From assembly GCF_026151205.1 (NCBI RefSeq), contig NC_087076.1, positions 14,431,675 to 14,495,674 on the forward strand: a stretch of 64,000 nt of DNA, written 5' to 3'. Every line of letters begins with the position of its first letter. Position 1 is the stretch's first letter. The position numbers were made by a program, and so were the translations under genes. Of the stretch, positions 1 to 64,000 are shown one piece after another. The notes under the pieces are model-generated. The model did not search any database, was not told the DNA's origin, and saw only the letters and a program-made list of their open reading frames with translations. The DNA is from Bolinopsis microptera (lineage: Eukaryota; Ctenophora; Tentaculata; Lobata; Bolinopsidae).

Positions 1-741
1 GCTATGCTTGGTATAATATTATATTGCTTGGTGTAATAGTTGCAAATCTTGCTTACCTTATAAGTAGTGTCACATAGTGAGTTAGAACTTAAAAGCTTGC
101 TGCTTGGTGCTTGTCCAACTGGAATGAAGACATGCATTTCATACCTACCCGATCTATTTTTATTAGGACCGTGTTGTGTTGATATGACATGTTGATATAT
201 CAACTGTGGTACGATACAGGGAGTTGCTAGGTGTTACGTTGGGAGCTATAAATATACATTATTTACATGCCTTTCTGTGTGACTTCAATCTTATTTCAGG
301 TGTATCTCGGCTCATGGTTATCGTAGGGTGATAATTCTTTTTTCAACCGGTCATAAAAAGTCTCCTCTCCATTGGTTATAGGCTCGTTAGTATCGTAAAT
401 TGTTAATGTATTCTTAATTAGTAATTTAGTCGGCCCGTACGCTCATTTTACCTGTATTTCTATATGCGCGGATCAGAGCAACTCACATAATTGACGTCAC
501 AGGTTCAAATTGTTTTGGCGGGATATCTCGGCGCGCAAATGAAATACAACTTTGCGGATTTCACTAAAGTGGTTTATACGATTAATGTAATAAAAGGATT
601 TGAACGAGAAAAAAACTTTTTCTAAGGTCCCCTCATCCTTTAACCTTGGCCTTGTGGCTCCAAAACTATTTATATCAACAAAGTTCTTTCTCGCACTACA
701 TTCACGGCAGCTCACCACTCTTTGCGAATATCCAAAAGATC
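1..741. other. Non-coding flank, no gene recognised
   Basis: I see no supported exon here. An acceptor-like site ends near 299 and another near 711, so part of this stretch could be 5' untranslated sequence or introns of the small gene at 742-999, but nothing coding can be tied to it. Confidence 0.4.
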
Positions 742-999
742 ATGGGTGGTGGCAGTGGTGAGGCCTGTCGTTTCTGTAACAGCTTCATCGATTCTCTTGT
801 GAGTCTCGTACACCAGCTCCTATTATGTCTGGAGGTGCAAGACACCAGTTACCTGCAACTGAAAGAAGAGCTGGGTGGGGTAGACTCACATTCCTATCTA
901 GATGAAGTGTTAACAAAAAGCAGCACACAAAAAGCATTCATTAGGAGAGTCGAATTTCTTTGGGGACAAAATGATGCTCTCCAGGATTTAACCGACTAG
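742..999 (+). CDS. Possible small protein or last exon, unknown
   Basis: An 85-residue reading frame starts at ATG 742 in a good context (ATCATGG) and ends at TAG 997-999. AATAAA follows at 1011-1016, which suggests a real 3' gene end. The N-terminus begins MGGGSGEACRFC, so an N-terminal glycine suitable for myristoylation is possible, followed by an amphipathic stretch rich in Leu/Val. The frame is also open upstream to about 646 without an ATG, so this may be a terminal exon rather than a whole gene. No family is recognised. The poly(A) signal is the main support. Confidence 0.35.
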   Translation: MGGGSGEACRFCNSFIDSLVSLVHQLLLCLEVQDTSYLQLKEELGGVDSHSYLDEVLTKSSTQKAFIRRVEFLWGQNDALQDLTD

Positions 1000-1016
1000 A
1001 AATATCATGAAATAAA

Positions 1017-1905
1017 GACTCTGCAAACATCTCAGAGAAATATTACCACCATAAAGAACAAAGAGGGAGTAACCTGGACCCCGAAATCCACCACTTTTCT
1101 GTACTTTCAGAGGTACTAATTTGGCAGGAAACCAGGGCTCTCTCTAGGATCTAACACGTCCTGAAGCAGACCAACACTATGTCCCAACTCACTGGTGTTG
1201 GGATGTCTGCCCCGGTGCCTGTCCGGGTCAATAAAGCAGTCAAGTATCATGTATGTTATGTTGAGCATTCTCAACCAACAAATGTGGGAACTCCCACGAA
1301 AGACCAAAATAGATCTAAAGAGACACTTAACAACATTGGAAAAATAGACTTCAATTTGTTTATATAATTTATAAAGCGTATATTATTGCCCACGTTAAGG
1401 GGCCTGTTAATAATTTATTAAATTATTAGCTATTTTAGATTTAATAATAATATAATAATAATAATAACCTCCCCGTAGAGAATGTCCCCCTGTAGAGAAA
1501 TCAATGTTGTTCTTAGGATTTCGAAACGAAGGCGCTTCCTTATGTATCCAACAGCATCTGAATACCTTTGCCCTGTGTCATGTGTGGTATTCCATCTTGC
1601 TAGCAAGCTTCTTTATATTACTAGTCTTTCAGCTTCACCACCCATTCCACCAGATGTTGAGAAAACTAACGGCGTGAAGCTTCCTTTTTCTACTTCCAGA
1701 ACCCTTGCATTGTAACACCTTTTCTTCTCATTTTCATGGGATAGGACTGGTACATTGCTGGGACTGGTACATTGCTGGGATCGATTTGCTTGCATTGGAG
1801 GGGGCTGGGGTACGGAATACCCTTACATCAAAATATGCCCTCTCTGAAGCATTCCAAATCGATCTTGCAGAAATGTCCAGCCTAACTTGCTCTCAATGAT
1901 ACAAA
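1017..1905. other. Non-coding, AT-rich
   Basis: No convincing exon. Contains a TAATAA-type microsatellite around 1440-1468 and otherwise unremarkable sequence. Confidence 0.5.
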
Positions 1906-1996
1906 TTACCTGGTATGGGGACCTCAGGCTATCATGTTAATTAACATGATAGCCTGATAGATTAGGCGGAATGACAGGCTGAGCGCGGTCCAGTAA
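1906..1996. mobile_element. MITE family A, copy 1
   Basis: A 91-bp element beginning TTACCTGG and ending CCAGTAA, flanked by the identical 9-bp direct repeat tgatacaaa at 1897-1905 and 1997-2005. The centre holds the palindrome tcatgttaattaacatga. Inverted orientation relative to the four other copies at 2380, 10580, 10994 and 31192. Confidence 0.8.
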
Positions 1997-2131
1997 TGAT
2001 ACAAATGGAAAATTTTATGAAAAGACTGATCAAAACACAGATCCAAGGACAAGGAGACCCCACTGCAGGACCATAGTACATACTATTCACTATTGGCTAG
2101 TGCATGCGCCCAAAACTAGGTTCCAGATGTC

Positions 2132-2244
2132 TTGATTCACGATGTCAATCCTTCGCAGCTCGGTGAGGCACAGTGGTGCATCTCGCCGATCTACCGAAGA
2201 AGCATTATTTGATGCGCGCGACCCAGTAGTGCATCGCGCTACAA
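2132..2244 (+). mobile_element. MITE family C, copy 1
   Basis: Begins TTGATTCACGATG and ends GCGCTACAA. It is flanked by the 8-bp direct repeat cagatgtc (2124-2131 and 2245-2252). Internal GC-rich imperfect hairpins (gcgcgcgac / gcatcgcgc). Related copies lie at 3036, 30406 and 31031. Confidence 0.75.
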
Positions 2245-2379
2245 CAGATGTCCAAAGAAACTGTTCGTAGCTGGTCAATTAGTTTTCAGTTTTGAATTCA
2301 GACTAGGCTTGATGAGTTTTGGGGTTTCTAAAGGTAAGATTTGATGGTGCCATGTTTGTTCAGGCGGACATGGAAATTG

Positions 2380-2456
2380 TTACTAGGCCGCGTTCAGCCT
2401 GTCATTCCGCCAAATCTTAATGTTTATAAACATAATAGCCTGGGGTCCCCAGGTAA
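2380..2456. mobile_element. MITE family A, copy 2
   Basis: A 77-bp copy running from TTACTAGGCC to CCCCAGGTAA with target-site duplication ggaaattg at 2372-2379 and 2457-2464. Confidence 0.75.
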
Positions 2457-2536
2457 GGAAATTGTGCGAGGAACATATAGGTATATAAAAAACATATAAA
2501 TAAAAGTAGATCCAAAGATTCGTTGCCATACGTTGT

Positions 2537-2628
2537 TTGTAGGTTTACAACCTACCAGGACGCGCGCCGGGTTGGACTCGGACAATATTGAATATATGGA
2601 ACAGATATTTTACGAGTATCACCCGTTA
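2537..2628 (+). mobile_element. MITE family B, copy 1
   Basis: About 92 bp starting TTGTAGGTTTACAACCTACC, a short palindrome, and ending in the ATCACCCGTTA block seen in six other copies (17016, 17674, 18610, 30293, 30876, 32258). It retains the CGCGCGCC and GTTGGACTCG core. Confidence 0.7.
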
Positions 2629-2636
2629 GTACATAA

Positions 2637-2738
2637 TACGTTGTATGACCCGCCGCGCACGAGTGCGCGGCTCCCCTGTATCGTAGAAACTCTACTCACC
2701 ATAGTGAAACGACCGTGGGGTCATGACGTGATACAAAA
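2637..2738 (+). mobile_element. MITE family F, copy 1
   Basis: About 100 bp beginning near ACGTTGTATGACCCGCC and ending ACGTGATACAA. The ends are an imperfect inverted repeat (TTGTATGACC / TTGTATCACG), with an internal CGCGCACGAGTGCGCG palindrome. A second copy is at 3646 and a partial reverse copy at 11166. Confidence 0.6.
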
Positions 2739-2847
2739 TATTCACACGCGGCATGCAGTCAGGGAACTTTCCAGATAGGATGCTTTTGAAACAGGTATAA
2801 TTAGCGCTTTTGTAATTAATTGTATGCAAGAGATTTACTTAACTATG

Positions 2848-3020
2848 TGTTGCTCTAACCAGAGCCCTCTCGCTTGCAGTAGCGCGCGACCGCCGAAACA
2901 AGCGCGTCACTGGTCACGCAGTACGCGTAGGCACATGGCTATGTGAAACCATGTGCTTTCGCGCCACTGCGGGCGCCGTGAGGCGGGCGCGCGCTACTGC
3001 AAGTGCAAGGGCTCTGGAAG
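2848..3020. mobile_element. Foldback element, family D
   Basis: Inverted repeat of roughly 170 bp. The left arm (ccagagccctctcgcttgca, then gtagcgcgc) is the reverse complement, with mismatches, of the right arm near 2989-3018. The middle contains a second inverted pair, cacatggctatgtg / accatgtg. A half copy with target-site duplication lies at 30605-30694. Confidence 0.6.
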
Positions 3021-3035
3021 TGGATAGAGCAATCC

Positions 3036-3160
3036 TTGTAGCGCGATGCACTACTGGGTCGCGCGCGCATCAAATAATGCTTCTCGCAACCACTTCGGTA
3101 GATCGGCGAGATGCACCACTGTGCCTCACCGAGCTGCGAAGGATTGACATCGTGAATCAA
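3036..3160 (-). mobile_element. MITE family C, copy 2
   Basis: Reverse-oriented copy, TTGTAGCGCGATGCACTAC to GACATCGTGAATCAA. It carries the extra segment that includes the GGTTGCGAGAAGC hairpin also present in copies 3 and 4. Confidence 0.7.
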
Positions 3161-3221
3161 GAGCATTAATGCAAGAGATGTGATGCTGAATATTGACTAA
3201 GCTGTTGACAATTGTTAATGA

Positions 3222-3330
3222 TTTGGCCCGGCGCGCGCTACTTCGTAGCACTTGCCATCGCGATCGGGCCAAAATTTCGAGAAGAAATCGGCGCGCGCTA
3301 CTTCGAAGAAATTTAGACGAGTAACATCCG
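3222..3330 (+). repeat. Repeat family E, copy 1
   Basis: GC-rich segment with two GGCGCGCGCTACTTCG blocks, ending AGACGAGTAACATCCGTCAA. It is nearly identical over about 85 bp to the sequence at 16829-16915 next to the 5' end of the LINE. Confidence 0.6.
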
Positions 3331-3645
3331 TCAAATATTGTTTCAGATATCCTACTCCACATTTTATGATTTATTGAGATTGCATTTCCAACATGTAACA
3401 TGTAACAATGAAGTTTTAATTTTTAGCTGCTAGCATGTTACCCAAAATCGGTATAAGCAATTGAATGTTGGAAGTAATTGAATGTTGGAAGTAAAGGACG
3501 TGGCATCCTAAAATTGAATTTTTACATTTTTGTGACATATTCCTCGCATGAGTTGTAAAAGTATGCCATTTGAAAAGGCGAAAAGCTACAAGTCTGAAAC
3601 ATGAAAAATGGCAATTAACCTCGCCTCAAATAACCTTGTCATACG

Positions 3646-3724
3646 TTGTATGACCCGCCGCGCACGAAGTGCGCGGCTCCCCCTGTAGCGTCGAAGTGAC
3701 CGTGGGGGTCACCACGTGATACAA
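3646..3724 (+). mobile_element. MITE family F, copy 2
   Basis: A shorter, about 80-bp copy of the element at 2637. The flanking 9-mer aataacctt appears on both sides (around 3626-3634 and 3725-3733), consistent with a target-site duplication. Confidence 0.6.
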
Positions 3725-3834
3725 AAATAACCTTAAACGTTATATAGCATAGTCAATAGTGAACGCACAATAAATTGTCAAATCGGTTTTTGTTTTTGGG
3801 TCACCCAAAAATGTAAATGTTAATGGTAAATCAG

Positions 3835-8933
<5,099 letters not shown>

Positions 8934-10579
8934 CTCGAACGATTTTTGCGGTTTGACAATATGACTGATAAGGTACAAGTTGCTATTTATAAGTAATATT
9001 GGTTAATGGTTAAGAGGTGCAGAAAAGAAAAAAAAATAGGACTGTCATGTAACATATCTTCGATTTGTATGAGTATGACTTCAATGGATAAAAGCTTTTT
9101 CGTTCAATAAAAGGTGTCGAAGTCTTGACGTAACCATTCAGTTTCTCACATTAGTCATTATTTTAGGTCACTTGGCTGCTGGTCACATGATCGTCCACCA
9201 ATGGTAGGTTCTGGTTAGGATAGCAGCGCTCTAGTCTACTAATAAATAGAACATGTTACTTTTACAACTGAGCTGCTAAACTATTTTTATCATTGTTCGA
9301 CTCTGTCGAACTCAAGTGCGCTACCTGGACTCTAGTTACACTTACTTTCAGTACCTCAATCGTGTCTCATGTGCCATCATCAGTGAGTAGTACTCACTGA
9401 TTGGTCATTGAAGAAAATTCAGTCAAAACAGTGAAATTTGGGTCGCGAAATAAGCTGCAATTTAAAAATGTCCTACCGGTAGGACATATTCAATATTTTG
9501 ATTCCATCAAAGTTTTGTCCAGTTATACAGCTTCCAGTACCTTGATGGTGACTTTTGTCACTTTCACCGACCTCACTGATTGGTCACTAATTATCGAAAA
9601 TTCAGTCAAAACTGCGAAATTTCGGTCAAGGAGAGAATTTCGAGCGTGCTAAATCACTGTACAGTCGATCTTCGAGATTGTTCTAAACTTGTATCGATGT
9701 ATTTTCGGACGCTGATTCCGAATCACCCCCCATGACATGGGGTTAAAATGCTCACCTGGCGAGATATTTGATATTGGCAAAAAACTTAAAAACTGTCTCG
9801 ATCACGTGTTTTGAATAGTCGTTCAGGGCCAGCTAGAGAACGGGTTGAAGAAGTCACGTTACAGTCGAGTGTCGAGTGATTAATCATCATCCAGAGAATT
9901 TTCTATATTTGCATTCGGAATCGGGTCGCACGATTGAATATTTTAGATTTGGAACTAAATTCGCCGCTGTCAATGTCATGCTAATATCATTATATTTCAT
10001 CAAAAGCCTTTTACAAATGTATATAGTATTGGGTATAATTTCACGGTGAGCTCTCTAGGACTAGAAGGACTTTTGGTTTGGTGGAAGCAATTTATTCAGT
10101 TTTTATTTTCCTGCTTAAATATGGAATCAACGAATAAGTTTACACTATAAAACTATAGTAAGAATATATCAATTGTCAATAAGTGATATAAGTAATGATA
10201 ATTTAAGTAATACTAATTTAGTAGAGTCAGTTCTCAGCTCGTTTTTAAACTACTAGAAATTGTTCGTTTAGCATCCTGCATCTGTTGTGAGTTGTGGTCA
10301 TTTCGGTATCTTATTGGGACAGGAAAATAAAATTGAAAATACCTCCCTATATTTAGCTATATAAACCTATATACAGCTCCACAAACCTCTTAACCGTAAC
10401 GGTTCACAAAACAACATCCAATATATAAAATTATCCAAAGCTCGTTCAACGTGAACCTTTAAGTCAGCACCAGAGGTCCCGTTATCACAATTGACATGAT
10501 CCAATGTAATACTACCCCAGTGTTTTGTCATGTCATAGTCAAAGTCAGAGGTCCCCGAGAAAAAGCTGCGGGCTTGAGT
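8934..10579. other. Intergenic, repeat-bearing
   Basis: No exon recognised. The receptor promoter should lie just above 8934. Two direct copies of dispersed repeat G occupy 9345-9447 and 9531-9629. Confidence 0.5.
9345..9629 (+). repeat. Dispersed repeat G, two direct copies
   Basis: Both copies carry CAGTACCT, CTCACTGATTGGTCA, AAATTCAGTCAAAAC and GAAATTT.GGTC in the same order, about 185 bp apart. A further copy is at 31948-32042 and a partial one at 31834. Confidence 0.65.
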
Positions 10580-10661
10580 TTACTGGGCCGCGCTCAGCCT
10601 GTCATTCCGCCGAATCTCTATTCTATGTTTATGAACATAATAGCATGAGGTCCCCAGGTAA
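10580..10661 (+). mobile_element. MITE family A, copy 3
   Basis: An 82-bp copy, TTACTGGGCCGCGCTCAGCC to CCCCAGGTAA. Flanks gcttgagt and gcttgcaa match at 6 of 8 positions, as expected for a decayed duplication. Confidence 0.7.
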
Positions 10662-10993
10662 GCTTGCAAGTAAAACCCATTGTCTGGCATATGCATGGTT
10701 AGAAAGGCATTTTGAGTTACCTTGGACCGTGGACGGAAGTGAGGATGCTTTTCTGAAGATGGGTTACTGTTAAATATGGGACGAAAAATAAGGAATACAA
10801 GTTTAACGTGTAATAATCTTACTATATATAAAGCGAGCTACGATATGGATCCGTGCCATTTTACTGACACCACGGTAATCGGTATCAACTTTTACGCGAC
10901 TTTCCGCAAAAACCGTAAAAGATATGCAAATTGCAACTGAAACTTTTTCGGCTGGGTCAAATGCTTTAATGGCCTTCAAATCAGCATGAAAAA

Positions 10994-11070
10994 TTACTGG
11001 GCGGCGCTCAGCCTGTCATTCTGCCGAATCTTTATGTTTATGAACATAATAGCCTGGGGTCCCCAGGTAA
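10994..11070 (+). mobile_element. MITE family A, copy 4
   Basis: A 77-bp copy with the same ends. The flank atgaaaaa is found at 10986-10993 and again at 11072-11079. It is only about 330 bp from copy 3 in the same orientation. Confidence 0.7.
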
Positions 11071-11165
11071 AATGAAAAAATAAAAATTTGCCAAGGAATA
11101 AGAATTTTAGTGCCAAAAATTTGAACTCCCAAGTGGTGTCAAAAACGCGAATTAAATAGGTAATA

Positions 11166-11219
11166 GAGTTTCTACGATACAGGGGAGTCGCGCACTCGTG
11201 CGCGGCGGGTCATACAATG
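11166..11219 (-). mobile_element. MITE family F, partial copy
   Basis: Reverse partial copy containing CGCGCACTCGTGCGCGGCGGG and ending GTCATACAA. Lies just before the 3' end of the LINE. Confidence 0.55.
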
Positions 11220-11649
11220 AAAAAGATCCTTTCCAGCTTTGTCCATCATTAATGGACTTAATAAAACAAATATTTTAATAAAACAAATATTTATTTTTAC
11301 GGCACAATCAAACAATATCAATAATAAATAAATCAGGGGAGGTTTGAAGAGGTTTCAAGTGCCGAAGGCCACTGCTTATCTTTAGGATTTGAGAGTGACC
11401 TGTGCTTGAAACCCCCTCAACCATCCACTACGTCAATATACTAATTACAGTATACAAATATAGAAAAATATAATAATCTTAAATTACTTATTGGTTTAGT
11501 TTGGTGACAAAGGAGAGCCCAGTTGAGTTTTAGTTTAGCTTTAGGTTTTGAATCACAGTTTAAAAGGTTAGCCATGTTTCATGGCAGAGAGAGATATCAT
11601 GTGTGCATAGCCGTACCGGATGTAGAGTTTGAGATATAATATAGATTAG

Positions 11650-14600
11650 TTACCATGTATTAGGGTCATCTCGATTTTGGAGGGATAGCAAGTGCTTTTT
11701 AAGGTTAGATTTAATAACACCTGACGAAGCTGATAAGTCTGAATTCTTGGAAGAACCCGGGATTATCAACCCATCTACATTAGCATCACATATTTCGAAT
11801 ACATAGGGGCTGAGGTCATTCCAAATTTTCGTAGAGGTGTACAAAAAGTTCTGTTGGGAGATATCTAACCTCAGTAATGGGACAATCAGACGAAGTTTTT
11901 CATTTCTAGGACAGAACTTGAAAAGATCTTTAATCGACTGGGGGACATCAAATTTAAGAATTTTGAATAATTCCATTAATGTATGGTACATGTGCAGATT
12001 CTCCAGGTTCATAATTTTCTGCTCGGTGAATAGCGGCTTAGTGTGTTCAAGACAGTAGTTCTTGCTAGCCATATGTTCGTTATAAGTTCTTGAAAGTGCA
12101 CAGGTTAAATAGTATTCTTTATGATCAAAATTGGGAATGTTACCAAATAGCAGTCTTATACATCGTTTTTGAATTGCAAAGATTTTATTCAGCTTATGTT
12201 TAGGGATCCCACCCCAGCAACTTATACAATAGCTAAGATGTGACATAAAAAGAGCATTGTATAGTTTCAAATATTCAGATTTGGGAATGAATTTGCAAAT
12301 TCTCTTAATCGATACAATACTGGAGTTCAGCTTTAAAGATAAATGATTAAGATGTGGTTCCCAGCTTAGCTGTTCGTCTATTATCACCCCAAGAAACTTT
12401 GTACATTGAACTTTTTCTAGCTTTTTGCCATCTATTAAAATCGTTAGATTCCTGTTAAAGGGCCGTGTTCTGGCACAGGTCTGTGTTGCTCTTGACAAAC
12501 CTGGCTGAAAATGCATATAACAACTTTTCCCTGCATTTATATGTAACTTGTTAGACTCCATATAGTTACTGACTTGTTTCATTACATGATTAGCTTTTTC
12601 AAAAGCTTCCTGTGCTGAACTACCTATCACAAAAATATTTGTATCATCAGCAAACAGGACGAATTCAGCCAAGCTTGAGGAGCTCACAATATCATTTATA
12701 TAAATCAGAAATAGTAGAGGTCCTAACACTGACCCCTGGGGTACACCATACTCAACTGAACACTTGTCCGACTTTTCAGTTTGAAAAGAAGTTACTTGGC
12801 TACGGTTTGTTAGATAGCTAGCAAGAGTTTTTAGTGCAATACCTCTTACTCCATAGTGTTCAAGTTTATGCAGGAGTTTATCGTGCTCAATTGTGTCAAA
12901 TGCTTTACTTAGATCAATAAATATTCCAATTACATGATTTTTCTGTTCAATCTCATTAAGTATTTTATTGACAGAATAGTTTACGGCATGAGATGTTGAG
13001 TGTTGTTTTCTAAAACCAAATTGTCGATCATAAATCACGTTCATAGCACTGAGGTAATTATATAACCTATTATAGATTATTTTTTCAAGTATTTTTCCAA
13101 ATATCGGTAATGTAGAAACAGGTCGATAGTTATCAAGGCATCGTGAGTCTCCTTTTTTATAAATTGGTGTAATAGAGCCCGTTTTAAGCTTGTTTGGAAA
13201 GACCCCATTGTCCAAGAACCAATTAAAGAATCTAGAGATATGACCAGACAGATAATTTACACTCTTTTTTAAGACTTTAACAGAGATATCACTTGCCTTC
13301 CCATTTTCAAGGCTACCAATGATTTTACTTATCTCTTCCTCGTCACAGGGGCTGAGAAAAAAAGAGTTCACTATTCTTTCTCTGCCCTTGAGGTATTGTT
13401 TAAACTTCGTCTTAATAAAATTGCCATCAGTTACCGTACGAGATGGTACAGAAGATTGAACTTTTGAATTAAGATTACGAGCAATAGACGAGAAGTAGAT
13501 GTTAAATCCGTTAGCAATCTCACGGCGTTCAGTTACAATTCGACCATCAATTAAGAATGATGCTTTTATATCTTTTTTAGATTTACCCCTGAGTTCGTTA
13601 ATCAATTCCCAGGTTTTTTTTAATATTTCCTTTAGCAAGTTCAAATTTTTTTCCATAGTGGGCTTTTTTCGCAGATTTTATAGCTTTGTTTAGGATAGAA
13701 CGATACTCCTTATACTTAAGATATAAAGTTTCCTCACCTAATGGGTTGATTTTGGTACACGAAGCCTTCCATCGCTTGTAGTGAAAGCCTTTAGTAAACA
13801 CAGATTTAATTAACGCAGAAGTGATCCATGGATTCATCAATCTATTGCGTTTTGATTGAAAACCAGCAGTAGAGTCCAATTTGAAATTCAGTTCGATTTT
13901 TTTCATGGACAGTTTCGACAAATTTTTCAAAACCTTCCTCATCATACGAAAAGTTCGATCGGTAGATATCCCTTCCAATATCATTAAGGAAGCTTTCTAT
14001 ATTAGACTCACAGTAATCATACTTAGGTTTAAGTTTGGTATCATTTGGACTCTCTTTAGTATTACACGATATGAAACAGAAGATTGGGTTATGATGGGAA
14101 ATCTTGGATTCAAGAATTCCAGATCCTAAGACACGCTCAGTAGAGTTCACTAAAATATTATCAATTAAGCTTTCGTTGCAACCCGGCTTGGCATGGGTGG
14201 CAATCGATATCAAAGGGATTAAATTATTACTGTAGATAGTTTGTTCAAATTCAGCTATGTTTCGTCCCTGGGCCAAAAGATCAACATTGAAGTCACCTGT
14301 CAAGGCTACATTATTAGACGGTAGGAATTTCATCAACACGTCAAGCTCAGCAAGTGCATCTAGAATATCACCACTAGGGGGCCTGTAGACAACACCAGCA
14401 ATCTGTGGAACCTCTGTGTTAGTGATCTCAACGAAAAGTGTTTCAAGATTGTCAGAGCATTTACATAACTTTTCGATTCGGCTGTATTGGTACTTATTGT
14501 CAATATATACACCAAGGCCACTACCTTTCTTTTTCCCATCAGTTTTGGAGTTATACTCACTGCTGTAACCATCAATTTTGTATAAATCTTTATTTTCCTC

Positions 14601-15083
14601 ATCAATGTTTGTTTCAGCTAGCGCAATAACTGCAAATTTCTCATCATATTGACTCATATCAGTAATAAAGCTGTCAAAGTTAGATGCGTTCCCATCAATG
14701 TTGTTAAACACAATAGATATAAACGGCTTGTTATGGTTAAGTATGTTTTTTGACAGCCGGTTGAAATTTGTCATGTTATAAGACCTACAGTCTTTTAGAA
14801 TGTTTGAAATAGTCTCCATATCTTCGTCTCTTTCTACAGTGTTGGGATCATATTTGTCATAAATAATTGAGTTGAAAGGATTGTACCTTTGGGATTTGAA
14901 GGCGAAACATTGACTGCAGTGCCACATTTGTTTAACATGGTCAAATTTAAAGCTCTGTTCAGAACATTTGGCATGATATATTGTATCGCAACACTCACAT
15001 ATTATGACTTTATGATGGCTTAGTACATTGCTATCACAACCTGGACATCTCTCTCTTGTAATATTAAAGTTTATTGAGGTCAT
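11650..15083 (-). pseudogene. LINE ORF2: PHD, endonuclease, reverse transcriptase
   Basis: The ORF starts at 15083. A PHD-type zinc finger (CPGC...CECC..IYHAKC...WHCSQC) occupies the first 60 residues. It is followed by an exonuclease-endonuclease-phosphatase domain with ALAETNID, LTGDFNVD, SLIDNIL and SHHNP motifs. The reverse transcriptase (13656-11650) has GVPQGSVLGPLLF and an intact FADD catalytic box. Two frame changes interrupt it. One is at an A7 run near 13900, between 15083-13842 and the middle frame 13984-13598. The other is at an A8 run near 13615, into 13656-11650. Both sit in homopolymers, so they may be assembly errors or simple decay. Apart from these the element looks young, with no internal stop in the domains. 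Confidence 0.85.
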
Positions 15084-16825
15084 ATCGGTAAGATATCACC
15101 CCTACTACCCCTACTTAGGGCACTCCTATAGTCACCATTTCCACCTTTAAATCTTTCCGTGGACTGACTTCCACCACGTTGTACAATACATCGTTTTATA
15201 CTCATGCAAAATATTTTCAGGCCTTCTCTTCCGAGATGTACAACATCATTGACCAATGGTGTGCCATCACGTGAGAATCGACCATACTTAGAAGGCATGC
15301 ATCCGTTAACAGAACCTAGTACAGAGTTATCTATAATAAACATGTTTTTCCTATTATAAACCATGTCGACAATTAAACTGTTTAGCTCCCCTATACGTGA
15401 GTTAACAAACTGTGATTTAGTGGGCAAGAGTAGACTAATATGAACTTTACTATTAGGATAAAATTGCTGAATTTCACTACATTTCTTCTTAAGCTTAGCA
15501 ATAAGTGTTCTAGTAGATGGTCTGTTGGAATCATCCCGAATATCATTGATTCCCGTGTGTATAACAATGTTCCGATAAGGGCCTATGTCTTTCGGAGCAG
15601 GAATATCGTCAATTTTAGCAGCCCACATTCGCTTACCAGGAACCCATTTTCCGAGAGTTCCAACATCTTTACCAAATTTAATGTATTTAGTGTTTGAGTC
15701 CCCAATTAAAACTGTGCTATTTTTGTAGTAAGGCGCAATATGCCTAAAGGTAAAGCTGTACCTCACAGAATTTTTCTCATCAGATTCTTCTTCATCTTCT
15801 TCATTAGTGAGAGGTTCAATACCATGATTCCAGATTTCCTGGGACAACCTGGACATCACGTACACACTTCCATCTTTGAGCTTTAAGGACTTTTCAGTCG
15901 ACTTATGAGTGAACTTTATTGTGCGTTCTTCACCAAGAGACACAGTGACTATTATTGATTCAGGGTCAATAAGTACCTCATTGTCACAGTGCTGAGGGAT
16001 ATGGCTACTGTTGCCTGTATATCTTGTTACAAGGCAAGAGTTCAGCCAGCTCTTCCTATTGGGGAGAGAGGGGCGCACACAGTCCAAAAGATCTTGTATC
16101 TCTACTGGAGTTTCCTTTGCCTGATGATATGCTCCTGTATACCAGTATCCATGTTCACCAAAGTAGATGACATCCCTGCTGCCACCAACCGAAGAAAAAT
16201 CTGCACTACTGTCCTCCAGCAGCTTTATAAGTTTGCTGTGAAGCTCAACAGGCACTATATCTTCCTGATAAGTTATATAAGGGTCACATGCAGGGTCTAT
16301 AGAAATTTGAGATGGAGCAAAGTGAGGGGAAGTAGTGTTAGGGGTCATAACGATAGAGTCGTTGTTGGGTAGTTCACCTTCATCAAATTTCTGTGTGGAC
16401 GTTGAGGGACAAACATGATCATTGATCTTTTCCAATTGCACTTTGATCTGGGTCATCAGGTTATCAACATGATCGAAAGTACTGCTGTTGGTCGGGGGTT
16501 GCTCTGTAATAGGAATACTTTTGAGAGAGTCCTTCAGGTCATCAATCTCCTGTTTGAGAGAATAACTGGTTGTCTCAAGAGCTGAGCCACTCTCCTTTAC
16601 TTTCGTAAGTACATCCTTGATAACAGCTATGTCTTCAGTGATGTCTTCAATTCCAGTTACTAATCGTTCTGTTTTTTTGGAGTGATCTTTGTAACTGTCC
16701 TCCTTGAGTATGAGGTGTTTGATATGCTCGTTGAAGAACTCTATGGTTGTTGTACTATCTCTGAGGTCCTCATTACATTTGGATATCTTAGCAATGTTGC
16801 TAAAGAATTCTGTTAAGGCTTTGGA
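15080..16825 (-). CDS. LINE ORF1: coiled coil + AlkB dioxygenase + SGNH hydrolase
   Basis: Open for 581 codons. The first ATG is at 16456, but the frame is open to 16825 with coiled-coil-like sequence, so the true start was lost by truncation. Counting from the ATG, residues about 55-240 form an AlkB-type 2-oxoglutarate/Fe(II) dioxygenase. It has the metal triad H156-x-D158 (PQHCDNE) and H211 (IWNHGI), and the oxoglutarate-binding R232-x5-R238 (RYSFTFR). Residues about 248-430 look like an SGNH/GDSL hydrolase: GDSN (252-255), GIND (302-305) and a late D-x-x-H (DVVHLG). The stop codon overlaps the ORF2 start in ATGA (15083-15080), implying coupled translation. Esterase domains are known in CR1-type ORF1 proteins. 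The AlkB module is the unusual part, and its role here is inferred, not shown. Confidence 0.85.
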   Translation of the reverse strand, partial: SKALTEFFSNIAKISKCNEDLRDSTTTIEFFNEHIKHLILKEDSYKDHSKKTERLVTGIEDITEDIAVIKDVLTKVKESGSALETTSYSLKQEIDDLKDSLKSIPITEQPPTNSSTFDHVDNLMTQIKVQLEKINDHVCPSTSTQKFDEGELPNNDSIVMTPNTTSPHFAPSQISIDPACDPYITYQEDIVPVELHSKLIKLLEDSSADFSSVGGSRDVIYFGEHGYWYTGAYHQAKETPVEIQDLLDCVRPSLPNRKSWLNSCLVTRYTGNSSHIPQHCDNEVLIDPESIIVTVSLGEERTIKFTHKSTEKSLKLKDGSVYVMSRLSQEIWNHGIEPLTNEEDEEESDEKNSVRYSFTFRHIAPYYKNSTVLIGDSNTKYIKFGKDVGTLGKWVPGKRMWAAKIDDIPAPKDIGPYRNIVIHTGINDIRDDSNRPSTRTLIAKLKKKCSEIQQFYPNSKVHISLLLPTKSQFVNSRIGELNSLIVDMVYNRKNMFIIDNSVLGSVNGCMPSKYGRFSRDGTPLVNDVVHLGREGLKIFCMSIKRCIVQRGGSQSTERFKGGNGDYRSALSRGSRGDILPI

Positions 16826-16828
16826 CTA

Positions 16829-16915
16829 GCCCGGCGCGCGCTATTTTGTAGCACTTGACTCGAGAAGAAAGCGCGGCGCGCGCTACTTCGAAGAAATTTA
16901 GACGAGTAACATCCG
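16829..16915 (+). repeat. Repeat family E, copy 2
   Basis: CCCGGCGCGCGCTA through AGACGAGTAACATCCGTCAA, matching 3222-3330 with one internal deletion. It abuts the truncated 5' end of the LINE. Confidence 0.6.
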
Positions 16916-17015
16916 TCAATTCCAGCTTTACTAGCGGGACAAAGACAAAAGATGATAATGCGCGCCTTAAAGGTTAAAGTTACGACGTCATCCATGTCCA
17001 TGGTTAACGCATAAC

Positions 17016-17108
17016 TTAACGGGTGATACTCGTAAAATATCTGTTCCATATATTGGACCGTCGACGAGTCCAACTCGGCGCGCGTCCTGGTAGGTTGTAA
17101 ACCTACAA
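17016..17108 (-). mobile_element. MITE family B, copy 2
   Basis: A 93-bp copy from TTAACGGGTGATACTCG to AAACCTACAA, with the perfect 8-bp duplication cgcataac at 17008-17015 and 17109-17116. A partial additional fragment (GAGTGATATTTGTAAAAAC) follows directly. Confidence 0.8.
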
Positions 17109-17452
17109 CGCATAACGAGTGATATTTGTAAAAACAAAATATCTGTTCGGAGACGTCTTGGAATTAAGGCCAGAGGGGGGATGGAACTTTTATAGTTTTC
17201 ACATATTTGATAATAACTGCTGAAGACGAACAAGAAGAAAAAAACCGGATCAAAATCTGACCTTGCGCTACTGGGATATCGCGCGCTAAATTTTGAAGTT
17301 TACCTGTAATTACATGTTAAACTGGATCTTTAAACGGCTGTAACTTTTTTGACCATTCGATTCCTTAGTTGAGAAAACCGTCCACTCCCTGATCTTGAGG
17401 TTTGGTACAGTGGTTCCTTGGACATTTATCCTCATTTATTATGCAGCACATT

Positions 17453-17556
17453 TTTTTTATTTGACTCGGTTATTGAATTAAGAGGTTAACCATGTCAAAA
17501 ATTCGGAAAATTTAGCTGGTTAACCTCATAATTCGAGAAACGAGTCAAATAAAAAA
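17453..17556. repeat. Inverted repeat, 40-bp arms
   Basis: Arms 17453-17492 and 17517-17556 are complementary at 36 of 40 positions around a 24-bp loop. Each arm ends in GAGGTTAACCA at the loop side. It could be a small foldback element or the first unit of the GGTTAACC array that follows. Confidence 0.75.
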
Positions 17557-18474
17557 GCCACAAAATTGTGTTTTGAGATAGATGCAATTTAGTGTTTTCA
17601 AAATTTTGAATATTCACTTGAATGTATCACAGTTCGTTAGTTAGGACTTTTTATACACCTAATAACGTTTGCTTTAACGGGTGATACTCGTAAAATATCT
17701 GTTCCATATATTGGACATTTGGACCGTCGACGAGTCCAACTCGGCGCGCGTCCTGGTAGGTTGTAAACCTACAACGTTTGCTTGATCAGACCTGGCCATC
17801 CCCTAAATGATTTTAGCCACTTTCAGTAGTATACCATATAACACTGAGTAGAGATTGGTTTATCAATATGTTTTTATATATGTAGTAAAACATTTACACA
17901 GTGTAACGATTAGGTTTTGGAGGTTAACATGTAATCGACTGGTCAGATATTCAAAAAATAAGAGGTTAACCTCATTTTTTAGCCATTTACGGGTAAAATC
18001 TTCTACTAAAATATGGTCAGTTCAAATCACCTTTTTCACATGATTATAGTTGTAGCATGTAGGCATTGTGATACCAATAGATACCTCACTGCGATATTGT
18101 GGTACATTACATAAGTAAGAATCGTATGTATATTCCCTACGGTGCAAAAATGCGATGGTTAACCTCATTTTTTTCATTTTCCCAAGATAAAAGAAAGTCG
18201 ATCAACACGTCATCTATTTTGAAATGTGTATACCGTAAACTTACAATGAAAATAATAACTCTATCATTTGATTTATTCTCGCTATATCTAAAAAAAGAGG
18301 TTAACCTCATTTAATCACTTTTGGATATTACTTTTTCTGATAATTATGAACCTAAAATTTAGAGTTTACATTTGCTGACCGAAATAACAAAAAGTTATGG
18401 AGTGTAATAAAATATTAACCTCAATTTTATTACCCTCAATGTTGTATAGTCAATTTTGTGAAAATCGGTTAACC
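17484..18474. repeat. GGTTAACC(TCA) array
   Basis: Perfect GGTTAACC palindromes at 17484, 17518, 17964, 18157, 18299 and 18467, plus near-matches at 17922 and 18414. Most are followed by TCATTTTTT- or TCAATT-type sequence. Later spacings are about 140-190 bp, suggesting a decayed tandem array interrupted by MITE B copy 3. Confidence 0.6.
17674..17774 (-). mobile_element. MITE family B, copy 3
   Basis: A 101-bp copy with target-site duplication cgtttgct (17666-17673 and 17775-17782). It has a 9-bp internal insertion relative to copy 2. Confidence 0.8.
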
Positions 18475-18609
18475 TCAATTATAAAAGAAAGTTAAGCAGC
18501 TACATATATGTGAATAGCGGCAATGTTTTTGTCATCAAAAATTAAATTGATTTAGAAAATAATATTTTGGTCGAATTTTTTGACCCCTTACCCCCCCCCC
18601 CCTCTGGCC

Positions 18610-18699
18610 TTAACGGGTGATACTCGTAAAATATATTAGGACCGTCGACGAGTCCAACTGCCAACTCGGCGCGCGTCCTGGTAGGTTGTAAACCTACAA
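18610..18699 (-). mobile_element. MITE family B, copy 4
   Basis: Same ends and core as copies 2 and 3, with an internal deletion and a short duplicated CCAACT. No clear flanking duplication. A C12 homopolymer lies just before it. Confidence 0.7.
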
Positions 18700-19832
18700 T
18701 CTTGGAACAATATTTTATTTTTACAAGTATCACCGAACCATTGACCATGGACTTGATACATGTCTAACTCGGGCGCGTTTTTGTACGTAATTAACGGTAA
18801 CCTACTAGTCCATTGTTCGCTTCTCTCAGCGAGATCAGAAGTAATACAATGGTGAAACGAGCGTGAACAGTAATTAGTGTCAATATCAAGTGTAACTGTA
18901 AGATCACTCCCAGATCACTTTTCATTCGAACTTTGTTACAAGATCCCAAAGCTAGTTCATAAATGAAACCAACTGGAATAGACGTATTTTTGAACGCTGG
19001 AGTTAGGGGTCAGGTAGTTCACATATTACGTTATCACTTTTTGGCCCCCTAATAATGAGTAATCATTTTTACACATAGCTGTTTTCAAATTACACTAGCG
19101 TTATCTTTTGAAACCCCATCTACTCGGCTGATAACGTAATGTATTGTATATGTGAACGACCCCTTAATATAACAATAACAGTCACAAGTCAATGCACTTT
19201 CATCTGGATCCAGAACAAGAATGCAGAAGCACGTTTTCGATACCGTATTTTGAACAATTTGCACTATGCATGGAGTTTATATAGTTAGACGTTGACGTAC
19301 AATTAGAAAGAAAACTTTACTCTTGAGGTTATTCCAGCATATCGAATTGTTGTATAAATGATTACAAGGACATGATAACTATTACAAAAGATAGTGTAAT
19401 TAACTTACTTTTTACAAATAAACAAATTTACTAAATCAGTAACTCAAATCTGGAAAATTCTTGCGTGAGTTTTATGAACGGTGCTAAACAAGTTTTGAAC
19501 TTTTTTAATCAGAAACAAAGTAATGATATGAGCTGAGATAAAACATTATTTTATATTTTATTACCACCATTTCCCCTTCGGATCCACGAACTGTAACTGT
19601 ATCTATAACAGAAAAGGCGAAATATCTATCAATAATTTAAACCACGAACAAGTTAAAATGGTCACTGATTTAGCCTCAACTCACCAACATTGTGGACAGT
19701 GGAGTACGGTCACATTAAATGACATTTTCATACTCCTCATATTCTGATATAAACTGCCTCGCTCAAACAAAATCACTATGTTTGTTAAAACTAGATAGCA
19801 GATAGCAACTTTAGCCTAGAAAGAACAGTCAT
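18700..19832. other. Intergenic, no gene seen
   Basis: Downstream flank of the SLP-2 gene. No exon or RNA gene recognised. Confidence 0.5.
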
Positions 19833-22362
19833 TCAGTGTCCCATGAACTGCTTGGGAAATCCCTTAGAGGAGCCAAAAGCAGTTTGAGAATCTCTGAGAA
19901 GCTCAATGCCATCAGGTGATCGGGGACTTGATTTAGTGGTCGACTTAGCGCTTGTGTTTGGAGCTTGTGTTTCTGGTGCTGCTGAAGGTTCAGCAGTGGA
20001 AGGGATAGATGGGGTACTATTTGAGGTTCCAAGTCTATCGTACACAGTCAGAGCCTGCGAAACAGAGGTCATGGTTAAATTTCAGTTGTTGAAATTACTT
20101 AATACTAATTGTAGCGAAAGGGAAGCTCGCAAACAGTCAACATAAGACAGAAACTTGCTCAGTTAATTACCTGAGCGACCATAGAGGCGGGATTGTTAAC
20201 GTCAGCAGGGAGTAAGAGAGTCGTGCTTTCTTGCGCTAACTCTTTGAACGCTGTCATGTACTGTTCAGCTATAGCGAAGCCTGCAGCTTTTTCTCCGTTC
20301 TAGGATAGTATGATCATTGTACAGTGTTATGTAGAACTTCATTTATTGTAGCTGTTCAACTTATTGAAATCTCTTGGGGCTCAAATTAGGCCCAATTTAG
20401 CCAAAATACCCTGAACATTCTCAAAACCCAGGTTTATGGTGCTCTACTTGTAGCTAGTGGTCTCCTGAACTCGTTTTAAGAAATTTCATCAAGATTGGAC
20501 AAAAAATGACTGAGTTATGAACCAAAAAACATATGCCCATATTTGGGCATTTTTGATTTAGGCCTCCAAAAAAATTTGGCGGCCAAGTTCCAAAATTTGC
20601 CTGGCAAAATTCAGAATTTGACCGCCAAATTTTTTTGGAGGCCTTAATCAAAAATCAGCTTCCTAGAAGAAGGTGGAAATGCGATTTAGAGTCGATTCCG
20701 AAAATTTCAGGGTATTTGGATAAATTGGGCCTAATTTGGACCAAATATGGGCGTGGCAGCCCCGCGGGCACCGTTTGGCGGTTGGGGTCCGGGACCCCCT
20801 CAAAAGTTCGGTCACTGGTCCTAGTTTGTTGGTCAACTGCTATCTCGAAATCAAGTTTCACAATAAAATACCCATTGCCCCCCCCCCTCCCCCCCCCCCC
20901 TTAAGTTAATTAAGCTATTACTCGAAGCGGCTTTCACATTCTAGAAATCGCTTGCACAAATTGTTATTTCTTTTAAACCGACGGTACCCTCGCGAACACT
21001 ACAAGTAGATAACTTACATTAGCGGTTATAGCCTCTGCTATTTTCTCGATGGCGGCTGCTCTTGCTTCAGCTTGTAATCTCATCGACTCAGCTTCTCCGA
21101 GGGCGTGGTTAATTTTCTCCGATCGCAGAGCCTCAGATTGAAGGATAACACTCTGCTTTTCTGACGAAAATTTAAATGTGATTTATTTTAAACACGCTAA
21201 AATAAGATTACCCAGAACACATATCTTCTACAAATATGAAATTTAGTCGTACAAAAATCTCACCTCCTTCGGCGATGTTAATTGTGGACGTCTTCTCTCC
21301 CTCACTTTCCAGAATATGTGCCCTTTTCTTCCTCTCAGCCTCGACCTGCATCTGCATGGCATGTTTCACTGACTCCGGGATTTCTATATTCTTAATTTCG
21401 TATCTTAAACACAGGACACCCCATGACTCGGCTGCGTCGTTTATAGCAGCTAAGGGAAAAGAAATAGTAGTACTGTGAAACATCACTATTCGCCCTTATA
21501 ATACAGTAATATCCCAATGTGTTGTGACATCACCCCTCCAACCCACCACTTGAAGGTTAATGTTACACCTATTGGACACCAGGACTGGATAATTTAAAAA
21601 CTTCGAAATTGATTACGTGTACACAATTCTATTTGGACTAACCCACAATTTGAAGGTTGAGAGTCTCCCTTTCTTGGAAGATCTTGTCGAGAGTTAGTTT
21701 ACCAATTTCAGATCTCATCGTGGTCTGAGCCAGCTGACTTACAGCGTAAATGTAGTCCTCGATACCATATGATGCTTGGTAAGCGTCAATAACCTTCATG
21801 TACAGAACTCCGTCAATAGATAAAGTGACGTTGTCGGAAGTAATACCACTTTGGGAGGGAACGTCCATAGCCATTTCCTTTAAACTTTGGTGGTATGCTA
21901 TTTGTTCGAGGACTGGTAAAACAATTTGTATGCCAGCTTCTGCCATCCGGTGAAATTTACCGAACCGTTCAATAACCCATACTTCTTGCTGGGGCACGAA
22001 ATTCACAACCTGAGATAAACAAGAAACTTGTGAATGAAAGAGGTTGTTACAGACGAAAATTAGGAGCCGATTCAACAGAGCTTATACAATGAAGCGTTAA
22101 AAATGCACACCAGAGCTAATTGTATTCGTATCATACGTAAACGTATTCGAAAATTAATTGTCACTCTAAGTTTGCACATCTTTTAACTTTAAATCTTGGC
22201 TTTGCATTAAAAATCTGGGATTAAACAATAAATTGTTTAAGCAAATAGCTTTTAGCGATAACTCACCATATTGAAGGTTGATGAATGTCGGACTTGGGCA
22301 GCAGACAATCCGTGACGAGTACATTTTACGGCGTGTCTTCCTAACCGCGCAGCATGATTCAT
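19833..22362 (-). CDS. STOML2: Stomatin-like protein 2, mitochondrial
   Basis: Inner-mitochondrial-membrane scaffold of the SPFH family; known members bind cardiolipin and prohibitins and organise respiratory complexes and proteases. Six exons on the minus strand: 22362-22267, 22009-21643, 21449-21264, 21160-21018, 20299-20171 and 20054-19833. Every junction is GT-AG and phase-consistent, giving 380 aa (family about 350-360). Exon 1 is Arg/His-rich with no acidic residues, as expected of a mitochondrial presequence. Exon 2 carries the SPFH start (VPQQEVWVIERFGKFHRM) and the SLKEM..DVP..S..T.DNVTL.IDGVLY signature. Exons 3-4 encode the Ala/Glu-rich coiled coil. Exon 5 encodes AEQYMTAFKELA...TLLLP. 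The C-terminal exon is Ser/Pro/Thr-rich and divergent. Intron 4 contains a long perfect-type hairpin. Confidence 0.95.
20550..20654. repeat. Intronic inverted repeat, 33-bp arms
   Basis: Arms 20550-20582 and 20622-20654 match as reverse complements at 32 of 33 positions, with a 39-bp loop that itself repeats parts of the arm (AAAATTTGCC, AATTTGACCG). Lies in intron 4 of the SLP-2 gene; a poly-C/CT tract follows at 20877-20901. Confidence 0.85.
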
Positions 22363-22772
22363 TTCGACCTATCAATAAAATGTGATAATCGCCAAATTGG
22401 TTATTACATATTTCCAGTGAAGGACGATTAATAAAAGCTGCATTGAACTTCAAATAAAACCAACAAATGATACGACCGACTTTACAATCAGAGTAAAATA
22501 TAATAATAATTAACAATCTTTCAATATTATGTTACACAAATGATAAAATATGAATATAATGAATTTAGGAGAAAAATGGGCGAGTCCCGATAAATGCAAA
22601 GCGGTTGGATAATTTACAAAACTTCTGATATCATACACAATGTACAGAACTGATCAGAAATCATAACTTGGAAACTTCCACAGTTCTGAAGTTAACAGAA
22701 ACTTTAAACAAATAATTTATTGCAGCTAGTGCAATTGACCTTTTAAACTGATAACAAAACAGCAAAGTCCTC

Positions 22773-23320
22773 TCATTTACTTTTTCCGTTCCGCTTTGAT
22801 CTCTTATCGTTGTCAGGTCCGTTAGAGGGAACGAACACGTTGTAAGGGGAGTCAGGTTTTCTGATAACAAGTTTTACTCCTCCCCTAACTATGCAGTTAT
22901 CACAGGCCCACTCAGCGTCTACCTGCAACCATTGGAAAGTTAGGTTTATTCTTGCTAGTGAAGGTTAGGTGGAACTAATATCGACTGTACATATTGTTAT
23001 CATCTATCTGACTTATGGTTTCCAAAATCCCGGTGAACGTGGCAGTAAGAAATCAATCATTTTCAAAGACACTGAAATGCTAGATTAGCGCTGAATTTTG
23101 GTGTATCTAAAAGTAAGTATAGACAAGATTTTACCGGTCAGTTTTACTAAATCACAATAATGACCTCGGTTGTAAGGAGTTTGTAAGCATCAGTAGTCAT
23201 GCCAGTACAAGTTCTGTGGTACCACAAGTCGCACCCACTCTCGCAGAAAATACCATCGTCATTGTCTCCTACCTCTTCATCGCAAATACCACACGGATAG
23301 TCTGAGCTGGACTTTCGGTT
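22773..23320 (-). CDS. PYGO: Pygopus-like PHD finger, last two exons
   Basis: Two phase-0 exons on the minus strand, 23320-23165 and 22922-22773. They join as ...LLTTE|VDAEWACDNC.... Together they make a complete C4HC3 PHD finger (PCGIC..EV.DNDDGIFCESGCDLWYHRTCTGM, then EWACDNC), followed by a basic 30-residue tail and TGA. In known Pygopus proteins this finger reads histone H3 K4 methylation and binds BCL9/Legless in Wnt/beta-catenin transcription. The spacing and the ESGC..W(F/Y)HR.CTG...YxLL(T) wording are typical of that family. The intron donor (GTCATT) is weak. Upstream exons with the N-terminal homology domain were not found in the window up to eS17, so the gene is incomplete here. Confidence 0.75.
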
Positions 23321-23599
23321 CTGAAGTGGAATTTGTTGTAAAATTAATGTAAATAACGTAGTGGTAAACTCCATGCATAATTCGCACAGGTAACGATAAA
23401 GAAATTTGACCCAAAGAACAAGAGGACCGGACCGGTGAATCTCTTTGCCTTCCTGTACCAACGATATATCATTTCGTGAGAATTTCAATAATCCAGCAAT
23501 TTTGGACATGGTCTTCTTGCAGGCTATATTTGTAATTTTTGTGACAATTATTGTATTGATGTAGATTGAAAGCGAATTTGAGAATCTCAAGAGAAGCGA

Positions 23600-24487
23600 G
23601 CTCGCTTATCAAATTCGCTTCTCTCGCGAGCTAGGAAGGATTTTTCGCGCGCTCGCAGAAACGCGCGCAAAATTTTGGCCTAAATGATATTTGGAAACGC
23701 TTGATGTACGAGAATGGACAAAATTTGCTAGTACTTTGAGTTCGACCGACAGTATGACGCGAATTGTAACAGTGTACACCTGTACGGATTAGAAATATAC
23801 AAATAAAAATGCTGAACCCTGCTCTCGGGACATGGTTTGTGGTGTTTTATAGCATACAACTTCTAAGAAATACAGTAGTTCCTTTTGTCATACTGGCTAG
23901 TGCCATACATGTCGGAAAATCACATCAAATCGATCCGTATTCATACTGAAAGTTGTCTTACTAAGTTTTGGAGAACTACTAAGTTTCGTTTGGTAGCTCT
24001 AATGCAGCTAAATCCGGACTTAAAAGCAGTGTAAGACGTGATTGGAGCAGAGTAAATATAGATTTAATTCGTAGCAATGGAGGGACCAAGGAGTAAGGTT
24101 TGTACACATGTTCTGTAGCATCAATATAGGTGAGAGCTACGCTGTAGGTACAGAATTGGAAAAGTTAACGAAGGCTGTGAATTGTTCACAGTTCTGATAA
24201 TGACGAAATTAGGAAGAATTTGTAAAACTAGTGATGATGTTTATGTCGTTATTCTTAATCTAATCTTCACAATTCTGTCCATTCTTTTTCTAATGTTGGA
24301 ATTTCCTACAGGATAAGCAGTTGAATTACGGCGAATACGAGTGAAGGATTATTTACTTAGAAATGGGCAACAACTAGGGTAGAGTTCGCATTTAAACTGT
24401 ATACCTGACTTCCACGATATCTGTTTGATTCGTGGATCACACAATGCAAGGGACAGGAACCCTTGCTATGAAGTGGTCGAGTATTAC
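23600..24487. other. Non-coding, upstream of Pygopus-like exons
   Basis: May be an intron of the Pygopus-like gene. A CG-rich imperfect palindrome (gagaagcgagctcgc / gcgaattt-type) lies at about 23590-23635. No exon recognised. Confidence 0.4.
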
Positions 24488-24510
24488 AGTGGTAATATTA
24501 GTGGTATTAT

Positions 24511-25323
24511 ATCAATTCTTCCAAGACTGAATTTGTCCATTTTTATTTAGCAGATCCTAAACCCACTGTTAAACGCAAGGTGATTGTTGGAAAAGTGTAT
24601 AGAGGTGATGAAGAGTGGCGCTCTAACAAAACTTTAGGATCGTTGATGTGCACTGTTAAGGATATCAAGAATCGAATATTCCTTGGTAATGTTGCCTTTA
24701 GTAAATTTCAGAAAGTTTGGATGAAGAGCAAGATTTCAGTCCAAAGGAAGATCAAAATCTACGAGGCACAAGTAGTCTCTATTCTACTCTACAACTGCAA
24801 CTCCTGGGCTGCACCACTAGCTTCGTTGAATGAACTTGATATTGCTCATCGCAAACACCTCCGAAGAATCCTCAACATCAGATGGCCTACTGGGGTTATT
24901 TCTAATGAGGCACTCTATGCTCGTTGTTATGTCACTCCCTTGTCTGTGAGAGTCTCTAAGTTTCGATGGAGAATGTTAGGACATATCTTAAGAGGACAGG
25001 AAGACTCACCAGCATACACCTCTATGTTATTTGCTATAAATTCTGATATTTTTATGGAAGGGAGACGGGGTAGACCATGTTTAAACTTATTAGATGTTAT
25101 TAGAAAAGACTTGACTAGTAGAAATCTTGATATTAGACTTAAGAATTTGACTGATTTCGAAAACCTTAGATTTTTAGCTTTAGATAGGGATGAGTGGAAG
25201 AAGTTAGAAGATGGTTGATGTTTTTGTTTTCTTTTTTATGCGTTTTGATATCTATAAGGTGCCTAGGATGCTCTTTTAAAGAGATATTTCGTACTTTGAA
25301 AGATTTACTACTACTACTATTAT
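24511..25323 (+). mobile_element. 5'-truncated LINE fragment with 23-bp TSD
   Basis: About 813 bp bounded by near-identical direct repeats at 24488-24510 and 25324-25346 (22 of 23 bases). The interior encodes only the C-terminal part of a reverse transcriptase ORF, and the 3' tail is a TAC/TACTAC microsatellite (about 25303-25318). This is the expected product of target-primed reverse transcription that stopped early. Confidence 0.85.
24520..25218 (+). pseudogene. LINE reverse transcriptase C-terminus
   Basis: The reading frame is open from about 24520 (S-S-K-T-E-F-V-H-F) to TGA at 25218, with no genuine start. It shows the RT thumb and post-RT region of RTE/L1-like elements: SLMCTVKDIKNRI, the KISVQRKIKIYEAQVVSILLYNC stretch (SILLYNCNSW), an HRKHLRRIL motif, and a C-terminal RWRMLGHILRG. 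No stop codon interrupts it, so the insertion is fairly recent, but it lacks the catalytic domain and is dead. Confidence 0.85.
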
Positions 25324-25346
25324 AGTGGGAATATTAGTGGTATTAT

Positions 25347-26613
25347 TATTAGTCGAGTATTAGGCGACTGAGCAGCGCGTGCGAGGGTGAAGCAAAACGC
25401 TTAATCACGATGTGAGCAGATATACATTGTACACCAAAAGGTGTTGTATCTTGCCTACCTTTTCCAAATACCTTACAAGTCAGAGAGGAGCACAACAAAA
25501 TATCCATTAAATGAAAGTTACAATTGTAAATACTGATAGGACAGTTGGACCATTTTCAAACGTCATAATTTGAGGAACATTTTAGCGTAGAGATAACCAG
25601 TAATGTCGCACTATACAAATCATCTAATGGAGAAAACCTCCCTAACAAAACACTAAAAGGATGTTTGGTTATATTCTAAGGAGCTAAAAGAATGGAACTG
25701 AATAGAAGAGAACAGAGTAGAAGTGAACATTCCAGCTCAAATTATGGAATTGTTATTTGCTATTATCTGTCACCTAAGAGACGACAAAGAAAGGCCTCCA
25801 ACGAATTTTCTCGATGTTCTATAATCCCATAATTACATGACTTTTAAGATTGTCAGACAAAATAAGGTTCTCGAACTGAAACGAAGCTGAGGGTCATGAA
25901 ATTTTCTGTTAAATTATATTCCAGAAGAAACGTAATCTGATTTGTATGTTTCTTTTCGTGACCAAACAACAAGTCCGCGATAAATAGCGGTTCGGAAAGG
26001 CTAGTTTTATTTCCATGCTTTGGCCATGTGATAACTAAGTGGAAAACGGAAGAGGCCAAGGGGTCTAAAATAGCAAGAACCTGGCTTAGTATGTGAGCAA
26101 TCTCTTAATAAGGTAACTTAAAGCATTTACAGTCTTAATCTGTCTCAGTCACTTGAACGACTTGAGATTTCCTTAATATTCGTAGCGTGTAACTTTAAAT
26201 CAAAACTTTTTAATTTTTTAACTATTAGCTTATATGACACGTCCGCTGATGTCCTTCTCTTTTTTGGACTCTATGAGATAATGGGACTTAAGCGGACACG
26301 TTACCCCCCTCCCCCATTCAAATAGTATCTGAAATTTAACTTGTAAATCAGTGCACTTACCTTTATATTTCTTTTGTCGATCTTTGATTTAGGCATCTTT
26401 ATAACATATTATCCATTGCTAATCTGGGTGTTAGGGCTTAGAGCATGCACTCAATAGTAAATTGTTTATTCTAAACATTTAATTTGTTATAATTTCAAAT
26501 TCATCCTTGATTTTGAATGTTTTTGTCAATCTTTAATTTCAATGCAATCATCTCGTCATACACCAAATTAAACACAGTGAATCGGGATATAAATTAAAAA
26601 CAATTTAAAACAT
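25347..26613. other. Intergenic, no gene seen
   Basis: 3' flank of eS17, which contains a minus-strand AATAAA near 26463-26468. No other exon recognised. Confidence 0.5.
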
Positions 26614-26997
26614 CTATGTACTGAACGGGGTGTTGCTTTCTACTGTGATATTCTTCAGACCCTTGAAGTCGTATAATTTCAACATCTCATTAGTATCAGT
26701 GTCAATACCGATAGATTCAAGTTCAAGAGCTGAGGTTTCTGGAACGTAGTTATCTCTCCTCTCCCTTTCTTCTTCCTGCAGTTTGATAGAAATTCCACGC
26801 ACGGGTCCCTTCTGGATCCTCTTCATAAGATGAGTTACGAATCCGGCGATCTTGTTCCTCAGACGTTTGCTAGGGATGATAGCGATCTCTTCAGCAATAC
26901 GCTTGTTGGTGTGGAAGTCGAGTGTCAACCTGGTGTAGTATTTCTCGATGATCAGCCTGCTGGCCCTTTTCACTGTCTTCGTTCGTACACGTCCCAT
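26614..26997 (-). CDS. RPS17: Small ribosomal subunit protein eS17
   Basis: Uninterrupted 127-residue ORF (vertebrate protein 135 aa). It starts [21 protein letters not shown] and contains the family blocks [57 protein letters not shown] and VPE.SAL. A component of the 40S head near the decoding region. The coding part has no intron here; an intron in the 5' leader is possible, since an AG precedes the ATG by about 15 nt. The C-terminus is short and diverges after the conserved core, as is usual. Confidence 0.97.
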
Positions 26998-28937
26998 GTT
27001 TCTTCAAACTGCTAATTAGTTGGTAAGATAATAAATCTAGTAAATCATATATTTCTTCAATTTGTTATATTTATATATAAATCATAACCATACAAATCAC
27101 AACCAAATATCGAGTATGTATTGTGTATAATGAAATATGGTTTATTGAAAACTAAACTATAGTATAGTATGGCAAGAAGTTTGTAGTATAGTATGGCAAG
27201 AAGTTTGTAGTAGAGATTTACACATTTAATAACAATTAAGGTGAACAGTTGTGAAGTTACAGAATCTTAGTTCATGATGTCAGGTGGGGAGGAGGATTGC
27301 ATGTCTTGAGCAATTTCAGTGCCTTCACTTTACTTTGTTACGAAACTTGAGACCCAAATGAAGCTTAAATGACATGTGTCTACTGAGTACTGGTTTTCTT
27401 TCAAGTTTTGATTAAGAAATTTTACGGTGAATGAAATCAGCACAAGAATATAATCACTATTGAAATCGGCAAGTGATTTGGTCAGGGCCCAATTCAATTT
27501 TTTGGACTCCCAGGCCCATTACAGAATACTTGTGTGACTTGATCCTGAATCCCTATAGTTGGGTCTGGAGATTCAGAGCTAGTACAGCTCTTGAGGACAA
27601 GTAACACCCTCCAAGTAGGCAAGAAGTGCCCAGTGATAAGTTTGAGGGATGTATTCCAGTGAATTTTGCTAGGGAAAACAGGCATAAAACAGAGTAGAGC
27701 AGTATTAAACTGCAAACAAAAACTATCATAGAGAAATAAAAGAGGCTCAGGCCCAAACTGCACCAGATTCTCTGTGCATTATGCAAGTAACAGAAATGAC
27801 TTATGTACAGGTTTCAGCTAGGACTGCTGATGAACAAGTATAACCGTATCATAACATAGTTGAGTTGTTGAGTGGGTACTTTGCTGCGGAGTGTTTTCCA
27901 CTATATCAAGTAAAAAAGATCATTGTTAACTGAAATCACTTGAGGGCACCAAGGGAACACACTCACATCTCATTTTGGGGTGCATGACTGCGGGATATTT
28001 ATATGTCAGATTGTGAATGAGACTTAAATTTGGTTCTGAAGCCCCTAAGAGATTACTTTTGAATAAAAAATGAACCATTTTTCAATGAAACGTAAACCAA
28101 AATCGCCCTAGAAGGTAAGATTGAGCAGTTTGATGTTTAATGCCTATGGAGGAAAGAATAACATTGTTCATATTAAGTCCTGAAAGAAGGGAGGCCAGTG
28201 CAATAATCAGGAAGCTTGAATGATCTTTCCTCTAGGGTAGTGTTGTCATTGTCAGTGGTGATGATATAGCCAGCCCCGCTAATTAAGTCTGTGCGTGACC
28301 CTGTGTCACTACTGTATTGGCCACGGCGGTGAAATTTCAGGAGTAGTGGAAGATTAGACAACATCGGATTCCTATACCGTTTGGAGGATTAGAAGTTAAG
28401 TGGAGGCTAACTTTCAAAGGCTCCGGAGAAATTTAAAAAAAGATGAAACAGCTTATCGGAAAAGATCTTAGTATTTAAGAAAGAAGATTATTCAAACAAT
28501 ATACACATAATATAACAATTACCCTATATAAAAATTCAATATAAATTCAATAGAAAACTAAATAAACACCCTTTAAGTAGTATAAGTAAGCCAGTTTAAA
28601 GAACTGGCTCCAAATTTATATCTAATTCTGCTATTTTTACTGCACTACTACTTTTTAACCCTCTCTCTCCTCTAAGAGCTATGACTGTTGTTCTCAAAAG
28701 GTCAAATCTTACTCTCTTCCTAATAAATGTCATAGTATTTAATCTTCTCAAATATTGGGTTTCATTTTAGTAAAATGATAAGGAGATGAAATTAGATCCC
28801 CAAATACTATGATTTAATTTGGGGTATGAAATGTGGCGGTTTTCGGAAAAAATTCCCACATTTACATTCCCAAATCATTTATTTCACCGGAATTGTGCCC
28901 AACATATATATGTCTCGTAAGGTAATCAGAATTTGAG

Positions 28938-29016
28938 CACACTTTCTTTGATGTAAGGTTGTCTGATCCATATGCCACATCAAAAGTTACTGTCAGTCTT
29001 CCTGCACTACATGCGT
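28938..29016 (+). pseudogene. Degenerate retroelement fragment, copy 1
   Basis: Read on the plus strand it gives FFDVRLSDPYATSKVTV-type sequence. This resembles a conserved block downstream of reverse transcriptase in some animal retroelements (FFDVRV..P). It matches the segment at 29591-29669 at most positions and is too short for firm assignment. Confidence 0.3.
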
Positions 29017-29590
29017 GAAACGAGAAGGGAAAAAAGGAGACATACCAAGATAGAGTACTGGACACAGAGAAAGGTTCATTTGAACTTTTTGTCTTCTTGA
29101 CTAAAGGGGGCTCAGGAACAAGATGCACGAAGATCATTCAGCGGGTGGCAGCCAAAATAGCAGATAAAAGGGGTGAGGAATCTGCTCATGTTTCGTAATA
29201 GGCTATTTAAGAAAGAGACTTAGCTTCTCTCTACTTCAGGGCGTTCTCATACTGGGGTCAGGGGAAAGACTATCAAAGAAGCTCGTGGGGGATTCGTTCC
29301 ATTTAATCTCATTCCATCATATGCATGTGAATCTTGTGATTGTTGATTGCAAATAGTGAGGATGAATGATCGTCCTGTTAAAACTTATTGTTTCGTTGAA
29401 TTACTGTTATCACTTTTTACCCAGATTTCACATATACTATCCTGTAAAAAGGTATTCCATGTGTTCATAAGACATAAATCCTCTAGGAGATACCATGGCA
29501 AATCTAATTGAAGAAGCAGGGTGCTATGATGTTCAATCCAAATGACTTCCGTACTTCAACAAATACAGCAGATTACATATGGCAGCATTT

Positions 29591-29669
29591 GGGCGCCGTT
29601 TCTTTGATGTAAGAGTATCTCATCCATATCCCGAAACAAAAGTTACTATCAAGTCTTCCTGCACATTGA
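29591..29669 (+). pseudogene. Degenerate retroelement fragment, copy 2
   Basis: Gives FFDVRVSHPYPETKVTI-like sequence from tttctttgatgtaagagtat onward, with frame damage upstream. Same caveats as copy 1; the two copies are in the same orientation about 650 bp apart. Confidence 0.3.
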
Positions 29670-30292
29670 GCAACAAACAAGAATAGATCAGGAAAGACAA
29701 AACTCTGAATTCTAAACAACAAACTCATCTATCTTCAGCATATAATGGACAGTGAACGTTTAAGTAACTAGTATTAGCTTTGGCATTGTCATGTGCACAC
29801 ATGATATGTCAGCTTCAGTAACCTAGTAAATGACAATAAGTGAGTACTTGTAATGGATCAGGTCCTGCGATCGATTCAACAGGTAACATGTAACGAATAC
29901 TTGATGCTCTGTAATCAATAATCAATGAACATATACATTTTACTGTAGCGCTCGATCTACACTGTTGGAAATATTGCGCGGCTCAAATTTCAATTTCAAT
30001 TCAAATTAATTCCCAGTTATATTACATACTATGTTTAAACAATTAATGAATTAAATTCATACAGTTTTCATCAAAATCAATCATTTAATTTTTATAAATT
30101 TAACGACATTTATGATTTAGTAAAGCTTTTAAAAATAATTTATGAAATAATATCGTTTGCGTTTTGCCATGTGCTAATTTTTAATTTTATAAATTTGTAT
30201 GTTGTGGTATATTGTATAAATGAAAAAGCTTGCTTTGCTTTGCGATTTTTTCACGGCACGGCGAAAGATTTTTGGTATTGTTAATAATTAAT

Positions 30293-30388
30293 TTGTAGGT
30301 TTATAACCTACCAGGACGCGCGCCGAGTTGGACTCGTCGACGGTCTTGGAAAATATTTGGAACAAATATTTACGAGTATTACCTGTTA
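30293..30388 (+). mobile_element. MITE family B, copy 5
   Basis: TTGTAGGTTTATAACCTACC start, CGCGCGCCGAGTTGGACTCG core and TACGAGTATTACCTGTTA end. Flanked on both sides by TTAATAATTAAT sequence, compatible with insertion into that motif. Confidence 0.7.
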
Positions 30389-30405
30389 ATAATTAATGGG
30401 CGATG

Positions 30406-30538
30406 TTGATTCACGATGTCAATCCTTCGCAGCTCGGTGAGGCACAGTGGTGCATTTCGCCGATCTACCGATCTAATCGTTGGTTGCGAGAAGCATTATT
30501 TGATGCGCGCGCGACCCAGTAGTGCATCGCGCTACAAT
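30406..30538 (+). mobile_element. MITE family C, copy 3
   Basis: Longest copy (133 bp), TTGATTCACG to GCGCTACAA, with the perfect 9-bp duplication tgggcgatg at 30397-30405 and 30539-30547. Confidence 0.85.
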
Positions 30539-30604
30539 GGGCGATGCACACATTGGAAAACAAATATTGGTATTTATACATTTTTATTGCTTTAATGTTT
30601 ACGT

Positions 30605-30694
30605 TGCTCTAACCAGAGCCCTCTCGCTTGCAGCAGCGCGCGACCGCCGAAACAAGCGCGTCACGCAGTGCGCGTAGACACATGGCTATGTAAA
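30605..30694 (+). mobile_element. Family D, half copy
   Basis: TTGCTCTAACCAGAGCCCTC to CATGGCTATGTAAA with duplication atgtttacg at 30596-30604 and 30695-30703. It corresponds to the left half of the foldback at 2848-3020. Confidence 0.7.
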
Positions 30695-30875
30695 ATGTTT
30701 ACGTGTTATTAAAGTCCATGAAAAAAATTTAGCGAGCGTCGAAACGCTAACGACAACCAAATTTCGTTACACGAGCAATGGTCACACAAAATTGTTTATT
30801 TTTATACCTTACACTGAAATAAAACGAAAATATGGCTATTCATAAATATTTTCAAAAATGTACAGTAGTTGGCAG

Positions 30876-30968
30876 TTAACGGGTGATATATTTTAATATC
30901 TAATATCTGTTCCATATATTAGGACGAGTCCAACTCGGCGCGCGTCCTGGTAAGTTGTAAACCTACAA
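30876..30968 (-). mobile_element. MITE family B, copy 6
   Basis: TTAACGGGTGATA to AAACCTACAA; flanks gttggcag and gttggcaa agree at 7 of 8 positions. Confidence 0.7.
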
Positions 30969-31030
30969 GTTGGCAATTGCATTATAAAAGTTTTTAAACG
31001 TTGCCCGACTCATTGTCTCATCGCATCGAT

Positions 31031-31130
31031 TTGATTCACGATGTCAATCCTTCGCATCTCACCGATCTGCTGTGGTTGCGAGAAGCATTATTGGATGCGC
31101 GCGCGCGACTAGTAGTGCATCGCGCTACAA
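31031..31130 (+). mobile_element. MITE family C, copy 4
   Basis: A 100-bp copy with a deletion in the first hairpin and the perfect 9-bp duplication cgcatcgat (31022-31030 and 31131-31139). Confidence 0.85.
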
Positions 31131-31191
31131 CGCATCGATGAAATGCAAAATAAAGCCTTGAATGTACAACGTAGGCGAGACGGCGGAAGAT

Positions 31192-31280
31192 TTACCGGGC
31201 CGCGTTCAGCCTGTCATTCCGCCTAATCTCTATTCGGAGAAATCTGTTTATGAACATGATAGCCTGAGGTCCCCAGGTAA
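31192..31280 (+). mobile_element. MITE family A, copy 5
   Basis: An 89-bp copy, TTACCGGGCCGCGTTCAGCC to CCCCAGGTAA. Flanks cggaagat and cgaaagat agree at 7 of 8. Confidence 0.75.
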
Positions 31281-31947
31281 CGAAAGATGCGCATACAAAG
31301 CTGTTACCTATGACCTAGCTTGCTAGTCTATTGCTCGCTCCCCTCTAGAAGCTTGAAAAGAGCTAGAGCACCGCGCTCAGGGATTGGTGTGCCAGGTAAA
31401 CAAAACTGTACAATTTAACAGCAACAGTAAAAAAATATGTCAAACTTCAAACTTAACTTTTTTGTTTAAATAAAATATAGAAATTTACAATTTTTACTTT
31501 TGACAATGTTCGCTGATTTTACTTTTATTTTACTTGAAAGTTTTGAAGGCTACCAGGCACGGATTCCGATTATACATCTAAGTGGATAGTATGCAATGCT
31601 ACCGTCACAATTTCTTGTCATCTTGTTAGCAGTATTAGGGTTTCCTTCATATATCAGTACAACTTTTGTATTTTCAATTTGGTTAGTTATTTAATCGTAA
31701 TTGTGTAGTTTTGAAAAATTCTTGTTTGAGATGCCCGAAGGGGAATTACTGTAAATCTTATCATATCTTATTTTAACTTTAGATAGACCATTAATATATA
31801 AATGTAACGAGTTACTTAAGTTCAGATATTCAGCTTCCAGTACCTCGATCATAAAAACAACAGAAATGATTCTATTTAAACATCTTCTAAAATGTTTTGT
31901 CTATTCTGATGATTTTATGTTTATCAAAGCTTTCTTCGGTAATATAA

Positions 31948-32042
31948 CTTCCAGTACCTGAATCATATCTTGTGCCATCCATATTGAACTCACCTATTGA
32001 TCATTTAAGAAAAATTCAGTCAAAACAGTGTTTTTTGGGTCA
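31948..32042 (+). repeat. Dispersed repeat G, copy
   Basis: Shares CTTCCAGTACCT, TCTTGTGCCATC, CTCAC.TATTGATCATT and AAAAATTCAGTCAAAACAGT with 9345-9447. Confidence 0.6.
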
Positions 32043-32257
32043 GTGGTGTAACATACCCTAAGTACCACCCTCCCGCTGATTCTGTGTGCTGCCCTCTGAT
32101 GCTGCCCTCTGATTTGAAGTTGTTTATTAAATGAAGATTTTCACTGCCAAATGATCTTGAATCTTTTTGGTGTATTCTGTCATCAATCGGTTTCAGATTT
32201 GAATACCGCTTACAAGTCAAAGTCTTTATATATATTTTTACTGATCATTATTTAACA

Positions 32258-32344
32258 GGTGATAATCGTAAAATATTTGTTCCATATATTAGACTGTCGA
32301 CAAGTCCAACTCGGCACATGTCTTGGTAGGCTATAAACCTCCAA
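32258..32344 (-). mobile_element. MITE family B, copy 7 (diverged)
   Basis: TTAACAGGTGATAATCG to ATAAACCTCCAA. The most mutated copy, with several CG-to-CA/TG changes as expected from CpG decay. It sits 60 bp upstream of the exon at 32412. Confidence 0.6.
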
Positions 32345-32411
32345 ATCCTTATGCTACAATATCATAAATAAATAATTTAGTTTCATTGTTGCTATTACTT
32401 CACAGGTAACA

Positions 32412-33584
32412 ATGCCTACAGCTGGTGATGCAAGCTTGACTAATGAAGATCTTCTTGTCCTCAATAATTTCCTTGGTAGGGAAGATCAGTCCTTTGAGCA
32501 GTTTTCAAACATGTTCAATCTTATATCTGTTGGTGAATCACCCTCTCTAACAAGCGAATCCGTTCCCAGTGAAGATAATATTGATGGAATTCTTTCTTAT
32601 CTCGAGACCAGGGAAAATGATGTCATAAGCGGACAAAATCATGATGAAGCACTTGATATTGGCACATTTACCATTATGAGCCAATCTATTCCACAGTCTG
32701 ACACTATTCGTGAGCTCGATACATTTTCGAATGGTGGTTTGCAATGTTTAGATGTTATGCTTAATCATTTACAAGCGCGAGAAACATCACTTGAAAGAAG
32801 TCCAGAATACAGCGTTGAATTGAATATGAGGAATGCAGTACAGATCAATAATGGTCAGTTGCAATCAGCTGTTGACAATCGTTTTGTTACAGATTCCTCT
32901 GAAAACTGTTCATCTGAAGTACCTGATAATGACAGAGGTGCAGTCAATAATTCAGGGACGTCATTGGTGGGAACTCATGTTAGTCAAACTGACGATTTTG
33001 AAGTTATTGAGTTAGATGCCCCAGAACAGATGAGTAATGATAGTATTAGTGTTGCTAACACTGATATATTATCAGAATTCATGGAACAGCCTGTTAATTT
33101 AAGAATCGACAATTTTGTCAGTGCAGATTGTGGCTATGACAGTGATAAAGATATTGATGAAAGTGAAATCCAACCTGAGGATGATTTGAATGATACTCAT
33201 CCTTACATTCCTTCTTTTCATTCCAACAACATTACTCCTATAGTAAACTCTGCTTCTTCTGTTAACACCTCAGCTGTGAACGATGCTGCTGCAGCTGTTC
33301 CTGCAACACCTGATCATATTCCGAACAACGATGATTATATTTCTCTGCCTGGGGAAATAGATAGAAGCAATTTTGCACCAAATTCCACAAGCAGAGTTCA
33401 TTTGAGGTCGAGACGAGAATCAGCAAATGGTGGCGAGACTCAATCACCATCAAACATTATAGCTGACCAGATAGACTCACAATCCCACGAAGATAACAAC
33501 ACTGTTGAACCCTTTCAACTTGATTCTAATTTTGATTATGAAAATGTTCGGATAACATCAAGGCTCAATCACTACAATAGATGA
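32412..33584 (+). CDS. Acidic, low-complexity protein, unknown
   Basis: Open frame of 390 codons, ATG 32412 to TGA 33584. AATAAA follows at about 33676, and an acceptor-like TTCACAG ends just before the ATG at about 32405. The protein is rich in Ser, Asn, Asp, Glu and Thr, poor in Cys and aromatic residues, and strongly acidic, so it is probably largely disordered. No domain or membrane segment is seen. The second part is Ala/Pro/Asn-containing linker-like sequence, then an Arg-rich patch (RVHLRSRRESANGG). It could be a complete two-exon gene with a 5' leader exon or the terminal exon of a larger regulatory protein. Confidence 0.6.
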   Translation: MPTAGDASLTNEDLLVLNNFLGREDQSFEQFSNMFNLISVGESPSLTSESVPSEDNIDGILSYLETRENDVISGQNHDEALDIGTFTIMSQSIPQSDTIRELDTFSNGGLQCLDVMLNHLQARETSLERSPEYSVELNMRNAVQINNGQLQSAVDNRFVTDSSENCSSEVPDNDRGAVNNSGTSLVGTHVSQTDDFEVIELDAPEQMSNDSISVANTDILSEFMEQPVNLRIDNFVSADCGYDSDKDIDESEIQPEDDLNDTHPYIPSFHSNNITPIVNSASSVNTSAVNDAAAAVPATPDHIPNNDDYISLPGEIDRSNFAPNSTSRVHLRSRRESANGGETQSPSNIIADQIDSQSHEDNNTVEPFQLDSNFDYENVRITSRLNHYNR

Positions 33585-34392
33585 TTGTTTCAAAGATGTA
33601 ACGTTTTTGGCCAATAGTTGATAAGAAATGTTTCAATACTTCATCATATCATGGGTTAAATTATTTATTATAGGTTGAAATAAATTATTAGAACGGTTTG
33701 CATGCAACCATACCCTCGAGATATATGATAATCTACATCTCGGAAACCTCTTATCTTCACACTTATAATATATAAGGCCTTCATCTATGAGATTATATTG
33801 ATGCCTTTTCTTTCCAGAACTCAATGAGAGTTTTAACAATTACATGGATATTGAATTATGTCAATATTGATGATTTTGGTTAGGTCATCACAATAAAAAC
33901 AATGTTATATTGTTCATGACAATTTTGCTCCTTTTTTATCTAGATTAGATGAACCACATTTTTATATCTAATTAAGATATTTTGTTAAAGACATTTTCAA
34001 ATCAATTTTAACTAACTAAACTTTTACTGGTGAAGCTGTTTTAGACAACAGTTACCATTTTCAAACATAGATATCTTTTTATAGTGTTATATACCGCTGT
34101 AATTTCACATTTTAGTGTGCAGAAATGTGCTCTACAACAGTGTGGCAAAGAGGATTTTATTGGAATTGATGAAAAGTTTGGACCAAACTGAACCAGCCCG
34201 AAATTTTGTCGTTTCCTAGTAGTAATACCGGACCTTGTGACTCAATAAACTACTGTATCATGTTTGATATTTACATCACAATTTTTATTGGACATGACAA
34301 TGTAAGCAGGTTTCCATATTAGTAAAGTGTTCCAAGTGATGGTGATGACGTCATGATCCCTGGATTGTTGGTTGACCTCTTATCTGCTATCC
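33585..34392. other. Intergenic with CRE-like site
   Basis: 3' flank of the preceding exon, then the presumed promoter of the next gene. A perfect palindromic TGACGTCA lies at 34346-34353, 40 bp before the ATG at 34393. Confidence 0.5.
34346..34353. promoter_or_regulatory. CRE-like TGACGTCA
   Basis: Perfect CREB/ATF consensus palindrome 40 bp upstream of the start codon of the 1,007-aa gene. Position suits a core-promoter-proximal element. Motif match only. Confidence 0.45.
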
Positions 34393-37300
34393 ATGGAAGA
34401 AGAACATGATATAAAATCTTACCTGGCTAACAGCAAGATCAAAGAAAATGTGTCCTCAGCTTTAGACCAAGTTCTCCAACAACCGGTTCTACCTTACAAC
34501 CCATATACAAGTCTGCTGAATAGTTTCTTAAAGAACTCCGAGTACTATGTCATCGCTAAATCCCACCTGCAATTGGGTAGGATATTTTTCTAATTTACCT
34601 TACTACTACAGCTAAAAGCATCTTATATTGTACAGAATTCTGTTAACTTCATAAATTACGAACTTCCGTGTGCATGCTTGAAATTATAAATTTATTTCAG
34701 TGCATTTTTTTTGTTTTGCCATGGCCTTAACATAACCGCGGATAATAGATTATCCCTAAACTACCATCTCACGATGATATTGATATTTAAATTCTATTTT
34801 AGATGTTAGGATTTAAATGTTTAAAAATTTTGGGAAATAATCCATCATATCATATGCAATATGTGAAAGATTTTGATATTATAATTCCAATATTGCAGGA
34901 GCAAAGTGCCTGAAGACGAGTGAGGTTACGAGGTTAGGGACTCTGTACAAATCTACCTCGGATATCGATCCTCCCATCTGGGGTCTGCAAAACGTTCTCA
35001 AATGGGTTAATGCTAGTAAGATAGCGGAGAAAGTTAAAATTGGAATAGGATCCGTTGACATTCCTGATGATCTGAAATATGCAGTTTCTCTAGTTGCACC
35101 GAGTTCTTTCCACAAATCTATACTCGGGAACGTACACAATGAAGTGAATCTCCACATAGATATTGTCTGCACTGATGATTCAATTGGTGAGGTGGTGTTA
35201 AGATCTGCTCGTGCTATTGAGACTGATTTTCTGCTGCAAGACAGAAATAGTTGTGTTCCTTTAATATTGCAGATCAGCGGAACCAGGCCTGCTCTGTTCA
35301 CTGCTGAAAATTTCGATTTAGAATTGTTTCAAGATGTCCTTCAGAGTTCAACAAAAATTCAGTCCTTTCAAATGTTTAACATTGCTGGCGAATTTTTAAG
35401 GGTATCAAAAAGCTTCACAATTTATCGTGTCTGGAAGAAACTTGGCAAACTATTTTCATCAAGCATAGGTACACCTCCTCTATTAAACATTATGAATGGT
35501 GTTCTGATAACCTCAGCAGGTGCTCTGCTGTATGAGGACACTTTGCTACAATCCACACTTATAGAGCAAGAAGCTATAGCAACTAGGGTGACACACAATC
35601 CTGGTCCAAAGAATGTGTCTGTACTCTTAAGTCTGAAACATCCTTCGGTAATCATCAGCGCTGCGGCAGTTCGTGATGAATTTCTCGCTACCTCAGCCAA
35701 TATCGACATTTTAAGGTACGCCCAAGGGTTACTCTGGCATTATTTTCTATCCGCGAATGACAACACAGATACTGGTATTTTACAGGACATTTTTAGCCTT
35801 CATCGCTCTACTGCTGCTAAGTTTTACAATCTTTCTCAGCAATACAAAGCTCTTGAAACATACTTTGTTCACTCAAAGGAAGACCCAGCAGATATTCTTA
35901 AATCTGTGTCCCAAGTTTTGGGGAACATATCAACTTTACTCAATAGTATTTCTTACAAGTCATCTTGTGCTCCGGTACAGAAATGGTACGCTCAAGTTTT
36001 AGAGAACAATGTTTACATTCTGGAAGGAATGATTCATGATAAGACTCAGTACAACAACATTCCTGCAATTCTTGGTGTGGAGAAGGTGTCCTGCAGAGTA
36101 GCTGCTCTGTTCTTTCTCCCTCACGTTCTCGGCAACTTGGAGTGTCTGAGTGCTGAGTTAGAAAAATCCCGGTCTCTCAGTCAGCTGAGATTAGATGAGA
36201 ATGCTCCCCCGGAGATTCCTCAGCCTGATGTTGAGCTTGGATTCTACGAACTAAGCATGAACAAACCACATGAATTTGGTGTTGATCTCGTTAAAAACGC
36301 AGCTAAAATCCAGTCTGCAGCCAATATGCACACCATTGCAGTGCTCCTGCAATACCAAAGTGATATGTACATTGATACAACTCTGGAGAATGTAATAAAT
36401 TCCATCTCCAGTGACTTCCCCGCCAACCCATACAGAGAGTTTGTGACAGAATGTTTACTGTCCTCACACAGAGTTGACACAGGGTGTGTCCCTGAGAGTT
36501 CCATCATTCAACTACTTCGTCATAAACCTAAGATAAAGTCAACCGAGCACCAGATATTTTGTATTGAGGGTAGTATATTTGGTTTACATCACTCAGTTCT
36601 TCAGGTTGATCCCGACGGACTTCACTTTATTCTGAGTGTGTGTAAAACTGTGCAAAACAACCCTTTTATCACGAAGAAAGATGGTGTGAGAATCATGCAC
36701 ACTACCTTCCCATGTGCTGATTATTTGATTTGTGGACGGTTACGTCCTATGATATACACACTCCGGTGTGAGGAGTACTATGTAATGATTAAAGAGACCA
36801 AGGCTGCCAATGCTGAGATTGGACTCAATTTTCTGACTGAGATGATATATTTACATTTAGTTGACATTTCTAAGACCCATATTGTTGTCGGCTATTCAGT
36901 TGATGAGGACGATGTTATTTTGTTGGACATGAATAAAATTCAAGCAAGACCATCTGAAAAATCTGTGTTAGTTTCCGAGCTTCGCGAAGTGATAGAAGGG
37001 AGGTCACAGTTATCTGTGCAGTATTTTGTGAAGACAGATTTGGGACACTACGTTAAAGTTATAAAAGATATCAAACCAATTTATGCTGATCAGTCAGCTG
37101 AATTGTACGATCATTACACACCGTGTAACGCGCTGAATGCCAACTTTGCCGTGTTTTCAAAGCTGTACCCTGCTAACTTCTTCTATGATTACGCTGAAGG
37201 AAAGTCGGACGAAGACTTGGGTTTTGTTTTAGATCACTTGAATCGGACTATTGTTGAGCAAAGTGAAAACTGGAGTGTTTATCAGACGATCCAACTGAAA

Positions 37301-37738
37301 CACATGCTGAGAGAGGATGACAGTTTCCTCGCCAGTGCATTTCACATCGCACACAGCACCTGCTCAAGACTAAGAGGCCTGCAGGAGCTAAACGAGACCA
37401 TCAGTGATGTCATGAGTTTAGGATCAAGAACAGGGGCGTATGTGGACACTGAAATTGTGAAAAAAATGGTAGTTGATCTCGCGACACATTCTAAAGAGAC
37501 TTTAGACAATATTGGTGCGGGTGAACTTCTTGGCAGATATGTGGAAACTTTTCTGAAGAATATTTACAATGGCGGTGTCCCAGTGTTGGATGAAAAGTTA
37601 GAGAGAAGTTTGAAATCGTTGTTTATAATATTTAGTTCTTTGGCTCAATATTTTGAAAAGGAGTTTTCGAATTCTTCTAATTACAAACTGCAGTCTTTTG
37701 TGGCAGAGGCCGCTGCTGAATTGAAACTTTCTAGATGA
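34393..37738 (+). CDS. 1,007-aa protein, not recognised
   Basis: Two exons, 34393-34576 and 34899-37738, joined in phase 1 (...LQLG|GAKCLKT...). The first ATG (CCATGG context) is at 34393; AATAAA is at 37848-37853. The sequence looks like a soluble, mainly alpha-helical cytosolic protein with no signal peptide, no clear membrane segment and no zinc motif. Residues about 200-290 contain IGTPPLLNIMNGVLITSAG, then a long helical region. The C-terminal 250 residues hold DYAEGKSDEDLGFVLDHLNR. Leu/Ser content and absence of repeats do not match a family I can name. A very weak resemblance of the IGTPPLLNIMNG segment to enolases is not supported by catalytic residues. One long coding exon of 2.8 kb beside a short first exon is unusual for this window. 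Confidence 0.85.
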
Positions 37739-38159
37739 TCTGATGGCATACTATTAATTCAATAAGTTGGTGAAATGAAGAGGACTAACAGTTTTTTTAA
37801 TTCAATTTTTTATTGTTATCATGGAAATAAGTTGACAAATTTGACCAAATAAAAAATTCATACTATCAATCTTTTATCTAGAATTTTAATTTTTCATTGA
37901 CATTATGTTAAATTTCAATAATTCACCATTTAATCGAACGATTTTGATTTTTCTTTCAATTAAAAAGGACGAACTTTCAATTCGTTTAAATTTCAAGATC
38001 AGTCGATTTGACCATACGAGGTTGAATATTATGGAATAATATTAGATAAACTTCAGATTGATATTCACAGTGCGCTCTCGAAAGTTTATTTAGTGCTATG
38101 TACTCAATACCGAATTTATAATTCAAATTAAGATGATAACAACCCTCACCTCAAATAGG
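37739..38159. other. Intergenic, IFT172 promoter region
   Basis: AT-rich, about 420 bp between the two plus-strand genes. An in-frame ATG at 38133 precedes the homologous start at 38160. No clear promoter motif. Confidence 0.5.
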
Positions 38160-41100
38160 ATGCAGCTAAGATACCTCAAATCCCTGGTCAGTCCTCAGGA
38201 CGGCCAGGCCAAGGTGACCGCCTTTGCCTGGTCTCCAAACAACGCTAAACTAGCAGTCGTAACCGTCGACAAAGTAGTCCTCATGTTTGACGACCACGGA
38301 GAAAAACGAGACAAATTCTCCACCAAAGCTTCAGATCCCAACAACATCAAGAAACAATACCAAGTCAAGGCACTGGCTTTCTCACCAGACTCCACTCGAA
38401 TAGCAGTCGGGCAAACAGACGACATTGTCTTTGTCTACAAGATAGGGGAGGAATGGGGAGAAAGGAAGACGATCTGCAACAAGTTTATCCAGGAGTCAGC
38501 TGTGACCGCCATGGTCTGGCCTCCTGATCAACCTGCCTTTATTATTGGTCTAGCTAGCGGCAAGATCAGGCTGTGTAACGTCAGGACCAACAAATCTCAG
38601 CCACTTTATGGAACTGACAGCTGTGTGGTGGCACTTGCTGCTAAGTTAGTGGTTTTACTTACTTTTATATTTGGTTGGGAAGTTTAATGAATAGAGTTTA
38701 TAAATCCTACCAGTTCGATTGCAATTATTAATCTATTTTAACATTTTATTGTCTCAAGAGATTAACGATTACCTACACTTCAGTCCATCGAACAAGGCAA
38801 TAATCAGTGGTCACGCAGACGGTGCGATACTGAGATATTTCTTTGATAACGAGGGTACAGGTCTGAGCCACGGGCAGATTGTGAAGCACTCCTGTGCTCC
38901 GTATGCTTTAGCTTGGGGCAGTTCTATTGTGGCTGCTGGATGTGATAAGCGGATCATCATGTACTCTGCTGATGGTAGGCTATGATGTTATCAACTAGCT
39001 TATATCAAGCAGATATCATGATGCTGTTTAAAGTTATTTTCACTGGATTTTATCACTTACTTCCCAATTTCTGTTACATATTTGGTTGTCGAGCTTGTCT
39101 ATAATAAACATTCCACTAGGAGTACTTGCTACTCAATACCAACACTTTATCCCTCCCCAGGAAAAATAACCCAACAGTTCGACTACTCAAAAGATCTAGA
39201 AGAGAAAGAATTCACAGTGGCAGCTAACAGTCCCAGCGGTCACTCTCTGGTTTTAGGAAGCTTTAACAGACTCCGAGTTTTTAACTGGGCTCCAAGGAAG
39301 ATGGTTTGGGAGGAAGGGACTCCTAAAAACATTCCCAACTTGTACACCATCACCGCTCTTAGCTGGAAAAAGGACGGCTCTCGACTTATTTGCGTGAGTT
39401 TCTTGCTGAAATAAATGATCAGTTATGTCCTTGAAACTGTCACTGATCGTCAGGTCAGAGAGATACGGTGTTTTTATATCAGATGTTTCGAGGATTTCAG
39501 AAAGAAACAATTTGTAATTTGTAATTTGTAATTTTGCAGGGTTCACTGTGTGGTGCGGTTGATTTGTTCGACTGTTGTCTACGCAGAACAATCTACAAGA
39601 ACAAGTTTGAGATGACCTACGTGGGGCTATCCCAAGTTATTGTGAAGAATTTGCAGACTGGTACGAGGGTGGTGGTTAAATCTCATTATTCTTATGAGAT
39701 ACAAAAGGTACAGAGGTTCATAAACGTTTAGATATCAGCTTTCTTTAAAATGTTTTGTAACTCAAAATCCATTCAGATCATAACTGAAACCGTGTTGTTT
39801 AGAATTGCCGAAATCTTAATCATTTGTTGCAGGTAAATATAATGGGTAACGACAAGTACATTGTAGCGTACACATCTGATACTCTTCTCCTTGGAGACCT
39901 CAAAACATTCCGCATAAGCGAGGTAAGACAAATGTTGAATTGCTTTTCAAGAAACAGAACTCTTGTTGTTGTTGTCCGAAGCCACTTTAATTTAATCCAC
40001 CACTTAAACTGTTTTCACAATCCCTACATATAAAACATTTCCTTGTGTTTCAGATTGCCTGGTCAGCGACAGGAGGCAACGAGAAGTTCGTGTTTGATCA
40101 CAATAACGTCTGTATGATCTTCAACGCCGGTGAACTTACTCTGGTACGAACACTTTAATTTTACAACTTTAGTTATGGGGGAAAAGTGATAATCATGCCT
40201 TATAACTTTATAAGAATAAAAATACCCAATATGGCCTTATGGCATGATTATCAATTGATCCAAGCAACCCTTACGATCTAAGCAACCCGTACGACTATTA
40301 TTTACGAGCGACCTTTCTCATTTCATCTTAGTCATAAACGATCATAATATGTGATCATGTGATAACAAGCAAGCGACCGTAACTTTAACGTGTTCTTATG
40401 CTTGTTGAAATGTGTAATGATGAGCTACGTGCGTCTTGAGAAATGACAAAGTTGAAAATTAGCTTTTAAATAGAAAATGCTGTAATTTCGCTACCATGTT
40501 ATAATGGTAACACGACTCCTGTCCGACAGCGACATCTGTCCGACAGCGACATCTGTCCGAATCAGGGTACCAGAAAAAAACGACATCTGTCCGAAATTGT
40601 GACCTAATTTCAATACGACACATTTCCAATTAGAGACATGATCTAAACTGTTACTTGCTAAATTGTATACGTAACATGTCCAATTTGAGATATGATCTGA
40701 GTTTACTACCACAGTTTATTTTCATTTGATGTCGATAAATTGGACAATATCACAGAATCAAATCTAAAGCATAGTCAAATTTCCGATAGCTTTAAGGAAA
40801 TCCATAGGTTGCTGTAGTTGTCGTAATCATCTACAATTCTCTGAAGTTGTCGATCATAACGGATCCATTCGGGTGCACGTGGCTCAGGTAGTTCCCGCCC
40901 GTCTCTTTTGGTTTTCTTCACGTCTGTAAGGGCTTGTTCTGCTTTAAGGCAATCAAGGAACTTCCAAATTGTGGGCTTCGAGCAGGAGAGCATTGAATGG
41001 AATCCGTGATGCCAACCTTCTGCGATATTGGATGAGCGAGGAATCCTCATCTGTGCAGCTTCGTGTTGATTCCACATGTGGGGAGCGAAGTTAGGATTGG

Positions 41101-44100
41101 TGGTTGATGTCCCGATCCAAGTGATTTCGTAGTATGAAGCAAACTCAGCCATGTCTATAGGAAGGAGGGGCTTCAGGTGTCTACAGATTCGAGGGACGTC
41201 AGTCTCGGGTACGTAGGCAATCGCTCCAGTCATCGCGAAAGAATCCCGAACAGGAGAGTTTGGAGTCAGGTACTCCTCCCAGATGTCCATACTGCTGTCC
41301 TATATGTACTCATGTCCTGTGATGTGATCGACAGCTTGTTAGGGTACGGCTAGCACGATCCTGTTCTCAACTAGTCAATCACGTATCGATGGATCACATC
41401 AGCTTTAGAACGTCACGAGATTACCCGTGAGCTTGTGAAATACGAATGTGAACCGAAATGACAATATGATCCGAAATTCGGACAGATGTCGCCAAAAACG
41501 ACTCCTGTCCGACAGCGACATCTGTCCGAAATCCCTAATTCAGCTGTCGGACAGATGTCGCTGTCGGACAGATGTCGCCCAATCTGTTATAATATATCAG
41601 CCTGGAAAACGACCAATTCTAAATAAATTCCTACTTCTCAATCCAGTTTCGCTTATACATTTAAATGAAAATAACTCTGAACAATTGACGTTAGGTGGAA
41701 TACGGAACCAACGATATCCTGGGCTCGGTAAGAACAGAGTTCATGTCACCTCATTTGGTGAGTGTGAGGATAAACGAGAGAAGGCTGAAGGGTGGAGAGG
41801 ATAACAAGAAGATAGCTTATCTGGTGGATCTCAAAACCATATCTATTGGTATGTTATCATATACAGGAACATGGTATTCGATAAATGAACATATTATTGT
41901 CCATGCGATGAATTCTGTTAGAGTTTAAGCTTATATCCCTTATACCTTATAAGCTTATAGTCTCTTCTCTAACAAACTCCTCTGCTTACAGTTGATCTGA
42001 TATTCGGGGTAACACTGGCTACCATTTCTCACGACACAAGAATTGACTGGATAGAATTGAACGAGACGAGCAGAAAGATGCTGTTTAGAGATAAGAAGTT
42101 GAGACTTCACTTGTTGGATGTTGAGACCCAGGCTAGGACTACTCTCCTCAACTACTGCTCTTACGTTCAGGTGGGATATTTATCGTATTTGAGGATTATT
42201 TTTAGATTAACGAGCAAGATATACCGTTTAATCAAAAGCTGGAGATGACTTGATAATCTACTGGTAAAATCTAACAATTTTGAGATAAAACATCCTCCAC
42301 TCGATACGTAATTGAAACAGAACAATACAATAATAATATAGCACAGGACTAACACAGAACTAACACAGAACTAACACAGAACAACATTTCAGTGGGTCCC
42401 AATGAGTGACGTTTGTGTAGCACAAAACAGATCCAACTTATGTGTCTGGTACAACATTGACTGTCCTGAGAGAGTTACCATGGTAACCATCAAGGGGGAC
42501 ATTGAGGAGATCGAGCGGACTGATGGCAAAACGGAGGTAAACCATACATTTATAGAGAATAATTGTTGTTGGTATGCTCTTCAGTAAAAACTGATGATAA
42601 GATAAATTGACCTACAATTCTTGGCTGCATTTAGCATTTTATATTCATTGCTTTCAATTCATCAGGAAATATTGTATTAATTGATGTCTAATTATCTAAT
42701 TGATACCAGGTAGTTGTTAACGAAGGAGTAACTACAATTAGCTACACCCTCGACGAGGGACTCATCGAGTTTGGGACTGCTATTGATGATAAAGACTACA
42801 GTAGGTGAGTGAACTCTGAATGATTATCTGTTATTCCTTATAATCACAGTTTGTGTTATGTGTCACAGTTTATTTTATTCTTGTACATTAGACAAGTAGA
42901 GAATAAGAGAAAACTAAAAAAGTAGAGAAATCTTTTCAAAAAAGTGTATCTAATAACAATATCCACCCCAGAGCTGTGTTGTACCTGGAAACCCTTGAAT
43001 TGACCCCGGAAACGGAGGCCATGTGGAAAACCCTGTCCCAACTGAGTCTAGAATCAGAACAACTGCACATCGCGGAGCGGTGCTACGCAGCGCTGGGCAA
43101 CGTCAGCAGAGTGCGCTACATTAGGAGCTTAAGAACAATGTCTGAGACGAACGAGGGGCAGTTCAGAGTGAAAGCCAAGTTAGCAGTGCTGGACAAGCAG
43201 TTCAAGGTAGCTGAGGCGCTGTACCTGGAGCAGGGGTATGTGGACGATGCGATGGAGATGTACCAGGAACTGCACAAGTGGGATGATGCACTGCGCATTG
43301 CGGAGAGTAAGAACCATCCTGAGGTTGAGTTGTTGAGAAGGAACTACTTCCAGTGGCTGACTGATACTCAGCAGGAAGAGCAGGCAGGACAGGTTTGTTA
43401 GTTTTAAGATATTTTAGTAATAACATATTAGGACACATCCTTTTTCTTTTTTAGAACAAAAAGGACTTCGCAACCATATTGGTCTTCACTTTTCCTACTA
43501 ATTTCTGCTTTCTCTATTATTATTAGCCTCTGATGAACAGCGAACACACTAACAATTCAAACCTAATCTCAGTTGTTAGAGAAAGAAGGTGACTTCATGG
43601 GTGCCCTACAAATGTACATTAAAGCTGGACTTCCTGCAAAAGCAGCCAGGATCGCAATAGCACATCCTGATATCTCTTCCCAAACTGAAATTATTGAAAG
43701 GATAGCATCTCAACTCGTCAAAGGAGGACTTTATGAACGGGTATTGGATTATAGTGCTGCTACTTCTTTTAAGACATTATTGAATTGTGTTTTCATAAAG
43801 AGTGAAGACTGCTTCTTAAAAATAATTTTTTATTCAGGTTCAATATTATTTAGGGTTTACCTTCACATATTCTGACATCAGTGTTCTTTTAGGCAGGTGA
43901 CTTGTTCGAGAAAATAGACCAGAATCAACGAGCTCTAGAATCATTCCGTCAAGGCAAAGCATTCAGACGAGCTGTAGAATTGGCAAGATTTGTATTCCCG
44001 AAAGAGGTTATAGCACTTGAAGAGGAATGGGGCGATCATTTAGCGAGTCAGCAGCAAATGGACGCTGCAATCAGTCACTACATTGAATCTGGGTAAGATG

Positions 44101-47100
44101 ATTTGTTCGATTAGTCCGATTTAGTCATCCAATTTAGGACCTATCTCAAAAAACTATTATTGTTGCTGCGATATTTTGAAATAAGAATTTGAAATTGCAG
44201 TTTTCGAATCTATTCTTGTGGCAAAATTTGTGACAAAGACAAACGGTACCACATTTATGTAACGCGCGACGACAAAGATTTGTAAAAACTAAACGTTTTG
44301 ACTTCGCAGTGTGATATGAAAACAATAAAAAATTGCGCGCCTTTTGTTTTATATTTATGCATATTATGTTTGCATGACAAAATAAACCGGCAAATGAAAT
44401 TGTAACAACCTTCCAGAATTTGGATGACTGACAAATCTTGTTTCATCAGGAAGTCGATAAAAGCGATCGAAGCAGCGATACATTCGAGACAATGGGCTAA
44501 GGTTATCCAGATCGTAGAGGCGCAAGAAGAGTCGGTTGCTAGGAAATATTACAAAGTCATAGCTGATCACTATGCTCATGTCGGAGAACTTGCTACTGCT
44601 GAGAGGTTGAATTTTAGTTGAATTTTAGTTGTACAAATATAAAGCACGAAATTTGAGTTGTGAACTTCAAATCTGTTACTATACATCAGGATTTGAACTT
44701 TGATAATCCCGAAAAGACCTGATATTTCATATATTCACTATTAACTGGAGCTACATACAGGTACTACTCACGAGGGGACACGCCCGAGAGTGCAGTGGAC
44801 ATGTACATATCCCAGAACGAGTGGGAGGCGGCTCACAAAGTGGCGATGACTTGCATGAAGCAGGAGGAGATAGCAGTGCTTTACATTACACACGCTCAGG
44901 ATATGGAGGCAAAGGGCAGATACAAGGAGGCTGAGAAGTGAGATGGAATTTTAAATTGTTAACAATATCTGTTTTTGGGGCGGGCTTTATCATATTTCAT
45001 TCAGAAGGGCCAAATAAATCCACAAAAATCAACGTATCTTCGACTTCAACTTTCTATCATAAATTGACAATAATCTATCAATATCACCAGGTTATATTTG
45101 ACGGTAAAGGAACCTGACCTAGCTATCAACATGTACAAGAAACTGAGGCAGTACGACAACATGATACGCCTCGTCTCCATCTACCATCATGATCTACTTA
45201 ACGACACTCATCTACATCTCGGAAAAGTAGGTTTTATTTGGTGCAGACTCAAAAAAAGAGAGGGTTTTAACATTACAAATACAGTAGCAAGTTCACATCA
45301 TCACAAAATAGCACAAGATGAATATAAACAAACAAAACATAACAATCCAATAAATTAATTGCGACAGAAACCGATCGAATATAGCGTTCAAAGAAAATAT
45401 TCTCGAGCCACGACAGGTCTTAAGTAATCACGTGTTAGTCCAATAAAATGATATAATTTACATTGCCAACTTTCTCTTTAAGAGTTTATTAATCCTCATG
45501 TAGGTATTGCATAATGGTAGCACTAATAAAAGACTCCTCCATCATGTGTTGGTAAATATTCTGAGCATAAATCTCGTCGTACAAAATTACACTAGCGTGG
45601 GGCACCGCTGCTACATTGATGATTTTGTTAACGAAGGAGCTGCTGGTAAAGCGAGTTTCTCCCCCACCAATCGCCAGCTTCGTTCGGAGAATATTATTTC
45701 CGGCTTCTTTATCTTTAATAACAGCAGCAGAGATCTGACCCAACTTGAAGTTTCCCAGCCACACAACTGTCCGCTGAATCCTGGCTTTGTAGACCATCTC
45801 CGCTTCCTCCTGGGTTGGGAGAGAGGTTTATGATTTTTCTTTTCTGGAAACTGAGTGACTTAGATAACGTAGTAGTGTCTATGAGTCGCATTTATTGACA
45901 TACAATAATCGCTACACATTGAGGAAGACGATATCATTTGGATATTATAGAGACTTCCTAAGGAATCAGGAACGAATCTGTTTTTAGATTGGAAATACGC
46001 ACCTGATTAGTGTTTAATAATTAGTAATTAGGTTCCATAAAAGAAAAACTTTGCATATGTATTACCTCGTATTCACAGATGTGAGGGTTGCCTCCCTTGA
46101 TGCAAATATTTTCATTAAATATCATCTCCATTCGTTGAGACGTAGTGTTCGCTGTTACTACTAATCGTCTTACATCCCCATGAGACAAACTCCTGGGTGA
46201 ACACGACGTTATGTAGGGTTATTGAATAATCGATATTTAAGTAGAGAATCCCTTATTTAAGTTAGAGCGAATTTTTTAACAGCACACCAACCCTCTCCTG
46301 AATTTGTGGAAGTGTTGTTTTCCGTGCTGAGATCTGAGTTTGTGGTGCTGTTTCCTCTGTTTATCACCCGGAGCTTTCTTCTGTTTATCACCCGGAGCTT
46401 TAGTTAGTTTGGATCCTGTTTGATCCGTCTCGGGCTGTTTTTGTTTACTTCTCGATCTCTGTGCCTCTCGTGGAGACTCTGAGGGAGACTATAATCATAT
46501 TCAATATTCATGTTAATCTTCAGACTCCATTTAAGCATGAATATCACGATATCTATCCTCATTATATAAACCATATAATATCCCAATGTAACAGTATGAT
46601 GATTGCATAGCATTTGCATGAAATCTTACAAACGATGTACCTATCCAATAAGACATTTCGTTATCCTCTGGATGCAGCCATCTGAATTTCGCAGAGCAGT
46701 TGATATATCTGAAGTTGTGGAGTGTGTTAATTTATGAGTTGGAAGCGTTTTATTTTTCGGTCACACCTCAATCCAATAATTGATAATTCTAAAACTATGC
46801 CAGAGTGAGCATTTGTACATCTGTATTACTTGTTGAAGTTATTGACATCCTGTGCAGTGAGATCCCCGATATTTACATCTATTGTCATTAACCAGCTTCC
46901 ATCTGTGTCCTGTTTCATATCCCGCCGCAATTCTAGCAGGAAAAAGCTCATGTTAGCTTACATCAGGATTTAGAAAAATTTACCCGGCTAAAAGTTGAAA
47001 GGTGGTCGAGTAAGGAACTTCTAATTATCTTAAAATGCAATAAACTGTCCATGACTGTTCAGCTGTTTCATAAACCTAATATTAATAGTCTTCTTATGAC

Positions 47101-50100
47101 ACCACAGTTAAAATACCTGTGAATTCTACCAGAACCTTGCTTTATTATTTTACCTTGTCGTCGAAAAGTATTGAGAGCATCTACAGAGATTTCAAACATA
47201 GTTTCGTTAACTTCGGAGAGATCCTCACATACGGCATCGTCTGGGCTGGTGGAAATATGTTAGTTATACATTATACAATATACGACATACGTATAATACA
47301 AATGTAGGATCCCAGGAAGTTGAATAACATGTTCACACGAATAACACAAAGCAAAAGTCTTACTTGTAGAGGGAACTTTCGAGACGATGACTGCTAATCT
47401 CATAAGCAAGAACCACAAGAATCGCCACCCCTCCCACAACTGCCTTACACAAATAATTAAGATTCCTTTTCTTGGAGTACCTGCTCTTAAAACGGTCAAC
47501 GTACTCCTTAACGTTCTGCCCTATCTTCAATTTAACTGAGTCAATATTGCTCAGTTCCCCTTCTTCTTCCTTTTTCTTCTCAGCCGCAACAGGCATCTTC
47601 TCCGATCTTTGAATTTCCGGTGTTAAGAGTTGACTGAAAAAAAAAAACAAACTAAAAGAATTAACAGAGTATCACTAAGTTTAGCATTCTGTATAATTGT
47701 ACATATTTGGTTTAGGTATAGCTTAAATGCTCCCACGCAATATTAGGCTTACATCACCTCTGAGGATTTAATTTGTCAATAACTTAATAGGGAATTAGTA
47801 ACTTTTTGCCCCAAGTGCGCCCCAGGAATTTCAATTTTGTGCCCCGAGTGTGCCCCAAGTGTGCCTAGCTAGATTACCAACTGGCCACTTAATAGCACAC
47901 AAACATTTGGTGCCTGCTTATCACTTATCAGTAACAAATATTCTAACAGCCCATCCTGCCCAGGAACTGGAAGGCGAAGCACAGTTCAAAGCTGCAGAGA
48001 AGAACTACATTGAGGGAAAGGACTGGAAGAGTTGTGTAAACATGTACCGAGTAGCCGACATGTGGGACGACGCTTTCAGAGTTGCTAAGCAACATGGCGG
48101 GGCTAACGCCGCCAAACAGGTAAATTTTAGAGTTGCTAAGCAACATGGCGGGGCTAACGCTGCCAAAAAGGTAAATTTTAGAGTTGCTAAGCAACATGGC
48201 GGCCGGCGGGGCTAATAAAGGAACTGATTCACTTTAAATTGATGTTACATGTATTATCGCATTATACCTGATCAGTTTGTCAATTTCAGGTTGCATATGT
48301 ATGGAGTAAGACACTTGGTGGAGACTCCGCTATCAGACTGCTCCTGAAACTGGGTCTCTTGGAACAGTGCATTGACTACGCAGCTGAGTCGGGGTCAGTT
48401 CTAACAGATTCTCTCACTTTCTCTTTCTGTTGCTCCACAGAATTCATGGCTCATATTTGAGACCTGACTTTCAAGAAATGGCTATTATTTATTAATTGTC
48501 GTTGGTCAATCCTATGTTCTATATTCTGAAGAATCTTCATGAAATCTATTTATGGTTCAAAGTGGTATTGAATGGCGAACACGATGCATCGTGATGTTAA
48601 GTTTGTTTTCGTGATGTGAAATAATGCAATGTTTCACACCACTCTTAGCCGTGAGTAGTAGTAACTGTACATTTGTTCAGAGCGTTCCCGTACGCGTTTG
48701 AGTTGTGCAAACATCAAAGTATGACGGACAAGCTCCCCGACTTGAATCTAAAACAAGCGATGCACCTTGAAGACGAGGGTTAGTTTATTTAAAACTGCTG
48801 ATATTTTATTATTATTTTATTGCGAGGTTTCTCTTTACAATCACTGAAATAATTATCATGCTATTCTCCAACTTTTACTGAAAATCAGTTTTACTTGTAA
48901 CTGGTGTGCAAAAACAGTTTATCCGTTCAGGTAAGTTTGCTGAAGCAGAAACCTCGTTTATCAAGGCGAGTAGACCCAAGGAAGCCGTGCTGATGTATGT
49001 GCACTGCCAAGATTGGGACTCTGCTCAAAGGATAGCTGAAGCTCATGACCCTGCCTCTGTTCCTGATGTTCTGGTTGGGCAGGTAGCTACAATAACTTGC
49101 TCTATAAATAACATGCTCTATAAATAACTTGCTCTATTAATAACATGCTCTATAAATAACATGCTCTATAAATAACTTGCTCTATAAATGTCGCCCTGAT
49201 TTTACACTTGGTCCAAGATTTGTTTCGTGCTCAAAATTCTTTGTTATCTGAGGCTGATTAAAGATTATCCTCAGGCCCGAGTAGCGTTTGAGAGCAAAGA
49301 GTTCGGAAAAGCAGAAACGTTCCTGCTGCGAGCAGAGCGACCTGAACTTGCTGTGAAGTTCTACAAAGACAGCGCCCATTGGGAGGATGCACTGAGACTG
49401 ACTCAAGAATACCTGCCTCACAAGTTACAGCTGATACAGGATGAATATGAGAGCTATCTTGCCTCTACTAGCGGGTAAATGCCTTTCAGCTTTACAATTA
49501 AAATTATTTTATAATGCTTTTGGAAACGAAGGGAAACACACAACGTAAGGCTTGAAATCTTCGTAAAACTACATCATTTGAGCCTGTAAAAACATGTAAC
49601 TTTAAGATAAGCACTCTATCAAGTAAAATTCATATAATATAATGAATAATCATCATAGTTTATTAACTCAAACGTAAAAATTGCAACAAAGGCAAAATTT
49701 AATCAGTTAAAATTCGTAGCATGTAAGTAATTATGGTTGGGGTACAACTCCACTCGGAAAATTATAGTATAGTGGTATAGTATGAAACAAACTAAACACT
49801 TTAGTAATATAAAGCTGATAAGCAGTGACTAGAACTGCTTATCAAACAAAAATGCACTAATCGATCTTAAAACTGCTGTGTCCCATCACTGTAAATTGAT
49901 AACGCTAAGAAATCTCGTTAAAGTAGTACAACGATAACACTAAAAGCACAATATTATCTCTTCTACATACCAGCTTTATTTGTAAACACGACCAAATGTA
50001 TCAAATGATCCAGGTTGTAAGTATAAACTACAAAAAAATTATTTTATACATTCGTCCGATCATAGATAGCCTAATAGTTAAAATAGAAATAAGAGTTCTG

Positions 50101-53100
50101 AAGTTGTCACCGTGCTAGAATCTTAATCCCTTAATCCCCAACAGAGGAGGAGAGGACATGTTGACTCCAGCTAAAACTTGGGAAGCGAACGGTGATTATT
50201 CTCGAGCTATTGATGCTTATCTCAAGATGACAGTAATGCAGACCACCGACTATGCTCTTTTGGAGGAGGTTTGTAGATTGTTATATTTTGTTGAGTGGTG
50301 GGTGGGTCTGCCTCAAAAGAGGTTTCAGGACACTTTTCTTGTTCACCGTTCAATCTTTTTGAAATTTGGAGCTTTGTTGATTATAACGAAGAACTGTAAA
50401 GAGCACAAAGTCAAAAGAATACTACATAGTGAATTTGTAAATACACAAATATAACTTTCCGAAGAATTTGTACATGTTCAACTTGGTTTGTAACGGTAAT
50501 ACTTTTATTTCTCCCAATATGTATAATGTAAACCAAGATACGGGTAACCTGGTCACCCGACCAGTATGATGCAACTCATGGTTATGTTTGGGCTGAGTAG
50601 TTCTCATTGATTGTTGTGTTTAGTGTTACGTCAGAGAGGAAAATAAACCAATTGTGGAAATATAATTGTTCGTCTATATTTATGAAATCTGTGAAGTTCT
50701 GTTAGATGCTGGGAAATATCACGTTAATAATCTTTAGCATATTTTGACGAGAATTGAGATACCTCACTCATAATTAAATATTTTAAAAACAGTGTTTACC
50801 CTTATCTTAGCAGTGAAGCAGTGAGTAATAACAGATGTTAAATATCATTAACAATCTATGATTAACGAACTAAAGAAAGATATAAATTTCCTTTCATATT
50901 GCAATATGCAACTAAAATTATTTGGCCATGCAAAACTAAAAGTCAAATCAGGAGGTTTAGCTACGGTAAAAATAATCACTGATATTAATTTTAAAATATA
51001 TTAATACAAGATTTTTGAAGATCTACAATACGTCTTATGTTTATGAATGCAAGATAGCCTATTTAGCAACCTAACGCCAGGGAGTCTGTGCTTGAAGGTG
51101 TACTTCCTTGTGGGACTAATTTTGGTGCTGTTTCGTAATTCAACGGTTATTCAATTTTTGAATGCAATTGTGAAAGGACTTAATAATATAAGGTGATAGT
51201 ATGTTTATTCAGTTTATAATAAGAAATTCGAGTCTATTGTCATTTGTTTCCACGGTGTAAGAGTGTCCGAACTAATTCAATAGTCTGAGTCCAGAGCGAT
51301 GGTCTTCCCAGATCCCTCCAAAAGTTTCTGTCTACACGTCTGATGAAGTTTTGTTGCTTTTCAGCGTAACAGATTTCGTTTGAGCTCTCAAATCGCCTTT
51401 ACTCTGCTGGATCGCTGACTTTGAGTTGCACAACTCACCCGTTTTCAGTGAAGATAAAGTGGTTGCCTTGAGTCCACATCCTCCTTTTATCCACTCTCTG
51501 AAGTTTCCAAATCTCATCCAATAAATTATCGGGTTAGCACTTGCGTTCAGACTTGTACTGAGAAGAGCTGTGAAATTCCAGGCGTAGAAGTACATCACAG
51601 GAGAGCTGTAGAAGGGTCCAGGGTACTTGTAACGATAAATCGTTATAAGATACAGGATGTAGTTCAGGAAGAGTGGAATGTTGGATACGATGTAAAGAAG
51701 AGTAACCAAGATAATGGTCAATGTGATCTGGTTTCTTTTCTTCTTCACAGCTGCTCGACTTTGCTTCGCAAGTTTGGTCAGCCCAGGCTTGTCTTTCCTC
51801 GAAGAAAGGATCTTGTAAGATGCAATTATGCAACTAACAGTTACCGGAAGGACCGGGCATGCAAGAAAGATGGTATCCAAGGTATTGTCAATTTCATCCC
51901 AAACTTGAGTCATGTTCTCCCAGGTATTGATTCAACCCAGCAATAGCCACCTTCCCAGTGGTAGGTTATCTGGACCAGCTTGACAAAAGGTGGAATTGCG
52001 AAGAAACATGCCATGGACACAACAAGTACAGTAATGAGGCTCAAAACTAATCTTTGACTGACTTTTCGCAGGGGAAAGAGAAGGATGTACGTTCTACTAA
52101 GTGAAAGTGTAGCAACTAGAAAGACAGATATTCTTTGAGACATCTTGAAGAGGATATGCTGGGTTGGGCAGAAATCTGGTAGCCAAACATCTCTGTATCT
52201 TACCATGGTCATACCATAGTTCAAGGTGAGCAGTGAAATGAATGCATCATTCACAGTGGTCAATATGTAAAGGTGATTGTTCAGCTCAGAAGATCGCAGG
52301 CGCTGTTTCACAAAGAAGCAGAGAGCTAAAATGTTGCTCGGGAGTCCACATGCAAAGCAGGTCAGATATATTGTCCCGACTGTAAGATCTGCACTCTTGT
52401 AGTGCTCAAAGAACTCTGTCTTATTGTACATTCTGGTGCTGTGACTGTTTTAAAGTAATTAGTTATTTGTTTTTCGATAAGCTGTCTGCAAGTACAAAAA
52501 AAACAATCGAAAAATGAGGAAGAAAAAAAGAAACGGATTTAAAAAAAACTTTTTTTGACAAACAAAAAGCGGGCGTAAAAAATAAAACTCCTAAAAGTAT
52601 GTTAAAGATTATTAACAACAAACAAAAATACAACAACAATTATTATTAACAATCAACATTATATTCCTCCCTGACGACACACAACCCGACATGAAACATC
52701 AATCAACTAGAAGTACTCAATCCAAACATAACCATGAGTTGCCTCATACAAGTCGGGCAACCAAGATATCTATAAAAAACGAGAAAGTGTATCGATAAAC
52801 CAAGTTGAACAAAGCTAAATATAGATAATCATTTCGCAACATTTATAAAGTGGTTTCATCAAATTGGATCCACAGAACGTCAAATTAGAAGATTAAGGTA
52901 CTGTAAAACCATTACTTTGTACGAAAAATTTATTTTTGAATATATAAATATTCTTAAAGAAAAATTCTAATACAGTGCGTCTGATCTCTTTTCAGGGGCT
53001 AACTTTTCTTCTCCTAGGTTTGGTACAAAGCCCTGGAACTGGCTCTGAAGTTTGTGCCAATGAAAGCAAGTCACGTGGGTACAACAGTAGCAGAACGGCT

Positions 53101-55182
53101 GGCTGAGATCTCCAGGTTCGAGAGTGCGGGCGAGGCGTATCTGTCAATCGAGCGGTACAAGGAGAGTATTGACGCGTTTATACTGGGGGACAAGTGGGAC
53201 AGGGCTCGAGCAGTGGCGAGGGAGCACGCTCCACAGTTCGAACACAGGGTGGAGGAGGAGTACGTGGAGAGTTTGAAGAGAGGAGGCAAGGCCGAGGAGC
53301 TTGCCAATGTGGATGTAATAGCGGGGTTAGATCTGTTAGCGAACAGGGGACAGTGGGCAAAGTGTCTACAGACAGCAGAAAACGAGGTAAGATATTATTT
53401 TAAATCAGTTGTTTTCTACCATTGCTAATCCTTTAGTCGAACATTAGTCCTACTCGGACTAGAGATTATGAAGTTGTCAGTAGAATCTGGTGTATAATAC
53501 GGCTATCACCAGGGCAAAGAAGTTCTGAACAAGTACGTGGCTCTGTACGCAGCTCAGTTGTTACAAGACGGACAACCCATCCAGGCACTTGGAGTCTTCA
53601 CTCAATACGGAACTTCTGATAACACTGCAAATTTCAACCTTTACAGGTACAATTTCCTTCCTCGTTTGTAGTATCATGCAGATTGCAGATAAACCAATCT
53701 CGTACATGCACATCTTCAACTTGTGTAATATGTATACTAGAATCTGAGTAAAATCTCTGTGCTTACTGATTTTTCTTATTATGTTAATTGTGGTTTCGGT
53801 TAGAGTTTCATGTTTTATAATGTATTTCCTTGTTTAGGAGGTTGTGTAACGACTTGTTCCTGACAGAATCCTTTAGTTCCCTCACAGCTTTTAAAACATG
53901 GTCTGCTCTCAGAGACGTTCTCGCAGCTCTCGTGAGTCAGATTCATTCACTGAAACAGTATTAAACATGTCATCCTCAGTAAAACTGAGTTATATGTTCA
54001 TTACAAACTAGTCTGCCCGCTTTACTACGTCACCAGAAGGCCCTATAAAACATAAATCTACTCTCAGGTTGAGAAGTTACCTCAAAACAAGGAGTTCTTC
54101 TCGCTGCTCCAATGTGCTCACCTTCTCTCTGTCAGGACCAGCTCTGCTGGACACAAACAACTATTCGAGATTGGCGCTAAGTCTGCTGTAAGTTAACGTT
54201 TCACAAATAAATCTAAATTGTATAAATGTAAGATGCTCATGTCTTGAAACACTGCATTTCTTCAGACAAATAAGGATATAGATCAGATCACCGTAATAAA
54301 AAACTCTTCCTGATCCCAGGTCTCACTTCTGCGCTACACGAACTACCTGATCCCAGACAAAGCTTTCTTCGAAGCTGGGATTGCATGCCGTGCTATCGGC
54401 TGGAACAACATGGCGTTTGTTTTCCTTAACAGGTTCCTGGACATTTGTGATGCGATTGAGGACGGAAGCACTGATATGTTGGACCATAGTGATTTCAGCG
54501 ATACAGATATTCCTTACGATATCGTTCTGCCAGAGGACTACTCCATAACTGTAAGTGTGGCCACTGATTGGCCTCATCTGTGTTATAATTAAACTCGTTA
54601 AAGTTCAAAATTTGTCAAAAAGTAATAACGACCCCTTGAAAAGCGTCACTCCAACCGCTGCCTTTCCGTTCTGACAATAACATTGTTTGTTTCTGTGCAG
54701 GAGGAGGACCGTGAGGAAGCTAAAGAGTGGGTGTTAGCAGTATCCATGGATCAGAGAGTCCAGCAGGTCCTGAACACGGACGAGAGGGGTTGTTATGAGG
54801 GGTCACTACTGAATGTTCACAACAATGTCACATCTCCTCAGTGCATTCTTACTGGTTAGTTCCATTGTATTATCCTTTATACTTTTACATTTCATTTTTT
54901 TCAGAGTTCATTTCTAAACCTATTCATACTATAGACTTTACAGTTTGTTCTGTTTCCAATGGTAATTTATGATATTTTAAATAAAACTGTATAATTACAG
55001 GTTATCCCGTGCTAAGAGGAGAGGTAGTGTTCAAGAATACCAGCAGTGTAGCTAACAAGGATGATTGGAATGTGTATGTGATGGCTAGGAAGGTGTCACA
55101 CAGTGTGGAATGTCAGGACGTTCTCACTTATCTGCAGACTTCTACGGGAGCTCCAGCAAATCCCTCTTATTCTTTCAACTAA
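38160..55182 (+). CDS. IFT172: Intraflagellar transport protein 172, complete
   Basis: IFT-B peripheral subunit that links anterograde and retrograde trains at the ciliary tip. Twenty-nine exons, all phase-consistent, give 1,734 aa (human about 1,749). Exons: 38160-38644, 38784-38974, 39161-39393, 39540-39707, 39833-39922, 40054-40143, 41695-41848, 41992-42170, 42393-42536, 42710-42804, 42972-43392, 43573-43740, 43893-44092, 44450-44605, 44761-44937, 45091-45226, 47964-48119, 48290-48393, 48681-48778, 48931-49082, 49275-49474, 50145-50268, 53018-53386, 53513-53646, 53838-53931, 54068-54187, 54320-54550, 54701-54854, 55001-55182. The N-terminal third is the WD40 beta-propeller pair ([25 protein letters not shown]-like blocks). 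The rest is TPR-like helical repeats ([29 protein letters not shown]). Introns 6, 16 and 22 hold other genes or transposons. An upstream in-frame ATG (38133) is less likely, since the family start aligns at MQLRYLKSL. Confidence 0.97.
40506..41584 (-). mobile_element. MULE-type DNA transposon in IFT172 intron 6
   Basis: About 1,079 bp between identical 9-bp duplications tgttataat (40497-40505 and 41585-41593). The terminal inverted repeats are about 40 bp and are themselves tandem: CTGTCCGACAGCGACATC followed by TGTCCGACAG at each end. A further inner set lies at 41470-41535. The interior encodes only the end of a transposase. The 9-bp duplication and the transposase remnant both point to the Mutator-like superfamily. 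Confidence 0.85.
40775..41290 (-). pseudogene. MULE transposase C-terminal remnant
   Basis: ORF of 171 codons. It contains [22 protein letters not shown] and [17 protein letters not shown], which match the conserved 'N-x-x-E-x-W-H-x-x-(F/L)' plus 'P-x-I-W-x-F' block after the DDE domain of MULE transposases found with FLYWCH/zinc-finger proteins. The DDE catalytic part is absent, so the element is non-autonomous. Two or more glycine/proline-rich terminal residues are not conserved. Confidence 0.75.
42342..42386. repeat. 12-bp tandem repeat in IFT172 intron 8
   Basis: About 3.5 copies of CTAACACAGAA(C) immediately upstream of the exon 9 acceptor. Confidence 0.7.
45489..46656 (-). CDS. Nested gene B, 216-aa protein of unknown function
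   Basis: Antisense inside IFT172 intron 16. Model: 46656-46641, 46478-46292, 46192-46066, 45809-45489, with phases 1, 2 and 0 matching. The protein has a short N-terminus, then a very basic Lys/His/Gln-rich segment containing a tandem KAPGDKQ(K/R)K repeat. A compact C-terminal part of about 150 residues follows ([31 protein letters not shown], ending MQYLHED). No signal peptide or membrane segment. The family is not recognised. The last two exons are the best supported; the 16-nt first exon is tentative. Confidence 0.65.
46826..47596 (-). CDS. Nested gene A, 143-aa single-pass membrane protein
   Basis: Antisense inside IFT172 intron 16. Exons 47596-47364, 47245-47154 and 46932-46826 join in phases 2 and 1 to give 143 codons. 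The N-terminus is Lys/Glu-rich (EKKKEEEGE) and predicted to be cytosolic, followed by a basic stretch. There is one hydrophobic helix ([19 protein letters not shown], about residues 55-75), then an acidic, hydrophilic C-terminal half with no Cys pairs. This arrangement suggests a type II or tail-proximal anchored protein of an internal membrane, but I do not recognise the family. Gene B begins only about 170 bp downstream on the same strand. Confidence 0.7.
48079..48213 (+). repeat. 52-bp tandem triplication across an exon end
   Basis: Unit spans the end of IFT172 exon 17, its GT donor and a TTTTAG: AGTTGCTAAGCAAC (palindromic) through CAGGTAAATTTTAG. Two full copies and a partial third (the last ends CAACATGGCGGCCGGCGGGG). 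The first copy supplies the coding end and donor at 48119/48120. Confidence 0.9.
49094..49189. repeat. 16-bp tandem repeat in IFT172 intron 20
   Basis: Six copies of AACTTGCTCTATAAAT with T/A variation at the fourth base (AACATGCTC...). Confidence 0.85.
51332..52431 (-). pseudogene. Intronless class A GPCR with one frame break
   Basis: Antisense inside IFT172 intron 22. Two reading frames, 52431-51910 and 51913-51332, make one rhodopsin-like receptor of about 365 residues. TM1-4 plus the start of the second extracellular loop lie in the first frame, and TM5-7 plus the tail in the second. Features: N-glycosylation site NKT near the N-terminus, Cys in the first loop (DFCPTQ) and second loop (GYCWVE), SRT in place of DRY after TM3, NPIIY in TM7, and a Lys/Ser-rich tail. 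The frame changes within about 25 bp at 51915-51940, where a one-base indel would reconnect both parts. That indel could be a real null mutation or an assembly error. Otherwise conserved, so recently lost if lost. Ligand unknown. Confidence 0.8.
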
Positions 55183-57310
55183 CACCTCGTAATCCTTCAA
55201 CTAACTCTTCCTCCTCCTTCAACTAATCGTAACTTTCATAAATTGTCAGTAAATTTAATGAACGAACAAATTTTTAGCACCTTAAAATTGGAATTACAAT
55301 CAAAACACGTTTCATAAATCATTATCAACATTATCAAATGGAAGTCGTATAATCAATGCTACATTTATCTCACTTATGACATACGTTTTAACTTTAAACT
55401 ATATCATGCTAGATGGTGAATATGTCAGTTATAATGAGTATTTAAACTCTGTTTTTGTTTATAGCTTTTTGCTGTACAATGTACAAAATGAATGACCCTT
55501 GTTTTACTTAGAAGAGGAAATTGTAGTTGACACGCGTGCAATCACCAGCTAGGATTCACATTACAAGACTTATTTTCATCCAACACAAAAAACTTTAAAG
55601 TTTTGGAGTGTGTCAACTATTCTGCTTTACACTATATATAATTGAATTTAAATAAGGTTGAAACTGAAATTGAGTCAACATAAAGAAGGTTAGGGAAAAT
55701 CGACTAAAACTGTTGGTGGAACCCTAAAGATCATTCGATTCTCTTATCAGAATTACCCAATCAGAAATTATTTATCAGAAATAATTTGGCAAAATTTTGA
55801 AAAGGTTTACTGACCAGGAGAAAATACGTAAACAAATGCAAATTATTCTTATGTTAATGAAAACTGCAATTCCAATTAAATAATTCATAACTTGTAAATA
55901 ACAAAACAAAACTGGTCAATTGAAAATATGTTCTTGAGATAAGCCATCTTAAACAAATAGTCTCAATTCAAAAACGACTTTAATGTGAAGGATCATCCCA
56001 CATCTCTGACGTTACATTAAAATTTACAAGTTTTCACTTATTATTCGTAACAAAATCGTGGTTATTATCAAAAAAACAGTTTTGAGTAGTGAGAAAATGA
56101 ATTAAAATTGAACATAAGGAGGCCATTTTTAATCTTTATCTCCCCTTATCTTTAGAATCCCTCTGAATCTGAAGTTTGAGATTTAATAGTGTCCATTTTT
56201 AATCTTTATCTCGCCTGAATCTGAAGTATGAGCTTTAATGGTGTCCGTACGATGGGTCTCCGAGCTTTATCCCTAAACAGAAGTCAAGAGCAGAGCGAGC
56301 TCACATTTCTGTATTGTGTTACTGTTGTTGGTATCGCACGCTTTCATTACTTCCTTGTAAACCTCCTGAATGAGTTTCAATTTAATAAGAGACTGTTTAT
56401 ACTTATATACTTAATCATTTTAATTTAAAGTTCGTACGCAATCAATTTTGACAGTTTTTAGACCCCCAATCCCATTTAATTTATGGCATCTCAATAGCTA
56501 AAGCACCCATTTTTCAGGACAAGTTATTTTAAAATGCTAAATTCAATTAGTTACAATTTGACTCGTATCGGTCCAACTCCAATCATTCGAAATATCTAAA
56601 AACCGCACAAAATTGACGTTCATTCGGAAAAAATAAACATTGCTATTGTTTGATTTGATATATTCCTCGAATGAGTGATAATCGCAAATCATCACCCGCA
56701 AGAATTATTTCAATCGGGCATTGAGTGACTGAGAAACAAGCCCTAAAGTATGTGTACTGACATTTGGGTCCCCATGCATTATCAGAGATTTGCATGGTTT
56801 GCAAATATAGTGCTGCAGTTGAACGGGCTTATTATGATGACTAATTTTCATCGTCGCTTTGATCTGACCCCTTTTAGATCAAATAATGTTTTGTGGATCC
56901 ACCTTGTCCATTGTTAATGGACTGACCCTGCCCGTGCTAGTCCGGCCCGCGCTAGTTCTTAAGTTCTTAGTATCTCCGTCAAAGATCCGCCCAACTAACT
57001 GCTCCATAGAATGATTCTTTTACGTAAAATTTATAATTTACCCCCCCGCACCGTGTCGTGTATCCGCCCATGTAGTCATGTTTTACTTTGATCTTTCAAT
57101 CCGCAGCAATTTTAGCTTCTATTAAATAGTTTAAGTAAATGAATGATTTAAAATGTTCTTAGTTTTAACATGCGTAATGCGTATTACTGATCCATTAGAA
57201 ACGGCCGAACACATTGCTGAAAATCCCGGTTCATCTCTACCTACGCGTGAATTGCCCACCTGGCATCCAACTGACGCGTATGCCCAATGATTCAGTCAGT
57301 TCGCCTAATG
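55183..57310. other. Intergenic, no gene seen
   Basis: IFT172 3' flank and a long AT-rich stretch. No exon or recognised repeat supported. Confidence 0.5.
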
Positions 57311-57318
57311 TATAAAAG
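57311..57318 (+). promoter_or_regulatory. TATA box
   Basis: TATAAAAG, with an initiator-like TCAGTT at 57340-57345, about 30 bp downstream, the expected TATA-to-start distance. The ATG follows about 70 nt later. Confidence 0.75.
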
Positions 57319-57411
57319 GGACAATCCGTAGAATTGAACTCAGTTATCGATCTTCTCAATTGTTCATCAGATCAGACTGCTCTATTCTCTCTCTCTCTCC
57401 ACACCATCACG

Positions 57412-57921
57412 ATGATCTCATCTACTTTCCTGACCACGCTCAGTGCAATCCTCGTCCTACACACCACCACACAGGCTATATTTCTGAAGGCAAACAAAAA
57501 TGGGATCTGCCCTGAAGCTCCCCAATCCTTGAACAGCTCCATTATAGACGCTTGGGAGACGACAAAGAAGATACAGACTCTGGTGATGTCCCGATACGGA
57601 ACAAAAAAGGACACATGCGCCGAGATGTTTAGCCACCTGACAAACAAGGAGCGAGGGGTGGAGGTGGTGAAAACTGTGGAGACGCTGAAGTGCTACGTTA
57701 GTGGGGGGGACTTCAAAAAGGGCGACATGGTCCTGATAAACCACGTGATCATGTCCATCTCTGAGATCGTCTCTCATCCCCAGGTTTGTTTGGCGGACGC
57801 TGACATGGTCAGAGTGTCCTGTGGCAAAGACGTGGACATCACGGATTTCAAGGCTCTGCACAAGACGATCCAAAAGCAACAGGTTATTCTGGAGGGACTC
57901 CTTATGGGAACTTATGTTTGA
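57412..57921 (+). CDS. Small secreted helical protein, unknown
   Basis: Single exon, 169 aa, ATG 57412 (ACGATGA context) to TGA 57921. AATAAA is at about 58066 and a strong TATA promoter lies upstream. Residues 1-22 form a classic signal peptide (MISSTFLTTLSAILVLHTTT). The mature part of about 147 residues has five Cys (in NGICPE, KDTCAEM, LKCYVSG, QVCLADA, VSCGKD) and about four predicted amphipathic helices, a layout similar in outline to four-helix secreted factors. I cannot assign a family. The odd Cys number suggests one free Cys or a disulfide dimer. The strong TATA box and short leader suggest high, regulated expression in a secretory cell type. Confidence 0.8.
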   Translation: MISSTFLTTLSAILVLHTTTQAIFLKANKNGICPEAPQSLNSSIIDAWETTKKIQTLVMSRYGTKKDTCAEMFSHLTNKERGVEVVKTVETLKCYVSGGDFKKGDMVLINHVIMSISEIVSHPQVCLADADMVRVSCGKDVDITDFKALHKTIQKQQVILEGLLMGTYV

Positions 57922-58307
57922 TAAGTTTTCTGATGCATTCATGGGACGGTTTTAACACAATATATTGTTGTTTTGCATTTAGTTTTAAGAAATATTGGCT
58001 TTTTATTTCTCTAATTTTCCGTACACACAACACAATGACAAGGTTGGCGAACAAATATTTAATCCGACCAATAAAGTTCAAATTTGAACTCCCTATGTAG
58101 TTGTACATTGTACAATCTTTCCACCTAGAATTAAACCCGGAATATCAATACGAATAATGAATATGCAAAAATCAAAATCAAGCGAGGAAAGTGGGTCATT
58201 TCTGATTATCTCAGATGCTAATTGAGTAATTTCATCCAACAAAAGTTGGGGAGCCAACGTACCCCATTAATGCCCCCATGCCCCATTCCCAAGTTTACCC
58301 AGAGGTA

Positions 58308-61300
58308 CTAACTGACCTTTAGAACTGGTACAGGAATATGTGCGTCAGATGACTCGTGGTACTTGAGGATATCGTTCAGAAGGGCCATTACTTCCTCCTT
58401 GTCCAGGTATCCGGTCGAGTCCGTGTCGTAGTGAGCAAATATCCTGTCAAAGTCTTTTCTTGTCAGGTACTGTCTGCTCTGTAGGTGTAAAGTTATAATT
58501 TATTATTCTGTGAAATATAATAAAATATTGCATGTCTGAAAGCTGAAAATCTTTTTTATCTATAGCCTTGAAATGATGGCTGGGTTTGCCCATAGGAGTT
58601 GAAACACCTTTAAATTCTTTGCCCCACGCTGCCTGCCACGCAAACGTAAACTGGCCATTTCTTCCCACGTGGAAAAAATTAGGACGTGGGACAATAAACC
58701 ATTAAGCCTAACAGTAACTCACACAAAAAGCCTTCATAAAGTTATCCTCCACACTCATGAGATGGGACAGCTCCTCAAGCTCGAGTCTACCGTCCTTGTT
58801 AACATCAAACTCACTCATTAGGCTATTCAGCGCCTTGTTCAGATCCTCGCCCGATACGTCTTCTCCTACTAGCTAATGGGGGGTACCAGAGTTAATAGTC
58901 AGCTAATGGGGGGTACCAGAGTTAATAGTCAGCTAATGGGGGGTACCAGAGTTAATAGTCAGCTAATTGGGGGTACCAGAGTTAATAGTCAGCTAATGGG
59001 GGGTACCAGAGTTAATAGTCAGCTAATGGGGGGTACCAGAGTTAATAGTCAGCTAATGGGGGTACCAGAGTTAATAGTCAGCTAATGGGGGGTACCAGAG
59101 TTAATAGTCAGCTAATGGGGGGTACCAGAGTTAATAGTCAGCTAATGGTGGGTACCAGAGTTAATAGTCAGCTAATTGGGGGTACCAGAGTTAATAGTCA
59201 GCTAATGGGGGGTACCAGAGTTAATAGTCAGCTAATGGGGGGTACCAGAGTTAATAGTCAGCTAATGGGGGGTACCAGAGTTGATAGTCATGCTTAAGTC
59301 GCTACAATATCACAGACATAAAACTATCTAAAAGGGTTACTGTTTTGCGAGTTACGGTAACTGAGCAGCTTATTTAATCAGTTTTGTGACATGTGATTTA
59401 CTCTTAAACAGAAAGTCACTCAGACTCCCTCAGACTCCCTCAGACTCATACCCCCACAAAATCTCAATCTGTAGACTGTAAGCCCTGTTTACCTGAGCAA
59501 AGTCGTGCACAAGAAACTGAAGCTCTTTGATCTCCAGGTATCCCGAGTGATCTGTGTCGTAGTTCCTCCACAACTTCAGGAAGTCTGAGAAAGATGATAT
59601 ATTATGACGCAGTGAAACTATCGGACTACGATGTATGGGGACTTGCCACCCCATGGAAAAATTAACACATATTGACTCTGTTACATCGTTTCCTCAAATT
59701 ATTTGTTATATAGTAGTGTTGAAAGTATATATTGAAAGGAATATACAATAACTGATATCAACTGAATCGGTGAAGGTAACAAGAAAGAATGTCGCAACTA
59801 TCCTATTTTACGATGCATGGCATTTTCAAGCATAACCAACAAACTTTACCTGCAGAAGGAATGCGGTGTCCAATCCTCACAAGGTAGTTGTTCTCCGCAG
59901 GTATAGAGCGGATTAGGATCTCCCTGTTGATCTTCGTGGGCAGTTTCTCTCCCACCGTCGCTTTTATGTTTCCAATCACCTCATTATTGAAACTGAAATA
60001 TTGGCAGATTTTGAGGTTAAGCGGAATTATAGCTGACGAACTGTATAACTATAGGCATACCGCATAGCTAAAAGAGTCTTTTCAGCTAAATTGGCCCTGT
60101 AAAAAGTTATTTCGCTCGCCCAAAAGTGATCACGTGACTTGGGTTTTTACGGTTTTGCAGTCAAACAAAACGGTTTCGCATAAAGCTTATCGCCAACCGG
60201 CCAACCCTAACCTTAAGTTATTTAACAATTTTGTTGGCAAGAACGTCTTCAGATTGCTGTTATACAACCATTTTCTATAATAATAATATGATTTCGGATT
60301 CAATACCTCATTCTACAACATGAATTATATATAATCGTGTTCCATGGTTATTGGTCAATGGTCATTGGTCAACTGCATAATCTAGTCCTCAAAATTTCTT
60401 CTAATTGCACTACTAGACTTATTATAGCTAAGTTTCGAGATTCTTGCGAGTTAACATAAGTTATATTCCAATAACCGATGAGGATCAAGGCACTTGTAGT
60501 TGCCCTGACTCTGTTCAAATCGACGAGACATATAGTCTAATTAATATCGATGGGAAATCATATTGCTGGGCATGCCCTATCGTTGACAGAATCAACCATT
60601 CTCCTCAGAAAACATATCAAGTTTGGCACAAAAAATGTACATTTAATATTTATACGATTGGATGCTGACAATATTCCCAGATCTTACCATTTGATGTCCT
60701 GTCTGTTAAGTTGCCACACGTACTCCTTCATAACCAGGTTCGTTAAGAACTCATCCAGGAGGACTGTCTCCAGGTAGTTGCTGGTCGGAGAACAGTTTCA
60801 GACAAGACTTATTAAAAAGTTTAAACCCTGTTTCGGGACGATGTTTTCAGGAATCACGAAATTGTTTCATCGAAATACCAGATATGCGATAAATGATAGG
60901 TAGTCAATCAGGATGGATATGGAAGTAATAGAATGTGAACATTACCCTACGGTCTACAATTGAGCTGAAAGAAGATAAACCGGGTTTAAAACTTCACGTG
61001 ACCCACTACTGACTACTAACTAGTCACTCTATTAGTCACTACTCACTTATTATAAACGTCATTGTTTTCAAGTTCGTTTCTCAAAGTTGCCGGTGAGATC
61101 CTGAACTTTCTCTCCATCACTTTCCGTTTCACCTTGGGTATCCTATGAGGATCTGAAATTTTGGAAATTGATGATTTTAATTTCCACTTTCACTTTCACT
61201 TTCACTGTAGCACCAAGAATACAAAAGTCCAACTCTACATGGCACGCCTATAAATTTCAGAGACTAATAGTCTCCCAGATGCTTTCATACCAGCACTTAT

Positions 61301-62807
61301 CTGACAAACAGGAGACAGGAAATAGCCTAAATAGAGCATCGTTCAACAGTTAAGTAAACTCACAACTCAATACTCAAGAGCTACTCAGAAGTTTGGCGCA
61401 CCATCCATTTTGGGATTACAAGATTTACTACAAATACGTACAAAATATTGAGCTACGATCGGAGACAATGCAATGATTACTTAATGAACCGATCATTAGA
61501 ATTAGATTGGTTTCCTGGACTAACCTCAATTACTTCAACAATCGACATGGATAAGGATTGATAATAACTGAATCTTATTTTTAGCCAATGTCGAGATTAC
61601 TAATTGACGCATCCGCGCAATTGTATTGGATGTACCAAACTCAAAAGCTGCAGTATTACATGTTAAGCGATTTGTGGCTGTAAATGTTATAAAATGGTGA
61701 AGTAACAGGAATTATAAATTTCTTTGGGCAGGACATTCTGCAACATATATAGGTTGGATCATGGTTGAAGCTGTAGAAGTCCATATCCACTAACTGACTG
61801 TACTTATCCGTCTCCAACCCAAAAATCCAACCCAAAATTCATTGAGTAAATTCAATCCGATTAGTTAATGTCTATCTTCGACTGTCCAAGCTCCAAGTTT
61901 CTGTGTTTATGCAGGCAAAATATTTAAGATTCAGAAAAATTACTTCGCCAAGTTTATTTCCGTTTCAGCATTTCTGTAACATTTTCTCAGTCTACAATTA
62001 TATCAAGCTGGGGCAGGTCAGTAACTTTATTAAATGTGTCAAGCCCTTCCAGCTAGAACAATTCAGGAAATGAAGCATACATCACCCAATTTAGGGGATA
62101 TATTCGTTATATAATAACGGTTTAAAACAGAGCCAAAGCTGTCCGAAAGTGTTTTGATACTCAAAAATCATATCACTTATAAAGAATTTAGTTGCAAACT
62201 TTTTGATCTAAGCATTATAGGACAGCATCCAAACCAGGCTGATATCCGGTTACAGTATCCGTTAGAAAAACAACGACACATAAATATTCCCAGGACTGAC
62301 AAGTTGCTACTAACTACTAGACTGTGAGTTAACTACTCCATCAGGCATCACTATACTGAATTTTAGATTGGGAGTTTCTCCATCGAAACTGGCCCGACAC
62401 TTCGATTTATTATAAATACTGTCGTTCAAGAACACTCGACACCAGTTTATGGATCACAATCTAATATGAAATTAGGGCAATATGGCCAATTTAAGCAGGA
62501 AATGCAAAGACAATAATTGTAATAACCAATTTGGGGACAATTTAGGGTTATTAGCTTAATCGAAGGAAGGTGATCGTTTTAAGTTCAAGCAACAAAGTCA
62601 GATTCAATCTTTTCTGCGCAATTTATCTGGTTTAAACGAAATTTAAGTGGTTGAATCTGCGAGGGTGGAGTCAGAGTTAGACTAACCTGAACTGGAGTGA
62701 GATATGTTGCTGGAGCAGGAGACAGAACGAGTGGAACAGGTGCTCTCAGCGCTGGAAGACCGCAACACTTCCAGCTTTTGGACATGGAACCCCCGCATTT
62801 TATACAT
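58308..62807 (-). CDS. Calbindin/secretagogin-like EF-hand protein
   Basis: Cytosolic Ca2+ buffer/sensor of the hexa-EF-hand family. Seven exons on the minus strand: 62807-62687, 61152-61047, 60780-60688, 59992-59850, 59584-59493, 58872-58723 and 58478-58308. All phases match, giving 291 aa. Exon 1 is Ser-rich and unlike the family, an N-terminal extension. EF1 (DVYNNNYLETVL) and EF2 (around EKLPTKINREIL) have lost ligands. EF3 DTDHSGYLEIKE, EF4 DVNKDGRLELEE and EF5 DTDSTGYLDKEE are canonical. Linkers such as RSIPAENNYL and LMSVEDNFM match the family's 'LP.(E)ENFL' blocks. EF6, itself degenerate in vertebrate calbindin, is missing: the frame reads through a possible donor at 58316 and stops as PVLKVS. 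A further exon cannot be excluded. The exon 6 acceptor lies in a minisatellite. Confidence 0.85.
58871..59289. repeat. 30-bp minisatellite, 14 units, containing 3' splice sites
   Basis: Fourteen head-to-tail units (13 of 30 bp and one of 29 bp, at 59051). Single-base variants (TTGG, GTGG) occur in a few. Read on the minus strand each unit contains GACTATTAACTC, then TGGTACCCCCCATTAG, i.e. a branch-point-like CTATTAAC, a C tract and an AG. The unit nearest the exon provides the acceptor used at 58873/58872 in the calbindin-like gene. Confidence 0.95.
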
Positions 62808-64000
62808 GTTGGCAGTGGTATGACGTCACTAAGATAACGGTGTGATGATAATATAACGTCACTATGGTAACGGTGTGATGATAACGTCACTAATCACTAT
62901 GGGTGATTTCGACTGCTGCTTCTATACCCGGGCTACAAACAACAAGACTGAGGATGTTATAACGTAGCAACAGTTTGGCTACTGATTGCATGAGGTCCAT
63001 TCGTAATATGCTAGTAACCTATTTTTATTGCAGGCCTACTTCATATCCACGCTTAAATGCATTGCAGTATTTGCTACTTAGTGTCTAAACGGCTAAAAGA
63101 GCCACAACTGGCCATAACTGGTTCGTAGAAATTCGGAACATATAACCAGATGATTGCAAAATGAACGGTAAAGCTTGAAACTGTATCTGATGCAACCTGT
63201 TTTAGGTTAATTGCCCCGTACCATCATACCAGTAACTTTAAGACTATTAGATCTGTAGACGGTAGATCTCACCATTACTGATTGGCTTTAGCCAAGGCCC
63301 AGGAGTATATATAATGAATTTTAACTCTTACGGGTATATGCCTCACAGAATGGCCAAAAAAAGGAAGGTCTCTCAAAATCACAAAACACACTTTATTCCA
63401 GTTTTTATCTCATAAGAAGCTAAGTTGACACTCATATTTTTCTTCCCGGGGGTTGATTTAATCTCATAAACATTTTTTCTTTGAGAAAAATTGGCCGGAA
63501 AATCTTCCTCCAAAAAAACATGCCTCACAGAATGGCCAAATTTGATGGAGATACTTTTTAAATTTCTATCACCACACGTTGTTAGAAAACCTATTAAGGA
63601 ATGGGGTAATAACCTAAAACTCACGAAAAAACTGAGCTGTGAAAAATTATTTCACAAAAAAGAAAAAATGCCTCACAAAATGGCCAAAAAAAAATGAAAA
63701 CGGGAAAATTTTATTTTTCTAAAACCTTTGGTTCTTGTTCCAGGCATGCTGCTGCTATTAATATGCCTTGTTAACACCCCCATATAGGTGAAATTTCTTA
63801 GAACTGAATAAAAAGGGCATAATTTCCTACACCAAAAATGGCCATTTTGTGTGGTGTTGTTCATATTCCCTGATTTCATGATTTATAACCTTCATTCGGC
63901 TGTAAAAACACTCCATCTGGGGTGTTATTGCATGATAAATAGCTTGTGAATACTTTAGACTTATTGTTTCATTGAATAAAAGGAGTTTTAAATTTTGGCC
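62808..64000. other. Non-coding with a small repeat
   Basis: Upstream of the calbindin-like gene, with two copies of a GATGATAACGTCACTA-type segment near 62820-62895. ATGCCTCACA(G/A)AATGGCC occurs three times further on (63339, 63520, 63668). No exon recognised. Confidence 0.5.

Follow-up and report, generated by a model that had tools for sequence, protein, structure and literature searches.

An AlkB-type dioxygenase domain in ORF1 of a CR1/L2-like LINE from Bolinopsis microptera and its relatives

The window analyzed here, a stretch of 64,000 nucleotides from the ctenophore Bolinopsis microptera, contains a LINE copy whose first open reading frame (ORF1) encodes an AlkB-type 2-oxoglutarate (2OG)-Fe(II) dioxygenase domain fused to an SGNH hydrolase, and the same domain recurs in ORF1 homologs. 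The best explanation, to which we give an even chance, is that this is a dead, 5'-truncated copy of a CR1/L2-like element and that the AlkB domain of the family's ORF1 protein (ORF1p) repairs element RNA or cDNA for the reverse transcriptase (RT). Profile matches and structural models show a predicted family ORF1 that comprises a PHD-like finger (cut off in the window copy and missing in some relatives), a coiled coil, AlkB, SGNH and a basic tail, and a predicted ORF2 with a PHD-like finger, an endonuclease and an RT.

Organization of the window copy

ORF1 lies on the reverse strand at 15080..16825, as given in the original prediction, and the frame is open over 581 codons from stop to stop; its stop-to-stop product is denoted P0001. 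This 5'-truncated frame encodes a helical, probably coiled-coil part (P0001 1-138, 16412..16825, reverse strand; helices 2-38, 42-102 and 115-138 in the model), the AlkB-type domain (176-363, 15737..16300, reverse strand), the SGNH/GDSL hydrolase domain (364-545, 15191..15736, reverse strand) and a basic tail. The catalytic residues were originally counted from an ATG at 16456, so that H156, D158, H211, R232 and R238 correspond to H279, D281, H334, R355 and R361 of P0001; the residues are indeed present, but this ATG is not the real start, given that homology reaches 16825. Relatives of 714, 826 and 817 amino acids all align from exactly 16825, which matches their residues 134, 175 and 160, respectively (tblastn), and a tblastn search with three longer relatives (E up to 1e-3) did not find the missing N-terminus elsewhere in the window. 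The window copy is dead, and it is 5'-truncated at this point. Upstream of the aligned region, a PHD-like zinc finger pattern is present at the N-terminus of 63 of the 70 relatives with at least 650 amino acids and in 3 of the 51 relatives with 500-649 amino acids, some of which may be fragments; several of these shorter proteins start with Met, are near 570 amino acids long and cluster in the tree. The PHD-like matches of the relatives are mostly under the Pfam cut-offs.

The AlkB assignment rests on concordant lines of evidence. P0001 matches PF13532 far above chance (5.4e-19, 69.6 bits, cut-off 31.2), the HxD...H metal triad and the R-x5-R pair of 2OG-binding arginines (H279, D281, H334, R355 and R361) are complete, and comparison of the predicted structure with known folds recovers AlkB, including the double-stranded beta-helix; both the proposed fold with its full set of residues and the expected outcome of structure prediction are thus borne out. 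The fusion to an SGNH hydrolase holds as well. The Pfam match of this part of P0001 is weak (14.3 bits, cut-off 32.9); its fold in the model is clear, and the Ser, Gly, Asn and Asp/His blocks are in place, with S377, G397, N427, D527 and H530 intact. NCBIfam searches with two ORF1s returned only low-scoring coiled-coil and similar matches, all below cut-off. Just before the AlkB domain, at 16322-16342 on the reverse strand (P0001 162-168), the linear motif PNTxSPH is strongly conserved within a variable linker, being exact in 93 of 159 relatives, and could serve for phosphorylation or docking.

The ORF1 stop (TGA) and the ORF2 start (ATG) overlap as ATGA at 15080..15083 (reverse strand); two ORF2 relatives align to position 15083 with their residues 1 and 2. 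This arrangement suggests coupled translation of the two frames, and ORF2 would probably be translated by stop-restart at the overlap. The downstream PHD/endonuclease/RT frame that had been proposed stands with regard to the RT but is not a single open frame, and the matches to PHD and to the endonuclease fall under the Pfam cut-offs. The first of the three frames, at 13842..15083, contains a PHD-like finger (0.029, 14.8 bits, cut-off 24) and an AP-type endonuclease (PF03372, 1e-4, 22.6 bits, cut-off 24.5); the middle stretch, at 13598..13984, is in a second frame, with breaks near 13.9 kb and 13.65 kb; and the last, at 11650..13677, encodes the RT (PF00078, RVT_1, 1e-38) and a C-terminal part, all on the reverse strand. 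The endonuclease, just under the cut-off here, is above it in the relative P0177, and in NCBIfam the ORF2 match to a group II RT was below cut-off. An AT-rich 17-mer in 2.1 copies at 11258..11292 (reverse strand) is the probable 3' end of the element, of which the exact position is approximate. With element ends that are likewise not exact, no word longer than 8 nt common to both flanks was found in a check for a target-site duplication.

By its architecture alone, the element is classed as a putative CR1/L2-like LINE: ORF2 combines an AP endonuclease with an RT, the copy is 5'-truncated, and short tandem repeats are present at the (approximate) 3' end. The ORF1 conforms to the esterase (type IV) kind in having a coiled coil and an SGNH esterase, with AlkB as an extra. 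Just upstream of the LINE, at 17000-18700, there is a cluster of GGTTAACC-type palindromes together with a 58-nt direct repeat in three copies.

Retention of AlkB among relatives and its association with the RT

A search with P0001 identified 203 homologs (E up to 1e-3), and PF13532 was detected in 118 of the 120 listed. The AlkB domain is present in the nearest relative, P0002 (89% identity). One of the two exceptions, P0043, is a Mnemiopsis gene model with SGNH but no AlkB stretch, which may reflect splice prediction or a deletion; the other, P0106, has 332 amino acids and covers none of the catalytic positions. The only proteins named by taxon among the 120 are three from Mnemiopsis leidyi. 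Because a whole-protein search favours AlkB carriers, we also searched with the SGNH part alone of a distant member (P0085, residues 345-575), among proteins 0.55 to 1.75 times the length of the query protein that share short words with the query. All 120 listed of the 172 matches contained PF13532, and in this SGNH-selected list the five residues H, D, H, R and R were all kept in 108 of the 118 proteins that span them (the remaining two rows lack coverage there), E283 being kept in 107 of these 108. Across all 160 ORF1s, that of the window included, the five AlkB residues are conserved in 146 of the 156 covering proteins and the SGNH set in 153 of 156; the four proteins left out of the five-residue count, each missing one or more positions, are P0043, P0106, P0267 and P0279, the last with both arginines changed. 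The mean majority is 0.58 over AlkB and 0.62 over SGNH, and 0.35 over the coiled coil, which varies freely.

Capture of a host AlkB exon by a single copy, or a chance resemblance, was considered and rejected: with 203 homologs, PF13532 in nearly all of those listed, AlkB in every listed SGNH-selected relative and in P0002, and a match of the fold itself, we assign it a negligible probability. The domain thus recurs beyond this copy, in its listed relatives, and, as far as the tests that could have refuted it were run, the earlier reading is supported.

AlkB-SGNH ORF1s also appear to share contigs with ORF2s of this type, upstream of which they had been expected, with the linkage defined by contigs of exactly equal size in two protein lists rather than read from DNA. 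When the ORF1 listings were compared with the best 120 of 7967 ORF2 matches, 13 of 74 ORF1 contigs of at least 6 kb matched an ORF2 contig exactly in size, compared with a mean of 0.69 and a maximum of 5 matches at 200 shifted offsets; of the 11 matches obtained first, one (3969) was excluded as too small for both proteins. The size-matched contigs are mostly 6-7 kb. For the congruence test, 12 of 14 pairs, those with ORF1s over 500 amino acids, were used, and fragments of 335 and 317 amino acids were left out. Identities among the ORF1s, which diverge to 33% in linked pairs, correlate with those among the ORF2s (Mantel r 0.89, p 1e-4, the lowest value that 9999 permutations allow; 12 pairs), as do those of AlkB alone (r 0.79) and SGNH alone (r 0.86). 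Chance size matches are not expected to yield such a correlation; AlkB thus appears, as judged from these proteins, to have accompanied this RT through much of the history of the family. Searches of viral_contigs with a single protein and then with an alignment, and of genome_contigs with the alignment, gave 8, 30 and 77 pattern stretches, respectively, and no relative, as expected of viral and prokaryotic collections.

Substrate class and possible role of the AlkB domain

Among the 60 chains listed of 211, the family profile matched ALKBH2 (5.5e-19), ALKBH3 (3.2e-14), ALKBH8 (2.3e-9) and AlkB (about 5e-6); ALKBH5, FTO and other AlkB classes were found neither among these 60 nor among the 50 listed entries of the fold comparison. 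The metal-site motif of the family is H-x-D-[D/N]-E, with E283 in every one of the 119 proteins of the first list that span it and in 150 of 157 overall. HxD[D/N]E is typical of AlkB, ALKBH2 and ALKBH3, the enzymes for N1-methyladenine (m1A) and N3-methylcytosine (m3C), and HxDDE is found in ALKBH2 in the profile alignment. By motif and profile ranking, the putative enzyme is of the AlkB/ALKBH2/ALKBH3 repair type. At the position of ALKBH2 N159, an Asn that contacts 2OG, both the window copy and the consensus have Thr, a difference that weighs against the repair reading preferred below. The basic RKK loop of ALKBH2, which serves the second DNA strand, is replaced in the profile by an acidic stretch, a difference that sets the domain apart from the dsDNA subtype and argues for single-stranded substrates.

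This replacement weighs against the possibility, which we consider unlikely, that AlkB acts together with the PHD-like finger on integration-site DNA or cDNA, at damage or epigenetic marks, and not on RNA. The best sequence match, among the 60 of 211 chains listed, is to ALKBH2, a dsDNA repair enzyme, and the PHD-like finger of the longer ORF1s weakly matches BPTF (6e-4), as such a role would have it, but the ORF1s of about 570 amino acids that lack the PHD pattern still keep AlkB. Equally, the profile ranking (nearest ALKBH2/ALKBH3 among the same listed chains) and the HxD[D/N]E motif speak against an epitranscriptomic eraser that would remove m6A (or DNA 6mA) from the RNA or DNA of the element and so escape host control, a reading that seems to us possible but rather doubtful. 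An AlkB of an orchid Ty3/Gypsy element is reported to demethylate m6A in ssRNA in vitro (PMC9289625), which favours an eraser; human L1, however, is reported to be helped by the m6A writer METTL3 and suppressed by the eraser ALKBH5 (PMC7873242), so that removal of m6A would not necessarily benefit a LINE.

In the repair reading that we prefer, ORF1p would most likely assemble on the RNA of its own element through the coiled coil and the basic parts, RNA binding being assumed. The AlkB domain would then oxidatively strip methyl groups of the m1A/m3C type from element RNA or nascent single-stranded cDNA, so that the RT would be neither stopped nor made error-prone during target-primed reverse transcription, and the SGNH hydrolase may act alongside on lipids or esters, a role also put forward for ZfL2-1 ORF1p. 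The m1A and m3C lesions are located on the Watson-Crick face, and, in our view, clearing them for an RT that copies a long template would be the simplest use of the putative AlkB. Protection or demethylation of element RNA or cDNA, as first suggested, would be consistent both with the conserved catalytic residues and with a domain of the AlkB/ALKBH2/3 type. The broader proposition, that this is an old, widespread lineage of animal LINEs in which AlkB, carried within the RNP protein, clears RT-blocking methyls in cis from template RNA or first-strand cDNA, seems to us to fall slightly short of an even chance. In a study of the R2 retroelement RT, treatment with AlkB is reported to remove m1A and m3C, and the results are taken to mean that m1A impedes the RT (PMC12140624). 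The same source reports that R2 RT captured many full-length tRNAs without AlkB and that the effect of AlkB on intact tRNAs was modest, so that these lesions are not necessarily a block to a retroelement RT.

The catalytic set is changed in 10 of the 156 covering proteins, which implies that AlkB activity is not needed in every lineage. Six of the ten (P0248, P0249, P0250, P0253, P0255 and P0257) form one clade (support 0.94) with an intact SGNH set, and represent clusters of 1 to 43 members, several of them multi-member; of the other four, two pair with each other and two are scattered. We compared the AlkB identity of deviant pairs with that of functional pairs matched in SGNH identity; the pairs are not independent, so that the resulting counts are not probabilities. 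For deep pairs within the six-protein clade, AlkB identity is below that of every matched functional pair (for example, 0.39 versus a mean of 0.60, 0/214; 0.41 versus 0.56, 0/621; 0.62 versus 0.74, 0/50). Two recent pairs of this clade show no such deficit (8/23 and 14/28 functional pairs as low), and for P0261/P0277, the second deviant pair, the reduction is mild (5/58). When the catalytic columns were masked for four pairs, P0255-P0248 stayed low (0/214) and P0250-P0248 became marginal (1/49), and the effect disappeared for P0257-P0255 (14/28) and P0261-P0277 (18/57). Our reading of these identities is that loss of the chemistry in the six-protein clade may have relaxed constraint on the domain for a time, and that, outside this clade, the chemistry is probably what selection keeps in AlkB.

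The domain was not deleted in the six-protein clade, so a scaffold role is possible there. As a general account, with AlkB serving mainly as a nucleic-acid-binding scaffold in place of the RRM or zinc knuckles of other ORF1s and catalysis being minor, this appears quite improbable. Retention of the domain with broken catalytic residues alongside an intact SGNH set agrees with it, and esterase-containing ORF1ps are reported to lack a structured RNA-binding domain (PMC3905857). It is countered by the conservation of the catalytic residues in 146 of 156 covering proteins and by the faster divergence of AlkB in the deep pairs that have lost them.

Comparison with known systems

Human ALKBH2 and ALKBH3 and E. 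coli AlkB have the fold, the metal triad and the arginine pair in common with the ORF1 domain, but are cellular repair enzymes without an SGNH domain, a coiled coil or an RT partner. The HxDDE motif is also found in ALKBH3 and E. coli AlkB. In the open-licence PMC literature, a scope that does not extend to most subscription papers and Repbase notes, we found no AlkB inside a LINE ORF1 among the papers listed. The nearest precedent is the orchid element Gypsy_Pa_2799, likewise a retrotransposon with its own AlkB-type (2-ODD) demethylase domain; it is, however, described as an LTR element of the Ty3/Gypsy type with an ALKBH5-like domain in a separate second ORF, recently acquired in Phalaenopsis (PMC9289625), whereas the domain described here resides inside ORF1 of a LINE, is fused to SGNH, resembles ALKBH2/3 and has been kept over deep divergence.

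The esterase ORF1s of CR1, L2, RTEX and Penelope, including ZfL2-1 ORF1p, share the coiled coil and the SGNH esterase, and PHD fingers are known from elements of the CR1 and L2 lineages (PMC3905857, PMC4120745). In contrast to the window element, Table 1 of a survey of 448 Jockey-superfamily elements has no AlkB among its tabulated ORF1 domains (PMC4120745). In that survey, esterase ORF1s were found only in two vertebrate subgroups, whereas here an esterase ORF1 with AlkB occurs in Mnemiopsis proteins; cnidarian and sponge elements with esterases are also named in PMC3905857. RNA viruses of the families Alphaflexiviridae, Betaflexiviridae and Closteroviridae contain AlkB domains (PMC9289625; PMC544882) and are similarly selfish RNA-based elements with AlkB within a larger protein, but there is no reverse transcription in these viruses, and the domain sits in replicases or polyproteins rather than in an ORF1 RNP protein. 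The P0001 model matches viral structures beyond those of plant viruses, among them 2OG-Fe(II) oxygenases of giant viruses and polyproteins of Picornavirales.

Of the two halves of a LINE, the ORF1 protein is the one least understood. If the proposed role is correct, the family would add a further kind of ORF1 to the five types in use, along with transposon-encoded template repair in retrotransposition, the element itself supplying the AlkB treatment that laboratory protocols apply ahead of reverse transcription. A conserved ORF1 AlkB would imply that retrotransposition is genuinely hindered when element RNA or cDNA is methylated or alkylated, and base demethylases would have been recruited more than once by selfish elements, namely, LINEs, the orchid Gypsy element and RNA viruses. 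A demethylase adapted to a retroelement may also be of use in RNA sequencing methods.

Elsewhere in the window, a short open frame on the reverse strand (23147-23605) contains a PHD finger (25.5 bits, cut-off 24) and may come from another LINE. WD40 and IFT-type TPR exons at 38094-43401 on the forward strand perhaps belong to one host intraflagellar-transport gene. There are also two tandem arrays, a perfect hexamer array (TGCTCC, 69 copies) at 3839-4254, within a 1123-codon frame with LDL-receptor A repeats, and a 30-bp minisatellite of 14 copies with 97% matches at 58871-59290.
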